Shown one piece after another: positions 1 through 64,000 of a stretch of 64,000 nt of DNA (within the stretch, counting starts at the first letter, position 1; every line of letters starts with the position of its first letter). The position numbers and the translations under genes are program-made. The notes under the pieces were generated by a model. That model saw only the letters and a program-made list of their open reading frames with translations, ran no database searches and was not told the DNA's origin. This stretch comes from Zoogloea sp. (GTDB lineage Bacteria; Pseudomonadota; Gammaproteobacteria; Burkholderiales; Rhodocyclaceae). Where the stretch lies: NCBI RefSeq assembly GCF_023150065.1, contig NZ_JAKLLN010000005.1, forward strand, positions 186,001 to 250,000, in the 5' to 3' direction.

Positions 1-2239
1 TGTAGAAGGCCGGGCCGGCGTCGGTGGTGGCGAGGGCGACCTGGCGGACATCGCTCCACACCCAGTACTTCTTGTCGAAGAGGTTGTTGAGGGCGACATT
101 GATGCGGGCCTTGGGATGGATCTGCATGCTGGCGCTGAAATCCACGATGGCGTAGCCCGGGGTGCGGAAGTAATCCACTTCGCTGGTGTCGACGCGGTCC
201 TTCTTGAGGGCGGCGCGCAGGCGCGCATCCAGGGCAAGCGGACGGCTGGCCAGGCTGCCGTCCCAACCCAGGTTCAGGTAGAGGCGGGCCGGGTCGACGG
301 TGTTGAGGGGCTGGTCGGCCGAGGTGACATCACCCTGGGACCAGGCCAGCGCGGTGGCGGTACGGAAGCCCGCCGGCAGCGCCCAGCTGCCACGTACCTC
401 CACGCCCTGGATGCGGACGCTGGTGAGGTTGATGGACTGGTACACCGAGCGCACGGCGTTGCCCAGGCAGGCCGGGCTGCTGGCGCCGCTGGGGGTCGAG
501 CAGATCAGCGCGTTGCTGATGAAGTTGCTGTACTTGTTGTGGAAGGCCGCCAGCTGCATGTCGCCACCCGCCAGCTTGAAGCGGGTGCCGATCTCGATGC
601 CGGTGCTGGTCTCGGGCTTCAGGTTGGGGTTGGGCAGGCTGGCGTAGTTCTGGGCAGCGTTGTAGAAGAGGCCATTGACCTCTTCGTAGTTGGGGGCCCG
701 GAAGCCGCGCACCACCTGGCCATAGAAGGAGAGGGCAGGGCTGTGGCGCCAGATGGCGGCGAGCTTGGGCGAAACGGCGGAGTGATCCTGCCCGGTGGCG
801 CTGAAGGTCTGGTTGCCGATGTTCTTGGAGAGCCCGTCCGGGCGCAGCTTGACCGAGTCCAGGCGCAGGCCCGGGGTGACGGTGAGGCGGTCGATGCGGA
901 TCTCGTCCTGGGCAAACAGGCCGAGCGTGCTTGATTCGCCAGGTGCAAAGTCGCGTAGGGGATAGGTGTCTCCAGCCAGGGACTTGCTGACGGTGCCGGT
1001 GGTCTGGTTGGTGATGACGTAGTCCCGCAGCTCATCCAGCTTGTGCCGGCGCCAGTCGGCGCCAAGGCTGAAGAAGTGATCCAGGGCGCCGGTGCGCAGG
1101 CCCTTCTCCAGCTGCACGCCCGCGCCGGTGGTTTCCTGGCGGAAGTGGAAGTGCATGTCCACCAGGCAGTTGTTGGTGCCCCGGGTGGTGCCCGAGCAGC
1201 CCGCAGTGGTGGCCGTGCGCTGCTGCAGGGTGGTGTCGTGGTTGGCGGCGTTCTGGTGGTAGACCATGAACAGGAGGCGATCCAGCAGACCGTCGGTGGG
1301 CTTCCACTCCCAGTCGACCGAGAAGCGTTCGCGGCGGGCGTCTTCGCTGCCTGTGGCGCCGCTGACCCGGGGCAGTGACGTGGCCAGGCGGAGCAGGGCG
1401 ACGTCGGCGGACTGGTTACGGTCTTCGTAGGCAAAACGGATCTGATGCCCCTGGGCGGGTTTGATGATCAGCTTGGCCAGGGTGCCCCGGGAGCGGGTGT
1501 CCTGGGGGTTGGGCTGCTCCCGCCCGACGCTGGTACCGCCCACGTCGCCCCGGTTGTCGAGTTCTTCACCGTTGCGGCGGGTGACGGCCACGAGGCCTTC
1601 GACCATCTCGTTGCGGCCGGCAAAGTAGAGGGTGTTCTGCAGGCTGCTGTCGGCGCCGCGCCAGGTGCCCTTGTAGCGGACGGCGCTGTCGCGCGGGCCG
1701 AGGATGTCGGCCGGGTCCAGGGTGAAGTAGCTGACCACGCCACCCAAGGCGTCGGAGCCATACAGGCTGGAGGCCGGCCCGCGCAGTACCTCGACGCGTT
1801 TCAGAAAATCCATCTCGGGGCTGTCAGAGCTGGCCGTGGTGGCGTTGGATGGCCCGCCGCCGCTGTAGAAGTCGGGCATGCGCACGCCATCCACCTGTTG
1901 CAGCACCCGGTTGCCCTCGATACCCCGGATGTTGACCGAGCTGGCGCCAAAGCGACGCAGATCGCGGGCGACGGCCAGGTCCGGCTCGTCGGCGAAGAGG
2001 CTGGTCTCGTCGTGGGGCATGCGTCTGTCCATGCTCTGCCTGTCGACGGTGGTGATGGTGGTGGGCACGGCGTCGACCAGAGCTTCGCTGCGAGTGGCCG
2101 AGACGACGACGCGGTCGAGAGTGGGGGTGCCTCCCTCGCCGTTGGCATGGGCGAGGGAGGGGCTTCCGGCAAGCGCTGCACTGATGAGGAGGGGAAGGGG
2201 ATGCTTTCCGGAACGGAAGGCGAGGTGGGGCTTGGGCAC
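1..2239 (-). CDS. TonB-dependent heme/hemoglobin-type receptor, 3' end outside window
   Basis: Outer-membrane beta-barrel receptor, probably for heme or a heme protein. The chosen GTG start at 2239 has GGAGA about 8 bases upstream and gives a signal peptide ending in LAHA. A TonB-box/plug start (TLDRVVVSATRS) and a plug with VNIRGI and LRGPASSLYGSDALGG follow. The barrel carries the FRAP and NPNL motifs of the hemoglobin/heme receptor family (around positions 690 and 625) and a terminal NNLFDKKYWVWSDVR segment typical of that family. About 746 codons are visible and the C-terminus runs off the left edge. The histidine usually found between FRAP and NPNL is absent. A Fur box lies upstream, so iron repression is likely. 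The substrate is inferred. Confidence 0.88.
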   Translation of the reverse strand, partial: MPKPHLAFRSGKHPLPLLISAALAGSPSLAHANGEGGTPTLDRVVVSATRSEALVDAVPTTITTVDRQSMDRRMPHDETSLFADEPDLAVARDLRRFGASSVNIRGIEGNRVLQQVDGVRMPDFYSGGGPSNATTASSDSPEMDFLKRVEVLRGPASSLYGSDALGGVVSYFTLDPADILGPRDSAVRYKGTWRGADSSLQNTLYFAGRNEMVEGLVAVTRRNGEELDNRGDVGGTSVGREQPNPQDTRSRGTLAKLIIKPAQGHQIRFAYEDRNQSADVALLRLATSLPRVSGATGSEDARRERFSVDWEWKPTDGLLDRLLFMVYHQNAANHDTTLQQRTATTAGCSGTTRGTNNCLVDMHFHFRQETTGAGVQLEKGLRTGALDHFFSLGADWRRHKLDELRDYVITNQTTGTVSKSLAGDTYPLRDFAPGESSTLGLFAQDEIRIDRLTVTPGLRLDSVKLRPDGLSKNIGNQTFSATGQDHSAVSPKLAAIWRHSPALSFYGQVVRGFRAPNYEEVNGLFYNAAQNYASLPNPNLKPETSTGIEIGTRFKLAGGDMQLAAFHNKYSNFISNALICSTPSGASSPACLGNAVRSVYQSINLTSVRIQGVEVRGSWALPAGFRTATALAWSQGDVTSADQPLNTVDPARLYLNLGWDGSLASRPLALDARLRAALKKDRVDTSEVDYFRTPGYAIVDFSASMQIHPKARINVALNNLFDKKYWVWSDVRQVALATTDAGPAFY

Positions 2240-2374
2240 GGCAGAGATCTCCAGACGTTGAGGGCATCTGGCTAGCTGGCGTGCGGGTTTCCCGTGGTGG
2301 CTGGCTTGACGCTTTTCAGGGCAATGAAGGCAGGCAGGGCTGCCGGAAGCCGCAATGTACCGAAGCTGGCTTAT

Positions 2375-2393
2375 AAATGCAAATCATTATCGT
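2375..2393. promoter_or_regulatory. Fur box between heme receptor and S4 paralogue
   Basis: The stretch AAATGCAAATCATTATCGT matches the Fur hexamer pattern (AAATCATTATCGT core). It lies 136 bases upstream of the receptor start on the minus strand and about 200 bases upstream of the S4 paralogue on the plus strand, so it could control both. Zur cannot be excluded by eye, but the match to Fur is better. Confidence 0.7.
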
Positions 2394-2454
2394 TTACATT
2401 TCTTGGTCCGGATTCTAAGATGCAACCCGGTTCCCTGTTCCCGGAGTCCATTCC

Positions 2455-2529
2455 ATGCGCTCGATGCTTTTGAATGTCTGTGTCCTCGGCCTCCTGCTGA
2501 CCGGGTTTCTCGCTGCCAGCCCCTTCTGA
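2455..2529 (+). CDS. possible 24-residue hydrophobic peptide
   Basis: A short reading frame begins with ATG at 2455, with GGAG about 9 bases upstream. It encodes a 24-residue peptide dominated by one hydrophobic segment (LLNVCVLGLLLTGFLAA). It lies between the Fur box and the S4 paralogue, so it would be on the same iron-regulated transcript. It could be a leader or small membrane peptide, or chance. I recognise no family. Confidence 0.25.
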   Translation: MRSMLLNVCVLGLLLTGFLAASPF

Positions 2530-2589
2530 GGGCGGTGGGTCATTGCCAAACGAACTGTCTTCTTCTCTGCAGAAAGGAAATCCCCGTCG

Positions 2590-3201
2590 ATGTCACGCTA
2601 TACCGGTCCCCGTTTGAAGGTCATCCGAGCCCTGGGCTGTGAGCTGCCCGGTCTGTCCCGAAAGTCCGCCGGAGAACGGGATTACCCGCCCGGCCAGCAC
2701 GGCTCGCGCCCCCGGCGCAAGTCCGACTTCGGGGTCAAGCTGATGGAAAAGCAGAAGCTGCGCATGAACTACGGGCTCACCGAATCCCAGCTCCAGCGCC
2801 TTTTCCGTGAAGCAAAGGCCTCGAGGGCTCCTACCGGCAGCAAGCTGCTTGAACTGCTTGAGCGCCGTCTGGACAACGTGGTGTTTCGTGCCGGTTTTGC
2901 GCCGACCGGGGTGGCCGCGCGCCAGCTGGTGAGGCACAAGCACGTGCAGCTGAATGGTCGGCCGGTGAATATTCCATCCATCCGCGTCAAGCCGGGGGAC
3001 GTGATCGTGCTTGCCGAGCGTGCCCGCAAGATTCCGTCCGTGATTGAGTGCGCGGAACAGCCAAGCCTGGAACGGCCCGAGTGGCTTAGTTGTGATGGGA
3101 AGTCCTTTACCGCGACGGTGAGCCGGCTGCCGGATGCTTCCGAAGTGCCCTTCCCGGTAGAGGTGCAGCACGTGGTCGAGTACTACGCGGTGCGTATATG
3201 A
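2590..3201 (+). CDS. rpsD: 30S ribosomal protein S4 paralogue (zinc-free type)
   Basis: S4 binds 16S rRNA early in 30S assembly. This 203-residue protein has the full S4 layout: an N-terminal S4 domain with PPGQHGSRPRRKSDFG, then the S4 RNA-binding fold with RLDNVVFRAGFAPTGVAARQLV and VQLNGRPVNIPSIRVKPGD. It stands alone, not in the rpsM-rpsK-rpoA cluster, so it is probably a second copy. The N-terminal zinc-ribbon cysteines of the zinc type are missing; only one Cys is present (in RALGCEL). The start has GAAAGGA about 11 bases upstream. The next frame starts within its stop codon. Placement beside a Fur box suggests stress-specific expression. Confidence 0.85.
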   Translation: MSRYTGPRLKVIRALGCELPGLSRKSAGERDYPPGQHGSRPRRKSDFGVKLMEKQKLRMNYGLTESQLQRLFREAKASRAPTGSKLLELLERRLDNVVFRAGFAPTGVAARQLVRHKHVQLNGRPVNIPSIRVKPGDVIVLAERARKIPSVIECAEQPSLERPEWLSCDGKSFTATVSRLPDASEVPFPVEVQHVVEYYAVRI

Positions 3202-3497
3202 GCCCCCGCTGCAACTGCGTGCCGGAAGAGGGGGAAGGCGCCCTGCCGGACTATGAGTCCTGCCCGGAGCTGGCCCTGGCGGCCTTGATCACGCTGATGA
3301 CGAGCTTTCCGTCCCGGCGCAGCCCGGCGATCGCACGGTCGGTGCTGGCGCATCTGGAGGTGATCAGCCGCGATGCCGGCCTCGACGCCGTGCTGCGCGA
3401 GTGCGCGCTGCAACTCATGGGGCGTTGGGCTGCGCTCGAGCAGTTGTGCGAGGCTGATGGCTCCACTCTGGGGGAAGGCGTCCGCAGCTTTAATTGA
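3198..3497 (+). CDS. hypothetical protein, coupled to S4 paralogue
   Basis: A 99-residue protein whose ATG overlaps the TGA of the S4 paralogue (ATGA), so it is translationally coupled. It has a Cys-containing N-terminus (PRCNCVPEEGEG) and a mostly helical body (ELALAALITLMTSF, ARSVLAHLEVISRDAGLDAVLRECALQLMGRWAALEQL). No signal peptide or membrane segment is seen. I recognise no family. It ends before a strong terminator, closing the transcription unit. Confidence 0.6.
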   Translation: MSPRCNCVPEEGEGALPDYESCPELALAALITLMTSFPSRRSPAIARSVLAHLEVISRDAGLDAVLRECALQLMGRWAALEQLCEADGSTLGEGVRSFN

Positions 3498-3545
3498 CGA
3501 AATTTTGCCCGTGGCAAATGCGGGTGTTCAATTATTGATCACGAC

Positions 3546-3586
3546 AGACCGGTAGTGCGCCTGAAATGGGCGCGACCGGTCTTTTT
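3546..3586 (+). terminator. rho-independent terminator after S4 unit
   Basis: A perfect 8-bp outer stem, AGACCGGT (3546-3553) with ACCGGTCT (3575-3582), encloses further GCGCC/GGCGC pairing and is followed by five T residues. Confidence 0.85.
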
Positions 3587-3860
3587 CGTTCTTTATTGCC
3601 CGTATTTTTTCCGCCTACCTATTCCGGGTTAGGTTTCGCTTGTCGTGGCTTGCCGAATGAATGAAGGCTATTGCCTGATGGCTCCCGGATTCCCCGCTGT
3701 GTAGCCGCCGAAACCCTTGCGCTGCGCGACTTTCGGGCGGAGGGGTAGATCCTGCCCGAGCGCTTGCCGGGATCATTCCCGAGCTGAATCCCTGTCAGGC
3801 GTCACCCCGTGGAGAGCCTCACGGCGCAACGACTCCCGGCCGGTCAAGGGCGCAGTCCAG
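3587..3860. other. intergenic region upstream of cbb3 operon
   Basis: No convincing gene. It holds the distal upstream region of the ccoN promoter. A long antisense frame extending from here into ccoN is a codon-bias shadow. Confidence 0.5.
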
Positions 3861-3874
3861 TTGATCTGTGTCAA
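3861..3874 (+). promoter_or_regulatory. FNR/ANR box of the ccoN promoter
   Basis: TTGATCTGTGTCAA matches the FNR consensus TTGAT-N4-ATCAA at nine of ten positions. A weak -10 (TATCCT, 3896-3901) lies at the spacing expected for a class II FNR-activated promoter (site at -41.5, start near 3909). This fits induction of the high-affinity oxidase at low oxygen. Confidence 0.75.
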
Positions 3875-3976
3875 AATGTCGCCCTTATCGCGGCGTATCC
3901 TTCCGCGGAAGCTTGCCGACGGTCCGCCGTTGCGCTCGCAGGGGGGTTTTGTTTTTTTTAAGATGAGGTGACTCAC

Positions 3977-5398
3977 ATGCAATCGCAGACTTACAACTAT
4001 AAAGTCGTGCGGCAGTTCGCCATCATGACGGTGGTATGGGGCATCGTGGGCATGCTGGTCGGCGTTATCGTCGCAGCACAGCTCGTGTGGCCCGAATTGA
4101 ACGTTGCCGAATGGCTGCACTTTGGACGGCTTCGCCCGCTCCACACCAACGCGGTGATCTTTGCGTTTGGTGGTTGTGCTCTTTTTGCCACGTCGTACTA
4201 CTGTGTGCAGCGTACCTGTCACACCCGCTTGTTCGCCCCGGGCCTTGCTGCCTTCACCTTCTGGGGCTGGCAACTGATCATCGTCCTCGCCGCGATCACC
4301 CTGCCTCTGGGCTGGACGTCCGGCAAGGAATACGCTGAACTCGAATGGCCGATCGATATCCTGATCACCCTGGTGTGGGTCTCTTACGCCATCGTGTTCT
4401 TCGGCACCATCGGCACCCGCAAGACCACCCACATCTACGTGGCCAACTGGTTCTACGGCGCCTTCATCCTGACCGTTGCCTTGCTGCACCTGGTCAACAG
4501 CGCTGAAGTGCCGGTTTCCCTTGGCAAGTCCTACTCCGCCTATGCGGGTGTGCAGGACGCCATGATCCAGTGGTGGTATGGTCACAACGCCGTGGGCTTC
4601 TTCCTGACCGCCGGCTTCCTGGGCATGATGTACTACTTCGTCCCGAAGCAGGCTGGCCGCCCGGTTTACTCCTACCGCCTGTCCGTCGTGCACTTCTGGG
4701 CGCTGATCTTCACCTACATGTGGGCGGGTCCGCACCATCTGCACTACACCGCGCTGCCCGACTGGACCCAGTCCATCGGCATGGTGTTCTCCCTGATCCT
4801 GCTGGCTCCGTCCTGGGGTGGCATGATCAACGGCATCATGACCCTGTCCGGCGCCTGGCATAAGCTGCGCACCGACCCGATCCTGAAGTTCCTGATCACC
4901 TCCCTGTCCTTCTATGGCATGTCGACCTTCGAAGGTCCGATGATGTCCATCAAGACGGTTAATGCGCTGTCACACTACACCGACTGGACCGTCGGTCACG
5001 TGCACTCCGGCGCTCTGGGCTGGGTGGCCATGGTGTCCATCGGCGCCATGTACTACCTGATCCCGCGCATGTACGGCAAGACCGAGATGTACTCGACCAA
5101 GCTGATCACCACCCACTTCTGGATTGCGACCATCGGCATCGTGCTGTACATCGCCTCCATGTGGATTTCCGGCGTGATGCAGGGCCTGATGTGGCGTGCC
5201 ACCAACCCGGACGGCACCCTGACCTACTCCTTCGTCGAATCCGTGAAGGCCAGCTACCCGTTCTGGGCAATTCGTGTGCTCGGCGGCGTGCTGTTCCTGA
5301 CGGGCATGCTGATCATGTTCTACAACATGATCAAGACGATTGCCGGTCAGAAGGCCTATGAAGCTCCGGTGCTGGCACCTGCTGGCGCCCACGCCTGA
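3977..5398 (+). CDS. ccoN: cbb3-type cytochrome c oxidase subunit I
   Basis: Catalytic heme-copper subunit that reduces oxygen to water and pumps protons in the inner membrane. The 473-residue protein has about 12 membrane segments. Candidate metal ligands are visible in [25 protein letters not shown] and [28 protein letters not shown] contains the expected cross-linked Tyr region. The ATG at 3977 is chosen over an in-frame GTG at 3968 because GAGGTG sits about 7 bases before it and [15 protein letters not shown] is the usual N-terminus. First gene of the cco operon, downstream of an FNR box; ccoO starts 18 bases later. Confidence 0.97.
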
Positions 5399-5416
5399 TC
5401 GGGAGGAATAATAATC

Positions 5417-6394
5417 ATGGCTCAATCGAATCACGACTTTATTGAACGCAAGGTTGGCTGGCTGATCGTCTTCACGCTGCTGACCGTGAGTATCGGCGGT
5501 CTGGTGGAAATCGTTCCGCTGTTCTTCCAGCACTCCACGACGACCCCGGTCGAAGGCCTCAAGCCCTACGATCCGGTCCGTCTGGTCGGCCGTGACATCT
5601 ACATCCGTGAAGGCTGTTACAACTGCCATTCCCAGATGATCCGTCCGTTCCGTGCCGAGACCGAGCGTTATGGCCACTACTCCGTTGCCGGTGAGTACGT
5701 GTATGACCACCCCTTCCAGTGGGGCTCCAAGCGTACCGGTCCTGACCTGCATCGCGTGGGTGGTCGTTACTCCGACCAGTGGCATCGCATTCACCTGCTG
5801 AATCCTCGTGACGTGGTGCCCGAGTCCAACATGCCTGCCTTCCCCTGGCTCGACCGCCCGGCCAAGTCCGACGACATCGAAGCCAAGATGAAGGCCCTGC
5901 GCAAGGTGGGTGTGCCTTACTCCGATGAGGAGATCCAGGGTGCCCGCAAGGCGCTCGAAGGCAAGACCGAGCTGGATGTGCTGGTGGCTTACCTCCAGGG
6001 TCTGGGTACTGCGCTGAATGCCGGCAAGGCTGCTGCTCCTGCTGTAGCGCCTGCCGCCGCAGCCGCCCCGGCTGCTGCCGAGGCGCTGGGCAAAGTCTTC
6101 TTTGAAGTCGGGTCCAGCACGCTCCCCGCTGATGCCGCTGCTGCGGTCGAGGCGACGGCCAAGTTCATCAAGGACAAGGCTGACGCGAAGGTCGATGTGA
6201 CGGGTTACACCGACAAGACGGGTGACGTGGAGAAAAACCTCGAACTCGCCAAGGAACGTGCCAAGGCTGTTCGTGAAGCCCTCAAGGCTGCTGGTGTGGC
6301 CGAAGACCGGATCAACATGAAGCCGCCTGTCAGCATCACCGGTTCGGGCGACAATGCTGAAGCCCGTCGAGTGGAGCTCAATCCGGGCAGCTGA
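5417..6394 (+). CDS. ccoO: cbb3 oxidase subunit II (CcoO) fused to an OmpA-like domain
   Basis: Membrane-anchored monoheme cytochrome c that passes electrons to CcoN. Residues 13-35 form the membrane anchor. The heme site is C67-YN-C70-H71, with a probable Met ligand in [10 protein letters not shown] normal CcoO ends near residue 200. Here an Ala/Pro linker (201-224) leads into an OmpA/MotB-like peptidoglycan-binding domain (225-325) with [20 protein letters not shown] (Asp266) and [12 protein letters not shown] (Arg281). The Asp and Arg that grip diaminopimelate in OmpA domains are present. The heme domain is periplasmic, so the tail would face the cell wall. One uninterrupted frame with no rare-codon or composition break. 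Confidence 0.95.
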
Positions 6395-6436
6395 TGCTGC
6401 AGGGAAAGACCATTCTGAGAACGAAGGAGCGTGAGC

Positions 6437-6628
6437 GTGGATATCAATGATGCGCGGACGGTGGTAACCGTCCTGGGCTTTGTATGTTTCATCGGCATAA
6501 GTCTCTGGGCCTTCAGTGGTCGTGCGCGGAAGGGGTTCGACGAGGCAGCGCTCCTGCCGTTCAGCGAGGACGACTTGCCGGCTCCCGACGCGGGACGGCA
6601 AACCAAGGAAGGAAATAAAAATGGCTGA
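6437..6628 (+). CDS. ccoQ: cbb3 oxidase small subunit CcoQ
   Basis: A 63-residue single-span protein that stabilises the assembled oxidase. The membrane segment is residues 9-26 (VVTVLGFVCFIGISLWAF), followed by an acidic tail (FSEDDLPAPD). The GTG at 6437 is preferred to the GTG at 6431 because AAGGA is 8 bases upstream and MDIND is the usual start. It overlaps ccoP by 8 bases, indicating translational coupling. Confidence 0.9.
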   Translation: MDINDARTVVTVLGFVCFIGISLWAFSGRARKGFDEAALLPFSEDDLPAPDAGRQTKEGNKNG

Positions 6629-7541
6629 CTTTGTTAGCGGTTTCTGGAACGCCTACGTGATGGTGCTGGTGTTCCTGAGTATCGGCTTCTGCGTGTTCGT
6701 GCTCGTCTCGAACATGACGAAGCGGACCTCCGGGCCGGTGGGCCTGCATGATCACATCTGGGATGAGACCCTGCAGGAGTACAACAACCCGCTGCCCAAG
6801 TGGTGGATGTACATGTTCTGGATCACGATCATCTTTGCGATCGTTTATCTGTCCATGTACCCCGGTTTCGGTAACAACCAGGGCAAACTGGGCTGGTCCT
6901 CCGGTAATCAGTGGCAAGCCGAGCAGAAGGCCGCCGCCGAAAAGTATGGTCCGATCTTTGCCAAGTTCCGCAGCATGGATCTCAATGCGGTCGCGGGCGA
7001 CAAGGAAGCCAATGCGATGGGCCAGCGTCTGTTCCTGACCTACTGTGCCCAGTGTCACGGTGCCGATGCCAAGGGTGCCAAGGGCTTCCCCAACCTGACC
7101 GATGCCGACTGGCTGTACGGCGGCGAGCCCGAAACCATCCGCACCACCGTGCTGGGTGGCCGCATGGGCATGATGCCTCCGTTCGGTCCGGCGCTGGGTG
7201 CTGACGGTACCAAGGATGTGGCCAACTATGTTCGTTCCCTGTCCGGTCTGGCCCATGATTCCCTGCGGGCTCAGCGTGGCAAGGAACTCTTCGCTGCCAA
7301 CTGCGTGGCCTGCCACGGTCCGGAAGCCAAGGGCACCCCTGCTCTCGGCGCACCGAACCTGACCGACAAGACCTGGCTGTATGGTTCTTCCGAAGCCACC
7401 ATCATCGAGACTGTGACCAATGGTCGCACCAACCAGATGCCGGCATTCAAGGACTTCCTTGGCGAAGACAAGGTACACTTGCTCGCAGCGTATGTACTGA
7501 GCCTTTCCAAGGGCGCGGCCCCGGCCGAAGAGAAGAAGTAA
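6621..7541 (+). CDS. ccoP: cbb3 oxidase subunit III, diheme cytochrome c
   Basis: Diheme cytochrome c that receives electrons from soluble cytochromes and feeds CcoO. The 306-residue protein has an N-terminal FixP_N region with two membrane segments (about 9-31 and 62-80; KWWMYMFWITIIFAIVYL) and two periplasmic heme sites, C142-AQ-C145-H146 and C228-VA-C231-H232, with MPPFG and QMPAF as Met ligands. The ATG at 6621 has AAGGAAGG upstream and overlaps ccoQ. Last structural subunit before an intrinsic terminator. Confidence 0.96.
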   Translation: MADFVSGFWNAYVMVLVFLSIGFCVFVLVSNMTKRTSGPVGLHDHIWDETLQEYNNPLPKWWMYMFWITIIFAIVYLSMYPGFGNNQGKLGWSSGNQWQAEQKAAAEKYGPIFAKFRSMDLNAVAGDKEANAMGQRLFLTYCAQCHGADAKGAKGFPNLTDADWLYGGEPETIRTTVLGGRMGMMPPFGPALGADGTKDVANYVRSLSGLAHDSLRAQRGKELFAANCVACHGPEAKGTPALGAPNLTDKTWLYGSSEATIIETVTNGRTNQMPAFKDFLGEDKVHLLAAYVLSLSKGAAPAEEKK

Positions 7542-7578
7542 GTTTCAGAAGGAGTGCTTTGTGCTCCTGCTGATCGAT

Positions 7579-7605
7579 TCCCCGGGCATGCCCCGGGGAG
7601 TTTTT
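7579..7605 (+). terminator. terminator after ccoP
   Basis: Stem TCCCCGGG (7579-7586) with CCCGGGGA (7592-7599), 5-nt loop, followed by GTTTTT. It separates ccoNOQP from ccoG and may allow partial readthrough. Confidence 0.8.
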
Positions 7606-7640
7606 GAGCAATAATATTAGAATATTATTATTTGGCAATC

Positions 7641-9080
7641 ATGAGCCAGCCAGACACCCAGACCCCCAAGAGCGCTGAACCGAAGTCAAAGACTCCGGCG
7701 GAAGCTGAAGATACCCTCTACGCAGTTCGGCAAAAGGTGTATCCCCGCGCCGTCACAGGGCTGTTCGCCACCTGGCGATGGATCCTGGTGTGGGCAACAC
7801 AGCTGATCTTTTACGGACTGTGCTGGTTGCCCTGGGGGGATCGGCAGGCCGTCCTGCTGGATCTGGTTGAGCGCAAGTTCTACATTTTTGGATGGGTCTT
7901 CTGGCCCCAGGACGTGTTCTTCCTGGCCATCCTGCTGATCATCAGTGCCTATGCCCTGTTCTTCTTCACGGCGGTGGCGGGGCGCCTGTGGTGTGGCTAT
8001 GCCTGCCCCCAGACGGTCTACACCGAGATCTTCATGTGGGTTGAAGAGAAGATCGAGGGTAATCGCAGTCAGCGCATGAAGCTGGATGCCGCACCGATGA
8101 GCGGGCGCAAGCTCGGTATCAAGGCGGCGAAATTCGGTGCCTGGGGCGCGATCTCGCTATGGACCGGCTTTACCCTGGTGGGCTACTTCACCCCCATCCG
8201 TGAACTGGTACAGGAAGCCCTGACCTTCAGTTTCGGGCCCTGGGAATTGTTCTGGATCTTCTTCTACGGTGGTTTCACCTACCTGTTTGCCGGCGTGATG
8301 CGTGAGCAGGTTTGCAAGTACATGTGTCCCTACGCCCGCTTCCAGGGGGTCATGTTCGACCCGGACACGCTGGTCATCACCTACGATCCCGAACGCGGCG
8401 AACCCCGTGGTCCGCGCAAGAAAGGGCTGGATCCGAAGACCCTCTCCAAGGGGGATTGTGTCGATTGCGGAATCTGTGTCCAGGTCTGTCCGACGGGGAT
8501 CGATATCCGTAACGGCATGCAGTACGAGTGCATCGGATGTGCGGCCTGTATTGATGCCTGTGATCAGGTCATGGAAAAGATGAACTACCCGAAGGGGCTC
8601 ATCCGCTACACGACTGAAAACGCGATGAAGCGTCACTGGGGGATGAAGGAGATCATCGGCCACGTGATGCGGCCGCGGATCATGATCTACGCCGCCGTGC
8701 TGATCGCCATCTGCGGTGCCTTCGTTTGGGGGCTGGCCACACGCTCGACCCTGCGTGTCGACGTCATCAAGGATCGCTCCACCCTCAGCCGAGAAGTGGA
8801 AGGGGGATTGATCGCCAACGTGTACAATCTTCAGGTCATGAACATGACCGAAAAGCCGCGCCGCTTTGCCCTGTCTGCCAGTGGCCTCGATGGTGTGAAG
8901 ATCACGCCGGCCGAGCCCTTTGAGGTGGATGCTGCGGGCCTCAGGGCTGTGACGGTGGAGGTTGCCGTTCCGCCGGAATCCGGCAAGCCTGGTTCCAATA
9001 CGGTGTACATCGAGGTCAAGGCGCTCGACGACGAGACGGTCTCTGTTCGTGAAAAAACTGCATTCCTCATTCCACGATAG
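7641..9080 (+). CDS. ccoG: cbb3 oxidase assembly ferredoxin-like protein CcoG/FixG
   Basis: Inner-membrane cupric reductase/iron-sulfur protein needed for copper supply to CcoN. The 479-residue protein has five to six membrane segments, a conserved GRLWCGYACPQTVYTEIFMW block, and two 4Fe-4S ferredoxin motifs (CVDCGICVQVCPTG and CIGCAACIDACD). An immunoglobulin-like periplasmic C-terminal domain follows. The ATG at 7641 is used; a TTG at 7632 is also in frame and no good Shine-Dalgarno is visible, so the start is uncertain. Followed 12 bases later by ccoH. Confidence 0.93.
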   Translation: MSQPDTQTPKSAEPKSKTPAEAEDTLYAVRQKVYPRAVTGLFATWRWILVWATQLIFYGLCWLPWGDRQAVLLDLVERKFYIFGWVFWPQDVFFLAILLIISAYALFFFTAVAGRLWCGYACPQTVYTEIFMWVEEKIEGNRSQRMKLDAAPMSGRKLGIKAAKFGAWGAISLWTGFTLVGYFTPIRELVQEALTFSFGPWELFWIFFYGGFTYLFAGVMREQVCKYMCPYARFQGVMFDPDTLVITYDPERGEPRGPRKKGLDPKTLSKGDCVDCGICVQVCPTGIDIRNGMQYECIGCAACIDACDQVMEKMNYPKGLIRYTTENAMKRHWGMKEIIGHVMRPRIMIYAAVLIAICGAFVWGLATRSTLRVDVIKDRSTLSREVEGGLIANVYNLQVMNMTEKPRRFALSASGLDGVKITPAEPFEVDAAGLRAVTVEVAVPPESGKPGSNTVYIEVKALDDETVSVREKTAFLIPR

Positions 9081-9092
9081 AGATTCGACCCC

Positions 9093-9626
9093 ATGAACAT
9101 GTCCGCAACCGAAGCCAAGCGCAGCCCCACCCCCTGGTACAAGGAGCGGTGGACCTGGCTGCTGATGCTGATGCCCGCGACGGCGATCGTCGCAGGCAGC
9201 ATCACCCTCTGGCTGGCCATCAAGTCTTTCGACGGACTGGTGACGGATGACTATTACAAGCAGGGGCTGGCGATCAACCAGACCCTGGCACGGGCCACGA
9301 CTGCGCAGGACATGGGGCTGGTTGCCCGGGTCCGTTTCTCTGCGGAGTCCCTGTCGGTCGAGCTGTCAGCCAAGCCCGGTGTCGATTTGCCCGGTCGCCT
9401 GAACGCAACCCTGGCCCATCCCACCCGCGGTGGGCTGGATCAGCAGATCGTGCTGGAGCGCAAGGATGGTGCATATCGTGCTGCCATCCCGGTCGCCCTG
9501 AGCACGGCGCACTGGAAAGTTCTACTAGAAGACGAGTCCCGCAGCTGGCGGCTGTCAGGGACCGCATTCCTCCCCACAGAGACCGAGATCAGGATCGATT
9601 CAGCCGATCTCAAACCTGTTGATTGA
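9093..9626 (+). CDS. ccoH: FixH/CcoH family cbb3 assembly protein
   Basis: Single-span assembly factor for the cbb3 oxidase. The 177-residue protein has a cytoplasmic start (SPTPWYKERWTW), one membrane segment near residues 24-44, and the diagnostic DGLVTDDYYKQGLAIN motif just outside the membrane, then a periplasmic beta domain. It lies directly downstream of ccoG as in other cco clusters. No ccoI or ccoS is seen in the window. Confidence 0.9.
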   Translation: MNMSATEAKRSPTPWYKERWTWLLMLMPATAIVAGSITLWLAIKSFDGLVTDDYYKQGLAINQTLARATTAQDMGLVARVRFSAESLSVELSAKPGVDLPGRLNATLAHPTRGGLDQQIVLERKDGAYRAAIPVALSTAHWKVLLEDESRSWRLSGTAFLPTETEIRIDSADLKPVD

Positions 9627-9639
9627 CAAGGAGGATGTC

Positions 9640-9780
9640 ATGGCCTGGAAAGAGTTGTTCAGTACCGATATTGGGCTCCTGAGCCTGTTTACCATCGGTT
9701 TCGTTCTCGTTATCGGTGGATATATCTACCGTTTTGCGAAGACCCATATCGCTGAGGACGAAAGACATTCACATAGTTGA
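9640..9780 (+). CDS. small membrane protein, DUF3149-like
   Basis: A 46-residue protein with AAGGAGG six bases before its ATG. It has one membrane segment (IGLLSLFTIGFVLVIGGYIYRF) flanked by MAWKELFSTD and a His/Glu-rich tail (THIAEDERHSHS). Size and start resemble the DUF3149 family found in proteobacterial cytochrome oxidase neighbourhoods (recalled, not searched). It is co-directional with ccoH, 13 bases behind. It may act in oxidase assembly or stability. Confidence 0.8.
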   Translation: MAWKELFSTDIGLLSLFTIGFVLVIGGYIYRFAKTHIAEDERHSHS

Positions 9781-9813
9781 GGGGAGGGGAAACCCACCCC
9801 GGGGAGCCGGAGC

Positions 9814-10056
9814 ATGTTGAAACTGATTCAGGTCTTGTGGCCGTCATTCCTGGTTGCGGGTATTGCCGAAGCGGTGTTCTTTACGGTGATCGCACCCCAG
9901 GAGCTTTACCTGTTTGGGCAGCCCGTTTATTTCTCGCCCATCGCCACATATTCCATCGGCTTCTTCGGGTTCTGGATCGTCTGTGCCGGATCAAGCCTGA
10001 TGACGCTATTCTTTCAGCGAACCGCTGCCGAGATCAATCAGAGCGCCTCTGACTAG
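9814..10056 (+). CDS. two-span membrane protein at the end of the cco cluster
   Basis: An 80-residue hydrophobic protein with two predicted membrane helices (residues 6-27 and 45-67). GGAG lies upstream of the ATG. No known family is recognised. It is the last plus-strand gene before a bidirectional terminator and is spaced 33 bases after the DUF3149-like gene, so it is probably co-transcribed with the oxidase assembly genes. Confidence 0.75.
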   Translation: MLKLIQVLWPSFLVAGIAEAVFFTVIAPQELYLFGQPVYFSPIATYSIGFFGFWIVCAGSSLMTLFFQRTAAEINQSASD

Positions 10057-10086
10057 GAAGGCACCGCCAGGGATCAGATGCTGGCA

Positions 10087-10134
10087 CGCAGAAACAAGAA
10101 GGCCTCGCAGTAGCGAGGCCTTCTTGTTTCTGCG
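10087..10134. terminator. bidirectional terminator, perfect 22-bp stem
   Basis: Left arm 10087-10108 and right arm 10113-10134 are perfect reverse complements over 22 bp with an AGTA loop. It sits between the convergent cco cluster and uspA. T-rich and A-rich sections in the arms let it work in both directions. Confidence 0.85.
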
Positions 10135-10147
10135 GTGTGCCGGAAGG

Positions 10148-10591
10148 TCAGCGATAGACAAGCACCGGAATCTTGCTATGGGTCAGCACCTTCTGGGTTT
10201 CGCTGCCCAGTAGCAGGCCGCTCAAGCCGCGTCGTCCATGGGATGCCATGAAGATAAGATCACACTGGTTACGTTCGACGGCTTCGATGATGGCTTCGTA
10301 GGGAACTTCGCTGACCTGGGTGTCGGAGGAGGAGGAAACCCCTGCCGCCTCTGCTGCTGCTCTGGCTTTGGTCAGGATGCGCTCGGCCTCCAGGGCGGCT
10401 GCGCGGCTGAACTGTTCGGGGGTTGTGGGGTCGATCAGGGCACCTTCGCCGTAGATCGGCATTGGGAAATCGGGCTGTGCATAAAAGAAGGTAATGCGGG
10501 CACCCGCCTCACTGGCGAAACTGACGGCTCGCGCAACCGTCGAATCAGACAGCTCGGAACCATCGGTGGGAACGAGAATGTTCTTGAACAT
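10148..10591 (-). CDS. universal stress protein, UspA family
   Basis: A 147-residue cytoplasmic UspA-fold protein. It starts MFKNILVPTDGSELSDSTV, contains a long central insert, and ends with the ATP-binding motif GSETQKVLTHSKIPVLV preceded by MASHGRRGLSGLLLGS. This G-2X-G-9X-G(S) pattern indicates the nucleotide-binding type. It is probably induced under starvation or low oxygen, as usual for the family; no operator was identified here. Confidence 0.93.
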   Translation of the reverse strand: MFKNILVPTDGSELSDSTVARAVSFASEAGARITFFYAQPDFPMPIYGEGALIDPTTPEQFSRAAALEAERILTKARAAAEAAGVSSSSDTQVSEVPYEAIIEAVERNQCDLIFMASHGRRGLSGLLLGSETQKVLTHSKIPVLVYR

Positions 10592-10759
10592 TGAGTTGCT
10601 CCTGCTTGAGTCTGGGTGCTTCCATTATAGGGCGCGTGCTCATCGTACTTGGCTTGACCAATGTCAATCAGGGCGCACTAAGGGGGGCTCAGGATTCTAG
10701 CCATGGAGTCCGATGTTCAGGATGTGTATCCCGCATCAAGACTTTCAGGAGTGATCATC

Positions 10760-12493
10760 ATGACCCGTCACGGAGCCGCGCCATCCATTGATCTGGCGCG
10801 CAAGTCGATTCAGCAGTTCCACGATTCGGTGGAGTCTTCCATCGACCCTCTGGGCATGGCCGCACCCTTGGTGCATGCCCAGCTTGCCTGGGCGGCACAC
10901 CCCCAGGAGCTGGCCGAGGCGATGGCCAAAGTGTCCACCAGCCTGTGGGCGCTCCAGTGGCACAGCTGGCGGCGCATGCTGGGTTTGCCGAGCCCCGATC
11001 CGGTCAAGCCCCATGACGATGACACGCGTTTTTCCGATCCGGTGTGGGCAGAATCGCCGACCTGGGATCTTTCCAAGGAGTGGTACCTGGTCCTGACCCA
11101 TCACATGCAGGACATGCTTTACGAAACGCCGGGGCTGTCCCAGAAGGAGCGGCGACGCGCGGCGTTCTGGTGGCGCAACTGGCTGAATGCCGTTGCACCG
11201 TCCAACTTCCTGTGGACCAACCCGGTGGCCATGCGCCTGGCCGTCGAGTCAAAGGGCGAGAGCCTGGTGCGGGGTTTCCGTAACTTCCTGGCCGACATGG
11301 AAGCGGGAAACATCCGCATGACCGATCCCGATGATTTCAAGGTCGGGCAGAATCTGGCGACGACGCCGGGCAAGGTGGTGTTCCGCAACCGTCTCCTCGA
11401 AGTGATCCACTACACCCCGACCTGCAAGCGCGTGCATCAGACGCCCATCGTCATCGTCACCCCGTGGATCAACAAGTTCTACATCCTCGACCTCAACCCC
11501 AAGAAGAGCATGATCCGCTTCCTGCTCGATCAGGGCTTCGAGGTCTTCATCACCAGCTGGAAGAACCCAGGTGAGGAGATGCGCGACGTGCGCTTTGACG
11601 ACTATCTCGTCGAAGGCGTCCAGGCCCTGGTGGATACGGCAAGGGGCGTGACGGGCGCGGCCAAGGTGCATGCCGTTGGATACTGCATTGGTGGTACGGC
11701 CCTGAGCACCTACATGGCGTGGGCCAACCGGCATTTTGCGGCAGACGAGGTGCCGGTCGCCCACTTCACGCTGTTCACCACCCTGGTGGATTTCCACAAG
11801 CCGGGTGACATTGAGGTCTTCGTCGATGAGGGCAGCATCCGCTTCATCACCCAGAACATGGCGCGCAAGGGCTACCTGGACGGCGCGGAGATGGCTTCGT
11901 CCTTCCGTTTGCTGCGGTCCAACAGCCTGATCTGGCACTACGTCGTGCATGGCTGGCTGTACGGCGAGACGCCGCCGCCCTTCGACGTGCTGTTCTGGAA
12001 CATGGACACCACGCGCATGCCCTACGCCATGCATTCCTGGTATCTGCGGGAGCTCTACCTGCGCAACCAGCTGATCGAGAAGGATGCCCTCAACGTCGCC
12101 GGCGAGCCCATCGACCTCGGCGCCATCGTCCAGCCCGTGTACGCCGTGTCGGCGGAGGACGACCACATCGCCCCCTGGCGGCAGACCTTCCGCACGATGA
12201 ACTACGTGGCGGGCCCGAAGCGTTTCGTGCTGTCGAGCTCCGGGCACATCCTGGGTATCGTCAATCCTCCCGTCAAGCCGCCCAAGCGCCAGTACTGGGT
12301 GGCTCCGGCGCGGCGCAGTGACACTGCCGAAGGCTGGCGCAGCACGGCCGTCGAGAACGCGGGAAGCTGGTGGGATGACTGGATGGCTTGGCTCAAGCCC
12401 CAGGCGGGCGAGCTGGTGGAGCCGGTATCCGTCTCAAGCAAGGCCTATAAGGCTCTGGCGGATGCCCCCGGAACCTACGTCCTTGAGCACTGA
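10760..12493 (+). CDS. phaC: class I poly(3-hydroxyalkanoate) synthase
   Basis: Polymerises hydroxyacyl-CoA into PHA on the granule surface. The 577-residue alpha/beta-hydrolase-fold protein has the lipase-like box GYCIGG with catalytic Cys309, Asp468 in AEDDHIAPW and His496 in SSGHILGIVNPP. The length fits class I enzymes. The ATG at 10760 is chosen because AGGAGTG is 8 bases upstream; an in-frame ATG at 10703 would add 19 residues. It stands alone, without phaA or phaB nearby. Its 3' end overlaps the convergent glycosylase gene by 19 bases. Confidence 0.95.
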   Translation: MTRHGAAPSIDLARKSIQQFHDSVESSIDPLGMAAPLVHAQLAWAAHPQELAEAMAKVSTSLWALQWHSWRRMLGLPSPDPVKPHDDDTRFSDPVWAESPTWDLSKEWYLVLTHHMQDMLYETPGLSQKERRRAAFWWRNWLNAVAPSNFLWTNPVAMRLAVESKGESLVRGFRNFLADMEAGNIRMTDPDDFKVGQNLATTPGKVVFRNRLLEVIHYTPTCKRVHQTPIVIVTPWINKFYILDLNPKKSMIRFLLDQGFEVFITSWKNPGEEMRDVRFDDYLVEGVQALVDTARGVTGAAKVHAVGYCIGGTALSTYMAWANRHFAADEVPVAHFTLFTTLVDFHKPGDIEVFVDEGSIRFITQNMARKGYLDGAEMASSFRLLRSNSLIWHYVVHGWLYGETPPPFDVLFWNMDTTRMPYAMHSWYLRELYLRNQLIEKDALNVAGEPIDLGAIVQPVYAVSAEDDHIAPWRQTFRTMNYVAGPKRFVLSSSGHILGIVNPPVKPPKRQYWVAPARRSDTAEGWRSTAVENAGSWWDDWMAWLKPQAGELVEPVSVSSKAYKALADAPGTYVLEH

Positions 12494-13002
12494 GCCCCGA
12501 GGCTGGCCGGGCAAAGCACCTGCCAGGCCTCCAGGTGATGCAGAAGGGTAAGCCGGGCGTTTGCCGGGCTGGTGGACGGCAGCCGGTGCAGGCTGCACGA
12601 CAAGGCAGGCAGGGTTGGCGTGACGAAGCGGCGGAACGCTGTCTCTGCTGCCGTGCCGTTGAAGAAGATCCGCGCCACGCCCGGGTGAGCGGCCAGAAAG
12701 GTGGCGAAATCGTTGGGCGTGATGCTGGAGGAGACGATGCTGCTGTCCAGGCTGCCCGGCCGCTCACAGCTCTGAAGCACATCCCACAGGGCGAAGCCGG
12801 CACCGGTCAGCTTGTCCAGGCGGGCAGGATAGGGGAGTTCGGGGCCTGCCCCCACGAGGGTACCCAGAATTTTCCAGAAGTGATTTCTGGGATTCGCATA
12901 ATATTCGCCCGCGCGCAGTGACGCTTCGCCGGGCATGCTGCCAAGAATCAGGGTGTGGGCGTCGCGGGCTGCGGCGGGAGGAAAACTGTGGATCAGGGCC
13001 AT
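12475..13002 (-). CDS. DNA-deoxyinosine (hypoxanthine) glycosylase
   Basis: A 175-residue member of the uracil-DNA-glycosylase superfamily that removes deaminated bases. Key blocks are LILGSMPGEASLRAGEYYANPRNHFWKILG near the N-terminus, GFALWDVLQSCERPGSLDSSI in the middle, and LHRLPSTSPANA near the end, which fit the hypoxanthine-glycosylase branch (TIGR04274, recalled). It is convergent with phaC and overlaps it slightly. Confidence 0.82.
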   Translation of the reverse strand: MALIHSFPPAAARDAHTLILGSMPGEASLRAGEYYANPRNHFWKILGTLVGAGPELPYPARLDKLTGAGFALWDVLQSCERPGSLDSSIVSSSITPNDFATFLAAHPGVARIFFNGTAAETAFRRFVTPTLPALSCSLHRLPSTSPANARLTLLHHLEAWQVLCPASLGAQCSRT

Positions 13003-13126
13003 GAAGCTTGATGAACGTGTCAGCGTCTGATGAGCAAATCGCCCGCAAACACTTTTTTCCCTACAGAACAGCGAGGGGGAGCCGTTGTCTACCCCTCACA
13101 ACCGGTTATGGAGCCAGGAGCAAGGC

Positions 13127-14284
13127 ATGAAGCAGCGGGCCCACGTACTGATCGTCGATGATCAGGCGGACAATCTGTTGATCCTGGAAGATGTGCTTTC
13201 CGAGCAGTACGAGGTGCATCCCGCCACCAGCGGTAAGGAAGCCTTGAGCTATCTGGCCGGTGGGGGTGTCGCCGATCTGATCCTGCTCGACGTGATGATG
13301 CCAGAGCTTGACGGCTTCGAGGTGTGCCAGCGCCTCAAGTCATCCGAATCCACCCGCACCATTCCGGTGATGTTCCTCACCGGGCTGGACCGACCCGAAG
13401 ACGAGGAGCGGGGCTTTTCCCTGGGGGCGGAGGACTTCATCCACAAACCCATTTCGCCGGCGGTGGTCATGGCGCGGGTGCGTACCCATCTGGCCCTGTC
13501 CCGCGCCACCCGGGCCCTGGAACGGCGCAATGCCGACCTCGAGCTGCTGGTCGCCGAGCGTACGGCCGAGATCAGCGAGCAGTCACGCCGCCTGGTGGCC
13601 AGCAAACAGGAAGTCATTGCTGCCCAGGCCGCCACCATCACCGCCTTCTGTGCCCTGGCCGAGGCCCGTGACAACGAAACCGGAAACCACATCCGGCGCA
13701 CCCAGCACTATGTGCGCATTCTTGCCGAAACCCTGTGCGACCATCCGCGTTTCAAGGCCGAGCTCGACGAAGACGTCATCCAGTTGCTGTTCAAGTCGGC
13801 CCCCCTGCACGATGTGGGCAAGGTGGCCACGCCGGACGCCATCCTCCTCAAGAAGGGCAAGCTCACCCCTGACGAGTGGGTGATCATGAAGCAGCACTGC
13901 GAATACGGGCGCAATGCCATTCTCCAGGCCGAGAAGGCCCTGGGGGAGGCGGCGGATGCCTCCTTCCTGCGCTATGCCGCCGAGATCGCCTATGGGCACC
14001 ACGAGCGCTGGGATGGGAGCGGCTATCCGCAGGGCATCTCCGGCGACGCCATCCCCTTGTCGGCCCGGCTCATGGCCGTGGCCGACGTTTACGATGCGCT
14101 CATCTCCCGCCGGGTTTACAAGCCGCCCTTTTCCCACGAAACCGCGCTGGCCATGATCATCGAAGAGAGGGGCAGCCACTTCGACCCGGACATCGTGGAT
14201 GCGCTGACCCAGGTGGCGGGTCAGTTTGCCTCGATTGCCCGAAACTTCCGCGACGAGCCCGATATGGAAGAGCCCGCCGGCTGA
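13127..14284 (+). CDS. two-component response regulator with HD-GYP domain
   Basis: A 385-residue protein: receiver domain (residues 6-122; acidic pair 11-12, phosphoacceptor Asp55 in LLDVMMPELDG), a coiled linker (ATRALERRNADLELLVAERTAEI), then an HD-GYP phosphodiesterase domain with NETGNHIRRTQHYV, His228-Asp229 in LHDVGKVATPD, HHERWDGSGYPQG near residue 300 and ADVYDAL. All HD-GYP signatures are present, so cyclic-di-GMP hydrolysis is expected. The ATG at 13127 has GGAG upstream; a TTG at 13085 is in frame. No partner kinase is adjacent. Confidence 0.92.
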   Translation: MKQRAHVLIVDDQADNLLILEDVLSEQYEVHPATSGKEALSYLAGGGVADLILLDVMMPELDGFEVCQRLKSSESTRTIPVMFLTGLDRPEDEERGFSLGAEDFIHKPISPAVVMARVRTHLALSRATRALERRNADLELLVAERTAEISEQSRRLVASKQEVIAAQAATITAFCALAEARDNETGNHIRRTQHYVRILAETLCDHPRFKAELDEDVIQLLFKSAPLHDVGKVATPDAILLKKGKLTPDEWVIMKQHCEYGRNAILQAEKALGEAADASFLRYAAEIAYGHHERWDGSGYPQGISGDAIPLSARLMAVADVYDALISRRVYKPPFSHETALAMIIEERGSHFDPDIVDALTQVAGQFASIARNFRDEPDMEEPAG

Positions 14285-14299
14285 GCCTGGCGGGGCTCA

Positions 14300-15157
14300 T
14301 CACGCCGCCAGCGTGCCGTCCCGGTAGTCGGCCAGCGCCTGTTCGATTTCTTCCCGCGTGTTCATCACGAAGGGCCCGTACTGCACCACCGGCTCGCCGA
14401 TGGGGCGCGCCGCCAGCAGCAGGAAGTGACCGCCTTCTTCGCCGGCCTGCACCTCGATGCAGTCGCCTGCCGACAGCACGCCAGCCTGCCGATTGGGCAG
14501 GAGCCGCCCTTCGCTGCCACCCACGTGCAGGCTGCCCGCGTAGGGGTAGAGGAAGGCCGCATGTCCGTCTTCCACCGCCTGGGTGAAGCGGGCACCGCCC
14601 TCCAGGCGCACATCGAGGAACAGCGGCGCGGTGCTCAGGCCCTGGATCGGGCCGTCGGCGTGCTGGCCGTCTGCCGTTTCCAGCCGGCCGGCCACCACCT
14701 TCACCGTACCGCCACTGATCGCCAGCTCGGGGATCTCCTCGGGCTGGATGTCCCGGTAGGCCGCGGGCTTCATCTTTTCCTTGGCCGGCAGATTGATCCA
14801 GAACTGGAAGCCATGCAGACGTCCGGCCTCCTGCAGGGGCATCTCCGAGTGGATGATGCCCCGGCCCGCCGTCATCCACTGGGCACCGCCGGCCCGCAGG
14901 TGGCCCTTGTGACCCAGGTGATCCTCATGCTCGAAGTCGCCGGCGAGCATGTAGGTGACGGTTTCGAAGCCCCGGTGGGGGTGGGGCGGAAAGCCCGCGA
15001 TGTAGTCGTCCGGGTTGTCCGAGGCGAACTCGTCGAGCATCAGGAAGGGGTCCAGCCGCAGCCCCTGGCTCTGGCCCAGGCTGCGCCGGAGCTTCACGCC
15101 AGCGCCGTCGGAGACGGGGATCGACGGGATGATCCGGGCGAGGCTGCGGTGGGTCAT
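14300..15157 (-). CDS. pirin family protein
   Basis: A 285-residue bicupin. The N-terminal cupin has the metal-binding set HPHRGFETVTYMLAGDFEHEDHLGHKG and SEMP; the C-terminal cupin has PLFLDVRLEGGARF. Some pirins act as quercetin dioxygenases and others as regulators. AAGGAG precedes the ATG at 15157. It lies 13 bases after an azoreductase gene on the same strand, so the pair forms an operon likely handling electrophilic or quinone-type stress. Confidence 0.92.
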   Translation of the reverse strand: MTHRSLARIIPSIPVSDGAGVKLRRSLGQSQGLRLDPFLMLDEFASDNPDDYIAGFPPHPHRGFETVTYMLAGDFEHEDHLGHKGHLRAGGAQWMTAGRGIIHSEMPLQEAGRLHGFQFWINLPAKEKMKPAAYRDIQPEEIPELAISGGTVKVVAGRLETADGQHADGPIQGLSTAPLFLDVRLEGGARFTQAVEDGHAAFLYPYAGSLHVGGSEGRLLPNRQAGVLSAGDCIEVQAGEEGGHFLLLAARPIGEPVVQYGPFVMNTREEIEQALADYRDGTLAA

Positions 15158-15170
15158 GGTGTTCTCCTTG

Positions 15171-15782
15171 TCAGTTGGCCGCGTCGGCCAGTTCGGCGAG
15201 CTTGCCGTGGGCGGCGGCGAGGGCTGCGCTCTTGCTTTCCTCACCCAAGTTCAGACCCTCAGCGTAGACGAACTCCACGTCGGTGATGCCGATGAAGGCG
15301 AGGAAGTCACGCACATAGGTGGTCTGGCTGTCCTTCGGGGTACCGGCGTAGAGGCCGCCACGGGCCGCAAAGACGGTCACCTTCTTGCCGGTCAGCAGGC
15401 CTTCCGGGCCGGTGGCGGTGTAGCGGAAGGTGACGCCGGCGCGGGCGATGTGGTCGAACCAGGCCTTGAGCGTGGAGGGCACGCCGAAGTTGTACATGGG
15501 CAGGCCGATGACGATCTCGTCGGCCTGGCGAACTTCCTCGATCAGGGCATCGGAGTAGGCGACGACAGCCTGCTGCTCGGCGCTGCGCTCTTCCGGCTTG
15601 GCCAGGAAGGACAGGAAGCGGGCGGCGTCCAGGTGGGGCACCGGCTCGGCGGCCAGGTCGCGGGTGACGACCTTCAGGTCGGGGGTGGCCGCCTGGCGTG
15701 CGGCGACAAAGCGCTCGGCGAGCTGGCTGGACTGGCCTTGGGTGGAAAACAGGCTGGCGTTGATCTTGAGCAGGGTGGTCAT
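15171..15782 (-). CDS. azoR: FMN-dependent NADH-azoreductase
   Basis: A 203-residue flavodoxin-fold quinone/azo reductase using FMN and NADH. Motifs are LLKINASLFSTQGQSSQLAERFV (phosphate loop), LPMYNFGVPSTLKAWFDHIARAGVTFRYT and VFAARGGLYAGT. First gene of the azoR-pirin operon and divergent from a LysR-type regulator 96 bases away, which probably controls it. Confidence 0.93.
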   Translation of the reverse strand: MTTLLKINASLFSTQGQSSQLAERFVAARQAATPDLKVVTRDLAAEPVPHLDAARFLSFLAKPEERSAEQQAVVAYSDALIEEVRQADEIVIGLPMYNFGVPSTLKAWFDHIARAGVTFRYTATGPEGLLTGKKVTVFAARGGLYAGTPKDSQTTYVRDFLAFIGITDVEFVYAEGLNLGEESKSAALAAAHGKLAELADAAN

Positions 15783-15878
15783 GGTGCTTCTCCGTGTTGG
15801 GTGTCGATGGGTGTATTTAATGATTTACGGAGAAGATAAAAAAGAACAAGATTTCGTTTTTATCTATCGAATTAATCG

Positions 15879-16817
15879 ATGATTCCGGTTCCCCATGTCT
15901 CCCTCGAGCAGTGGCGCGCCCTCATTGCCGTCGTCGAGGCCGGCGGCTACGCCCAGGCTGCCGAGGCCCTGCACAAGAGCCAGTCGGCGGTGACCTACGC
16001 GGTGCAGAAAATCGAGTCCCAGCTCGGTATCCAGGCCTTCGAGCTGCAGGGGCGCAAAGCCGTGCTCACCCCCACCGGGCGCATGCTCTACCGCCGCGCC
16101 CTGGCGCTGGTGGATGAGGCCGGCGATCTGGAGCGGGTGGCGCGCAAGCTTTCGGCGGGCTGGGAGGCCGAGATCGGTGTTGCGGTGGAGATCCTCTTCC
16201 CTCCGGCGCTGCTCCTCGACTGCCTGGCCCGCTTTGCCCAGGAGGCGGCCGGGACCCGGGTGGAGGTGATCGAATCGGTGATGGGTGGAAGCGGCGAGGC
16301 GCTCCTTACCGGCAAGGCCGACCTGGCGGTGACGCCCCACGTGCCGCCGGGCTTCCTGGGGCGGCCGCTGATGCGCATGCGTCTGGTGGCGGCTGCGCAT
16401 CCGGGCCACCCATTGCACCAGCTCGGCCGGCCGGTGGCGGAGCGGGACCTGCGTGCCCATCGCCACCTGATGGTGCGGGAGACGGGCTCCACCCGCAATT
16501 CCCGCAGCCAGACCATCGAAGTGGATCAGCGCTGGACCTTCAGCAGCATGGCCATGTCCATCGCGGCGGCGGCGGCGGGGCACGGCTTCGCCTGGTATCC
16601 CGAAGCTTTGATCGCCGGCGAGCTGACCGCCGGGCGGCTCAAGGTGCTGCCCATGGGCGGTGCGGAGGTCCGCTTCGTGGATATGTACACCGTGCTCGCC
16701 GACCCGGAGATGTGCGGGCCGGGCGTGACGCGCCTGGCCGAGATCGTCGGGGCGGTGGTGGCCGAATCAGGCCTGGGCGAGGCGCCGGCTGATGCGGGCC
16801 AGCAGGACACAGCCTAG
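15879..16817 (+). CDS. LysR family regulator, divergent from azoR
   Basis: A 312-residue LysR protein. The winged helix-turn-helix spans about residues 8-65 (WRALIAVVEAGGYAQAAEALHKSQSAVTYAVQKIE), followed by a periplasmic-binding-like effector domain. Its shared intergenic region with azoR suggests regulation of the azoR-pirin operon and autoregulation. Its 3' end overlaps the convergent permease gene by 51 bases. Confidence 0.92.
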   Translation: MIPVPHVSLEQWRALIAVVEAGGYAQAAEALHKSQSAVTYAVQKIESQLGIQAFELQGRKAVLTPTGRMLYRRALALVDEAGDLERVARKLSAGWEAEIGVAVEILFPPALLLDCLARFAQEAAGTRVEVIESVMGGSGEALLTGKADLAVTPHVPPGFLGRPLMRMRLVAAAHPGHPLHQLGRPVAERDLRAHRHLMVRETGSTRNSRSQTIEVDQRWTFSSMAMSIAAAAAGHGFAWYPEALIAGELTAGRLKVLPMGGAEVRFVDMYTVLADPEMCGPGVTRLAEIVGAVVAESGLGEAPADAGQQDTA

Positions 16818-17798
16818 CCAGTAGATGGCGGCGATGAAGAGCCAGGCCTCCAGGTAGAAGGGCCGCCACTGGGCGTCGCCCGAGAGGGCCAGGCCGAGGG
16901 CGCCGGTGAGCTCGTAGAGGCTCACGATGGTGACCAGGGAGGTGTCCTTGAACAGGGCGATGGCGCTGTTGGCCAGGGACGGGGCCACGTGGCGCAGTAC
17001 CTGGGGCAGCACGATCCAGCGCTGGACCTGCCAGGGGCTGAAGCCCAGGGCCGCCGCCGCGCTGCACTGACCCTCCGGAAAGGCCTGCAGGCCGCCCCGG
17101 ATGATCTCCGACAGATAGGCTGCGGCAAACAGCACGATGGCGATAAGCACCCGCCAGAGCATGTCTGGCGCCAGGTCGCCGGGGAAGAACAGGGGCAGCA
17201 GGAAGGACGCCACAAACAGCGCCGCCACCAGGGGGATGCCCCGGGCTAGCTCCACGTAGGCGGTGAGCAGCCCGCGCAGCAGGGGCAGGGGAGAGCGTCG
17301 TCCATAGGCCACGGCGATGCCGATGGGCAGGGCGCCGGCCATGCCGATGCCGGTGAGCAGCAGGGTGAGGGGCAGGCCGCCCCATAGCTCGGTGGGGACG
17401 GCGTCGAGGCCGGCAAAGCCACCGGCCAGCACGGGCAGGGCCAGCAGCGGCAAGACTACCAGAGCGGTGATGAGCGTGCGGCCATGCAGCCAGCCCAGGG
17501 CGGCGGCCAGCCAGCTGCCGGCAATCAGCCCGGCTGCCAGTGCCGGGCGCCAGCCCTGCTCGGTGGGGTAGCGCCCGAGCAGGATGAAGCGCGCTTTCTC
17601 GGTCACCACGCCCCAGCACGCACCCTGGCCATCCAGCGCCTCGCAGGCTGTCACGTCGGGAATGAAACGGGCCTTGATCAGGGCCCAGTCGACGAGGGGA
17701 GGCAGCGCCAGGGCCAGGGCCGTCAGCGTCAGCAGGCTGAGGGCGGCATTCAGCGGGTCGCCAAACAGGGCACGGCGCAGGGCGATCAGCGATCTCAT
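16767..17798 (-). CDS. aapM: amino-acid ABC transporter permease, AapM-like
   Basis: A 343-residue inner-membrane permease of the polar/general L-amino-acid family. The conserved EAA-type loop is visible as AAALGFSPWQVQRWIVLPQVLRHVAPSLANSAIALFKDTSLVTIV near the C-terminus, and ELARGIPLVAALF is typical of the family. ATG at 17798 overlaps the stop of the upstream permease (ATGA), indicating coupling. The gene for the ATPase (AapP), usually next, is absent; a convergent LysR gene overlaps its end. Confidence 0.9.
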   Translation of the reverse strand: MRSLIALRRALFGDPLNAALSLLTLTALALALPPLVDWALIKARFIPDVTACEALDGQGACWGVVTEKARFILLGRYPTEQGWRPALAAGLIAGSWLAAALGWLHGRTLITALVVLPLLALPVLAGGFAGLDAVPTELWGGLPLTLLLTGIGMAGALPIGIAVAYGRRSPLPLLRGLLTAYVELARGIPLVAALFVASFLLPLFFPGDLAPDMLWRVLIAIVLFAAAYLSEIIRGGLQAFPEGQCSAAAALGFSPWQVQRWIVLPQVLRHVAPSLANSAIALFKDTSLVTIVSLYELTGALGLALSGDAQWRPFYLEAWLFIAAIYWLGCVLLARISRRLAQA

Positions 17799-18751
17799 CG
17801 CGCCATCCCCCGCAGGCTGCGCCGCTCCAGGCGGTGGCTCAGCGCTGCCGCCAGCAGGGACAGCAGCAGGTACACCCCGATCACGATGAGCAGGCACTCG
17901 ATGGCCCGCCCTGTCTGGTTGAGGCTGGTGCCGGCCACCGACACCAGGTCCGGATAGCCGATGGCCACCGCCAGGGAGGCGTTCTTGAACAGATTGAGGA
18001 GCTGGCTGGTGACCGGCGGCAGGGCGGCACGCCAGGCCTGGGGCAGCAGCACCAGCACGAAGGCCTGGCGCGGCGTCATGCCCAGGGCCAGGGCGGACAG
18101 GCGCTGGCCGGGGGGCAGGGCCTCCACCGCGCCGCGCAGGGTCTCGGCGATGTAGGCGGCGGAATAGGTGGACAGGCCGATGAGCAGGGCCAGGTATTCC
18201 GGGGTCAGGCGGGCGCCGCCATCGATGCCGAAGCCCGCGGGTTCAGGCAACTCCCAGCCGGCTTCGCTCCACCAGGGCAGGGCCAGCCCCGATTTGCTGA
18301 GGAACACCCCGGGTGCCAGGCGCAGGGCCGCATCGGCTGCCGGCAGCAGATCGGTGAGGATGAAATACCAGGCCAGCAGATGCAGCAGCAGCGGCACATT
18401 GCGAACCCCATTCACAAAGACGCCGGCCAGAGCCCGCACCAAGGGGTTCTCGCCCAGACGTCCGAAGCCCACCACCACGCCGATCACGATAGCCAGCAGG
18501 GCGCCGGGCAGGGCCACCCGCAGGGTATTGAGGAGGCCGGCGGCGAAGGCCCGCAGGGTGCTGTCACCGGCCTCGAAGGACAGCGGGCTCTCGCCCAGAG
18601 CAAAGCCGGCGGGTTCGAGCAGGAAGTCGAAGCCGCTGCGGATGCCCCGCTCCTGCAGATGCCCGGCGGTGGTGGCCACCAGCAAGCCGCCCAGGGCCAG
18701 CAGGGCAACCAGCAGCAGCGCCTGCCAGGCGAGGCGGGCGGGGCGCTTCAT
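17795..18751 (-). CDS. aapQ: amino-acid ABC transporter permease, AapQ-like
   Basis: A 318-residue permease partner of AapM. It has a first membrane helix at residues 8-26, a large periplasmic insert (about 150-185), and the conserved cytoplasmic loop SALALGMTPRQAFVLVLLPQAWRAALPPVTSQLLNLFKNASLAVAIGYPDL. GVRNVPLLLHLLAWYF matches the AapQ/BztB type. It is located three bases after the binding-protein gene and overlaps aapM. Confidence 0.9.
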   Translation of the reverse strand: MKRPARLAWQALLLVALLALGGLLVATTAGHLQERGIRSGFDFLLEPAGFALGESPLSFEAGDSTLRAFAAGLLNTLRVALPGALLAIVIGVVVGFGRLGENPLVRALAGVFVNGVRNVPLLLHLLAWYFILTDLLPAADAALRLAPGVFLSKSGLALPWWSEAGWELPEPAGFGIDGGARLTPEYLALLIGLSTYSAAYIAETLRGAVEALPPGQRLSALALGMTPRQAFVLVLLPQAWRAALPPVTSQLLNLFKNASLAVAIGYPDLVSVAGTSLNQTGRAIECLLIVIGVYLLLSLLAAALSHRLERRSLRGMAR

Positions 18752-18754
18752 CCG

Positions 18755-19786
18755 TCAGCGCAGGGGCTGGGCGTACATCAGGCCGCCCTTGTTCCATTGG
18801 GCGTTGAGGCCCCGGGGCAGCTTGAGGGGAGAGTCCGCCCCCAGGTTGCGGTTGAAGATCTCGCCGTAGTTGCCCACCGCCTTGACCGCCCGGGCGGCCC
18901 ATTCCCGGTCGAGGCCCAGGCTCTTGCCCAGGTCCTCGCCCACCCCCAGAAAGCGTTGCACGGCGGGGTCGGGGGAGGATTTGAGGCTGTCCACCCGGGC
19001 CTGGGTGATGCCCAGCTCCTCGGCCTCGATGAGCGCATTGAGGGTCCATTTGACGATGGCGAACCACTCGTCGTCGCCGCGCCGCACGGCGGGGCCCAGG
19101 GGTTCCTTGGAGATGATCTCGGGCAGCACCAGGTAGTCGTCCGGTACGGGGGCTTCCTTGCTGCGGATGAAGGCCAGGGCCGATGCGTCGGTGGTGTAGG
19201 CCTGGCAGCGGCCGCTGAAGAAGGCCTTGAGGGAGGCCTCGAACTTGTCGAAGACCACGGGCTTGAGCTTGATGCCCTGGGCCCGGGCGTAGTCGGCCAG
19301 GTTCTTCTCGGTGGTGGTGCCCGACTGGACGCACACCTCGGCGTTCTTGAGCTGCTTTGCGCTCGTCACCTTGAGCTTTTTGGGGACCAGGAAGCCCTGG
19401 CCGTCGTAGTAGCTGACGCCGGCAAAGTGCAGGCCCAGGGCGGCGTCGCGGGTCAGGCTCCAGGTGGTGTTCCGGGACAGGACGTCCACCTCGCCGGACT
19501 GGATGGCCGTGAAGCGCTGCTGGGAGCTCAGGGGCACCCAGCGCACCTTGTCCGGGCTGCCCAGCACGGTGGCGGCGAGGGCCCGACACAGGTCCACGTC
19601 CAGGCCCTTCCACTGGCCCTGGCTGTCGGCGGCGGAAAAACCGATCACCCCGGTGCTGACGCCGCAGGTGATCTGGCCTTTGGCCTTGATGGCGTCGAGG
19701 GTCTTGCCGGCGAAGGCCGGTGGGGTGACTAGGAGGGCGGTGAAGGCAAGGGCGCCAGCAAGGCGCCCCGGGCGAAAGCGAGTCAT
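18755..19786 (-). CDS. aapJ: amino-acid ABC transporter substrate-binding protein, AapJ-like
   Basis: A 343-residue periplasmic binding protein. The signal peptide ends near residue 26 (TPPAFA); the mature protein begins GKTLDAIKAKGQITCGVSTGVIGFS, then WKGLDVDLCRALAATVLG, GEVDVLSRNTTWSLTRDAALG and KEPLGPAVRRGDDEW, all typical of AapJ/BztA. First gene of the aapJ-Q-M operon. No Shine-Dalgarno is obvious before 19786; an upstream ATG at 19840 is in frame but falls inside the leader hairpin region. Confidence 0.9.
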   Translation of the reverse strand: MTRFRPGRLAGALAFTALLVTPPAFAGKTLDAIKAKGQITCGVSTGVIGFSAADSQGQWKGLDVDLCRALAATVLGSPDKVRWVPLSSQQRFTAIQSGEVDVLSRNTTWSLTRDAALGLHFAGVSYYDGQGFLVPKKLKVTSAKQLKNAEVCVQSGTTTEKNLADYARAQGIKLKPVVFDKFEASLKAFFSGRCQAYTTDASALAFIRSKEAPVPDDYLVLPEIISKEPLGPAVRRGDDEWFAIVKWTLNALIEAEELGITQARVDSLKSSPDPAVQRFLGVGEDLGKSLGLDREWAARAVKAVGNYGEIFNRNLGADSPLKLPRGLNAQWNKGGLMYAQPLR

Positions 19787-19802
19787 GGCGGATGCAGGAC
19801 AA

Positions 19803-19837
19803 AGGCCGAAGCCCGACAGCTTATCGGGCTTCGGCCT
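19803..19837 (-). promoter_or_regulatory. leader hairpin upstream of aapJ
   Basis: Perfect 14-bp inverted repeat (19803-19816 with 19824-19837) and a 7-nt loop, ending 17 bases before the aapJ start. On the minus strand it is followed by TTTGT only, a weak U-tract. It could be an attenuator, a translational control element or an old terminator. Confidence 0.5.
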
Positions 19838-19922
19838 CATGGTGCAAAGCACCAATAGTGCGGAGCTTGTGAATGAAGCTGCTTTTTCCGTTTGAAGGCA
19901 TCGGGCATTCATTGCAGCTTCT

Positions 19923-20692
19923 CCCGTGGGGTCGAATTCATTGGCGCTGTTCGCGTTAAGTATGGAAAGGGTTTTCACCCTCGGTAGGTAAGGCATCTCG
20001 ATGCCCGGTGGGGTGGCCGTTACTGGCTGGCGTTCCGTTGTTTTGCGTGACGTTGGCCGGGTGTTCGCCCCGGCGGGCGACTGACTTTCTTGCTTCGCCA
20101 AGAAAGTCAGCAAAGAAGGCGACCCGCCACCCCCGGTCGGCCTTTGGCCGACTGCCCTGCGCTGCTCACAGCAGGCGGCCGGCGCGGAACTCGCCCTGCG
20201 GGCTCAGACAGCCGCGCCGGACTTCCCCGCCTGCTGCTGCGCTGCTCGGCGGGGTCGGAACGGGCTTTTCGGATACACCGAGCCCCTACGGAAACCGGAC
20301 CGGGTACTGGCCGTCGGTCACCTGCCTTTCCTCTCCCCTCTGACGTGCCGACTGGAGGGGGTGACGGGCGGAAAGAGGGCTTCGCATGTTTGAGCCCGCA
20401 GGGCGAGTTTGCGAAGACCCCGCCCGGCGCGCCCGGAAGGAGGGAACCCCCGAAGGGGGCGCGGCAGCGGGGCACGCTTCTTTGCATCCTTTCTTGTCGT
20501 GCAACAAGAAAGGATGTCGCCCGCCGGGGGCGAGTCCCCGGCCAATGTGACGTCATACAACGGAAAACCATTCCTTCGTGCCAAGAAAGTGCTTTCCCAT
20601 CGGTTGTTAAGGCGCTCAAAGCCCGGTGGGCCTGCCAGAGACCGTGTTTACATACCTAGCGCGAACATAGCCAATAAATTCGACCCCACGGG
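19923..20692. repeat. 770-bp non-coding element bounded by 42-bp inverted repeats
   Basis: Left end 19923-19964 and right end 20651-20692 match as inverted repeats at 37 of 42 positions and share the terminal CCCGTGGGGTCGAATT. Inside is a second inverted pair of about 90 bases (about 20041-20130 and 20470-20570), each with a perfect 12-13-bp hairpin containing CTTTCTTG...CAAGAAAG (20081-20110 and 20485-20516). No credible coding sequence is present. It resembles a MITE-like or nested intergenic-repeat element. Confidence 0.7.
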
Positions 20693-20695
20693 CCT

Positions 20696-21751
20696 TCAGT
20701 CCGCCCCGGCGAGGAGATCGCGCTGGGTGAGCTGCAGCAGCAGCTTGCGCACCGGGGCGGGCAGGGCGGCTTCGTCGAGCCGGTCGAGGGGCTGCCACAG
20801 CAGGGTGGCCTCGTTGCAGGCGGCGGGTGTGCTCACTTCCACCGCCTCGGGTTGCAGGTTCAGGGTGAAGTGGGTGAATACATGCCGAAAGCCGGTGAGC
20901 CGCTCCACCTTGCGTACGCTCAGGCCGAAGCGGGTGCTCACCCAGCTCGCCGTGTCCGCGTCTTCGGGCAGTTCCGGCAGGCTCTGCAGGCCACCCCAGA
21001 TGCCTGTCGGCGGGCGGCGTTCCAGCAGCACGGCGCCGTTGGCCAGGATCACCGCAAAGCGACCGTCGCGTTCCCGGACAGCTTTCTTCGGGCGGGGCGT
21101 GGGTAGTTCGCCCACCCGGCCGTCGCGCAGGGCTACGCAGCGCTCCGCCACCGGGCAGTGTCCGCAGGCCGGGCGGCCGCGGGTGCATACGGTGGCGCCC
21201 AGGTCCATTTGGGCCTGGGTGTAAACATCCACGTTCCGGGCTGGCAGCAGGCTCTCGGCCAGGGCCCACAGGGTGTTCTCCACCTGCTTGCTGCCCGGAA
21301 AGCCGTCGATGCCGAAGCAGCGGGTCAGCACCCGCTTGACGTTGCCATCGAGGATCGCCGCCCGGGTGCCATAGGAGAAGGCGCTGATCGCCGCCGCCGT
21401 GGACCGGCCGATGCCCGGCAGTTCGGCCAGCTCCGCCGGATCGACCGGAAACGCGCCGCCGTGGCGCGCCATCACCGCCTGGGCGCACTTGTGCAGGTTG
21501 CGGGCACGGGCGTAGTAGCCGAGACCGCTCCACAGGGTCAGCACCTCCTCCACCGGCGCCGCAGCCAGGCTGGGCAGGTCGGGAAAGCGTTCGAGGAAGC
21601 GCCCGTAGTAGGGGATCACCGTATCCACCTGGGTCTGCTGCAGCATGATCTCCGACAACCATACCCGGTAGGCATCCCGCACCTGCCAGGGCAGGCCGTG
21701 GCGGCCATGCCCGCGCTGCCAGGTGATCAGGGTTTCTGCAAATGTATTCAA
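20696..21751 (-). CDS. mutY: A/G-specific adenine DNA glycosylase MutY
   Basis: Removes adenine paired with 8-oxoguanine. The 351-residue protein has the helix-hairpin-helix glycosylase domain with Glu34 (SEIMLQQTQVDTV), Gly-rich LPGIGRSTAAAI, catalytic Asp134 in AILDGNVKRVL and the 4Fe-4S loop Cys188, 195, 198, 204. A NUDIX-like mismatch-recognition domain follows (GIWGGLQSLPE, GFRHVFTHFTL). A TTG start at 21751 is proposed because the upstream in-frame extension is unlike MutY and would leave only 11 bases to the divergent flavin reductase. Its stop abuts the end of the 770-bp repeat element. Confidence 0.93.
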   Translation of the reverse strand: MNTFAETLITWQRGHGRHGLPWQVRDAYRVWLSEIMLQQTQVDTVIPYYGRFLERFPDLPSLAAAPVEEVLTLWSGLGYYARARNLHKCAQAVMARHGGAFPVDPAELAELPGIGRSTAAAISAFSYGTRAAILDGNVKRVLTRCFGIDGFPGSKQVENTLWALAESLLPARNVDVYTQAQMDLGATVCTRGRPACGHCPVAERCVALRDGRVGELPTPRPKKAVRERDGRFAVILANGAVLLERRPPTGIWGGLQSLPELPEDADTASWVSTRFGLSVRKVERLTGFRHVFTHFTLNLQPEAVEVSTPAACNEATLLWQPLDRLDEAALPAPVRKLLLQLTQRDLLAGAD

Positions 21752-21849
21752 TCTCTTAACCCCTCGACGGTGGGGCCCCGCGCGGCGATAATGCGGGCCC
21801 CCTACTGGCTTCAGGCCCGCCCCCGCGGCGTGGCCCAACCGACTCCAAC

Positions 21850-22341
21850 ATGACTGTTCCCAAGAATGATCCGGCGGTCCGCGCCTTTCGCGACACGCTG
21901 GGCATGTTTCCCACCGGCGTCACGGTCATCACGGCCCGGGCCCCCAGCGGCGAGCCCATCGGGCTCACCGTCAGCTCCTTCAACTCCGTGTCCCTGGCGC
22001 CGCCGCTGATCGTGTGGAGCCTGTCCGGGCATCTGCCCAGCGTGCCCATCTTCGAGAACGCGGCAGTGTACGCGATCAACGTGCTTGCCGAAGACCAGCA
22101 GGACATGTCCCAGCGCTTCGCCAGCCGCAGCGACGACAAGTTTGCCGGGCTGGACTACACCGAAGGCGTCGATGGCGTGCCCCTGCTGCCCGGCTGTGCC
22201 GCATGGTTCCAGTGCCGCCAGTTTGCCCGCCATCCGGGCGGCGACCACGTCATCTTCATCGGTGAGGTGATCCGCTTCGAGTCCGGCGAGGCGTGCAAGC
22301 CCCTCGTCTTCCAGGGTGGCGCCTACCGCCGCCTGGCTTGA
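21850..22341 (+). CDS. flavin reductase family protein
   Basis: A 163-residue FMN-binding split-barrel protein (flavin reductase-like domain), probably supplying reduced flavin to a monooxygenase. Motifs include FRDTLGMFPTGVTVITA, GLTVSSFNSVSLAPPLIVWSL and GDHVIFIGEVIRF. It lies four bases before an alpha/beta-hydrolase gene, suggesting a small catabolic operon. The partner oxygenase is not in the window. Confidence 0.9.
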   Translation: MTVPKNDPAVRAFRDTLGMFPTGVTVITARAPSGEPIGLTVSSFNSVSLAPPLIVWSLSGHLPSVPIFENAAVYAINVLAEDQQDMSQRFASRSDDKFAGLDYTEGVDGVPLLPGCAAWFQCRQFARHPGGDHVIFIGEVIRFESGEACKPLVFQGGAYRRLA

Positions 22342-22344
22342 GTC

Positions 22345-23142
22345 ATGCCCACCCCGCGCTGGATCGAAACCGGTAGCGGGCCCCACGGGCTGGTCTTTCT
22401 GCATGGGGTGAGCGGCGGTGCCCTGGGCGCCACCGATCTGCTGCCGCGCATCACCCCGCCGGGCTGGCGCGGTCTGGCCTGGGACATGCCCGGCTATGGT
22501 GCCAGCGCAGCCCTCGATCCCTTCGATTTTGACGGCTTGGCCGTGGCCCTGGTGGCGCTGCTCGATGCCGCCGGCCTGGATCAGGCCGTGCTGGTGGGGC
22601 ACAGCATGGGCGGCATGGTGGCCCTGCAAACCGCGGCCACGTTTCCCAACCGGGTCTCGGGCCTGGTGCTGGCCTGCTGCACCCCGGCCTTCGGTGCCCG
22701 CGGCGGGCCCCAGCAGCAGGCCTTCCTGGCCCGGCGAATCGGGCCGCTGGACGAAGGCGCGTCGATGCGCGAGCTGGCGGTGGAGCTGATCCCCACCATG
22801 GTCGGCCCCGGTGGCGACCCCCAGGTGGTGGGCGATGCGGTGGATCTGATGGCGGCCATTCCGCCGGCCGTCTATCGGGCCGCCATGCGGGCAGTGGTGA
22901 GTTTTGACCAGCGCGCTGCCCTCGGTGGGCTGACCATGCCGGCCCTGGTCCTGGCCGGGCGCCACGATGCCGTGTCCCAGCCCCTGGTGCTGCGGCGCAT
23001 GGCCGAGCGCATCCCCCAGGCCTGCTATCGGGAGCTCGACGCCGGCCACCTCGCCCCCTTCGAGGAGCCCTCGGCTTTTGCCGAGGCGGTGCAGGCTTTT
23101 CTGACCGGGCTGGATCACGCCCCTGTCACCTTCCTGCTCTAG
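22345..23142 (+). CDS. alpha/beta-fold hydrolase
   Basis: A 265-residue esterase/hydrolase with the nucleophile elbow GHSMGG (Ser in LVGHSMGGMVALQ), an oxyanion-hole HGVSGG near the start, the acid in LAGRHDAVSQ and a C-terminal His in DAGHLAPFEEP. The full catalytic triad is present. Substrate unknown; coupling with the flavin reductase suggests aromatic or ester catabolism. Confidence 0.88.
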   Translation: MPTPRWIETGSGPHGLVFLHGVSGGALGATDLLPRITPPGWRGLAWDMPGYGASAALDPFDFDGLAVALVALLDAAGLDQAVLVGHSMGGMVALQTAATFPNRVSGLVLACCTPAFGARGGPQQQAFLARRIGPLDEGASMRELAVELIPTMVGPGGDPQVVGDAVDLMAAIPPAVYRAAMRAVVSFDQRAALGGLTMPALVLAGRHDAVSQPLVLRRMAERIPQACYRELDAGHLAPFEEPSAFAEAVQAFLTGLDHAPVTFLL

Positions 23143-23172
23143 CGTTCAGCCCTTTTCAGCCCCCTCGCCGCC

Positions 23173-23544
23173 ATGCAAGAAAGCCCCTTCAAAGGCAAGA
23201 CCGGCCTCACCCGGGTGTGGAACGCCTTCCACTATTCCATGGCCGGCCTGGCCGCCGCCTACCGCAACGAGGACGCCTTCCGCCAGGAAGCCTGGCTGGC
23301 GGCGCTGCTCATCCCGCTGGCCCTGTTCCTGCCCGTCACAGCCCTCGGCAAGGCCCTGATGATCGCCAGCGTGCTGCTGGTGATCATCGTCGAACTCGTC
23401 AATTCGGCCCTCGAGGCCGCCGTCGATCGCATCTCCCTCGATCACCACCACCTGGCCAAGCGCGCCAAGGACATCGGCAGCGCCGCGGTCTTCGTCGCCC
23501 TGATCAACGTGGTCGTCGTCTGGGGCCTCATCCTCCTCGCCTGA
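23173..23544 (+). CDS. dgkA: diacylglycerol kinase (prokaryotic type)
   Basis: A 123-residue inner-membrane enzyme that phosphorylates diacylglycerol for lipid recycling. Three membrane helices and the signature ELVNSALEAAVDRIS are present, plus the N-terminal GLTRVWNAFHYSMAGL amphipathic region. Length fits the family. Followed ten bases later by a small Cys-rich frame. Confidence 0.93.
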   Translation: MQESPFKGKTGLTRVWNAFHYSMAGLAAAYRNEDAFRQEAWLAALLIPLALFLPVTALGKALMIASVLLVIIVELVNSALEAAVDRISLDHHHLAKRAKDIGSAAVFVALINVVVVWGLILLA

Positions 23545-23553
23545 GCACATACC

Positions 23554-23757
23554 ATGACCACTCCCACCGGCAAGAAGCCCTGCGTCAATTGCACCTGCGC
23601 CACCACCGGCTTCTGCCCCCGGGGCGTGGGCGCCAACATCCCGCCGGAGCTCGCCGCGCAGCAACCGGTGGCGGCGGCCAAGCCGCTTTCGGCCGGGCAG
23701 CAACGTCGCGAGCAGCTCCGCCAGCTGCCGGGCAAGCGCCGCGCCATGCGCTTCTGA
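23554..23757 (+). CDS. small Cys-rich protein
   Basis: A 67-residue protein with a CVNCTCATTGFC cluster (four Cys in 12 residues) at its N-terminus and a basic C-terminus (QQRREQLRQLPGKRRAMRF). The spacing suggests a metal or redox site. It is co-directional with dgkA and ten bases behind. No known family recognised. Confidence 0.55.
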   Translation: MTTPTGKKPCVNCTCATTGFCPRGVGANIPPELAAQQPVAAAKPLSAGQQRREQLRQLPGKRRAMRF

Positions 23758-23852
23758 GTCCGCCATCCGGCAGGGGGCGGCGGCATGGGGCGGCGGCCGT
23801 TCTCCCGTGAGAGAATCGCGCCCCTCCTTTTTCCTCCACCCGGACCCCTCCC

Positions 23853-24860
23853 ATGACCGAGTCGACCCACGCCATCTCAGGCCTTGTCATCCACCGGCTG
23901 ATCCGCGCCGCCGAGGGCCCGTCCCAGGTGGAGCTGCGGCCCGCCGCCAACCCCCTCGACGAGCCCGCCGCGCGCCTGATGGAGCGCCTGTGCCGGCACT
24001 TCGCCGAACGCCCGGGCAAGGGCTATGGCTGGTTCGAGAAGGACGAGCGCGGCTTTCCCATGCCGCGCCTGGTGCGCGAGCACGCCATCGAGCAGGGCAT
24101 GGATTTCGCCACCCTGTCGAAGGAGATGGTGACCCAGCTGCAGAAGTGCGTGGACGAGGACAAGATGGACGAGGGCGGCTACGTGCTCATCGCCCGCGCC
24201 ACCGTGTTCGGCGCCGACTGCCTCTACGTCGCCCTGCTGCAGGAAACCCTGGGCACCGTGATCGGTGACGGCCTGAGCATCCACGACAGCCCGCACCTGG
24301 ATTTCTCGGCCCTGCAGGTGGCCGGGCGCATCGACATCAGCGCCTGGCAGGCCGGCGCCGAGCGCTACATCAGCTTCCTCAAGGGCCGCGGCGACGTGGC
24401 CGGCTGGTTCAAGCGCTTCCTGGGCTGCACCGACGTGGTCATCGCCCTCAAGGAAACCAAGAAGCTGGTGGAGACCCTCAGCCACTTTGCCGAAACCCAG
24501 CAGCTCGACGCCGCCGGGCGCGATGAACTGCTGGAGCGGGCCCACCTGGTGCTCGAAGAGATGGGTGAAAGCGGCGCCGCCCTCAACCTGGAGGCGGTGG
24601 CCGGGCAGATTTTCCCCGATGCCCCGCAGAAACTCAGCGCCACCCTGCAGGACGAAGCCCTCGACCTGGCCAGCGGCTTCGTCCCCGACAAGCGCGCCCT
24701 CAAGCCGCTGATCCGCTTCAGGGCCAGCGCCGAAGACTGGAAGCTGGAGTTTGAACGCAGCGGCCTGCGCTCCGGCGCCGTGCAGTACGACAAGGCCAGC
24801 AACACCCTGGTGCTGACCAACGTACCGGAGAATCTGAAGAAGCTGCTGCTGGAGGAGTGA
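23853..24860 (+). CDS. nucleoid-associated protein, YejK/NdpA family
   Basis: A 335-residue member of the NdpA (37-kDa nucleoid-associated) family. It has the characteristic N-terminal block (LVIHRLIRAAEGPSQVELRPAANPLDEPAARLMERLCRHF) and a central domain (YVLIARATVFGADCLYVALLQETLG). Probably a chromosome-bound protein; function is poorly known in the family. Confidence 0.82.
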   Translation: MTESTHAISGLVIHRLIRAAEGPSQVELRPAANPLDEPAARLMERLCRHFAERPGKGYGWFEKDERGFPMPRLVREHAIEQGMDFATLSKEMVTQLQKCVDEDKMDEGGYVLIARATVFGADCLYVALLQETLGTVIGDGLSIHDSPHLDFSALQVAGRIDISAWQAGAERYISFLKGRGDVAGWFKRFLGCTDVVIALKETKKLVETLSHFAETQQLDAAGRDELLERAHLVLEEMGESGAALNLEAVAGQIFPDAPQKLSATLQDEALDLASGFVPDKRALKPLIRFRASAEDWKLEFERSGLRSGAVQYDKASNTLVLTNVPENLKKLLLEE

Positions 24861-24882
24861 GCCGAGGGCGACTGTAGGGGCG

Positions 24883-25920
24883 TCAGCCGCGCTGGCGCTT
24901 GACCATCCGGAGCGGGGCCTCTCCGGCGATGGCGCGGGCGCGGAGCTGGCCGCAGCCGCCATCCACGTCCTGCCCGGCGGAGTTGCGCAGTTTGGTGAGG
25001 ATGCCGCGGCGGTGGAGCTGGCGGGCGATGTCGGCGGCCTTCTCCCAGGCCGGGCGGCGGTAGGGCAGGTCGGGGATGGTGTTGTAGGGGATCATGTTCA
25101 TGATCGCGTACTTGCCCGACAGCAGGCGCACGATGCCGTCGAGCTCTTCCGGCGTGTCGTTGATGCCATCCAGCAGCGTCCACTGGTACTGGATCGGATA
25201 GCCGGTGACGCGGGCGTAGGCTTCACCGCGTTCGACGATCTCGTCGGGGCTCATGGGCGGCGCCTTGGGCAGCAGCTCGGCGCGCAGGTCGGCCCGGCTG
25301 GTGTGCAGCGACAGGGCCAGGGCCGGTTTGACCGGGCCTTCGGGCAGGCGCTCGAAGACGCGCGGGTCACCCACCGTGGAAAACACCAGGTTCTTGTGGC
25401 CGATGCCGCCCTCACTGCCGAGGAGCTGGATGGCCTCCAGCACGTTGTCCAGGTTGTGGGCGGGTTCGCCCATGCCCATGAAGACAACCTTCTTCACCGG
25501 CCGGCGGGCCCGGGCCAGCACCACCTGGGCGACGATCTCGGCGCTGCCCACCTGGCGCAGCAGGCCGTCGCGGCCGGTCATGCAGAACACGCAGCCCACC
25601 GCGCAGCCCACCTGGCTGGAGACGCACAGGCCGTCCCGGGGCAGCAGCACGCTCTCCACCGTCTGGCGGTCGCCCAGCTGCACCAGCAGACGCGCCGAGC
25701 CGTCCTCGCCGGGGTGCTCGGCGTGCACCCGGGCCAGGCCGGCCAGTTCGGCCTCCAGCGCCGGGAGGGCGGCCACCACGCCGGCGGGCAGGGCCGGGCC
25801 GCGCCGGCTCGGGCCGGCGTCGAGGGGCAGGGCGTGGGTCCAGGCGCGCAGCATGCGCTGGACATGGACGGGTTTGGCGCCGAGGTCGGCGAGCCGTTGG
25901 CGGAGGTGTTCGATGCGCAT
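24883..25920 (-). CDS. RlmN/Cfr-family radical SAM RNA methyltransferase
   Basis: A 345-residue radical SAM enzyme. The 4Fe-4S motif is C106-AVG-C110-VF-C113. The two mechanistic cysteines of the RlmN family are also present: Cys99 in DGLCVSSQVG and Cys323 in GGCGQL. MGMGEPAHNLDNV is the SAM-binding GGE-type block. It may methylate C2 of A2503 in 23S rRNA or of tRNA. It does not lie in the usual ndk-rlmN-pilF context, so it may be a second family member. The ATG at 25920 is used; an in-frame start at 25971 lacks support. Confidence 0.85.
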   Translation of the reverse strand: MRIEHLRQRLADLGAKPVHVQRMLRAWTHALPLDAGPSRRGPALPAGVVAALPALEAELAGLARVHAEHPGEDGSARLLVQLGDRQTVESVLLPRDGLCVSSQVGCAVGCVFCMTGRDGLLRQVGSAEIVAQVVLARARRPVKKVVFMGMGEPAHNLDNVLEAIQLLGSEGGIGHKNLVFSTVGDPRVFERLPEGPVKPALALSLHTSRADLRAELLPKAPPMSPDEIVERGEAYARVTGYPIQYQWTLLDGINDTPEELDGIVRLLSGKYAIMNMIPYNTIPDLPYRRPAWEKAADIARQLHRRGILTKLRNSAGQDVDGGCGQLRARAIAGEAPLRMVKRQRG

Positions 25921-26048
25921 GAGGGGGCGAATGATAGGCCATTTCTGCCCTGTTTTCAGGGGGATGCGCACGCTCCCGGGCCTCGGTGCGGTGGCCCCGG
26001 AGGGCAGGGTGGCTTCAGTTCGACGTGCTTGCGCCGTTATGACAGGCC

Positions 26049-28697
26049 ATGCCCCCGCGCCTTCGCCTTGGATATCCAGGCTTCTTCGTTCTTGTTGCCC
26101 TGGCCATTGGCGCGCCCCTGGCTTTTCTGCTGGTGGCAGCCCTTGGCGACCTGCACCGGCAGGCCGAGCGGGACGCCCGCAATGTGGTGGGCGTGCTCGA
26201 GGCGCGGCTGGAGGCCACCCTGCGCCGGGCCCAGGCGGGTCTTGAAGAGCTCGCCACCGATACCCCGCCGTCCGTCTTCGATGCCGATGTCTCCCCTGCC
26301 CAGCGTCAGCTGCTGCAGCGCCATCTGGCCCTCAAGGCCCGGCACTTTCCCGAGATCACCGGTTTTCGCCTGATCGACACCACCGGAGCCGTGCGCTACG
26401 CGTCGGAGATCGGGGAGCCCCGCGCGTCGGCTGCGGGGCGCAGTTATTTCGAGGCGCTGCGGGCCGATCCGGCGCTGCCGCTGGTGTTCTCCGAGGTGGC
26501 GGTGGGACGCATGGCGGGGCGGCCGCAGCTCTTCATGGCAGTGCCGATCCGCGACGACGCGGGGCGTTTCGCCGGGGTTGCCATGGCGCCGCTGGAGCTG
26601 GCCTACGTGGAAAGCCTGTTCAACGCCGTCGATCTGGGGGCGGGTGGGGTGATCACCTTCCGGCGTTCCGATGACGGCCGCCTGGTGCTGCGCCGCCCGG
26701 CCGAGGAGGGGCGGGTCAATCAGACCCTCAGCAACAACCCCATGCACATGCGGGTCGAGGCCGGCGAGCGGGAAGGGACCATCCGCTTCGAGGCCGCCAT
26801 CGACAAGACCGAGCGGGTGTATGCCTTCAAGCGCGTCGGAACCTATCCCTTCTACGTGGCTGCCGGCATTGCCAGCCGCGATTACCTGGCCCACTGGCAA
26901 CGCAACGCCGTCGGGGTGGTCGGGGCGACGACCCTCTTCCTGCTGCTGCTGGGCCTGCTGCTGGGGCGTCTGCACTTCACCGAGCAGAACCGCCGCCGGG
27001 CTGCCCGGGAGCTGCAGGCCAGCGAGGACCGCTTCCAGCTGCTGCTCAACTCGGTGGGGGAGGGCATCTGCGGCATCGACCGGGATGGGCGCCACCTGTT
27101 CTCCAATCCGGCGGCCCTGCAGATCCTCGGCTACCGCAGCGAGGCCGAGCTGCAGGGGCAGGATATTCCGGCGCTGCTGCACACCCACGACGGGGCGGGC
27201 CAGCCCCTGGCGCCCGACGCCTGCGTGATCCGCCGGGCGGTCAGCGTGGGCACCGCCGTGCATAGCAATGACGGGTTGTTCACCCGGGCCGACGGCAGCC
27301 TGCTGCCGGTGCGCTTCGATGCCTATCCGCTGGTCAAGGACGGGGCCCAGATGGGCGCCGTGCTGCTGTTTGCCGACATCACCGAACGTCGCCGCAACGA
27401 GGCGCGGATCGAGTTTCTGGCCCATCACGACCCCCTCACGGCCCTGCCCAACCGCCTGCTGGCGGAAGACCGCTTCGAGCAGGCCCGCGCCCATGCGGCC
27501 CGGGCGGGGGAGCGGGTCGCCCTGCTGTTTCTGGATCTGGACGGTTTCAAGACCATCAACGACTCCCTCGGTCACGACGTGGGGGACGAGATGCTCAAGG
27601 CCCTGGCCACCCGGCTGCGCCAGCAGCTCCGCGAGGCGGATACGGTGTGCCGCCTGGGGGGCGACGAGTTCCTGGTGATCCTGCCCGGGGTGCGCGACCT
27701 GGACGGCCTGACCCAGCGCATCGCCCGCCTGCTGGCCAGTGTTGAAGCGCCGGTGGTGCTGCCGGGGCGCCAGCTGTCCACCTCGGTGTCCATCGGGGTG
27801 GCCCTGTTTCCCGGGGACGGGCGGGATTTCACCACCCTGATGAAGAAGGCCGACACGGCCATGTACCACGCCAAGGACGCCGGCCGGAACACCTACCGCC
27901 TGTTTGACGAGGCCATGAACCAGCACGTTCAGGAATCCCTGCGCCTGCGCTCCAACTTCCAGCGCGGCCTCGACAACGGGGAGTTCGTGCTGCACTTCCA
28001 GCCCCTGCTCGACCTGCGCAGTGGCAAGGTGGTGGGGGCCGAAGCCCTGCTGCGCTGGCAGGACCCGGAGCGCGGCCTGCTGTCGCCGGGGTTGTTCATC
28101 CCGGTGGCCGAGAGCAGCGGCATGATCGTGCCCCTGGGGGCGTGGGTGCTGGGTGAGGCCTGCCGGCAGGCCGCGGCATGGCGGGCGTCGGGGTGGGATC
28201 TGATGGTGGCGGTGAACATTTCGGCCATCCAGTTCAAGCGTGGCGGCATCGAACAGACCGTGGCCGATGCCCTGCGCGACAGTGGCCTGCCAGCCCACCT
28301 GCTGGAGGTCGAGCTGACCGAGAGCACCCTGCTGCACCAGACCGACGAGGTGCTGGCCATCCTGCACCAGTTGCGCGAGTCCGGCGTGCGCCTGTCCATC
28401 GACGACTTTGGCACCGGCTATTCCAGCCTGGCCTATCTCAAGCGGCTGGCGGTCAACAAGCTCAAGATCGACCAGTCCTTCGTGCGCGACCTGACCAGCG
28501 ACCCCGAGGACTCGGCCATCGTGCGGGCCATCATCGACATGGCCCACAGCCTCAATCTCACCACCATCGCCGAAGGCGTGGAGAACGCCGAGGTGCTGGC
28601 GGTGCTGCGTCAGTTTGGCTGCGACGAGGCCCAGGGCTACTACTTCGCCCGTCCCCTGCCGGAAGCCGAATTCCGGCGCTACCTGGAGGCCCGGTAG
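26049..28697 (+). CDS. membrane GGDEF-EAL cyclic-di-GMP protein with Cache and PAS domains
   Basis: An 882-residue sensor: membrane helix (11-35), periplasmic dCACHE-like domain (36-290), second helix (about 295-318), PAS (about 328-455), GGDEF (about 455-620) and EAL (about 635-880). The GGDEF motif is intact (RLGGDEFLVIL near residue 539) and EAL is intact (GAEALLRW near 665; DDFGTGYSSLAYLKRL), so both synthesis and hydrolysis are possible. It stands alone and is not in an operon with the neighbours. Confidence 0.92.
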   Translation: MPPRLRLGYPGFFVLVALAIGAPLAFLLVAALGDLHRQAERDARNVVGVLEARLEATLRRAQAGLEELATDTPPSVFDADVSPAQRQLLQRHLALKARHFPEITGFRLIDTTGAVRYASEIGEPRASAAGRSYFEALRADPALPLVFSEVAVGRMAGRPQLFMAVPIRDDAGRFAGVAMAPLELAYVESLFNAVDLGAGGVITFRRSDDGRLVLRRPAEEGRVNQTLSNNPMHMRVEAGEREGTIRFEAAIDKTERVYAFKRVGTYPFYVAAGIASRDYLAHWQRNAVGVVGATTLFLLLLGLLLGRLHFTEQNRRRAARELQASEDRFQLLLNSVGEGICGIDRDGRHLFSNPAALQILGYRSEAELQGQDIPALLHTHDGAGQPLAPDACVIRRAVSVGTAVHSNDGLFTRADGSLLPVRFDAYPLVKDGAQMGAVLLFADITERRRNEARIEFLAHHDPLTALPNRLLAEDRFEQARAHAARAGERVALLFLDLDGFKTINDSLGHDVGDEMLKALATRLRQQLREADTVCRLGGDEFLVILPGVRDLDGLTQRIARLLASVEAPVVLPGRQLSTSVSIGVALFPGDGRDFTTLMKKADTAMYHAKDAGRNTYRLFDEAMNQHVQESLRLRSNFQRGLDNGEFVLHFQPLLDLRSGKVVGAEALLRWQDPERGLLSPGLFIPVAESSGMIVPLGAWVLGEACRQAAAWRASGWDLMVAVNISAIQFKRGGIEQTVADALRDSGLPAHLLEVELTESTLLHQTDEVLAILHQLRESGVRLSIDDFGTGYSSLAYLKRLAVNKLKIDQSFVRDLTSDPEDSAIVRAIIDMAHSLNLTTIAEGVENAEVLAVLRQFGCDEAQGYYFARPLPEAEFRRYLEAR

Positions 28698-28722
28698 CCG
28701 GCGCTGGGGTAAAGTGGCAGGC

Positions 28723-29124
28723 ATGCACGCCCCGCCACGCCTCTCCGAAGCCGACGTCGAATTCACCGCCATCCGCGCCCAGGGCGCGGGCGGGCAGAAC
28801 GTGAACAAGGTGTCCAGCGCTGTGCATCTGCGTTTCGACATCGCCGCCTCGGCGCTCCCCGACGTCATCAAGGCACGCCTGCTCCTGCTGGGGGACCAGC
28901 GGGTCAGCAAGGACGGGGTGGTGGTGATCAAGGCCCAGGAGTTCCGCAGCCTCGACAAGAACCGCGCCGAGGCCTTGCGCCGTCTGCAGGAACTGGTGGA
29001 CAGCGCCGCCCATGTGCCGAAAGCGCGTCGCCCCACCCGCCCGACGCGGGGCTCGGTCACCCGGCGCCTGGAGGGCAAGGCCCGCCGCAGCGCCGTCAAG
29101 GCCGGCCGCGGGCGGGTCGATTGA
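28723..29124 (+). CDS. arfB: alternative ribosome-rescue factor ArfB (YaeJ)
   Basis: A 133-residue peptidyl-tRNA hydrolase that frees ribosomes stalled on non-stop mRNA. It has the catalytic GGQ at 23-25 (AQGAGGQNVNKVSS) and the long basic C-terminal tail (residues 100-133, rich in Arg/Lys) that fits the mRNA channel. Length is typical for ArfB. ATG at 28723. Confidence 0.93.
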   Translation: MHAPPRLSEADVEFTAIRAQGAGGQNVNKVSSAVHLRFDIAASALPDVIKARLLLLGDQRVSKDGVVVIKAQEFRSLDKNRAEALRRLQELVDSAAHVPKARRPTRPTRGSVTRRLEGKARRSAVKAGRGRVD

Positions 29125-29211
29125 GGGCCGGAAGCGGCGGCGGGCTCTGCCGTCACCCAGCCATCACCTCCGCGTCACATCCGTGCAGCATGCCGCCGCA
29201 ACACTGCGTGC

Positions 29212-30426
29212 ATGGACCGCGCCGGACTCGTTTGCCAGGAAATCGCCCATCCACTGACCTACCTCCGGGTGGCCGTGGTGACGGAGACCTATCCACCTGA
29301 AATCAACGGGGTGGCGATGACCACCGGCCGCATGGTGGAAGGCCTGGTGGCCGCCGGCCACCGGGTGGACCTGATCCGCCCCCGCCAGGCCCACGAGGGT
29401 GGGGCCATCCAGCTGCCGGACGGGGCCGAGGGTGTCGAGGAGATGCTCTCCCGGGGCATCCCGTTGCCTCGCTACGCCAACCTGCAGCTCGGCCTGCCGG
29501 CTCGCAAGGTGCTGCTGCGGCGCTGGTCGACCCAGCGCCCGGACGTGGTCCAGGTGGTGACCGAAGGCCCCCTGGGCTGGTCGGCGCTGACCGCGGCACG
29601 CAAGCTGCGCCTGCCGGTGATCAGCGAGTTCCACACCAATTTCCATCGCTACAGTGGCCACTACGGGGTGGGCTGGCTGAAGCGCCCCATCGCCGCCTAC
29701 CTGCGCAAGTTCCACAACCGGGCCGACCTCACCCTGGTGCCCACGCGGGCCCTGTGCGGCGAGCTGGCCGGGCAGGGCATTGCCCGGGTGGACGTGGTGT
29801 CCCGGGGCGTGGATACCGTGCTGTTCGACCCGGCCCGGCGGAGCGCTTCCCTGCGCCGCAGCTGGGGCCTGGAAGAAGACGATCTGGCGGTGGTGTACGT
29901 GGGGCGCATCGCCCCCGAAAAGAATCTGGCCCTGCTGGAGAAGGCCTTCGAGGCGATCCGTGCCCGGCAGCCCCGGGCACGGCTCATCCTGGTGGGCAGC
30001 GGCCCGGCCCAGCAGGCGCTGCAGGCCCGTCAGCCGGCGGCGGTGTTCTGTGGTTCCAGGACGGGCGCCTTCCTGGCCGAGCACTACGCCAGCGGTGACC
30101 TCTTCCTGTTTCCCAGCCTCACCGAAACCTACGGCAACGTGGTGGCCGAGGCCCTGGCCAGCGGCCTGCCGGTGGTGGCCTACCGGGACGCGGCCGCCCA
30201 GGAGCTGATCGCCCACCGGGAGCACGGCTGGCTGGCCGAGCCCGGTGACGAGGCCGCCTTCATCGCCGGTGCCGTGGCCCTGGCTGATGCCCCCGAGCTG
30301 CGCGCCCGCCAGCGTCTGGCCGCGCGGGAAAGGGTGGCCAGCCTAGCCTGGCAGGCCATCGTCGAACGCCTGGTGACGCTCCAGCGCCAGGTCATCCTGA
30401 GTTCCCCCGTCTCCGCCCGGAGGTAA
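29212..30426 (+). CDS. GT4-family glycosyltransferase
   Basis: A 404-residue GT-B enzyme. The N-terminal acceptor domain (VAVVTETYPPEINGVAMTTGRM; EFHTNFHRYSGHYG) and C-terminal donor domain with VGRIAPEKNLALL and FPSLTETYGNVVAEALASGLPVVAY are typical of GDP-mannose or UDP-sugar dependent transferases acting on membrane lipids. A PAP2 phosphatase gene begins three bases later, suggesting a joint role in lipid or glycolipid synthesis. Confidence 0.88.
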   Translation: MDRAGLVCQEIAHPLTYLRVAVVTETYPPEINGVAMTTGRMVEGLVAAGHRVDLIRPRQAHEGGAIQLPDGAEGVEEMLSRGIPLPRYANLQLGLPARKVLLRRWSTQRPDVVQVVTEGPLGWSALTAARKLRLPVISEFHTNFHRYSGHYGVGWLKRPIAAYLRKFHNRADLTLVPTRALCGELAGQGIARVDVVSRGVDTVLFDPARRSASLRRSWGLEEDDLAVVYVGRIAPEKNLALLEKAFEAIRARQPRARLILVGSGPAQQALQARQPAAVFCGSRTGAFLAEHYASGDLFLFPSLTETYGNVVAEALASGLPVVAYRDAAAQELIAHREHGWLAEPGDEAAFIAGAVALADAPELRARQRLAARERVASLAWQAIVERLVTLQRQVILSSPVSARR

Positions 30427-30429
30427 GCC

Positions 30430-30954
30430 ATGTTCGCTCTGCCCGCCCGACTGCAGCTGCTCGATGACCGCCTGGCGGTACGCTCCAACCGCCTGTCCCG
30501 TTACCGTGGCTTGCGCGACCTGATGCGGGCGGTGAGCCGGCTCGGCGACGGGGTGGCCTGGTACACCCTGGCGGCCTGTCTGTACGCTCTGTTCGGTGCC
30601 GAGGCTCTGCCGGCCCTGCGCCACATGCTGGTGGCCGGTGTGATGGGGGTCGGGGTGTACAAGCTGCTCAAGACCCGCACCCTGCGCCCCCGCCCCTTCG
30701 AGGTGGTGAGCGACGTGGTGTGCGCCGGCTGCCCCCTGGACAAGTTCAGCTTCCCCTCCGGCCACACCCTGCATGCGGTGAGCTTCTCCCTGATTCTCGC
30801 CCATCACTTTCCGGCCCTGGCGCCAGCGGTCTTCGGCTTCGCCCTGCTGGTGGCCGCCTCCCGCCCCGTACTCGGGCTGCACTACCCCAGCGACGTGCTG
30901 GCGGGGGCGGCGATCGGTGCCTGCCTCGGCTTGGGCCTCATCGCACTGCTGTAA
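30430..30954 (+). CDS. PAP2-family membrane phosphatase
   Basis: A 174-residue phosphatidic-acid-type phosphatase. All three motifs are present: KTRTLRPRP, FPSGHTLH and SRPVLGLHYPSDVLAG. Several membrane helices are predicted. Spacing of three bases after the glycosyltransferase marks an operon. Confidence 0.88.
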   Translation: MFALPARLQLLDDRLAVRSNRLSRYRGLRDLMRAVSRLGDGVAWYTLAACLYALFGAEALPALRHMLVAGVMGVGVYKLLKTRTLRPRPFEVVSDVVCAGCPLDKFSFPSGHTLHAVSFSLILAHHFPALAPAVFGFALLVAASRPVLGLHYPSDVLAGAAIGACLGLGLIALL

Positions 30955-30969
30955 AGGGGGCAGAGCTCT

Positions 30970-31001
30970 CCCGTGGGGTCGAGTGAATTCGACCCCACGG
31001 G
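30970..31001. terminator. hairpin between convergent genes, same sequence as the 19.9-20.7 kb repeat ends
   Basis: CCCGTGGGGTCGA (30970-30982) and TCGACCCCACGGG (30989-31001) form a perfect 13-bp stem with a 6-nt loop. The arms equal the terminal motif of the repeat element at 19923-20692. It lies between convergent genes and could terminate both, although no T-run follows. Confidence 0.6.
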
Positions 31002-31053
31002 GCGTTCGAGCCGGCGTCCTTGCTTCCTGAAAACCTGTCCCCGTCAAACGCCT

Positions 31054-31914
31054 TCACGCCCTCAGGAAGAGATCTTCGGGCAGAGGCAGGCAGGTGCGCA
31101 GGATGCGGTTGGGGGTTTCGTCCAGGCGTGCCCGGGCGGCTAGGGGTTCCACCTCGGCGGTCCATCCCGGCAGTTCACCTTCCAGCAGGCGGCCGAGTTG
31201 GCCCAGGCGGCGGCCGGTGTGGCTGAGGTAGAGGTTGAAGCGACGCTGCACGCGCCGGTCCAGCAGCCGGGCCGCGTGGTACAGCCCGGCGTGCAGGTGG
31301 CTGCTGCGCAGCCAGCTTTCACCCCGGGTCAGGGTACTCAGGGCCTGCCCCACCCGCTCGGGGGGGCACTGAAAAGCCCGTGACATCAGCGGGATGAGGG
31401 TGCTGCCGGTGTCGCCGAGCAGTTGCGCAGGGCGGCTGAACAGGTGGTCGGCCACGTGGCGGTCCATGGCCCATTCGACGGCCACATGGGTGGTGATGTC
31501 CGATTCGAACCACAGGCGCTCGTGGGCGGGTACGAAGTGGTTGTGGGCGATGATGTCGGCCATCAGATGGCTGGCGTAGCCGAGCACGGCGGCGTGTTCG
31601 GTGTCGCTGCGGGCGGCATCCATCAGGGCGTGCAACTGGGGCCAGCGGTGGCTGCCGGTGAGCGCCTCGGCGCCGGCGCTGCGCGCGGTCAGGGCCACAT
31701 CGGGCAGGCAGGCCCCGGCCATCACCAGTTGGGGGTGGCGCCGGGCCAGGCGGCGCAGGGCCGGGTCGGCGAGGGGGATGGCCCACAGCAGCAGCTGGGC
31801 GAAATAGACGTGGGTATACAGGCCCCAGGCCAGGGCGTCGCTGCTGGTCAGCAGCAGGGGCAGCAGCCACAGCAGCTTCGAGCGGGTACGGCGGGGCAGG
31901 GCGGGCGCATCCAT
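31054..31914 (-). CDS. zinc-dependent phospholipase C-like protein
   Basis: A 286-residue exported protein. The signal peptide ends after ALA at residue 29, leaving Trp30 as the first mature residue (WGLYTHVYF). In the PF00882 zinc phospholipase C family the N-terminal Trp is a zinc ligand. Other ligand-like residues follow: His in YTHVYF, Asp in LPDVAL, His/Asp in YASHLMADIIAHNHF, and His/Glu in THVAVEWAMD. So an active trinuclear zinc site is plausible. ATG at 31914. Divergent from a hybrid kinase gene. Confidence 0.8.
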   Translation of the reverse strand: MDAPALPRRTRSKLLWLLPLLLTSSDALAWGLYTHVYFAQLLLWAIPLADPALRRLARRHPQLVMAGACLPDVALTARSAGAEALTGSHRWPQLHALMDAARSDTEHAAVLGYASHLMADIIAHNHFVPAHERLWFESDITTHVAVEWAMDRHVADHLFSRPAQLLGDTGSTLIPLMSRAFQCPPERVGQALSTLTRGESWLRSSHLHAGLYHAARLLDRRVQRRFNLYLSHTGRRLGQLGRLLEGELPGWTAEVEPLAARARLDETPNRILRTCLPLPEDLFLRA

Positions 31915-32105
31915 GGGGCGACTGTGCCCGGTGGCCGTGACAGGCACGTGCCAGGGAGGTGTCAGGCTGGTGAAGTTGCATGGCAGGACCCGCTGTGCCA
32001 CCCCGGCTGGGGTATCTTCATCTACAGACTTGCCAGTCGGCGCCGATAGCAAGTCATGCCTCCACGCGTGCCGCCCATGCTGTCAGCCCCTGCCCAAGCT
32101 GGAAC

Positions 32106-35525
<3,420 letters not shown>

Positions 35526-35634
35526 CGCGACGGGCAGGGCTGCCGGCGCCGGCGGAGGGCGTCAGCGCCGGAGGGTGCTGGCCTGGGGAGCATCGTGGTG
35601 CCCCATCCCTGGGGGCCACGCCCTGTCCTGGTTC

Positions 35635-35700
35635 ATAGGTATTTCGTATCGACTTCATTCCATCAATCAATTAGACCAATTTCCCGGGGTTTTCTAATAT
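35635..35700 (+). promoter_or_regulatory. OxyR site and promoter of ahpC
   Basis: The four OxyR tetranucleotide positions occur with exact N7 spacing: ATAG (35635), GTAT (35646), ATTC (35657), CAAT (35668), against the consensus ATAG/CTAT/ATAG/CTAT (12 of 16 matches). A -35-like TTAGAC (35671) and a -10-like TAATAT (35695-35700) follow directly, the arrangement of OxyR-activated promoters. Confidence 0.6.
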
Positions 35701-35751
35701 TCGTCCTGTCTGCTTCAACTTCATTCAACCAAGCACTCGGGAGCGCATCAC

Positions 35752-36315
35752 ATGGCCATCATCAACAGCACCGTCAAGCCCTTCGCCGCCACCGCCTACC
35801 TCAACGGCAAATTCGTCCCCGTGACCGACGCCGACCTGAAGGGCAAGTGGTCCGTGTTCTTCTTCTACCCGGCCGACTTCACCTTCGTGTGCCCCACCGA
35901 GCTGGGCGACATGGCCGACGTTTACCCGGAATTCCAGAAGCTGGGCGTCGAGGTGTACTCCGTGTCCACCGACACCCACTTCACCCACAAAGCCTGGCAC
36001 GACGCCTCCGACACCATCAAGAAGATCAACTACCCGATGATCGGCGACCCGACCGGCGCCATCACCCGCGGTTTCGACGTGATGATCGAGGAAGAGGGCC
36101 TGGCCCTGCGCGGCACCTTCGTGATCAACCCGGAAGGCCAGATCAAGGTTGCCGAGATTCACGACCTGGGCATCGGCCGTGATGCCTCCGAGCTGCTGCG
36201 CAAGGTGAAGGCCGCCCAGTACGTGGCCTCCCACCCGGGCGAGGTCTGCCCCGCCAAGTGGCAGGAAGGCGACGCCACCCTGGCTCCGTCCCTGGACCTG
36301 GTCGGCAAGATCTGA
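35752..36315 (+). CDS. ahpC: alkyl hydroperoxide reductase subunit C
   Basis: A 187-residue typical 2-Cys peroxiredoxin (AhpC/Prx1 class) that reduces H2O2 and organic peroxides. The peroxidatic Cys47 lies in FVCPTE and the resolving Cys166 in GEVCPAKW. Reduced by AhpF, encoded 89 bases downstream. A likely OxyR site lies about 80-120 bases upstream. Confidence 0.97.
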
Positions 36316-36330
36316 TCCACCGGATTCCGG

Positions 36331-36361
36331 CGCCAGGCGCTTTCAGCGAGAGCGCCTGGCG
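36331..36361 (+). promoter_or_regulatory. stem-loop between ahpC and ahpF
   Basis: Perfect 11-bp stem (36331-36341 with 36351-36361) and a 9-nt loop, no T-run. Probably an mRNA-stabilising or processing hairpin that keeps ahpC expression above ahpF. Confidence 0.6.
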
Positions 36362-36404
36362 ACGCGATTCAACCCGAATCCCTCGCTAGAGAAAGGACAC
36401 CACC

Positions 36405-37958
36405 ATGCTCGACGCCACCATCAAGACCCAGCTCAAGGCCTACCTCGAGAAGCTCCAGCGCCCGATCGAACTGGTCGCCTCCCTGGACGACAGCGCCAAG
36501 GCCGAGGAGCTGCGCGGCCTGCTCAAGGACATCGCCGAGCTCTCCCCCAAGGTTGCCCTGCGCGACAACGGTACCCACGCCCTGCGCCCGTCCTTCGGCG
36601 TGGCCGAGCCGGGTGAGGCGCCGCGCATCCACTTTGCCGGCATCCCCATGGGGCACGAGTTCACCTCTCTGGTGCTGGCCCTGCTGCAGACCGGCGGCCA
36701 CCCGCCCAAGGTGGAGCAGGCGGTGATCGACCAGATCAAGGCCCTGCCCGGCCAGTTCAAGTTCGAGACCTTCATCTCCCTGTCCTGCCACAACTGCCCG
36801 GACGTGGTGCAGGCCCTCAACCTGATGGCCGTGCTCAACCCCGGCGTGACCAGCACCATGATCGACGGTGCGCTGTTCCAGGACGTGGTCAATGAACGCC
36901 AGATCATGGCCGTGCCCACCGTCTTCCTCAACGGCGAGAGTTTCGGCCAGGGCCGCATGACCATCGAGGAGATCCTCGCCAAGGTGGATACCGGCGCTTC
37001 GGCCCGGGCTGCCGGCGAGATCAGTGCCAAGGAGGCCTTTGACGTGCTGGTGGTGGGTGGTGGCCCGGCCGGCGCCGCGGCGGCGATCTACGCGGCCCGC
37101 AAGGGCATCCGCACCGGCGTGGTGGCCGAGCGCTTTGGCGGTCAGGTGATGGACACCCTGGGCATCGAGAACTTCATCTCGGTGAAGGAGACCGAAGGGC
37201 CCAAGCTCGCCGCAGCGCTGGAGCAGCACGTGAAGCAGTACGAGGTGGACCTGATGACCCTGCAGAAGGCCACCAAGCTGGTGGCCGGGGATCTGATCGA
37301 GATCCAGCTGGAGAACGGCGCGACCCTGAAGAGCAAGTCGGTGATCCTGTCCACCGGGGCCCGCTGGCGCGAGATGAACGTGCCCGGCGAGAAGGAGTAC
37401 AAGGCCAAGGGCGTGTGCTTCTGCCCCCACTGCGACGGCCCCCTGTTCAAGGGCAAGCGCGTGGCGGTGATCGGCGGGGGCAACTCGGGTGTCGAGGCGG
37501 CCATCGACCTGGCCGGCATCGTCGCCCACGTCACCCTGCTGGAGTTTGCCGACACCCTGCGCGCCGACGCGGTGCTGCAGAAGAAGCTCTACAGCCTGCC
37601 CAACGTCACGGTGATCAAGTCGGCCCTGACCACCGAAGTGACCGGCGACGGCCAGAAGGTGAATGGCATCCGCTACAAGGACCGGGTCAGCGGTGCCGAG
37701 CAGCTGGTGGAGCTGGAAGGCATTTTCGTGCAGATCGGCCTGCTCCCCAACACCGACTGGCTGAAGGGTTCCATCGAGCTGTCGGACCGGGGCGAGGTCA
37801 TCATCGACGCCAAGGGCGCCACCTCGGTGCCGGGGGTGTTTGCGGCGGGGGACTGCACCACGGTGCCCTACAAGCAGATCATCATCGCCATGGGGGCGGG
37901 TGCCACTGCGTCCCTGAGCGCCTTCGACCACCTCATCCGCAGCTCGGCGCCGGCCTGA
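36405..37958 (+). CDS. ahpF: alkyl hydroperoxide reductase subunit F
   Basis: A 517-residue NAD(P)H flavoprotein that re-reduces AhpC. The N-terminal double thioredoxin-like domain carries C128-HN-C131; the FAD domain starts with [12 protein letters not shown] (217-228); the thioredoxin-reductase-type disulfide is C340-PH-C343; the NADH site is [12 protein letters not shown]. Full length for AhpF, with AGAAAGG upstream of the ATG. Confidence 0.97.
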
Positions 37959-37984
37959 GTGAGCGGAAAAAACGGGGAGGGGGC

Positions 37985-38012
37985 TTGCCATGCGGCTCTC
38001 GGGCCGTATAAT
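37985..38012 (+). promoter_or_regulatory. sigma-70 promoter of tRNA-Val
   Basis: TTGCCA (37985-37990) and a perfect TATAAT (38007-38012) separated by 16 bp. A G+C-rich stretch (CCGCCCCC) follows the -10 as in stringent-type promoters. Start expected near 38019, 56 bases before the tRNA. Confidence 0.8.
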
Positions 38013-38074
38013 CCGCCCCCTTCTTTCCCGCCGCCGGACAGCCTCTGGCACTGGCGGCATTCTGGGAAAGGCCT

Positions 38075-38151
38075 GCGTCCTTAGCTCAGCTGGTTAGAGC
38101 GCCACGTTGACATCGTGGAGGTCGGCGGTTCGATTCCGTCAGGACGCACCA
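38075..38151 (+). tRNA. tRNA-Val (anticodon GAC)
   Basis: 77-nt cloverleaf. Acceptor arms GCGTCCT (38075-38081) and AGGACGC (38141-38147) pair perfectly; the anticodon stem CCACG/CGTGG encloses TTGACAT with GAC at 38109-38111; the T-loop is GTTCGATTC; CCA is encoded at 38149-38151. Followed by an intrinsic terminator. Confidence 0.96.
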
Positions 38152-38163
38152 GGCCCCATTCCG

Positions 38164-38188
38164 AAACCCGCCCGCGTGGCGGGTTTTT
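38164..38188 (+). terminator. terminator of tRNA-Val
   Basis: AAACCCGCC (38164-38172) pairs with GGCGGGTTT (38178-38186) over a 5-nt loop; the stem runs into a TTTTT tail. It can also serve the convergent methyltransferase gene. Confidence 0.88.
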
Positions 38189-38211
38189 GCTGTCCACCCG
38201 CCCGGTCCGGG

Positions 38212-39132
38212 TCAGTCCGGTGCCTTATACACCAGCACCTTCAGGGCACGGTCGGCGGATACATCCACAAAGGCGGGCGGATTGGGCAGGCGCTCCACAA
38301 ACTGGAGCCCGGGGGCCAGGGTCTGCATCTGATCCTGCAGAAAGGCGACCCCCAGCTTGGGTGAATTGAGGCACAGCAGGGCGTGGCCGCCGGGGGCCAG
38401 CAGGTCGGGCAGGCGGCGCATCAGGCGGGCGTAGTCCTTCTCGGCGACGAAGCTGCCCTTCTGGTAGCTGGGCGGGTCGAGGACGACCAGATCGTAGGGG
38501 CCGCCGCGGGTGATCTTGCCCCAGGAGGCGAAGATGTCATGGGGCAGAAAGCCCGCCCCGCCGTTGATGCCGTTGAGCAGGTGATTGCGTTTGCCGATGG
38601 CCAGGGCGCCGTCGGCCATGTCCATGTTGGTCACCTGTCGCGCGCCGCCCAGCAGGGCCACCACCGAGAAGGAGCAGGTGTAGGCGAAGAGGTTGAGCAC
38701 CTTCTGTCTCGGCCGCGCCGCCATCTGTGCCCGCACCCAGCGCCGGCCCTCGGCCATGTCCAGAAAGAAGCCGTGGTTGAGGCCGCGCAGCAGGTGCACG
38801 GCAAAGCGGGCGCCGTTCTCGCTGACCACATGGGGTTCGGGCACGCTGCCGGCCATCAGGCGTGTTTCGGCCCGGGCCTCGAAGCGGTACTGATAGACCC
38901 AGTTGAGGGGTACGCCCGGGTTCAGCTCGGCCCAGCGGGCCTTGAGGGCGGCGTCGATGGCGGCCAACTCGGCATCCGTGGCGGGCTGAAAGCTGGTCAG
39001 CACCCAGACGGGGGGAAAGGCGTCGAGCGTCCACTGCTCGCAGCCGGGGTGCATGCCGCCGCGGCCGTGAAACACGCGCTGGGCGTCGGTGGGGATGGGC
39101 AGGTTGGCGATGGCGTCGAGAAGGGCTTGCAT
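38212..39132 (-). CDS. class I SAM-dependent methyltransferase (RlmI/RlmK-like)
   Basis: A 306-residue enzyme resembling 23S rRNA m5C/m7G methyltransferases. Motifs are VLNLFAYTCSFSVVALLGGARQVTNMD (SAM site), NHLLNGINGGAGFLPHDIF and the catalytic-type block DLVVLDPPSYQKGSFVAEKDY. The DPPSY signature is typical of RlmI/RlmK relatives. Start is uncertain between 39132 and 39147; neither has a strong ribosome-binding site. Confidence 0.85.
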   Translation of the reverse strand: MQALLDAIANLPIPTDAQRVFHGRGGMHPGCEQWTLDAFPPVWVLTSFQPATDAELAAIDAALKARWAELNPGVPLNWVYQYRFEARAETRLMAGSVPEPHVVSENGARFAVHLLRGLNHGFFLDMAEGRRWVRAQMAARPRQKVLNLFAYTCSFSVVALLGGARQVTNMDMADGALAIGKRNHLLNGINGGAGFLPHDIFASWGKITRGGPYDLVVLDPPSYQKGSFVAEKDYARLMRRLPDLLAPGGHALLCLNSPKLGVAFLQDQMQTLAPGLQFVERLPNPPAFVDVSADRALKVLVYKAPD

Positions 39133-39276
39133 GGGCGCGCAGTGCATTGGATGGGCGGCCCGCAATGTACCAGACAAGCCCGCCGGCCCACCCGGGGGTG
39201 CGGTTCTTAAGGGGGGGGGCTGGGAGAAGCCCTTCAATCCGTTTGGATATACTGCAGGCCTCCCCTCTCACCACCC

Positions 39277-39600
39277 ATGGCCACCATGCGCACCTTCCAA
39301 CGAATCCTGCTCGGATCGCTCCTTGCCCTTGCCACCCTCGCTCAACCGGCTTTCGCCCAGCAGGTATGCGACAAGGACATGTACGGCAAAGTCTTCTGCG
39401 CGCCTCTGGGTGGGGTCTTGGAGAAAGACGCGTTTGGCCAGTACGCCTGCAGCCCGGGCAAATGCGCCCGTGATGATCGCGGCCGCCTGCTGTGTTCGGC
39501 CAGGGAGGGTGGTGCCGTCGTCATCGACCCCTTCAAGGGCATCCAGTGCGTGGGCGGATGTGTGCAGCCGGATCTCAAGTACTGTCAGACGGTGCAATAG
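39277..39600 (+). CDS. secreted Cys-rich protein
   Basis: A 107-residue protein with a signal peptide ending AFA at residue 27. The mature part has eight Cys residues (in QQVCDKD, VFCAPL, YACSPGKCARDD, RLLCSA, IQCVGGCVQ, KYCQ), so four disulfides are possible. No family is recognised. Alternative start at the second ATG, 39286. Confidence 0.7.
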   Translation: MATMRTFQRILLGSLLALATLAQPAFAQQVCDKDMYGKVFCAPLGGVLEKDAFGQYACSPGKCARDDRGRLLCSAREGGAVVIDPFKGIQCVGGCVQPDLKYCQTVQ

Positions 39601-39706
39601 CCGGGCAGGGGGGCGCCGACTCCCGCTAATGTTCCGGGCCCGCTGGTCGTTATCTTGCAGACCTTTTGTACCGGCACGCCATTTCCGGCGGTCTCGAGGA
39701 ACACGC

Positions 39707-41848
39707 ATGAAAAAGCTGACGATCGGCAAGCGCCTGGCGCTGGGCTTCGGGTTTGTCCTGGCCTTGGGCCTTTCCGTTGCTGCCGTAGCCCTGTTCAACC
39801 TCTTTGAACTGCGACAGCAGTTCAGTGACTACGAAAACCGGATGCTGGTTCGTGAGCGGCTGGTGCTTCGTGGCCAGGTGGAGCTCGGCAATGGCATCCA
39901 CTACTTCAAGAACACGGTGCTGCGGGGCGGGGACTACCCGGCCAGGTTTGTGACCAGCATGGACGCCATCGACAAGGTGGTGCAGGACTATCGGGCCGTC
40001 GGCCCCCTGCCGCCGGACGCCGATGCGGCGCTGGGGGAGATCCAGGCCGGTGGGCAGAAGTATCGGGCGGTGATCGCCCGGGTGCTTGAACTGAAGGCGG
40101 GCGGTGCTTCGGTGACCGAGGTGGACAAGGCCATCGCCGGTGCCGACAAGCCCATCGGTGCAGCCCTGGGGAAACTGCTTGCCCAGCAGACCGTGGAAAC
40201 CCAGGCGGCCCGGGAGGCCTTTGATGCGGCGGTGTCCCGTGCGGCGCTGGTGCTCGGCCTGCTGGCCGCTGGTATGGTAGTGGTGGGGGCGCTGGCCTCA
40301 TGGATGATCAGCCGCAGTGTCCGCCGTCCGCTGGCCCAGGCCGTGGAGATCAGCCAGGCGGTGGCCGCAGGCCGTCTGCCCGAGCACATCGAGATCTCCG
40401 TCGAGGATGAAGCCGGCCAGCTGCTGCAGTCCATGCAGCGCATGGTGGATACCTTCAAGGGCTTTGTTGAAGCCCAGCGTGAGAATGCCGCACAGCACGA
40501 GCTGGGCATGATCGACCACCGGATTGATGAGCAGCGTTTCCCGGGCATCTATGGCGACATGGCGCGCTCGATCAATGTGCTGGTGCAGGCCCATATTGCC
40601 GTGAAGATGCGTGTCGTGGACGTGGTCAAGCATTACGCCGTCGGTGATCTGTCGGTGGACATGGACCGCATGCCCGGCCAGAAGGCCCAGATCACCACCG
40701 CCATCGACGGGGTCAAGCACAGCCTGCAGGGCATGAGCGGGCAGATCCGTACCCTGGTGGAGGCGGCCGCCAGTGGCGACTTCACCGTGCGCGGTGACGC
40801 AGACGCCTTCCAGTACGAGTTCAAGGCCATGGTCGAGGGGTTGAACCGCTTGATGGACGTCAGCGACCAGGGGCTCGGCGATGTCTCCCGGATGCTCGAA
40901 GCCCTGGCCCGGGGAGATCTGACCCAGCAGATGCGCGGCAACTACCAGGGCACCTTCGCGCGCCTCCGGGATGATGCCAACCTCACGGTGGAGCACCTCC
41001 AGACGCTGGTGACCGGGCTGCAGGGGGCGGCCCGCTCCATCAACAGCGCCGCCCGGGAGATTGCCGCCGGCAACGTCAATCTCTCCAGCCGTACCGAGGA
41101 GCAGGCCAGCAGCCTGGAAGAGACGGCCAGCTCGATGGAGGAAATCAGCTCGACGGTGAAGCAGAACGCCGACAACGCCCAGCGCGCCAACACGCTGGCC
41201 AAGCAGTCCTGCGATGTGGTCAATCAGGGGGGCGAGGCCGTCAAGCGGGTGGTGGTGACCATGGCCGACATCCGCGAGAGCTCCAGCACCATCTCCGACA
41301 TCATCGGCGTCATCGACAGCATCGCCTTTCAGACCAACATCCTGGCCCTCAACGCCGCCGTCGAGGCGGCGCGGGCCGGCGAGCAGGGGCGCGGCTTTGC
41401 CGTGGTGGCCAACGAGGTGCGACAACTGGCTCAGCGCAGCGCCGTTGCCGCCCGGGAGATCCGGGAGCTGATCGCCATCTCGGTCGGCAAGGTCGAGGAC
41501 GGCGCCAAGCTCGCGGATGAGGCCGGCGCCGTGATGGGTGAAGTCGTGACGGTGTTCAGCCAGGTGGCCGAACTGGTCACCGAGATCAGCGGCGCCAGCC
41601 AGGAGCAGAGCCAGGGGGTCGAGCAGGTGAGCATCGCCATCGGCAAGATGGACGAAACCACCCAGCAGAACGCCGTCCTGGTGGAAGAGGCCGCCGCCGC
41701 CGCCGAAAGCCTCGAGCTTCAGGCGGAACGCCTGGTCGAGGCCATCTCCCAGTTCAAGCTGCCCGGCGGCAGCGCAGCCCCGTCAGACACCGGCCGGGCG
41801 GCCCCTCAGACCGTGGTCAGAGCGCCGATGCGCAGACGGGCTGGCTAG
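39707..41848 (+). CDS. methyl-accepting chemotaxis protein
   Basis: A 713-residue chemoreceptor. First membrane helix is residues 9-33, a roughly 150-residue periplasmic four-helix-type domain follows, second helix near 185-206, then HAMP-like repeats (about 207-430) and the signalling domain with the conserved hairpin tip (AFQTNILALNAAVEAARAGEQGRGFAVVANEVRQLAQRS). No CheR pentapeptide at the C-terminus. ATG at 39707. Confidence 0.93.
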   Translation: MKKLTIGKRLALGFGFVLALGLSVAAVALFNLFELRQQFSDYENRMLVRERLVLRGQVELGNGIHYFKNTVLRGGDYPARFVTSMDAIDKVVQDYRAVGPLPPDADAALGEIQAGGQKYRAVIARVLELKAGGASVTEVDKAIAGADKPIGAALGKLLAQQTVETQAAREAFDAAVSRAALVLGLLAAGMVVVGALASWMISRSVRRPLAQAVEISQAVAAGRLPEHIEISVEDEAGQLLQSMQRMVDTFKGFVEAQRENAAQHELGMIDHRIDEQRFPGIYGDMARSINVLVQAHIAVKMRVVDVVKHYAVGDLSVDMDRMPGQKAQITTAIDGVKHSLQGMSGQIRTLVEAAASGDFTVRGDADAFQYEFKAMVEGLNRLMDVSDQGLGDVSRMLEALARGDLTQQMRGNYQGTFARLRDDANLTVEHLQTLVTGLQGAARSINSAAREIAAGNVNLSSRTEEQASSLEETASSMEEISSTVKQNADNAQRANTLAKQSCDVVNQGGEAVKRVVVTMADIRESSSTISDIIGVIDSIAFQTNILALNAAVEAARAGEQGRGFAVVANEVRQLAQRSAVAAREIRELIAISVGKVEDGAKLADEAGAVMGEVVTVFSQVAELVTEISGASQEQSQGVEQVSIAIGKMDETTQQNAVLVEEAAAAAESLELQAERLVEAISQFKLPGGSAAPSDTGRAAPQTVVRAPMRRRAG

Positions 41849-41988
41849 CTCCCCGGTCATCGCCGGTCTGGGCCTGATGGCGTATTTGCGGGCTGCCCGC
41901 TGAAGGTCCGGCATGGAGTTTCTTGAAGACACAACGAGCGGAAGCGAGACCAGGGGACGTCAAGGTGGTGAAAGGGGAATCGAAGGGG

Positions 41989-44900
41989 ATGCATCTTGTC
42001 TGGGACTCCCTTCGCGTCCAGCTGACGCTCGGGGTGTTGCTTCTCCAGGCGATCTGCATCCTTGTCATCGCATCGATGGCCCAGGATCGCCTGGAGAGCA
42101 GCTTTCTGGCCCAGCTGGAGTTGCAGCAGAAAAGCGATCTGGGCTTTGTCACCAAATGGCTCGAGAGTGAAATCAGCGAGCGCATTGATTCGCTGCAGGC
42201 CATCGCCGATCGCCTCCCCCCCACAGACTGGTCGGACGGCACGGCCGTGCAGCATCACCTCGACAGCCAATCCAGCATTTCCCGCTTTTTCGGGCGGGAT
42301 GTTTACGCGCTCTCGCCGGCCGGCATTCGTTTAGCCGAGGTACCGGCCCGCCAGCAGGTCGGGGCCGATCACCGAAACACGCCCTATCTCAGCCGCGCCC
42401 TGCAGAGCAAGCGGCCGGTCGTGATGCCCATCATCGGCCGTTTTTCAGGGCGTCCAAACCTGATCTTCGCGGTGCCGGTGGTGGACAAGGCCGGGCGTGT
42501 GATTGCCGTGATCTGTGGTTCGGACCACCTCGGACCCGGCAGCCATTTCGACATCTCCGGTTTCACCCGCGGCGGGAGCCTTGGCGGCTACCAGGTCATT
42601 GCGCTGACCGAGCGCAGTTACGTCGCCCATACCGATGCATCAAAGGTCATGAAGGACGTGCGGAGCGGCGCCGCCGACCCGCTGCTGGAGCGCAGGATCA
42701 AGGACGGATTCGAGGGAGCCGCGCGATCCATTGACGCGGCCGGACACGAGATCATCTCCCACGCCATGCGCCTCCGGGCGATCGACTGGCTGGTCGTCGC
42801 CTATGTGCCCTCGGAGCAGGCACTCGCCCCCCTGGTCGACCTCACCCAGACCATCTGGATCGGCTCGCTGCTGGCCATGCTCGTCACCGGGCTGGTGGTC
42901 TGGCGTTTCATGGGCAACCAGTTGCAGCCGCTCGAAAGCGGCGCCACCCAGATCATCAACGCCCTGCCAAGCATGGCGCCGGCGAAGCTGCCGGAAACCG
43001 GGCGCCGCGAGATCCGCGTCTTCCTCCATCATTTCAATCAGCTCTACCAGGTCATCCAGCAGCAGCTCCTGGCCTTGCAGCAGGAGCGTGACAGCCTGGA
43101 GGTGATGGTCGGCAAGCGGACTGAAGCCCTGGCCAGCAGCGAGCGTTTCACCCGGGCCATCGCCGATGCGATTCCCGGCATGATTGCCTATTGGGACACC
43201 CAGCTGCAGAACCGCTTTGCCAACCGCGCCTATCTGGACTGGTTTGAGAAGACCCCGGACGCGATCGAAGGCATCGGGATGCGCGAACTCCTGGGGGAGG
43301 AGGCCTATTCCTTCAGCGAAGCCCATATTCATGCGGCCCTGCAGGGCGAGCGGCAGTCCTTCGAGCGCATCCTGTCCAAGCCGGGCATGGCCTGCCGGCA
43401 TTTCCTCACCCATTACGTTCCCGACGGACAGGCAGGGTCGGTCCGGGGTGTCTTCGTGCTGCTCTACGATATCACCGAGCGCAAGGCCGCCGAACAGGAG
43501 ATCCAGAGGCAGGCCGACGAACTGGATGACTTGTACAACCACGCCCCTTGCGGCTACCACTCCCTCGATGAGCATGGCGTCGTCCAGAAGATCAACGATA
43601 CCGAACTCGACTGGCTCGGTTATACCCGCGACGAGATCGTCGGTAAGCGACGCATGGTCGACTTCCTCAGCCCTTCGGCCATCGAGATCTTCCGGAATCA
43701 CTTTCCCAGGGTTCGTGCCGGCGAGAAGCTGCACGAATTGCCGCTGGAGCTCATCAGCAGGAACGGCGACACCCTTCCCGTGCTCCTGTCGGCCTCAGCC
43801 GTCTTTGATGACACTGGACGATTCGTGTGTACCCGCTCGGCATTGATCGACTATTCACAGCTCCGCCGCCAGCAGGAAATGCTGGAGCAGGTGCTGTCGG
43901 CTTCGCCCATGGCCGTGCGCATTGCCCGCGTGGACGACCACCAGATCCTGTTCGTGAATCAGGCATTCTGCAGCCTGGTCCGTCGCGATAAGGACGAAGC
44001 CAATCACGAGGACGTCAGCCGGTATTACGCCGATCCACAGGTCTTTGAAGAGATCTACGCCTCCCTGGCACGGGGCGAGATGGTGCTCAATCGGCTGGTC
44101 GAGATCTACTTTCCGGACTATCCGGATGAGCCGCACCTGTGGGCCCTGGGCTCCTACATGAACATTGATTACGGTGGGAGCCCGGCCGTCCTGGCGTGGT
44201 TCTTTGACATCACCCGGCTGCAGGAAGCCAAATCGGAAGCGGAGGCAGCGACCAAGGCAAAAAGCGCCTTCCTGGCCAACATGAGCCACGAAATCCGGAC
44301 GCCGATGAATGCCATCATCGGCATGGCCGAACTGGCCCTTGCCACCGACCTGAACCCCAAGCAGTTCAATTATGTCTCGAAGATCAAGTCGGCCTCGGAA
44401 AGCCTGCTGACCATCATCAACGACATTCTCGATTTCTCGAAGATCGAAGCCGGGAAGCTGGAAATGGAACATGCCCGCTTCGTGCTGGAAACCGTTTTCG
44501 ACCGGCTTTCCAGCATGGTCGCCCTGCGCGCCGAGAGTCAGGGGATCGAGCTCTATTACGACATCGACGAAGATGCTCATGTCCTCGAAGGCGACCCGCT
44601 CAGGCTGGGGCAGATCCTGACCAACCTGGTCAGCAATGCCCTGAAGTTTTCAACCGGCGGGAATGTCATCGTCAAGGTCCGGACCACGCAGCTGGCCAAC
44701 CAGGACGTCGAACTGCATTGCTCGGTCAGTGACGAAGGCATTGGCATGAGCGAAGAGCAACTCGGCCGGCTCTTCAAGCCCTTCACCCAGGCCGACTCGT
44801 CAACGACGCGGCGCTTTGGTGGAACCGGCCTCGGCCTTTCCATCAGCCGGCAACTGGTCGAATTGATGGGCGGACGCATCTGGGTTGAAAGCGTGCTGGG

Positions 44901-46218
44901 CCAGGGGAGCACCTTTCATTTCACGGTCCGGCTCAAATCCCTCAACCTTGATCGCCGCCTGGGCATCGGCGAGTTCGGAGCACGGCTGGCCGAGCAGGCG
45001 CGGCGTCCGGTGTTGATCGTCGATGACAATCCGGTTTCGCTGAGGATACTGTGCCGCCTGACCAGCCAGCTGGGTCTTCAGGCGGAGGTCGCCGCCAGCG
45101 GTTACGAAGCCGTCTGCAAAATGGCGGCCATCCCGCCGCCCGACTATCTTGCCTGCCTGATCGATTGGCGCATGGCCGGCATGGATGGCATTGAAACCAT
45201 CCGGCAGATGCGGGCCATGCAGTCCAGCCATGGCATGAGCAGCCCCAAAATGATCCTGGTCAGCGCCTTCAGTCACCACAGCGAGCTCGATGGCGTGGCC
45301 CACGAGATCGACGGGGTGCTGGCCAAGCCGATCTGCGCCCGCCACCTCTACGTGGAACTGGCCAACAGCCTGGGCATGCTGGGCGACGAGGCGCCCCTGC
45401 TGGAACGCCGCAAGGCCGCAACCCAGGATTGGGCGCGCTTCCGCGGAATCGATATCCTTGTTGTCGAGGACGTTGAGATCAACCGCGAAGTGATAGGCGA
45501 ACTGCTTGCCAATGCAGGCTTGAAAGCCCGCTTTGCCGTCAACGGACAGGACGGCCTGTCGGCGGCATTCGCACAGCGCCCGGACGTCATCCTGATGGAC
45601 GTGCAGATGCCGGTCATGGACGGCTATACCGCCACGCGGCGCTTGCGGGAGACGGCCGGATATGCGGATCTCCCCATCATCGCCTTGACCGCCAATGCCC
45701 TGCTCGAGGAGCGCGACCACTGTCTGCAGGCGGGGATGAACGGGCACGTGGCCAAGCCCGTGCGCATGGAGCAGCTCCATGAGCAGTTGCTGGCCTGCCT
45801 GCCAGCCTGGCAGGCTAAAGATCCCCTTCAGGATCGAAGGGTTGAGCCTGGCGGGGGCAACGCTCCGGCAGCCGGCCCCAACCCGGCGTTCCCCGGCATC
45901 GACGTGGCGGTCGGCCTGACGCATGTGCGCCGGCTGCCGCTCTACCTGCGCCTGCTCGCCAAATTCCGCGACACCCACGGCCGCAGCTTCGAACCCGACT
46001 ACCTCCAGGCCCGGGACGCCGATGACTGGGGCACCCAGGTGCGCCTTGCCCACACCCTGAAAGGCACGGCGCGCACCTTGGGCGCCTTCGACCTGGGCGA
46101 AGCCGCCGCCAGCCTCGAGGAAGCTGCCACCCGCCACGACCAGGACGCCTGCGCTCTGCGACTGTCAGAGACACTGGCGCAATTGCAGGTCGTGATCGAC
46201 GGGCTGCAGGGGCTCTGA
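41989..46218 (+). CDS. hybrid histidine kinase with three PAS, two receivers and HPt
   Basis: About 1409 residues. Membrane helix near 9-30, periplasmic dCACHE-like sensor, second helix near 287-306, HAMP-like linker, PAS units, HisKA with His767 ([17 protein letters not shown]), HATPase ([19 protein letters not shown]), receiver 1 with Asp1059 ([11 protein letters not shown]), receiver 2 with Asp1204 ([11 protein letters not shown]) and HPt with His1355 ([13 protein letters not shown]). All phosphorelay residues are intact, so it is a self-contained BarA-type relay. Start uncertain: GTG 41968 or TTG 41923 are alternatives. Confidence 0.9.
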
Positions 46219-46310
46219 GCGGGCTTGGGCGGCATCACCGGGCGGTGTTTGAAGCTTTGAAGTCCATTGGTCTGGCCCGATCCACCTGTGACCAGAAATC
46301 GACAGACAAC

Positions 46311-46342
46311 AAAAAGGCCAACCCCTGGAGGTTGGCCTTTTT
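46311..46342 (+). terminator. terminator after the hybrid kinase
   Basis: Perfect 13-bp stem AAAAAGGCCAACC / GGTTGGCCTTTTT with a 6-nt loop (46324-46329). Strong bidirectional terminator; marks the last clearly chromosomal feature. Confidence 0.92.
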
Positions 46343-46624
46343 GCTCCCAGATCAGCGATCTGCATGAATCCTGTCTGGAGCGGGCGATGGGAACAGCACC
46401 CGGTTTCTAGCTCGTTGATTACGCACGTCTTTTCCGATCCGGGCGTCACGGAATGGACTCGATTGTGGACTCAAATCTTCGGCCTGGTCAACGCAGGCCG
46501 TTGCGGGTGATCCAAAGCGAGCCAAGCACATCCATCGACAGCCAGAGCATCGGATTCATTCTGAAGTTTATCTGTCCTCTGGCACACCACGCCACAGGTC
46601 GCAACGGACAGGCGAGCTGCGTCC
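46343..46624. other. intergenic, probable boundary of the conjugative element
   Basis: No gene is seen in about 280 bases. Chromosomal genes end to the left; ICE-type genes start to the right. No tRNA 3' end or clear att repeat is visible here, and the other end of the element lies outside the window, so the exact junction cannot be fixed. Confidence 0.4.
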
Positions 46625-47539
46625 TCAAAGGACTGGCTCATCATCGACCGGCGCAGCCCCGTCTTTCACCCGCTCGATGAACCGCTTCATGGGCTCGGAG
46701 GGGTCGCCATGGCGGCGCAGCAGGTAGGTAGAGAGCATCGGTGGGGTGCCGGCCAGGGGACGAATGGAGATGTCCGGGCGCTGTAGCGTCTGCACCTGCG
46801 AGGCGATGGCGAAACCGATGCCGTAGCCGGCGCCGACCAAGGTCAGCATCACGCCCAGGCTGGTCACTTCATCGACCAGCTTGAGGGGCGTGCCTGCGTC
46901 CTGCAGCAGCGCTTGAATCTGATGGCGGCAGCCCGATCCCGATTCGGGATGGCACAGAACCAGCGGGAACTTCAAGGCTTCGGCCAGCGGCACCTGCACG
47001 TGTGCCAGCAAGGGGTGGCGTGCGGGCACGATCACCGACAGCGGATCGGTCCACACCGGCTCGGCGACGAGGCCATCATGCACCGCGTTTGACAAGCCAA
47101 AGCCGATGTCCAGAAGATCGTTGTGCAGCATCTTGAGTTGCTGCGCGAACGGCAGCTCGAAGACGCGAATCTCCAGCTCGGGCTCGTCCTCGCGGCTGCG
47201 TGCCAGTAAGGTGGCGATGCGGGGCTGCGCCAGGCTGTCGCAGATGGCGATGCGCAGGTGGCCCTGGTAGCCCTGCGCCGCCGCCTTGGCGCTCTTGACT
47301 GCCTGCTCCACGGTGGCCAGCACGCGCCGGCATTCGCCGAGGAACACCTGGCCGGCCCAGGTCAGCCGCGTCAGGCGTGTGCTGCGGTCGAACAGCTGCA
47401 CGCCAAGCTGGCTTTCCAGGTCGCGCATCGCACGCGACACAGGCGATTGCTCGATGCCCAGACGCTCGGCTGCACGGGCCAGATGCAGTTCTTCCGCAAC
47501 TGCGACGAAGTAACGCAGCAATCTGAAATCCAAGGCCAC
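46625..47539 (-). CDS. LysR family regulator 1 of the ICE
   Basis: A 304-residue LysR protein with a winged HTH (LLRYFVAVAEELHLARAAERLGIEQSPVSRAMRDLE) and effector domain. GTG start at 47539 with CAGGAG upstream. It is a clear paralogue of the LysR gene at 48359-49270, sharing long blocks such as DPLSVIVPARHPLLAH, FPLVLCHPES and LVGAGYGIGFA. ICEclc carries a LysR-type activator (TciR) near its switch genes, so a role in transfer control is possible. Confidence 0.9.
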   Translation of the reverse strand: MALDFRLLRYFVAVAEELHLARAAERLGIEQSPVSRAMRDLESQLGVQLFDRSTRLTRLTWAGQVFLGECRRVLATVEQAVKSAKAAAQGYQGHLRIAICDSLAQPRIATLLARSREDEPELEIRVFELPFAQQLKMLHNDLLDIGFGLSNAVHDGLVAEPVWTDPLSVIVPARHPLLAHVQVPLAEALKFPLVLCHPESGSGCRHQIQALLQDAGTPLKLVDEVTSLGVMLTLVGAGYGIGFAIASQVQTLQRPDISIRPLAGTPPMLSTYLLRRHGDPSEPMKRFIERVKDGAAPVDDEPVL

Positions 47540-47853
47540 CTCCTGTTTGTCTTCTTCTGGTTCGGCCTCTTGGGCGCCAGCATCTCGATCCGCATCCCGT
47601 CAGCACCTCCTTCGATGGCATCGCTTCGAAGCACTCATGCCTGTCTGGAACAGTCCCGTCGCCGACACGCGCGGAACAGGCCGGCGCACACAGCCCGGGC
47701 ATGGAATGCTGATGGTCAGTGTGCTGCGTCCGCAACGCTGGTAAATCAGCCAGTGTGCCGGGCACGCGCGCAGGCGCGCACGCGGGCTGGTGTCCGCGAT
47801 CGGTGCAGCCGACGACGACACGCCGGCGTCAGGGCGGGCGTGCCGATGCAGTT
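47540..47853. other. no supported gene between LysR 1 and pseudogene
   Basis: About 310 bases. A minus-strand frame from 47857 begins with an ATGA overlap to the broken gene, but its composition (many Ser, Arg, Pro, Cys) does not look like a real protein. Probably decayed sequence and the promoter region of LysR 1. Confidence 0.35.
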
Positions 47854-48132
47854 TCATGGGGGTGTCTTTCGGCTCACCCCGGTCATGGCCTGGTCGGTCA
47901 CGAAGCTCAGCTCCAACACCCCAGACTTCTGCGTAGCCGCCATCCCCTGGGCGACGCGCTCGTAGATCCACCAGGCGGTCGCCGCGGATGAAGTCCTCGG
48001 GCTGCGGGTGACGCGGCGCGGAGGCCTGCAGCCGCTGCGCGAGCTGCTCGTCGCCCATGCGTTCGTCGTCCAGGACACGCTGCCGTGGGTGGTGACGGAC
48101 AGGTTCGCCACGTCGGGCTTGATCGGCTTCAC
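47854..48132 (-). pseudogene. small ICE gene with two compensating frameshifts
   Basis: The minus frame from ATG 48132 starts as good coding sequence (KPIKPDVANLSVTTHGSV, all codons GC3). Coding quality then jumps to the -1 frame near 48076 (LDDERMGDEQLAQRLQAS...PEDFIRGDRLVD) and back by a +1 shift near 47966 (YERVAQGMAATQKSGVLELSFVTDQAMTG), reaching the stop at 47854. The repaired product would be about 93 residues. Family not recognised. A Fur-like box lies just upstream. Sequencing indels are an alternative. Confidence 0.5.
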
Positions 48133-48149
48133 TCCATTCAGACACAGAT

Positions 48150-48170
48150 GCTAATGAGAATTATTATTGA
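48150..48170. promoter_or_regulatory. Fur-like box
   Basis: AATGAGAATTATTATTGA (48153-48170) fits the Fur hexamer repeat. It is 18 bases upstream of the broken minus-strand gene and about 190 bases before LysR 2 on the plus strand. Confidence 0.5.
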
Positions 48171-48358
48171 TTGTCCGTGGTTTTGTGTGATATGGCAACA
48201 CCAATGGAATAACCCGGCTTTCAGACGCCGCCTCGTGCCGGCGACTGAAGGCCGGATGGCGGCAACTGGAAGCCTCTGTGACCGGCATCGCCACCGGGAA
48301 GCACTCATGCGGTTCCCTGCGGCCAGAGGAATGGACTCCACTTTCTGGGGGGAAGTAC

Positions 48359-49270
48359 ATGAACTTACGCCATCTTCGCTGTTTCATAGCCGTGGCCGAA
48401 GAGTTGCACTTTGGCCGGGCGGCGCGGCGGCTGCATGTGGAGCAGTCGCCCCTGTCGCGCACGATCCGCCAACTGGAGGCCGACCTGGGCGTGACGCTGC
48501 TGGAGCGCACGCCGCGCGGGGTGCGCCTGACCCCGGCCGGGCAGGTGTTCCTGGAGGAGGCCCGGCGCGTGCTGCTGACCCTTGAGCAAGCCCAGACCAA
48601 GGCGCGGGCGGTGGCGGCGGGACACCGGGGCACCCTGCGTATCGCCTTGGCCGGCGGCGTCGGGCGGACCCGGCTGTCGGCACTGCTCGCGCTGTGCCGG
48701 GAGGAGGCGCCGGAAGTGGGCATCCGGCTGTTCGAGGCGCCGCTGTCGCAGGTGGTGGGCGGGCTGGGCAACGACCTGTACGACGCGGCCTTTGCGATGG
48801 CCGGCGAGATGGAGGCCGGGGTGATCGCCATGCCGGTGTGGCAAGACCCACTGGTGGTGGCCATACCCGCGAGGCACCCCTTGCTGGCGCACAAGCGGGT
48901 GCCGCTGGAAGAGGTGGTGGGCTACCCGTTGGTGCTGTGCCACCCGCAGGTGTGTGAGGAGTGCAGCCGGCAATGCGAGCGCCTGCTACGCCTGGTGGAG
49001 ACACCGCCGATCGTGGCCGAGTACGTGACGACCCACTCGCTGATGCTGGCCCTGGTGGCGGCCGGCTATGGCGTGGGATTTTCCACCGCGGCGCACGCGG
49101 TGGCATGCCGGCAGGCGGACGTGATCGTCCGGCCGCTGGATGAAGACTCGGCGGCGTTGACGACCTACCTGCTACATGCCGAGGGCGCGATGTCGGAGCC
49201 GCTGCGCCACTTCATCGACCGTGCGCAGCGTGTCGGCCATATGCCGTTGGATGCGCAACGGCTCGCATGA
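48359..49270 (+). CDS. LysR family regulator 2 of the ICE
   Basis: A 303-residue LysR protein with HTH (LRCFIAVAEELHFGRAARRLHVEQSPLSRTIRQLE) and effector domain. GGGGGAAG lies before the ATG at 48359. It is paralogous to LysR 1 over the whole length, including DPLVVAIPARHPLLAHKRVPLEE and YPLVLCHPQVCEECSRQC. It is oriented towards the BisR-like gene, so by position it is the better candidate for a TciR-like activator. The effector domain has a Cys cluster (CEECSRQC) that could bind metal or thiols. Confidence 0.92.
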   Translation: MNLRHLRCFIAVAEELHFGRAARRLHVEQSPLSRTIRQLEADLGVTLLERTPRGVRLTPAGQVFLEEARRVLLTLEQAQTKARAVAAGHRGTLRIALAGGVGRTRLSALLALCREEAPEVGIRLFEAPLSQVVGGLGNDLYDAAFAMAGEMEAGVIAMPVWQDPLVVAIPARHPLLAHKRVPLEEVVGYPLVLCHPQVCEECSRQCERLLRLVETPPIVAEYVTTHSLMLALVAAGYGVGFSTAAHAVACRQADVIVRPLDEDSAALTTYLLHAEGAMSEPLRHFIDRAQRVGHMPLDAQRLA

Positions 49271-49800
49271 GGCTGCCTCAGGCAGGTTGACCGATTCCAT
49301 TTTGGTCAAAGCGCCAGACCTGTTTTGCCACAGCGGGATTCCATTGCAGCGGTGCACGGGCGCGCTGCACTCAGGCGTTGCTCGCGGTTGCGGTTGGCAT
49401 CCTGCGTGAAACTCGCATGCCCAGCGTGGCGCGTCACTGCGAAGACGCGCGGCGCAACAGTGCTTGCCGTATGCGCATCGGCTCTGGCGTGTTGAGGTGA
49501 TCGCGCTTTACTGGGCCTTTTTCCCTGCAAAGACTTTGGCCTGGTTATCCGGGTCAAGCATGGTGCCCGCGAATGACGCTGGTGACAGCATGTTTCGCGG
49601 CTTGCGAATTGTGAGTGATGGCGCCATGCGCGGCAAGTCGCACATCTCGCAACGAAACCGGCGGCATCGTCGATGCCACGGTCTTCGCCGCTTCGCCACT
49701 TGCTCGTTTCGCCCGGAGATTCCTGGACAGCCACGCACGCCGCCTGTACGGCGGGTGCGCGTGCTTGGACTCGGTGCGAAGACGAATGGAGGCGCGCGAT
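49271..49800. other. 530-bp region upstream of the BisR-like gene
   Basis: No credible gene. An inverted repeat TTGACC (49287-49292)/GGTCAA (49304-49309) lies just after LysR 2. The rest likely holds the promoter of the BisR-like gene. Open frames here are shadows or N-terminal extensions. Confidence 0.4.
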
Positions 49801-50562
49801 ATGCCGAAGTCGAGCAGCCTGGCCGATGGCGCCAAGACCTACTACCGCCCGATCGAGGCGGCAATCCGCTGGAGCGGATTGCTGCGCTTCGAGCGGCGCA
49901 TCCTGGCGACCTTGGGACAGCGGCCTCTGCCGGAGGCAACGGAGTTTCCGCGCTGGCCGATGCTGCGATTGAACGCCGAAAGAATCTTCGATGCGCTGGC
50001 TCACGGCGAGATGCCGTATGGCAAGGAGGGCTTGGTGCGGGACACGCAGGGCCTGGCGATGGACGACCCGTCGCTGACGGTGCGGCACGTCGACCTGAAA
50101 TCCTGGATGGCGCACCACTACCCCGGCGAGAGACCGGCGTTTCTGTTCGATGAGATCGAGCGTGCGCTTCACCCAGCGATCAGTCTGGACACAGTGGGCG
50201 CATTGCTGGCCGAGCGGGAAGCGATCAAGGCGCGGCTGGCGGAACACCTGGGCGTGCACGAGACGCTGCGCGCCGAGCACGAGGCGCTGCTAAAAATGCA
50301 CGCCGCCTGCGCGGCCGACGCGGAGCGTGCGAACACGCCGGGGCCGCGCAGTGAATCGACCTACCTGAACATCGTGGGCGGGTTGCTGACGCTGCTGCTG
50401 GGCAAGTCGCCCAGCGGCATGCCGTATTCCAGCTTCCTGACGCAGGAGGCCATCATCAGCGCGATGGTGGCGCACCACGGCAACGCGATGGGCATCACCG
50501 AGCGCACCCTGCAGGCCAAGTTCGCACTGGCTCGGCGCAATCTGCAGAGCACAACTTCCTGA
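49801..50562 (+). CDS. conserved ICE regulator, BisR-like by position
   Basis: A 253-residue cytoplasmic protein with no recognised classic domain. It contains KTYYRPIEAAIRWSGLLRFE near the N-terminus, a helical middle (AEREAIKARLAEHLGVHETLRAEHEALLKMH) and a conserved-looking end (STYLNIVGGLLTLLLGK, then PYSSFLTQEAIISAMVAHHG and GITERTLQAKFALARRNL) that may be a DNA-binding helix pair. GGAGG is 8 bases before ATG 49801. Directly upstream of alpA-parA-shi-parB, as is BisR of ICEclc, which starts transfer competence and has about this size (recalled). The assignment is inference. Confidence 0.7.
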   Translation: MPKSSSLADGAKTYYRPIEAAIRWSGLLRFERRILATLGQRPLPEATEFPRWPMLRLNAERIFDALAHGEMPYGKEGLVRDTQGLAMDDPSLTVRHVDLKSWMAHHYPGERPAFLFDEIERALHPAISLDTVGALLAEREAIKARLAEHLGVHETLRAEHEALLKMHAACAADAERANTPGPRSESTYLNIVGGLLTLLLGKSPSGMPYSSFLTQEAIISAMVAHHGNAMGITERTLQAKFALARRNLQSTTS

Positions 50563-50580
50563 GCGATGCCAAGCCATATC

Positions 50581-50607
50581 TGCGGTCGCGGAAACCGCAT
50601 TTGCGGT
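50581..50607. promoter_or_regulatory. palindromic operator candidate upstream of alpA
   Basis: TGCGGT (50581-50586) is followed by a perfect palindrome ACCGCATTTGCGGT (50594-50607), giving three half-sites in 27 bp. It lies 74 bases before the alpA start, where a BisR-, AlpA- or ParB-bound promoter site would be expected. Confidence 0.5.
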
Positions 50608-50680
50608 GTCTTTCTTCAACGCGCCGTTCTTAATTCGAGTCACGCCAATCAGCGCCACTGAGCGTTAAGGAGTGACCCTC

Positions 50681-50899
50681 ATGTCTTCGCAGACCGCCGC
50701 CACGGCAGCACCGACCGAACACCGCATCCTGCGCCGCGCCGAGGTGGAAGCCAAGACCGGCTTCAAGCGCGCTCACATCTACAGCCTGATGAAGGAAGGC
50801 AAGTTCCCCAAGGCGCTGCGCCTGGGCGTGCGCGCGGTGGGCTGGGACTCGGTGGAGATCGAACAGTGGATCGCCGATCGCCTCAATGAACGCGCCTGA
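50681..50899 (+). CDS. alpA: AlpA family regulator
   Basis: A 72-residue MerR-like winged-helix DNA-binding protein (RRAEVEAKTGFKRAHIYSLMKEGKFPKALRLGVRAVGW, then EIEQWIADRL) as in phage and ICE AlpA excision/transcription activators. ATG 50681 is chosen because TAAGGAG lies 10 bases upstream. Its 3' end overlaps an ATG of parA at 50886. Head of the ICE core operon. Confidence 0.9.
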   Translation: MSSQTAATAAPTEHRILRRAEVEAKTGFKRAHIYSLMKEGKFPKALRLGVRAVGWDSVEIEQWIADRLNERA

Positions 50900-50939
50900 C
50901 GCTTCTTCTCGGTTCATGCCATTCGACGAGGAGAAGCCC

Positions 50940-51806
50940 ATGCAGGTGGTGTCCATCATTTCGACCAAGGGCGGCGTGGGCAAGACCACGACGGCGGCCA
51001 ACCTGGGTGGCTTCATCGCCGATGCCGGGCTACGCGTGCTGCTGCTGGACCTGGACGTGCAGCCCACGCTGTCGAGCTACTTCACGCTGGACGTGCGCGC
51101 GCCCGGCGGCATCTACGAGATGCTGGCCTTCAACGAGCGGCGCATCGAGCAACTGGTGTCGCGCACCGCGATCGCGGGCCTGGACCTAGTGCTCTCCAAC
51201 GACGACCGCGGCGAACTGAACACGCTGCTGCTGCACGCTCCGGATGGGCGCCTGCGACTGCGCCATCTGCTTCCCGTCTTCCGCACGCACTATGACTTGC
51301 TGTTGATCGACACGCAGGGCGCGCGCAGCGTGCTGCTGGAGATGGCGGTGCTGGCGTCCGACCTGGCGCTGTCACCGGTGACGCCGGAGATTCTGGCCGC
51401 GCGCGAACTGCGCCGCGGCACACTGCAACTGATCGAGGACATCGCGCCGTATCGCCACCTGGGCATCGAGCCGCCGCCGCTGCGCCTGCTCATCAACCGT
51501 GTGCATCCGGTGTCGTCGAACGCGCGGCTGGTCCAGCAGGCGCTGCGACAGGTGTTCCAGGAACAGGCCGGCGTGCAGGTGCTGGACACCGACGTGCCGG
51601 CCATCGAAGCCTATCCGCGCGCTGCGACACGAGGATTGCCGGTGCACCGGGTGGAGTACCGGCGGCCGGCTGGGCGCACGGCGCCCGCGGCGCTGGACAC
51701 CATGCGCACGCTGGCCGGCGAGCTGTTCCCCGCGTGGCGGGAGCGCTTCGCGCTGGTCACCGGCCGGGCCGATGCGGGAGGGGCCAGCCATGGCGAGCGC
51801 ACATGA
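50940..51806 (+). CDS. parA: ParA/Soj ATPase of the ICE
   Basis: A 288-residue Walker-type partition ATPase: MQVVSIISTKGGVGKTTTAANLGGF (deviant Walker A), LLLDLDVQPTLSSYF, LLIDTQGARS (switch). Start 50940 has GAGGAG about 6 bases upstream; ATG 50886 inside alpA is a coupled alternative adding 18 residues. In ICEclc the equivalent acts with Shi to slow growth of transfer-competent cells; here it may also partition the replicating element. Confidence 0.92.
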   Translation: MQVVSIISTKGGVGKTTTAANLGGFIADAGLRVLLLDLDVQPTLSSYFTLDVRAPGGIYEMLAFNERRIEQLVSRTAIAGLDLVLSNDDRGELNTLLLHAPDGRLRLRHLLPVFRTHYDLLLIDTQGARSVLLEMAVLASDLALSPVTPEILAARELRRGTLQLIEDIAPYRHLGIEPPPLRLLINRVHPVSSNARLVQQALRQVFQEQAGVQVLDTDVPAIEAYPRAATRGLPVHRVEYRRPAGRTAPAALDTMRTLAGELFPAWRERFALVTGRADAGGASHGERT

Positions 51807-52026
51807 ACTGGCGCGCGGCCGTGAACGGCTGCGCGCGCTGATCGAGTTCGCGCTGGGCGAAGGCTGGCGCGTGGTGCGCACGTCCGGCGGGCACCTGAAA
51901 TTCACGAAACCAGGCTGCGCGTCGATCTACACCAGTTCGACTGCGAGCGACCACCGTGCCGACCGCAATGCCCGCGCGCAACTTCGCCGCGCCGACCGGC
52001 AGGCGCAGGAGAACGGCCGTGGCTGA
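51790..52026 (+). CDS. HicA-like small protein, Shi equivalent
   Basis: A 78-residue protein between parA and parB. Its ATG overlaps parA by 17 bases and it overlaps parB by 8, so all three are coupled; GGAGG lies 7 bases upstream. The core GWRVVRTSGGHLKF (His35) followed by a loop (YTSSTASDHRADRNARAQLRRA) resembles the HicA double-stranded-RNA-binding toxin fold, including the catalytic His. No HicB antitoxin is present. The position matches Shi of ICEclc, a growth inhibitor of donor cells (recalled). Confidence 0.72.
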   Translation: MASAHELARGRERLRALIEFALGEGWRVVRTSGGHLKFTKPGCASIYTSSTASDHRADRNARAQLRRADRQAQENGRG

Positions 52027-53677
52027 GCTGACGCCGCAGGACATGGCTGCCAAGCTGCTGGCCACCGGCTTCGAGCGCAGCGGCCCTTCGGCCGCGACCT
52101 TGAGCGACCCCATCGCCGACACGCCGATGGTGGTGACGCTGGACCAGTTGCGGCCCTACGACCACGACCCGCGCGTGACGCGCAACCCGGCCTATGCGGA
52201 GATCAAGGCGTCCATCCGCGAACGCGGGCTGGACGCGCCCCCCGCGATCACGCGCAGGCCGGGCGAGGCGCACTACATCATTCGCAACGGCGGCAACACG
52301 CGGCTGGCGATCCTGCGCGAGTTGTGGAGCGAGACCAAGGAGGAACGCTTCTTCCGCATTGCGTGCCTGTTCCGCCCGTGGCCGGCGCGCGGCGAAATCG
52401 TGGCGCTGACCGGGCATCTGGCCGAGAACGAGCTGCGCGGCGGGCTGACCTTCATCGAGCGGGCCTTGGGCATCGAGAAGGCGCGCGAGTTCTACGAGCA
52501 GGAAAGCGGCCAGGCGCTGTCGCAGAGCGAACTCGCGCGGCGGCTGACTGCCGACGGCTATCCGGTGCCGCAGTCACACATCAGCCGCATGAACGATGCG
52601 GTGCGCTATCTGCTGCCGGCGATCCCGACGCTGTTGTACGGCGGTTTGGGCCGGCATCAGGTGGACCGGCTCGCGGTGCTGCGCAAGGCGTGCGAGCGCA
52701 CCTGGGAGCGGCGTGCACTGGGCCGCACCGTGACCGTGGACTTCGCCACCTTGTTTCAGGACGTGCTGACGCAGTTCGACACACAGCCGGACGACTTCTC
52801 GCCGCAGCGGGTGCAGGACGAGCTGGTCGGTCAGATGGCCGAGCTGCTGGAGGCGGACTACGACACGCTGGCGCTGGAGATCAACGACAGCGAAAGCCGC
52901 CAGCGTGCGCTGACCAGCGAACCGGCAGCGCCGATGCCCCCGGCAGCGCCTGTCTTGCCTGCTGCACCGCCCTCGCCGGTCTCCGCGCCTCGGCAGCCAC
53001 CCGCCTCGTCTGTGCCGCGCGACACCACGCCGGTCGTGCCTCCAGCGCCAGCAGCAACACCGCCTGCACAGCTTAAAGCGCCGGAGGAGCAGCACGGTCA
53101 ACGCGACGAGCGCCTGCAAGGGCACATCGTGACACCGGCACCGACCACCGAGCGCCTGCTGTCCATCCAACGGATGGTCGCGGACCAGCTCGGCGACAAG
53201 CTGCCCGACTTCGAGGCCGACGCGCTGCGTGCGATCCCCGTGCAGGCTGGCGGGCTCTATCCCATCTCGGACGTCTGGTACATCGAGCCGGGGCTGGACG
53301 CGCCGGATCGCCTGCGCGTGCACATCGCGCAGTTCGCGCGCGAGATCGCCGGGGACGCGGCGGTGGCCGACCACATCGAGGCCATCGACGGCGGCATCGG
53401 CTTCGTCTGCGTGGCGCCGGCCGTGGGCCAGGCGAAAGCGCTGCCGGCGTTCGCGCGGGCGGTGCTCACCCTGCTGCATGCGCTGAGTGCGGCGCCGCCC
53501 GCCGCGAACGGCTTGGACCGCGCGCGGCTGGCCGACGAGCTGGCGGCGCTGTTCCATGGCCACGGCGGCTCTGCCACACGCCTGAGCGATGCTGCGCTGG
53601 TGAAGCTGTTCCGTCTGCTGCGCCTGGCGCGCCGGCTGCAGGACCTGCAGGCCGGCGAAGCGGGCCAGGCATCCTGA
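52019..53677 (+). CDS. ParB family protein of PFGI-1-type ICE, BisD equivalent by position
   Basis: A 552-residue protein. The N-terminal ParB/sulfiredoxin-like domain has VVTLDQLRPYDHDPRVTRNPAYAEIKASIRERGLDAPPAI and HYIIRNGGNTRLAIL, then an HTH region (SQSELARRLTADGYPVPQSHISRMNDAV). A Pro/Ala-rich linker (about residues 305-375) leads to a C-terminal domain. It fits the ICE ParB family TIGR03764 (recalled). GTG 52019 is chosen because AGGAG is 7 bases before it and it overlaps the Shi-like gene. It may bind the element's palindromes as a partition or transcription factor. Confidence 0.86.
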   Translation: MAELTPQDMAAKLLATGFERSGPSAATLSDPIADTPMVVTLDQLRPYDHDPRVTRNPAYAEIKASIRERGLDAPPAITRRPGEAHYIIRNGGNTRLAILRELWSETKEERFFRIACLFRPWPARGEIVALTGHLAENELRGGLTFIERALGIEKAREFYEQESGQALSQSELARRLTADGYPVPQSHISRMNDAVRYLLPAIPTLLYGGLGRHQVDRLAVLRKACERTWERRALGRTVTVDFATLFQDVLTQFDTQPDDFSPQRVQDELVGQMAELLEADYDTLALEINDSESRQRALTSEPAAPMPPAAPVLPAAPPSPVSAPRQPPASSVPRDTTPVVPPAPAATPPAQLKAPEEQHGQRDERLQGHIVTPAPTTERLLSIQRMVADQLGDKLPDFEADALRAIPVQAGGLYPISDVWYIEPGLDAPDRLRVHIAQFAREIAGDAAVADHIEAIDGGIGFVCVAPAVGQAKALPAFARAVLTLLHALSAAPPAANGLDRARLADELAALFHGHGGSATRLSDAALVKLFRLLRLARRLQDLQAGEAGQAS

Positions 53678-53696
53678 GCGCGCAGGAGGCTCTCGC

Positions 53697-54257
53697 ATGT
53701 CGGCACCGCACCCGCTCAACCAGGCCGTGATCGCCCAGGCCCTGCATGACCTGCGCAACGGCCAGTTGCGCCGCTGCAAGGCCATGGGCTTCGGCGAGGA
53801 GGAGCTGGATGCGCTGAAGCACCCCGAACTCGTGAGCATGCTGGTGAATGCCACGGTGTCGTGGTGTTCGGTGTCGGTGAACCGGGAGGTATTGAAGCGG
53901 CTCCTGAGCCAGGTGCACGACGTGGAGCGGGAGATCGCCACGGTGGACCGCATGCTGCGCCTGGGGGCGAGCACGGAGATGGTCAGCAAGTTCTACGGCC
54001 TCACGCATCAGGAAGTGGCGCTGCGCCGTGACATCCTCGGGCTGCCCAAGCGCAAGGGCCGGCATCCGGTGCTCGATGAGGCGCAGGACGTGGCCTTGTG
54101 GGAGCGCTGGAAGGCCGGCGTCACCGAGCGCCATATCGCCCTGACCGACGACATGGCGATGCTGGCGCTGACCATGGATCTGGCCGAGGCCATGACCCTG
54201 CCCATGTCGGTGATCTGGTCGGCGATACGGAACTGGGTCGACCAGGGGCTGGTGTAG
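53697..54257 (+). CDS. DUF2857 protein, BisC-like by position
   Basis: A 186-residue helical protein (AQALHDLRNGQLRRCKAMGFGEEELDALKHPELVSMLVNATVSWCSVSVNREVL). It carries an HTH-like part (LRLGASTEMVSKFYGLTHQEVALRRDILGLP) and FlhC-like size. AGGAGG lies upstream. In ICEclc the corresponding gene after the ParB-like gene is BisC, part of the FlhDC-like master activator of transfer (recalled). Four bases separate it from the replication gene. Confidence 0.78.
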   Translation: MSAPHPLNQAVIAQALHDLRNGQLRRCKAMGFGEEELDALKHPELVSMLVNATVSWCSVSVNREVLKRLLSQVHDVEREIATVDRMLRLGASTEMVSKFYGLTHQEVALRRDILGLPKRKGRHPVLDEAQDVALWERWKAGVTERHIALTDDMAMLALTMDLAEAMTLPMSVIWSAIRNWVDQGLV

Positions 54258-54260
54258 GCC

Positions 54261-55454
54261 ATGACCACGGGTGGCGCACCACGGCGCGAAGGCCCGGTTG
54301 CGCTGTCGGCGTTGTTCGACGAGGCGCTGCGGCACCTTGAGCCAAAGGAACCGGCGCAGGGCGCGGCGCCGAGCCAGGACGGCTTTCTCTACAGCGGCAA
54401 CCGGCACGAGAGCGTCCCGCGCGCGCTGTTCCTCGACCGACGCCTGACGCCGCTGGAGCGCAATGCCTGGCAGGTGTTCCGCCTGCAGCTCAACGACGAC
54501 GGCGTGACCGCCTTTCCTACCTACGACCAGCTCCGCCCCTATCTGGCGTCCATGCCCTGTGCGTCGCAAGCCTCGCACGAGACCGTGGCGCGCGCCTTGA
54601 CGCTGCTGCGGCTGACGCGCTGGCTCAGCCTGGTGCGGCGGCGGCGCGATCCCAGGACCGGCCGTATCCAAGGCAACCTCTACGTGCTGCACGACGAACC
54701 GCTGTCGCCCTTCGAGGCGATGCAGCTCGACCCGGACTACCTGGGCTTGGTGAGTCAGGCGCTCACGCACGCGGCGAAGGCGGTGCAGGTCGTGGGCATG
54801 AACACGCTGCGGGAGATCGCCGAAGACCCGCTGCTCAGCGGGCGCACGCTGCCGACCCGTCTGCAAGTGCTGGCGCAACGCATGGCGCGGCATGGCTGGA
54901 CGACGCCGGGTTATCCACAGGAGGGTGCGGACCACGAATCCGAAGAAGGCCAGGAAGCCCTTCTTCGGAATGCTGCGCGCCTGTCTTCGGAATCCGAAGC
55001 AGGGCCGAAACCCGCGCCGGACGGCTCTCTTCGGATTCCGAAGGAGGACCGTACAGTACGTAAGGATCGTATAAATGAAGTACGTACAGTACCGCGCGCG
55101 AGGGCCTTGCAGAACCTGCGGCTGCCCGAGCGTTTCCTGCGCTTGAAGGACGAGCAGCAGGCCGGCGCGCTGATGGCGCTGCAGCAGGTGGACGAGGCGC
55201 AGAGGCAGGCCGTTCTCGACGAGTGGGCGGCACGCTGCCACAACAGCGCGGTACGCAACCCGGCCGGCTACCTGTTTGGCATCATCCAGAAGGCGATTCG
55301 CGGGGAGTTCAAGGCCTGGGCCGGAGAAAGTGCATCGGCACCGCCAGCGCCCCCGTCACCTGCGCCCTCGTCACCGCCGGCATCCCGTGCGGCTGACCCC
55401 GAGGTCGCACGAGCCTACCTGGCTCAGCTCCGAGAAGCCTTGCGTGATCGCTGA
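54261..55454 (+). CDS. STY4528-family island replication protein
   Basis: A 397-residue protein of the STY4528 family annotated as pathogenicity-island replication proteins. The N-terminal winged-helix-like domain (about 50-200) contains RALFLDRRLTPLERNAWQVFRLQLNDDGVTAFPTYDQLRPYLASMP and VARALTLLRLTRWLSLVRRRRD. A polar, low-complexity linker (about 217-277) precedes a C-terminal domain (AGYLFGIIQKAIRGEF). The DNA of the linker holds a DnaA box and palindromes (see separate entry). It belongs to the alpA-led operon. Confidence 0.85.
   Translation: MTTGGAPRREGPVALSALFDEALRHLEPKEPAQGAAPSQDGFLYSGNRHESVPRALFLDRRLTPLERNAWQVFRLQLNDDGVTAFPTYDQLRPYLASMPCASQASHETVARALTLLRLTRWLSLVRRRRDPRTGRIQGNLYVLHDEPLSPFEAMQLDPDYLGLVSQALTHAAKAVQVVGMNTLREIAEDPLLSGRTLPTRLQVLAQRMARHGWTTPGYPQEGADHESEEGQEALLRNAARLSSESEAGPKPAPDGSLRIPKEDRTVRKDRINEVRTVPRARALQNLRLPERFLRLKDEQQAGALMALQQVDEAQRQAVLDEWAARCHNSAVRNPAGYLFGIIQKAIRGEFKAWAGESASAPPAPPSPAPSSPPASRAADPEVARAYLAQLREALRDR
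54911..55092. other. origin-like cluster inside the STY4528 gene
   Basis: A perfect DnaA box TTATCCACA (54911-54919) is followed by six TTCGGA/TCCGAA half-sites. One pair is an 11-bp-arm inverted repeat (54939-54949 / 54959-54969) and two are perfect palindromes around CTTCGGA (54985-54999, 55029-55043). Then an AT-rich segment is bounded by two exact GTACAGTAC copies 33 bp apart (55051, 55084). The layout resembles a plasmid-type replication origin. Confidence 0.55.
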
Positions 55455-55460
55455 TGTTGA

Positions 55461-55477
55461 CTATCCCCAGGGGATAG
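55461..55477. promoter_or_regulatory. ICE palindrome copy 1
   Basis: CTATCCCCAGGGGATAG, 8-bp arms with one central base, seven bases after the STY4528 stop and 108 bases before the LOTUS gene. The one-base centre cannot form an RNA hairpin loop, so a protein operator is more likely than a terminator. Copies 2 and 3 occur in the next two gaps. Confidence 0.7.
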
Positions 55478-55524
55478 CTGGAACAGACATCTTTCCGCCG
55501 CGCTCGATTGTCGCCCGCCGAACG

Positions 55525-55545
55525 ACAGGCGAAACTGTCGCCTGT
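55525..55545 (+). repeat. inverted repeat upstream of the LOTUS gene
   Basis: ACAGGCG (55525-55531) and CGCCTGT (55539-55545) with a 7-nt loop; lies between the palindrome and the start codon. May be an mRNA leader hairpin. Confidence 0.45.
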
Positions 55546-55584
55546 GAATCAGACGAGGACAGCCACGCACGAGCCCGGCCGACG

Positions 55585-56445
55585 ATGGACATGACGACTT
55601 CCCCCGCCACAAACGCACTGCAACCACTACAGCAAGACGTTCAGCGCTTGCTGGGCAGATGCCTGTTGCGCCTTCAACAATACGAGCGCCTCATGAAAGC
55701 CATCGTGGCCCACCACGAGATTTCAGGCCCGGCGCATTCGCTGGAGGCCATTCGCGCAGCGCGGATTGAAGATGCCGCGACCAAGACCCTGGGCACGTTG
55801 GTCGGACAACTGTTTGGTTCGTATGTCGTCACCGATGGAAATGGCGGCGAGGAACGCGACGACGCTCTTCCCGGCGACGTGATTTCCTTTCGCACGCGCG
55901 TGCAACTGAGCCTGTCTGCGCAGGACTACGCCAACACCCAGGCCGACCTCAAAGACCTGGTATCGCTGCGCAACACCCTGGTGCACCACTTCATCGATCA
56001 GCACGATCTATGGACCGTGGACGGGTGCCGCGTTGCACAGGACGAACTCGGTTCCGCCTACACGCGCATCGATCAACACTTCGAGCAGCTGCGCGGCTGG
56101 GCCGAGCACATGGATCAGGCGCGGCGCCTGGCAGCGGAGTTCGTCCAGTCGGATGTGTTCCACGACCTGGTGGTCAATGGCATCGCGCCGGACGGCACGG
56201 TGGACTGGCCGGCCGCCGGCATCGTCCGCGCGCTGCGCGAGGCCGCCGCGCAGTTGGCCGTCGAGGGCTGGACACCCATTGCCGCCGCTGGCCGCTGGAT
56301 CGCGGACCGGCATCCCGAGCAGCTTCCAGCCAAGTACGGCTGCAGCAGTTGGCGGCAGGTGGTGCACGAGTGCCGCCTGTTCGAGCTTCGCTACCGTGAG
56401 GTGGAGGGGCAACGGGCCGCCTGGTACAGACCTCGCGAGGCATAG
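55585..56445 (+). CDS. ICE protein with C-terminal LOTUS (OST-HTH) domain
   Basis: A 286-residue protein. The N-terminal half is helical (LQQDVQRLLGRCLLRLQQYERLMKAIVAHHEI; LVSLRNTLVHHFIDQHDLW). The end, about residues 200-285, matches the LOTUS/OST-HTH pattern: GWTPIAAAGRWIADRHPEQLPAKYGCSSWRQVVHECRLFELRYREVEG, then an Arg/Trp terminus. LOTUS domains bind RNA, including G-rich structures. Its own promoter region has palindrome copy 1. Start is ATG 55585 or 55591. Function in the ICE unknown. Confidence 0.7.
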   Translation: MDMTTSPATNALQPLQQDVQRLLGRCLLRLQQYERLMKAIVAHHEISGPAHSLEAIRAARIEDAATKTLGTLVGQLFGSYVVTDGNGGEERDDALPGDVISFRTRVQLSLSAQDYANTQADLKDLVSLRNTLVHHFIDQHDLWTVDGCRVAQDELGSAYTRIDQHFEQLRGWAEHMDQARRLAAEFVQSDVFHDLVVNGIAPDGTVDWPAAGIVRALREAAAQLAVEGWTPIAAAGRWIADRHPEQLPAKYGCSSWRQVVHECRLFELRYREVEGQRAAWYRPREA

Positions 56446-56495
56446 CCCCGCAACGCGGTCTCACCTCCGCGCGAGCCGCGAACGACTCCGCCGAG

Positions 56496-56512
56496 CTATC
56501 TCCAGGGGATAG
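56496..56512. promoter_or_regulatory. ICE palindrome copy 2
   Basis: CTATCTCCAGGGGATAG, one mismatch to copy 1, 122 bases before the TIGR03761 gene. Similarity to copy 1 continues for about 22 bases to the right (GG-ACA-ACA-C-TTCCG), so the conserved element is longer than the palindrome. Confidence 0.68.
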
Positions 56513-56537
56513 CCGGCACACACAGCCTTCCGTGCGG

Positions 56538-56570
56538 AACAAACCGGGCGCGCATGGGCTGCGGTTTGTT
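56538..56570. repeat. inverted repeat in the promoter gap of the TIGR03761 gene
   Basis: AACAAACCG (56538-56546) and CGGTTTGTT (56562-56570) are perfect reverse complements. The flanking CAGCCTTCCG occurs twice directly (56523-56532 and 56577-56586). Likely part of the regulated promoter. Confidence 0.5.
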
Positions 56571-56633
56571 GACTGACAGCCTTCCGGCCGATGCCGATGC
56601 TGGCGACTCGCCAATTCACCGCGAGTCGCTCCC

Positions 56634-57422
56634 ATGGCCAACGAACGCACAGAACCCCTGCAACTGAATCTCGGATCGCTGCGCAGCGCGATGTCTCTGA
56701 CGCTGCACACGCACCACGCTTCGCGCATCTGGCACGGCCGCGCGCCGACCGAGGGGCGCCCCGGCATCATCGGTCTCAACGGCTTCATCGGCGCCATGAA
56801 CAAGATGAAGCGCGGCGCCGAGCAGGACGACCCGTACTCGGACTGGTGGATGTTGCGGATCGAGGACAAGCTCGCCGACACCAAGACCCGTCTGCAGACC
56901 CTGCGCGAACAGGTGGATCAGGCCTTGGCCGACGTGCCACCGGCGCTGTCGCTGGGCGAGAACATGAACGTGCAGCCGGTGAAGCTGCCGCTGTTCGTCA
57001 ATGCCCAGCTCGGTTTCATGGCGGTGTATCTGCTGGCCGACTACGACGACTTGGCACGCAAACTCATCCTGGCGCACCACACGGCGCTGATTGACCGCAG
57101 CACCTTGGAGCGCTGGCTCAATGATGGCGCGCACGCGCTGCGCAGCCTGTTCTCGCTGGCCCAGCAGTACCGCTACTCGGGCACGACGCGCGACGACTTC
57201 GCGGCGAAGAACGCCGCGGCGCGGGCGGCGCTGGAGAAGTTCGGCGAGTTGCCGCAGGACGTGCTGGAAGGCACGCGCCGCTCGCGTTTCGCGCCACCGA
57301 TCGCGCGGCGGACGACCAAGCCCGGCACGCCGCCTGCTGCGCCCGCCATCGAGCCCGATGCGACGGCTCACACGGATGGCGCAGCCGATGGTGCTGCGGG
57401 TGATGAGGATGCTGGCGCATGA
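56634..57422 (+). CDS. ICE protein, TIGR03761/PFL_4669 family
   Basis: A 262-residue protein conserved in PFGI-1-class elements. Features are LNLGSLRSAMSLTLHTHHASRIWHGRAP and GIIGLNGFIGAMNKMKRGAEQDDPYSDWWMLRIEDKL near the N-terminus and an Ala/Pro/Asp-rich tail. Function not established. Its stop overlaps the next ATG (ATGA), forming an operon with the DUF3158 protein and ssb, probably under palindrome copy 2. Confidence 0.82.
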   Translation: MANERTEPLQLNLGSLRSAMSLTLHTHHASRIWHGRAPTEGRPGIIGLNGFIGAMNKMKRGAEQDDPYSDWWMLRIEDKLADTKTRLQTLREQVDQALADVPPALSLGENMNVQPVKLPLFVNAQLGFMAVYLLADYDDLARKLILAHHTALIDRSTLERWLNDGAHALRSLFSLAQQYRYSGTTRDDFAAKNAAARAALEKFGELPQDVLEGTRRSRFAPPIARRTTKPGTPPAAPAIEPDATAHTDGAADGAAGDEDAGA

Positions 57423-57967
57423 CAGCATCGCCCCCTATCAGCCACTCCACGCGCTTCGTGGCGCTGGAACAGGCGGACTTCCAGCGGCTGGAACACGCAG
57501 GCTACCTAAAAGGCCTTTTACAGCCCTTTAAGGGTAAGGGGAGTCTGGAGACCTGGGCCAGCCTGTGCGCAGCGCTGCGCGACGACGTGATTGGCCTGGC
57601 GCAGCGGCGCGTGCTGCCCCAGGCGCGCACCTACCCATTCAGTCTGCTCGACGTGCAACTGGCCCAGCAGGCCACTGGTGCAGGGACGACCTTCCTGCGC
57701 TGGCGCAACCTCGACCGTTCCTCCATGGGCGTGGCGTTGTGGGAGGCCCTGCTGGCCAACCCCGCGACGCCGGCCTCGCTGATCGACGAACTGTACGCGA
57801 TGGAACTGCAGCGCATCGTGCTGAACATGCAGATCAGCCTGACCCACAGCATCGCTCGCCAAGCGCTGGAATGCGCCAACAAGGCCGCGCAGGCCGAAGC
57901 GGCTTACCTGCGGCGCGTCCACGGGCATGCCGCGTCCGTTCCACCCACCACCAAGGAGTCACCATGA
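57419..57967 (+). CDS. DUF3158 protein, InrR-like by position and size
   Basis: A 182-residue protein of the DUF3158 type (FVALEQADFQRLEHAGYLKGLLQPFKGKGSLETWASLCAALRDDVIGLAQRRVLP). It directly precedes ssb, exactly where ICEclc has InrR, the integrase regulator of about 20 kDa (recalled). ATGA overlaps exist on both sides. DNA-binding role is inferred, not seen. Confidence 0.75.
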   Translation: MTASPPISHSTRFVALEQADFQRLEHAGYLKGLLQPFKGKGSLETWASLCAALRDDVIGLAQRRVLPQARTYPFSLLDVQLAQQATGAGTTFLRWRNLDRSSMGVALWEALLANPATPASLIDELYAMELQRIVLNMQISLTHSIARQALECANKAAQAEAAYLRRVHGHAASVPPTTKESP

Positions 57968-58347
57968 GCACGCACTTCGTCGGCGAGGGCAACATCGGTT
58001 CTTCGCCGGACTACCGCGAATTTCCGAACGGCAACGACGAGCCGCGCCGGCTGCTTCGCCTGAACGTCTACTTCGACAACCCGATCCCGAAGAAGGACGG
58101 CGAGTACGAAGATCGCGGCGGATTCTGGGCGCCCGTGGAGCTGTGGCACCGCGACGCCGAGCACTGGAAGACGCTGTACCAGAAAGGCATGCGGGTGCTG
58201 GTCGAGGGCCGCACCGTGCGCGACGAATGGGAGGACGCCGACGAGAACGAGCGCGTGACGTTCAAGGTCGAGGCGCGGCGCGTGGGCATCCTGCCGTACC
58301 GCATCGAGTCGGTGGCGCTCAGCGCCAAGCCGGCCGGCGGACAGTAA
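57964..58347 (+). CDS. ssb: ICE single-stranded DNA-binding protein
   Basis: A 127-residue OB-fold protein (FVGEGNIGSSPDYREF; RLNVYFDNPI; GGFWAPVELWHRDAEHWKTLYQKGMRVLVEGRTV; FKVEARRVGILPYRI). It lacks the long C-terminal acidic DDDIPF tail of host SSB. Probably protects the transferred strand. It overlaps the DUF3158 gene by four bases. Confidence 0.85.
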   Translation: MSTHFVGEGNIGSSPDYREFPNGNDEPRRLLRLNVYFDNPIPKKDGEYEDRGGFWAPVELWHRDAEHWKTLYQKGMRVLVEGRTVRDEWEDADENERVTFKVEARRVGILPYRIESVALSAKPAGGQ

Positions 58348-58414
58348 TTCGCCCATCGCCGTTCCCCCGAGGGCGGCTGTAGCAACCGTCATACGCCCGC
58401 GATGCACCAGCGAG

Positions 58415-58431
58415 CTATCCCCAGGGGATAG
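58415..58431. promoter_or_regulatory. ICE palindrome copy 3
   Basis: CTATCCCCAGGGGATAG, identical to copy 1 and extended by AG/CT on both sides (58413-58433; 10-bp arms). It lies 68 bases after ssb and 211 bases before topB. Confidence 0.7.
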
Positions 58432-58641
58432 CTCCAAGGTCATCCAAAGAGTTCCAGCCGCCCTCCCGTAACGACGCTCTTGCTGTGCCAGCTCCTACGG
58501 TCTATGCGCACCGCTGCGGCAACGGACCGCCTGCCGATCACAAAGCGGCGTCTGCATCAATCGGCTTCCTTGCTGCCGGCATCTCCTGGCCCTGCCAAGC
58601 TGGCGCTCATCCGACGAACCGCACATCTCCAAGGAGGCTTC

Positions 58642-60657
58642 ATGCGCGTGTTCCTGTGCGAGAAGCCGTCCCAGGGCAAGGACATCGCCCGTGTGCTGGG
58701 CGCCGGCCAACGCGGCAACGGCTGCTACAGCGGCGCGGGTGTCGTCGTGACCTGGTGCATCGGTCATCTGGTCGAGGCGGTTCCGCCCGAAGGCTACGGC
58801 GAGCAGTACAAGCGCTGGGCCATCGAACAACTGCCCATTCTTCCCGAGCGCTGGCGTGTCGAGCCCAAGGCGGCGACCGCGGCGCAGTTCAAGGTCGTGC
58901 AGCAGCTCGTCGCCAAGGCGGGCGAGTTGGTGATTGCGACCGACGCCGACCGCGAGGGCGAGATGATCGCCCGCGAGATCATCGACCTATGCGGCTACCG
59001 CGGGCCGATTCAGCGCCTGTGGCTGTCGGCGCTCAATGATGCGTCGATCCGCAAAGCGCTGGGTGCGCTCAAGCCGTCCGCCGAGACGCTGCCGCTGTAT
59101 TTCTCGGCACTCGCCCGATCGCGCGCCGACTGGCTGATCGGGATGAACCTGAGTCGCTTGTTCACACTGCTGGGGCGCCAAGCCGGCTATGCCGGCGTGC
59201 TGTCTGTGGGGCGCGTGCAGACGCCGACGCTGAAGTTGGTGGTGGATCGTGATCGCGAGATCGCACGTTTCGTCTCGGTGCCGTTCTGGGCGATCGAGGT
59301 TGCGCTGTCCCATGCCGGCCAATCCTTCGTCGCAAGTTGGACGCCGCCGCAAGGCAGCACCGACGATGCGGGCCGTTGCTTGCAACAGCCGGTCGCCCAG
59401 CAGGCCGCGGATCGCATTCGCGCGGCACGCGATGCGCAGGTCGTGTCGGTGGACACCGAGCGCGTGCGCGAGGCACCGCCGCTGCCGTTCGACCTGGGCA
59501 CGCTGCAGGAGGTGTGCTCCAAGCAGTTGGGCCTCGACGTGCAGGAGACGCTGGACATTGCCCAGGCGCTGTACGAGACGTACAAGGCGACAACGTATCC
59601 GCGCTCGGATTCGGGCTACCTGCCCGAGAGCATGCTGGCCGAGGTGCCGACCGTACTCAACAGTCTGGTCAAGACCGACCCCAGCCTGCGGACGCTGATC
59701 GAGCGCCTGAATCGCCAACAGCGTTCGCGTGCGTGGAACGACGGCAAGGTGTCGGCTCACCACGGCATCATCCCGACGCTGGAGCCCGCCAACCTGTCGG
59801 CCATGAACGAGAAGGAGCTGGCCGTCTATCGGCTGATCCGCGCCCATTACCTCGCGCAGTTCCTCCCACACCATGAGTTCGACCGGACGGTGGCGCAGTT
59901 CTCGTGCGGCAGTCAGTCGCTGGCGGCCGTGGGCAAGCAGATCGCCGTCAGCGGCTGGCGCGAGGTGCTGGCGACGCCGGGGCCAGACGATGCCGATGGA
60001 GAGGATGCGCAGCGCAGCCAGGTGCTGCCCGCCCTGCATGCGGGCCTGTCCTGCCCGGTCAGCAAGGTGGATCTCAAGGCGCTGAAGACGCTGCCGCCCA
60101 AGCCCTACACGCAGGGCGAGCTGATCAAGGCCATGAAGACCGTCGCCAAGTTCGTGACCGACCCGCGGCTGAAACAGAAGCTGCGAGATACCACCGGCAT
60201 CGGCACCGAGGCGACACGCGCCAACATCATCAACGGCCTGATCGGTCGCGGCTACCTGGTCAAGAAAGGCCGCGCCGTCCGCGCTTCCGACGCGGCATTC
60301 ACGCTCATCGACGCGGTGCCCTCGGCCATCGCCGACCCCGGCACCACGGCGGTGTGGGAGCAGGCGCTGGACATGATCGAGGCCGGCCAGATGGCGCTGG
60401 ACACCTTCATCGAGAAGCAGTCCGTGTGGGTCGGCCAGCTCGTGCAGCAGTACCGCGGCGCGACGCTCTCGCTCAAGCTGCCGCCGGCGCCGGCCTGCCC
60501 GCAGTGCGGCGCACCGATGCAGCAGCGCACGGGCAAGAGCGGCGCGTTCTGGTCCTGCTCGCGCTACCCGGACTGCAAGGGCACGTTGCCGATCGAGTCC
60601 CCGACGGGCCGGCGCAGCGCACCGCGCAAGCGGCGCGCTGCCTCCAGGGCGTCCTGA
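58642..60657 (+). CDS. topB: type IA DNA topoisomerase (topoisomerase III) of the ICE
   Basis: A 671-residue enzyme that decatenates DNA. TOPRIM motifs (FLCEKPSQGKDIARVLG; ATDADREGEMIAREI), the active-site Tyr319 in TTYPRSDSGYLP, the GVLSVGRVQTPTLKLVVDRD block and a C-terminal zinc finger (CPQCGAPMQQ, CSRYPDCKG) are present. AAGGAGG precedes ATG 58642. ICEs of this class usually carry a topB homologue near ssb. The 294-base gap before it holds palindrome copy 3. Confidence 0.94.
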   Translation: MRVFLCEKPSQGKDIARVLGAGQRGNGCYSGAGVVVTWCIGHLVEAVPPEGYGEQYKRWAIEQLPILPERWRVEPKAATAAQFKVVQQLVAKAGELVIATDADREGEMIAREIIDLCGYRGPIQRLWLSALNDASIRKALGALKPSAETLPLYFSALARSRADWLIGMNLSRLFTLLGRQAGYAGVLSVGRVQTPTLKLVVDRDREIARFVSVPFWAIEVALSHAGQSFVASWTPPQGSTDDAGRCLQQPVAQQAADRIRAARDAQVVSVDTERVREAPPLPFDLGTLQEVCSKQLGLDVQETLDIAQALYETYKATTYPRSDSGYLPESMLAEVPTVLNSLVKTDPSLRTLIERLNRQQRSRAWNDGKVSAHHGIIPTLEPANLSAMNEKELAVYRLIRAHYLAQFLPHHEFDRTVAQFSCGSQSLAAVGKQIAVSGWREVLATPGPDDADGEDAQRSQVLPALHAGLSCPVSKVDLKALKTLPPKPYTQGELIKAMKTVAKFVTDPRLKQKLRDTTGIGTEATRANIINGLIGRGYLVKKGRAVRASDAAFTLIDAVPSAIADPGTTAVWEQALDMIEAGQMALDTFIEKQSVWVGQLVQQYRGATLSLKLPPAPACPQCGAPMQQRTGKSGAFWSCSRYPDCKGTLPIESPTGRRSAPRKRRAASRAS

Positions 60658-61175
60658 TCCTCGCTTCCCCCTGCCGCGCCGGCCCTTCACTGGCGGCGAG
60701 GCAAACGTCCCGCACCGCGCGGGACTCCAAAGCGCGCGTCTCCTTCTGCAACGGTGTGCGCGCCCCGTCTGCCCGCCATCGGGCGACGGGGCGAGAAGGT
60801 CATTGCTCCACGAATCGCTCCCGCCGCCATTCCCTTGATCGGTGTGCCTTGCCTCGGTCACGAGGGGCTTCCTGACGCCTTGCCGCCGCGCGAGCCGTGA
60901 GGAGGCCCCTTGGGCCGAGGGTATTCCGTGCCGGTGCCCGCCGGCGAAACATCGGGCTCCCTTTGTGTGTGGATGCACGCCAGAGGTTTCCGGCCCCAGC
61001 CACGAAACGGGCCGGGTGCGATTGCTGACGCAGCGAACGGCTTTGACGACGGCCTGCGCTGACGCAGCCCACAGGTGGTTTTCCTTCCTCTCCAGCCGAA
61101 GGCCCGCGTGGCCTTCGGCGATTTGTCATTTCACTGATGCACCTCTGTGTCCCGGGATGTCCTTGCGAGGGCACA
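60658..61175. other. intergenic region between topB and the arsenic genes
   Basis: About 520 bases with no supported gene. It contains GC-rich inverted repeats and a hairpin near the 3' end of the arsenic operon. Palindrome CTATCCCC is not seen here. Confidence 0.45.
61095..61119 (-). terminator. hairpin downstream of the arsenic operon
   Basis: GCCGAAGGCC (61095-61104) and GGCCTTCGGC (61110-61119) form a perfect 10-bp stem with a 5-nt loop, 57 bases after the fused arsC stop on the minus strand. No strong U-tract, so function is tentative. Confidence 0.4.
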
Positions 61176-62006
61176 TCACAGTGACATTCGACGTCCAAGC
61201 AGCACGGCGCTCGAAGGACAAAGGCTTGCGGCCTGCCGTGTGGCAAGGATGGTCGCCGGTGCGGCGCTGCGCTCGATTGGCTTGAAGCCCGCGCGCTCGA
61301 AGAACGGCGCAGCCGTCGTGGTCAGCAACCAGGCGTCGCGCCCGCCCTCGTCGAAGGCACGGCGCAGCAGCAGTGCGAACATTCCGCCGCCGATGCCGCG
61401 ATGGCGTGCGTGTGGCAGCACCACCAGGGAGCGCACGAGCACGTCTCGGCCCAGGCGCTCGAAGCCGCCGTAGCCCACGCGCTCGCCGGACACCGTGGCA
61501 TAGGCGAAGAAGCTGCGCCCTGGTTCGGCCAGGTCGTCCGTGGGAAGCACGGCCTCTTGCAAAGCCAGGGCGAGGTCCGGGTCGCTGCCGGCGATCGGCG
61601 TATCCACCAGCAGCGGCGTGCCATCCTCCTTGCGGTTCTCGCCCGCTGGTCGTTGGGGCAGCAGGTCGATCACCATGTCCGAGGGGCGGCACAGGCGCAC
61701 GCCCGAGCGCGACACCACGATGGGCCGATTGATGAGGATCGGGTACGCCAGCATCTGATCGATCAACTGGTCGTCGCTCCAATGCGCGGCATCCAGGCCC
61801 AGTTCCTTGTAGGGCGTGCCCTTGATGCGCAACACATCCCGCACGCCCATGCCCATCCGCGCGATCAGCGCCTTCAAGGTCTCGCGGTCGGGCGGCGTCT
61901 TCAGGTACTCGATGACCGTGGGCTCGATGCCGCTGGCGCGGATCAGCGCCAGCGTGTTGCGCGACGTGCCGCAGTCCGGGTTGTGGTAGATCGTGACGGT
62001 ACTCAT
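61176..62006 (-). CDS. fused arsenate reductase (ArsC) and ArsN2-type N-acetyltransferase
   Basis: A 276-residue two-domain protein. Residues 1-135 are a glutaredoxin-type ArsC with the full catalytic set Cys12 (NPDCGTSRN), Arg60, Arg94 (LINRPIVVS) and Arg107 (CRPSD region), at the numbering of plasmid R773 ArsC. Residues 140-276 are a GNAT domain of the ArsN2 type (VRSLVVLPHARHRGIGGG; DAWLLTTTAAPFFERAGFKPIERSAAPATILATRQAASLCPSSA). The two are one open frame. ATG 62006 overlaps the stop of acr3. ArsC makes arsenite; ArsN acetylates organoarsenicals. Confidence 0.93.
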   Translation of the reverse strand: MSTVTIYHNPDCGTSRNTLALIRASGIEPTVIEYLKTPPDRETLKALIARMGMGVRDVLRIKGTPYKELGLDAAHWSDDQLIDQMLAYPILINRPIVVSRSGVRLCRPSDMVIDLLPQRPAGENRKEDGTPLLVDTPIAGSDPDLALALQEAVLPTDDLAEPGRSFFAYATVSGERVGYGGFERLGRDVLVRSLVVLPHARHRGIGGGMFALLLRRAFDEGGRDAWLLTTTAAPFFERAGFKPIERSAAPATILATRQAASLCPSSAVLLGRRMSL

Positions 62007-63094
62007 GCCGGATGCCTCGCTGCGTTGCGCGGGGCCTGTTCGTACCAGGCGCGGGAACGGTTGACCACGCGCACCACCAGCAGCATCACCGGCACTTCGA
62101 TCAGCACGCCGACCACGGTGGCGAGGGCCGCGCCGGAATGGAAGCCGAACAGGCTGATGGCCGCTGCCACTGCCAGCTCGAAAAAGTTGCTGGCACCGAT
62201 CAACGCCGAGGGACACGCGATGTTGTGCTTCTCGCCGACCCTGCGGTTGAGCCAGTAGGCGAGGCCGGAATTGAAGAACACCTGGATCAGAATGGGCACG
62301 GCGAGCATGGCGATCACCAGCGGCTGTCGCAGGATGGCCTGGCCCTGGAAGGCGAATAGCAACACCAGCGTCAGCAGCAGCGCTGCGATTGAGAGCGGGC
62401 CGAGGCGCTCCAGCGCGCGGTCGAACGCGGCCTGTCCACGACGCAGCAGCGAGCGGCGCCACACCTGCGCGAGGACGACGGGGATGATGATGTAGAGCAC
62501 CACTGAGGTCAGCAGCGTGTCCCACGGCACGGTGATCGCCGACAGGCCCAGCAGCAGCCCGACGATGGGCGCGAAGGCGAACACCATGATGGTGTCGTTC
62601 AGCGCCACCTGCGACAGAGTGAATACCGGGTCGCCGCCGGTCAGTCGGCTCCACACGAACACCATCGCTGTGCACGGTGCGGCGGCCAGCAGGATCAGGC
62701 CGGCGACGTAGCTGTCGAGCTGGTCGGCCGGCAGCCAGTCGGCGAAGACGTGGCGGATGAACAGCCAGGCCAGCAGTGCCATCGAGAACGGCTTGACCGC
62801 CCAGTTGACGAACAGCGTCACGCCGATGCCACGCCAGTGCTGGCGAACCTGGCCGAGCGCGCCGAAATCCACCTTGAGCAGCATCGGGATCACCATGACC
62901 CATATGAGCAGGCCGACCGGCAGGTTGACCTGGGCCACTTCCATGCGGCCGACGGCCTGGAACGCGCCAGGCGCGAGCTGGCCCAGGGCGATGCCGGCGA
63001 CGATGCACAGCAGCACCCACACCGTCAGGTAGCGCTCGAAGATGCTCATCGAGAACGATGGCGTGGCGGCGACGGCTTCTGTCTGTACGGTCAT
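62003..63094 (-). CDS. acr3: Acr3 family arsenite efflux transporter
   Basis: A 363-residue, ten-helix permease that exports arsenite. Typical motifs: SIFERYLTVWVLLCIVAGIALGQLAPG, PVGLLIWVMVIPMLLKVDFG, AAPCTAMVFVWSRLTGGDP (with the conserved Cys) and ASNFFELAVAAAISLFGFHSGAALATVVGVLIEVPVML. It lies nine bases after the low-molecular-weight ArsC gene and overlaps the arsC-arsN2 fusion. Confidence 0.95.
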   Translation of the reverse strand: MTVQTEAVAATPSFSMSIFERYLTVWVLLCIVAGIALGQLAPGAFQAVGRMEVAQVNLPVGLLIWVMVIPMLLKVDFGALGQVRQHWRGIGVTLFVNWAVKPFSMALLAWLFIRHVFADWLPADQLDSYVAGLILLAAAPCTAMVFVWSRLTGGDPVFTLSQVALNDTIMVFAFAPIVGLLLGLSAITVPWDTLLTSVVLYIIIPVVLAQVWRRSLLRRGQAAFDRALERLGPLSIAALLLTLVLLFAFQGQAILRQPLVIAMLAVPILIQVFFNSGLAYWLNRRVGEKHNIACPSALIGASNFFELAVAAAISLFGFHSGAALATVVGVLIEVPVMLLVVRVVNRSRAWYEQAPRNAARHPA

Positions 63095-63103
63095 CGTGCT
63101 ACC

Positions 63104-63601
63104 TCACTGCTTGCCGATGGCGCGCAGCTCATGCTGCAGCGACATGGCATCGAGCCGTTGGACCGGCAGCGACAGGAACAGCTCGATGCGACGCTTGAGC
63201 GTCAACGCGGCGTCCATGAACGCCTTGCGCTGCTGTTCCTCGCTGCCTTCGACGGCGGCCGGATCGGGCACGCCCCAATGGGCCGACACCGGCTTGCCCG
63301 GCCATACGGGACACACCTCGCCAGCGGCGTTGTCGCAGACGGTGAAGATGAAATCGAACACCGGCGCACCGGGCGCCACGAATTCGTCCCAGCTCTTGCT
63401 GCGGTAGCCGGTCGTTGGCAGGCGCAGGCGCTCCAGCGTGGCGAGCGCCAGCGGGTGGACTTCGCCCTTGGGGTGGCTCCCCGCCGAGTAGGCGCGAAAC
63501 CGTCCCAGGCCCAGTTCGTTGAGGATGCCTTCGGCCAGGATGGAACGCGCCGAATTTCCGGTGCAGATGAACAGCGCGTTGTAGGTGGTTTCAGTCGTCA
63601 T
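63104..63601 (-). CDS. arsC: thioredoxin-type arsenate reductase (low-MW phosphatase fold)
   Basis: A 165-residue ArsC of the tyrosine-phosphatase family. The CX5R loop is Cys13-TGNSA-Arg19 (FICTGNSARSILAEG). A second Cys pair (FTVCDNAAGEVCPVWPG) provides the relay for thioredoxin reduction. A glutaredoxin-type ArsC is also in the operon, so the element has both arsenate reductase classes. Confidence 0.93.
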   Translation of the reverse strand: MTTETTYNALFICTGNSARSILAEGILNELGLGRFRAYSAGSHPKGEVHPLALATLERLRLPTTGYRSKSWDEFVAPGAPVFDFIFTVCDNAAGEVCPVWPGKPVSAHWGVPDPAAVEGSEEQQRKAFMDAALTLKRRIELFLSLPVQRLDAMSLQHELRAIGKQ

Positions 63602-63613
63602 CGATGCCTCGCG

Positions 63614-64000
63614 TCAGCAGCAAGAAGCAGCCCGTTTCGCGGCGGCGCGACTGTCACTCGGCGCGCAGCAAGCTGGAGCTGTGCTCGGCGCGGGCTGCGG
63701 CGCTTCGTTGAACACGGGGATGTTGCCCAGCGTGTGGAAATGCTCCCAGGCCACGCCCTGCGGGTCGGTGACCCAGTGCTTCTCACTGCGTGCATAGCAG
63801 CAGGTCGTGGTGCCTTCGTCGAGCAGCGCCATGTCGGCAGCCTGCGCGCGGGCCTTCAGGGCGGTGAGTTCGTCGGCGTCATCGGTCTGGATGCCCAGGT
63901 GGTCGATGCCCGGCTTGCTGCCGCGCGTGGAGATGGCGAAGTTGACCGGCGGGTCTTCGAGCATCCACTTCGCGTAGTCGGCCTCGATGCGAGCCGGCTG
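63614..64000 (-). CDS. arsI: ArsI/CadI family C-As lyase-like protein, 5' end outside window
   Basis: Type I extradiol-dioxygenase-fold protein that cleaves the C-As bond of trivalent methyl- or aromatic arsenicals. Visible part: RIEADYAKWMLEDPPVNFAISTRG, GIDHLGIQTDDADELTALKAR (metal His in DHLG), the vicinal Cys pair TTTCCYARSEKHWVTDPQGVAWEHFHTLG (metal Glu and His) and a Cys-rich C-terminus ending SCC. The start lies beyond position 64000. First visible gene of the arsenic operon. Confidence 0.9.
   Translation of the reverse strand, partial: QPARIEADYAKWMLEDPPVNFAISTRGSKPGIDHLGIQTDDADELTALKARAQAADMALLDEGTTTCCYARSEKHWVTDPQGVAWEHFHTLGNIPVFNEAPQPAPSTAPACCAPSDSRAAAKRAASCC

Follow-up and report, generated by a model that had tools for sequence, protein, structure and literature searches.

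An element-specific palindrome upstream of replication-block genes in integrative and conjugative elements, a candidate site for a ParB-family protein

The KorB operators of plasmids RP4/RK2 are built around a single-base centre, and on IncC plasmids AcaB binds upstream of acr1-acaDC. RP4/RK2 carries 12 KorB operators of 13 bp, and in vitro the ParB protein of IncC plasmids binds palindromes scattered over intergenic regions, some of them beside activator sites (accessible part of PMC10954446). In IncC plasmids and SGI1, parS sites are 22 bp long, even-centred and scattered over the backbone, some standing close upstream of activator sites, and the accessible part of the published IncC work describes activation of the acr1-acaDC operon by AcaB. 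For PFGI-1 of P. fluorescens Pf-5, the G+C-rich half of a putative oriV is reported to contain four 46-bp repeats, each with an imperfect 21-bp inverted repeat (accessible part of PMC2647930). In the integrative and conjugative element (ICE) ICEclc, a 27-bp transfer-competence motif is described at eight promoters, including those of traI and intB13 and one upstream of inrR (accessible part of PMC9286271). A literature search, outside subscription papers and supplementary figures, found no published description of a palindrome of the kind reported here in the PAGI-2/ICEclc branch.

The locus compared with these systems lies in the window, the whole 64-kb stretch of Zoogloea sp. DNA that was analysed, and its features are collected in Table 1, where the bisC name for the DUF2857 gene follows PMC7423338. 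The palindrome is a 17-mer with the layout CTATCCCC-A-GGGGATAG and a single-base centre. The original prediction had placed three copies in the ICE, the second with one mismatch, and both the coordinates and the mismatch agree exactly with the sequence. Its distances of 108, 122 and 211 bases to the next genes are approximately right, each being one more than the count of bases that separate the site from the start codon (107 for LOTUS, 121 for inrR and 210 for topB), and the similarity that it saw between copies 1 and 2 exists but is somewhat less than its approximately 45 bp, at about 31 of 37 bases counted from the palindrome onward. A scan allowing up to 3 mismatches finds the 17-mer at just these three places in the window, as had been claimed for the ICE part, with 6 strand matches against a mean of 0.10 and a maximum of 2 in 100 shuffles. 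Nor is the motif common in the host chromosome: a scan of the 5.25-Mb genome with up to 2 mismatches yields one extra match, with 2 mismatches and on a different contig. A search for predicted sigma-70 promoters and terminators found none.

Table 1. Features at and around the palindrome copies in the window
Feature	Position	Strand	Remarks
ParB-family gene, TIGR03764 (bisD in ICEclc)	51956..53677	+	E 2e-120; favoured candidate reader of the palindrome, from covariation
DUF2857 gene (bisC in ICEclc)	53697..54257	+	PF11198, E 6e-64; candidate partner or reader
STY4528-family replication protein gene	54261..55454	+	E 1e-122
Second palindrome class within the STY4528 gene	54985..55043	.	CTTCGGAATCCGAAG and CTTCGGATTCCGAAG, 44 bases apart
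A+T-richer stretch past the STY4528 palindromes	55051..55092	.	
Palindrome copy 1	55461..55477	.	CTATCCCCAGGGGATAG; before the LOTUS-domain gene
OST-HTH/LOTUS-domain gene	55585..56445	+	PF12872
Palindrome copy 2	56496..56512	.	One left-arm mismatch; before inrR (TIGR03761)
Nearly invariant box	56559..56586	+	CTGCGGTTTGTTGACTGACAGCCTTCCG; between copy 2 and inrR, 46 bases past copy 2
TIGR03761/AcaB-family gene (inrR in ICEclc)	56634..57422	+	Profile matches
DUF3158 gene	57419..57967	+	
ssb	57964..58347	+	
Palindrome copy 3	58415..58431	.	Perfect over 23 bp including flanks; before topB
topB, DNA topoisomerase III	58642..60657	+	

An exact scan of public genomes returns at least 117 stretches with the 17-mer; among the matches listed, 114 of 117 carry genes or gene fragments of the ICE block, and the sites fall mainly in two gaps, STY4528 to TIGR03761 (inrR) and ssb to topB. 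The motif is thus present in the homologous gaps of related ICEs. At 112 loci there are 246 sites with at most one mismatch, of which 227 are perfect, and these comprise 16 distinct words. The place is also conserved: the nearest copy lies 112-129 bases upstream of inrR in all 73 loci measured, a copy lies 191-242 bases upstream of topB in 77 of 84 sites measured, and the 13 sites followed by the LOTUS gene, which occurs in part of the family only, lie 104-107 bases upstream of it. The STY4528-inrR gap holds one to three copies (82 loci). Several near-identical palindromes in intergenic regions, as seen here, are a feature of parS/KorB-type sites. ICEs with this block are found across many proteobacterial genera, and locus L040 retains the word CTATCCCC although its block proteins are only 51-73% identical (InrR 73%, STY4528 54%).

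Divergent loci can carry a comparable palindrome with another word. Of 44 such loci, 22 have a perfect odd-centred palindrome of at least 17 bp no more than 450 bp upstream of inrR (0.52 expected), compared with 1 of the 44 for even-centred palindromes (0.49 expected), and 21 of the 22 use a different word. The other 22 loci, ten of which encode ParB, show no palindrome under this strict criterion, and L240 has the block genes with no palindrome found. Within elements the words mostly match one another, with 8-nt arms differing by a mean of 1.6 positions as against 4.3 between elements, and L181 holds two palindrome types in one element. Locus L195 repeats the layout in a different word, placing two copies before inrR and a third just past ssb. 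In L241/L242 (word CTATACCC) and L227/L228 (word YTATACCA) both arms have changed together. Taken together, the palindrome has a conserved place, a near-invariant word within its family, mostly self-matching other words elsewhere, and is confined to the block in the genomes searched.

Such two-sided arm changes, also seen in L045, and the arms of pKLC102, which vary yet remain self-complementary, speak for a DNA or RNA hairpin signal (a cruciform, priming site or leader structure) in place of a double-strand protein site. The earlier statement that the single-base centre rules out an RNA hairpin is wrong, because the 17-mer can form a hairpin, a 7-bp stem closed by a CAG triloop (-8.1 kcal/mol as RNA and -4.3 kcal/mol as DNA). 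A hairpin as the main function is nevertheless not favoured, and seems highly improbable, since the sequence and not merely the pairing is conserved: among 163 regions lying upstream of inrR or topB there is just one other perfect odd palindrome of at least 17 bp. One-sided mismatches make up 19 of the 246 near-exact sites, a set limited to one mismatch and so unable to reveal two-sided changes, and Rfam gives no match.

The palindrome shares with the 27-bp ICEclc motif, compared here by its description, a position upstream of inrR; it differs in its apparent absence from the surroundings of transfer genes. Whole-genome scans of G000, G001, G002 and G003 with up to 2 mismatches find no palindrome near TIGR03760 (TraI) or PF11130 (T4SS ATPase) genes, and for this reason the palindrome is rejected as a promoter motif shared across the late ICE regulon. 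Separate scans of shorter stretches include both of these transfer genes in G001, in G003 and, on contig C196, which may or may not belong to the ICE of the window, in G000; for G002 the whole-genome scan alone counts because its stretch has neither gene. From these sequence comparisons, the palindrome looks like a lineage-specific site with putative binding by an ICE-encoded protein rather than a regulon-wide promoter motif. Two other candidates for a regulon motif were also rejected, as neither a composite of the palindrome plus CCTTCC nor the inrR box CTGCGGTTTGTTGACTGACAGCCTTCCG has a strong further copy in the scanned stretches, the box scoring above 9 bits at one place in each of four inrR-holding stretches. 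The near-invariance of this box is seen in an alignment of 39 representative upstream regions, and it may be the published 27-bp ICEclc motif, known here by its description and not by its letters.

The palindrome takes the place that the G+C-rich half has in the putative oriV of PFGI-1, a parallel absent from the original prediction. There and in the pKLC102 array, palindromic repeats likewise stand between the STY4528 and TIGR03761 (PFL_4669) genes, and companion TTCGGAATCCGAA palindromes in an A+T-richer first half are a further feature shared with the window. This raises the alternative that the copies are part of an ICE oriV, that is, iteron-like sites for the STY4528-family initiator. In pKLC102 the same gap has 14 such palindromes, spaced at 57 bp or double that, whereas the gaps examined here have one to three and no fixed-register direct-repeat array. 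The sequence also differs from that of PFGI-1/pKLC102, where the origin function is itself putative, and extra copies stand before topB and LOTUS. The STY4528 gene moreover holds a palindrome class of its own, with at least one member, allowing 3 mismatches in 15, in all 73 STY4528 open reading frames of at least 1 kb. These internal palindromes are likely initiator sites, and the A+T-richer stretch beyond them is a possible unwinding element. The rise in ICEclc copy number requires TraI and oriT1, although the authors allow other mechanisms (accessible part of PMC6561031). On this evidence an oriV role for the intergenic copies is unlikely.

Covariation between the palindrome arms and windows of ParB, STY4528, DUF2857 and InrR was used to ask which protein reads the word. 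On the inner six positions of the arms, ParB, which supplies 548 of the 1282 windows, accounts for 19 of the 20 highest by partial covariation. With labels shuffled in a way that ignores the relatedness of the elements, the observed maximum was reached in 0 of 300 shuffles for ParB, 5 for STY4528 (second best at 0.307, a point for the initiator), 14 for DUF2857 and 277 for InrR (weakest at 0.103), and this ranking recurred in 4 of 4 runs. ParB windows filled the top 20 to the same extent in 11 of 300 shuffles, or 10 of 300 with the thinned set. Over all nine arm positions DUF2857 comes first with 11 of the top 20 windows, followed by ParB with 5 and InrR with 4, and the maxima of all four proteins were each reached in 0 of 300 shuffles. 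The later runs added elements L227, L228, L229, L237, L241, L190 and L194 and altered the hand-chosen arms for L159, L181 and L198; a rerun that went back to the older arms and left out the variants still placed ParB first on the inner six positions and DUF2857 first on the nine. Earlier, smaller runs singled out no protein, one of them being spoilt by truncated ParB rows, and the recognition helix taken alone in an earlier run gave a partial r of -0.01 (p 0.50).

At the level of single residues, column 199 of the ParB alignment, which falls in the putative recognition helix, has S in all 56 ParB rows from CTATCCCC elements and P in all four variants. The S199P change may be a single event, because both variant groups form one ParB clade (83/84), and L195 and L196 retain S while having other words. 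Mutual information between column pairs was too noisy, with 18 effective rows, and ranked ParB column 199 with base 6 at 199 of 6048; gene presence or absence against the palindrome picked out no single protein. Of the nearby binders originally listed, covariation favours the ParB-like protein on the inner positions, or DUF2857 on all nine; ParB as the reader is supported but not proven.

InrR could instead bind the palindrome as an operator for its own promoter and that of topB. Its family, PF08900, is named transcriptional regulator AcaB, all tested late ICEclc promoters but PbisR need InrR (accessible part of PMC9286271), the IncC acr1-acaDC upstream region has an odd-centred dyad of 27 bp in which a single pair is mismatched, and InrR also covaries over nine positions. 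Against this stand its covariation on the inner positions, the weakest of the four, and the mismatch between protein and word: InrR is 85-90% identical to that of the window in L241/L242/L227/L228 (STY4528 64-69%), which have other palindromes, and 73% identical in an element with the same word. The InrR structure model (pLDDT 62.6) was too poor for a usable fold match, the best PDB match having an E of 0.41. An InrR operator is accordingly thought quite unlikely. Another factor, such as AlpA, the BisR-like protein or a host regulator, is very doubtful; AlpA and BisR lie outside the covariation set, and a host protein is argued against because the site, apart from the one 2-mismatch match, is confined to the ICE block in its own genome and its word differs between ICE lineages.

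With moderate confidence, then, the palindrome is an element-specific site of an ICE DNA-binding protein, most likely ParB (BisD), possibly together with DUF2857 (BisC), that probably acts on promoters and may serve partition. By analogy, it appears to resemble the scattered IncC ParB sites in behaviour, with several intergenic palindromes on an element that encodes both ParA and a ParB-family protein. It resembles the KorB operators in having many palindromes on one backbone and differs from them in sequence and length. The ParB of the window has no significant similarity to KorB (E 0.08) or IncC ParB (E 0.32), and no Pfam ParB or KorB domain was found in it. In the proposed mechanism, the ParB-family protein, possibly complexed with DUF2857, would recognise the element's own word; the copies 107-210 bases upstream of the inrR-DUF3158-ssb, topB and LOTUS genes would probably act on promoters, and may double as parS-like partition sites of the excised, replicating ICE. 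The original prediction of either an operator for a replication/processing mini-regulon or a parS-like array is partly upheld, as a set of putative protein sites over this block, and its two alternatives may be the same thing. Two outcomes that would have counted against it, a motif common in the chromosome or missing from homologous ICE gaps, did not occur. Running against the ParB reading, BisDC in ICEclc also activates Pint (PMC7423338), yet no palindrome turned up close to transfer genes in the four genomes checked.

A more far-reaching proposal, tentative and somewhat unlikely as a whole, concerns BisD, the ParB-family partner in the BisDC activator by which cells are selected for transfer competence: it would be KorB-like and load at the palindromes. 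The same sites would then have two functions, as a centromere and as a promoter switch, linking the partitioning of the excised ICE with expression of the replication block, and the word, changing with ParB in each lineage, would set cross-regulation or exclusion between ICEs in one cell. If each lineage's ParB does read its own palindrome, this would offer a handle on ICE partition, on a bistable switch that reaches the replication genes and on ICE coexistence, and the second half of the putative PFGI-1/pKLC102 oriV would gain a testable alternative role.

The original prediction placed one 17-bp palindrome, with arm CTATCCCC and a single-base centre, in three ICE gaps upstream of the LOTUS (OST-HTH domain), inrR (TIGR03761/AcaB family) and topB genes, and this arrangement is confirmed. 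No further copy occurs in the window at up to three mismatches (0.10 matches expected), and a search of the 5.25-Mb genome at up to two mismatches gives a single extra match, with two mismatches. In related ICEs, at least 112 loci with the main block genes carry the palindrome.

Features of the ICE block in the window (starts or ranges, window positions)
Feature	Position	Remark
parA	start 50886	ICE block
parB/TIGR03764	start 51956	bisD by ICEclc naming (PMC7423338)
DUF2857 gene	start 53697	bisC by ICEclc naming (PMC7423338)
STY4528 gene	start 54261	follows the DUF2857 gene
TTCGGAATCCGAA palindromes	54936-55092	44 bases apart, then an A+T-richer stretch; within the STY4528 gene
Palindrome copy 1	55461-55477	
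LOTUS-domain gene	start 55585	between STY4528 and inrR
Palindrome copy 2	56496-56512	one mismatch
Box CGGTTTGTTGACTGACnGCCTTCCG	56559-56586	nearly invariant in 39 aligned upstream regions; between palindrome and inrR
TIGR03761 (inrR/AcaB family)	start 56634	followed by the DUF3158 gene and ssb
Palindrome copy 3	58415-58431	
topB	start 58642	last in block order, after DUF3158 and ssb

An exact scan across contigs of public genomes retrieved at least 117 palindrome-bearing stretches. Among the 117 listed, 112 contain the main block genes, two (L042 and L083) only DUF3158 fragments, and three (L085, L093 and L113) no block genes. The 112 loci listed hold 246 sites that depart from the palindrome by no more than one base, in 16 distinct words; 227 are perfect and 19 have one-sided mismatches, and the centre base is A in 152, T in 88, G in 4 and C in 2. 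Two-sided arm changes could not appear in this set, which is limited to one mismatch. Such changes exist in the window family and are rare: 163 upstream regions of inrR and topB contain one other perfect odd palindrome of at least 17 bp, CGGTCCCC-A-GGGGACCG. It lies 126 bases upstream of inrR in L045, yet the topB-proximal copy of that locus is CTATCCCC.

Among the matches listed, 105 of the 246 sites fall between STY4528 and inrR, 82 between ssb and topB, 15 between LOTUS and inrR and 11 between STY4528 and LOTUS; a further 30 have lost one neighbour at the locus end, and 3 have DUF2857 as the closest preceding gene. The nearest copy lies 112-129 bases upstream of inrR (73 of 73 loci measured), 104-107 bases upstream of LOTUS (13 of 13) and 191-242 bases upstream of topB (77 of 84 sites; the rest at 111-276, plus 2133 in L104). 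The STY4528-to-inrR gap holds one copy in 15 loci, two in 60 and three in 7. One copy in Cupriavidus necator A5-1 (L226:3192) is embedded in a perfect 37-bp palindrome around CTATCCCC. The block of L240 has InrR and ParB at 85% and 58% identity to the window, yet no palindrome was found in it. The GenBank entry DQ115836, 1497 bp long and assigned to Cyanobacteria phage AS-1, matches window 57046-58540 at 94% identity, from the interior of inrR to the topB gap, and is probably mislabelled.

In ten genomes reached via these loci, all sites with up to two mismatches occur in groups of two to three within 4 kb, several of which were inspected as retrieved DNA. This confinement bears on the 27-bp motif of eight late ICEclc promoters (PMC9286271). 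The palindrome is not that motif, because no site lies near the TraI (TIGR03760) or T4SS ATPase (PF11130) genes in the window's own genome (G000) or in G001, G002 and G003; at least some 30 kb separates these genes from the nearest site with up to two mismatches, unless they are on a different contig. The stretch retrieved from G002 is without transfer genes, which the whole-genome scan covers. The box CGGTTTGTTGACTGACnGCCTTCCG, with no second high-scoring copy in the stretches scanned, may be the 27-bp motif as present in the inrR promoter.

For other lineages, TIGR03761 was searched in sets of 369, 85, 5 and 250 genomes and in plasmids (68 records). From 40 genomic loci (divergent ones preferred) and 6 plasmid loci, the inrR start was found in 44 of 46, including some near twins (e.g. 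L157/L182, L161/L164 and L162/L163). A perfect odd-centred palindrome of at least 17 bp lies within 450 bp upstream of inrR in 22 of these 44 loci (0.52 expected), versus an even-centred one in 1 (0.49 expected); 700-bp stretches inside inrR gave 4 odd-centred and 3 even-centred palindromes. Less strict cases are L159, L160, L183 and L190. Only L179 has the window's word, and the other 21 loci have different ones (GTGGCCACA, GTGGTTACA, GTGATTCCA, GTGTTGGCA and others). Over 8 nt, arms differ by 1.6 within elements versus 4.3 between them, in a set that includes some unrelated palindromes, a pattern that suggests one reader per element; L181, with two palindrome types in one element, is an exception. 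The S. stutzeri plasmid locus L195 reproduces the window's layout with a different word, GTTGCGG-C-CCGCAAC, twice upstream of inrR and once directly after ssb. L168, from a genome (G257) with two more TIGR03761 copies, has an odd-centred palindrome upstream of inrR; no recognisable ParB or DUF2857 was found in the 15.6 kb retrieved.

Within the window family, the word is CTATACCC-S-GGGTATAG in L241/L242, absent for L241 from 369 genomes of the class, and YTATACCA-G-TGGTATAG in L227/L228. The word does not follow overall InrR or STY4528 similarity, because these loci (InrR 85-90%, STY4528 64-69% and ParB 60-66% identity to the window) have changed it while the more diverged L040 (73%, 54% and 51%) retains CTATCCCC. 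Columns at least 97% conserved in CTATCCCC elements and altered in both variant groups are R153H, S199P, V233S/A and D406E in ParB, M150 in DUF2857, Q294 in STY4528 and A113S in InrR. ParB residue 199, in the putative recognition helix (QSHISRM), is S in 56 of 56 CTATCCCC rows and P in 4 of 4 variants. S199P may be one single event, since the variant ParBs form one weakly supported clade (83/84). In 27 elements, the combinations of residue 199 with arm base 6 are S-C 6, S-G 5, T-C 5, P-A 3, A-T 2, G-T 2 and four singles; corrected mutual information places this pair no higher than 199th of 6048.

Covariation was scored in 1282 windows of 12 residues (548 of them ParB), with mean protein distance controlled. 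For the inner six arm positions, ParB holds 19 of the top 20 windows, a count equalled in 11 of 300 label shuffles, which ignore relatedness; the maximum was matched in 0 of 300 for ParB, 5 for STY4528, 14 for DUF2857 and 277 for InrR. The best ParB windows (219-226 and 244-255) are C-terminal to the putative recognition helix, which ranks 69. In KorB, specificity is set by residues outside the helix-turn-helix. For all nine arm positions, the top 20 comprise 11 DUF2857, 5 ParB and 4 InrR windows, and the maxima of all four proteins, InrR included, were matched in 0 of 300 shuffles; earlier, smaller runs singled out no protein. Short of proof, this covariation favours BisD or BisDC as the reader, which is probably ParB/BisD.

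The palindrome could instead have an oriV role: the PFGI-1 authors assign the corresponding gap to the latter half of a putative oriV, whose first half has TTCGGAATCCGAA palindromes (PMC2647930). This reading is weakened because the copy-number rise of ICEclc requires TraI and oriT1 (PMC6561031). The window shares the TTCGGAATCCGAA palindromes with PFGI-1, here inside the STY4528 gene, and pKLC102 has 14 copies of its own 19-bp palindrome at 57- or 114-bp spacing. At up to 3 mismatches of 15, at least one TTCGGAATCCGAA palindrome is present in 73 of 73 STY4528 genes of at least 1 kb, and two or more in 71. With the A+T-richer stretch, they resemble a lambda-O-type origin, which is situated inside its initiator gene.

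For a ParB-read palindrome, the best precedent for its action would be the IncC ParB sites, 22-bp inverted repeats dispersed through intergenic regions, some of them 10-25 bp upstream of AcaCD sites, which SGI1 uses for its own partition (PMC10954446). IncC ParB has KorB and ParB domains, and the ICE ParB has no significant similarity to IncC ParB or to KorB; the model is therefore carried over on grounds of function and architecture rather than of demonstrated homology. The region upstream of acr1-acaDC on the IncC plasmid pAR060302 has a possible AcaB site at L223:12420-12446, the 27-bp dyad TAACTTTGTTCCG-T-CGGTACAAAGTTA, which is odd-centred and contains one mismatched pair. BisDC alone suffices to activate PinR in ICEclc (PMC7423338), and the inrR gap bears both palindrome and invariant box. 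No published description of the palindrome in the PAGI-2/ICEclc branch was found in the literature searched. The palindromes are a real, highly conserved and lineage-specific set of sites, of a general kind that is already known.
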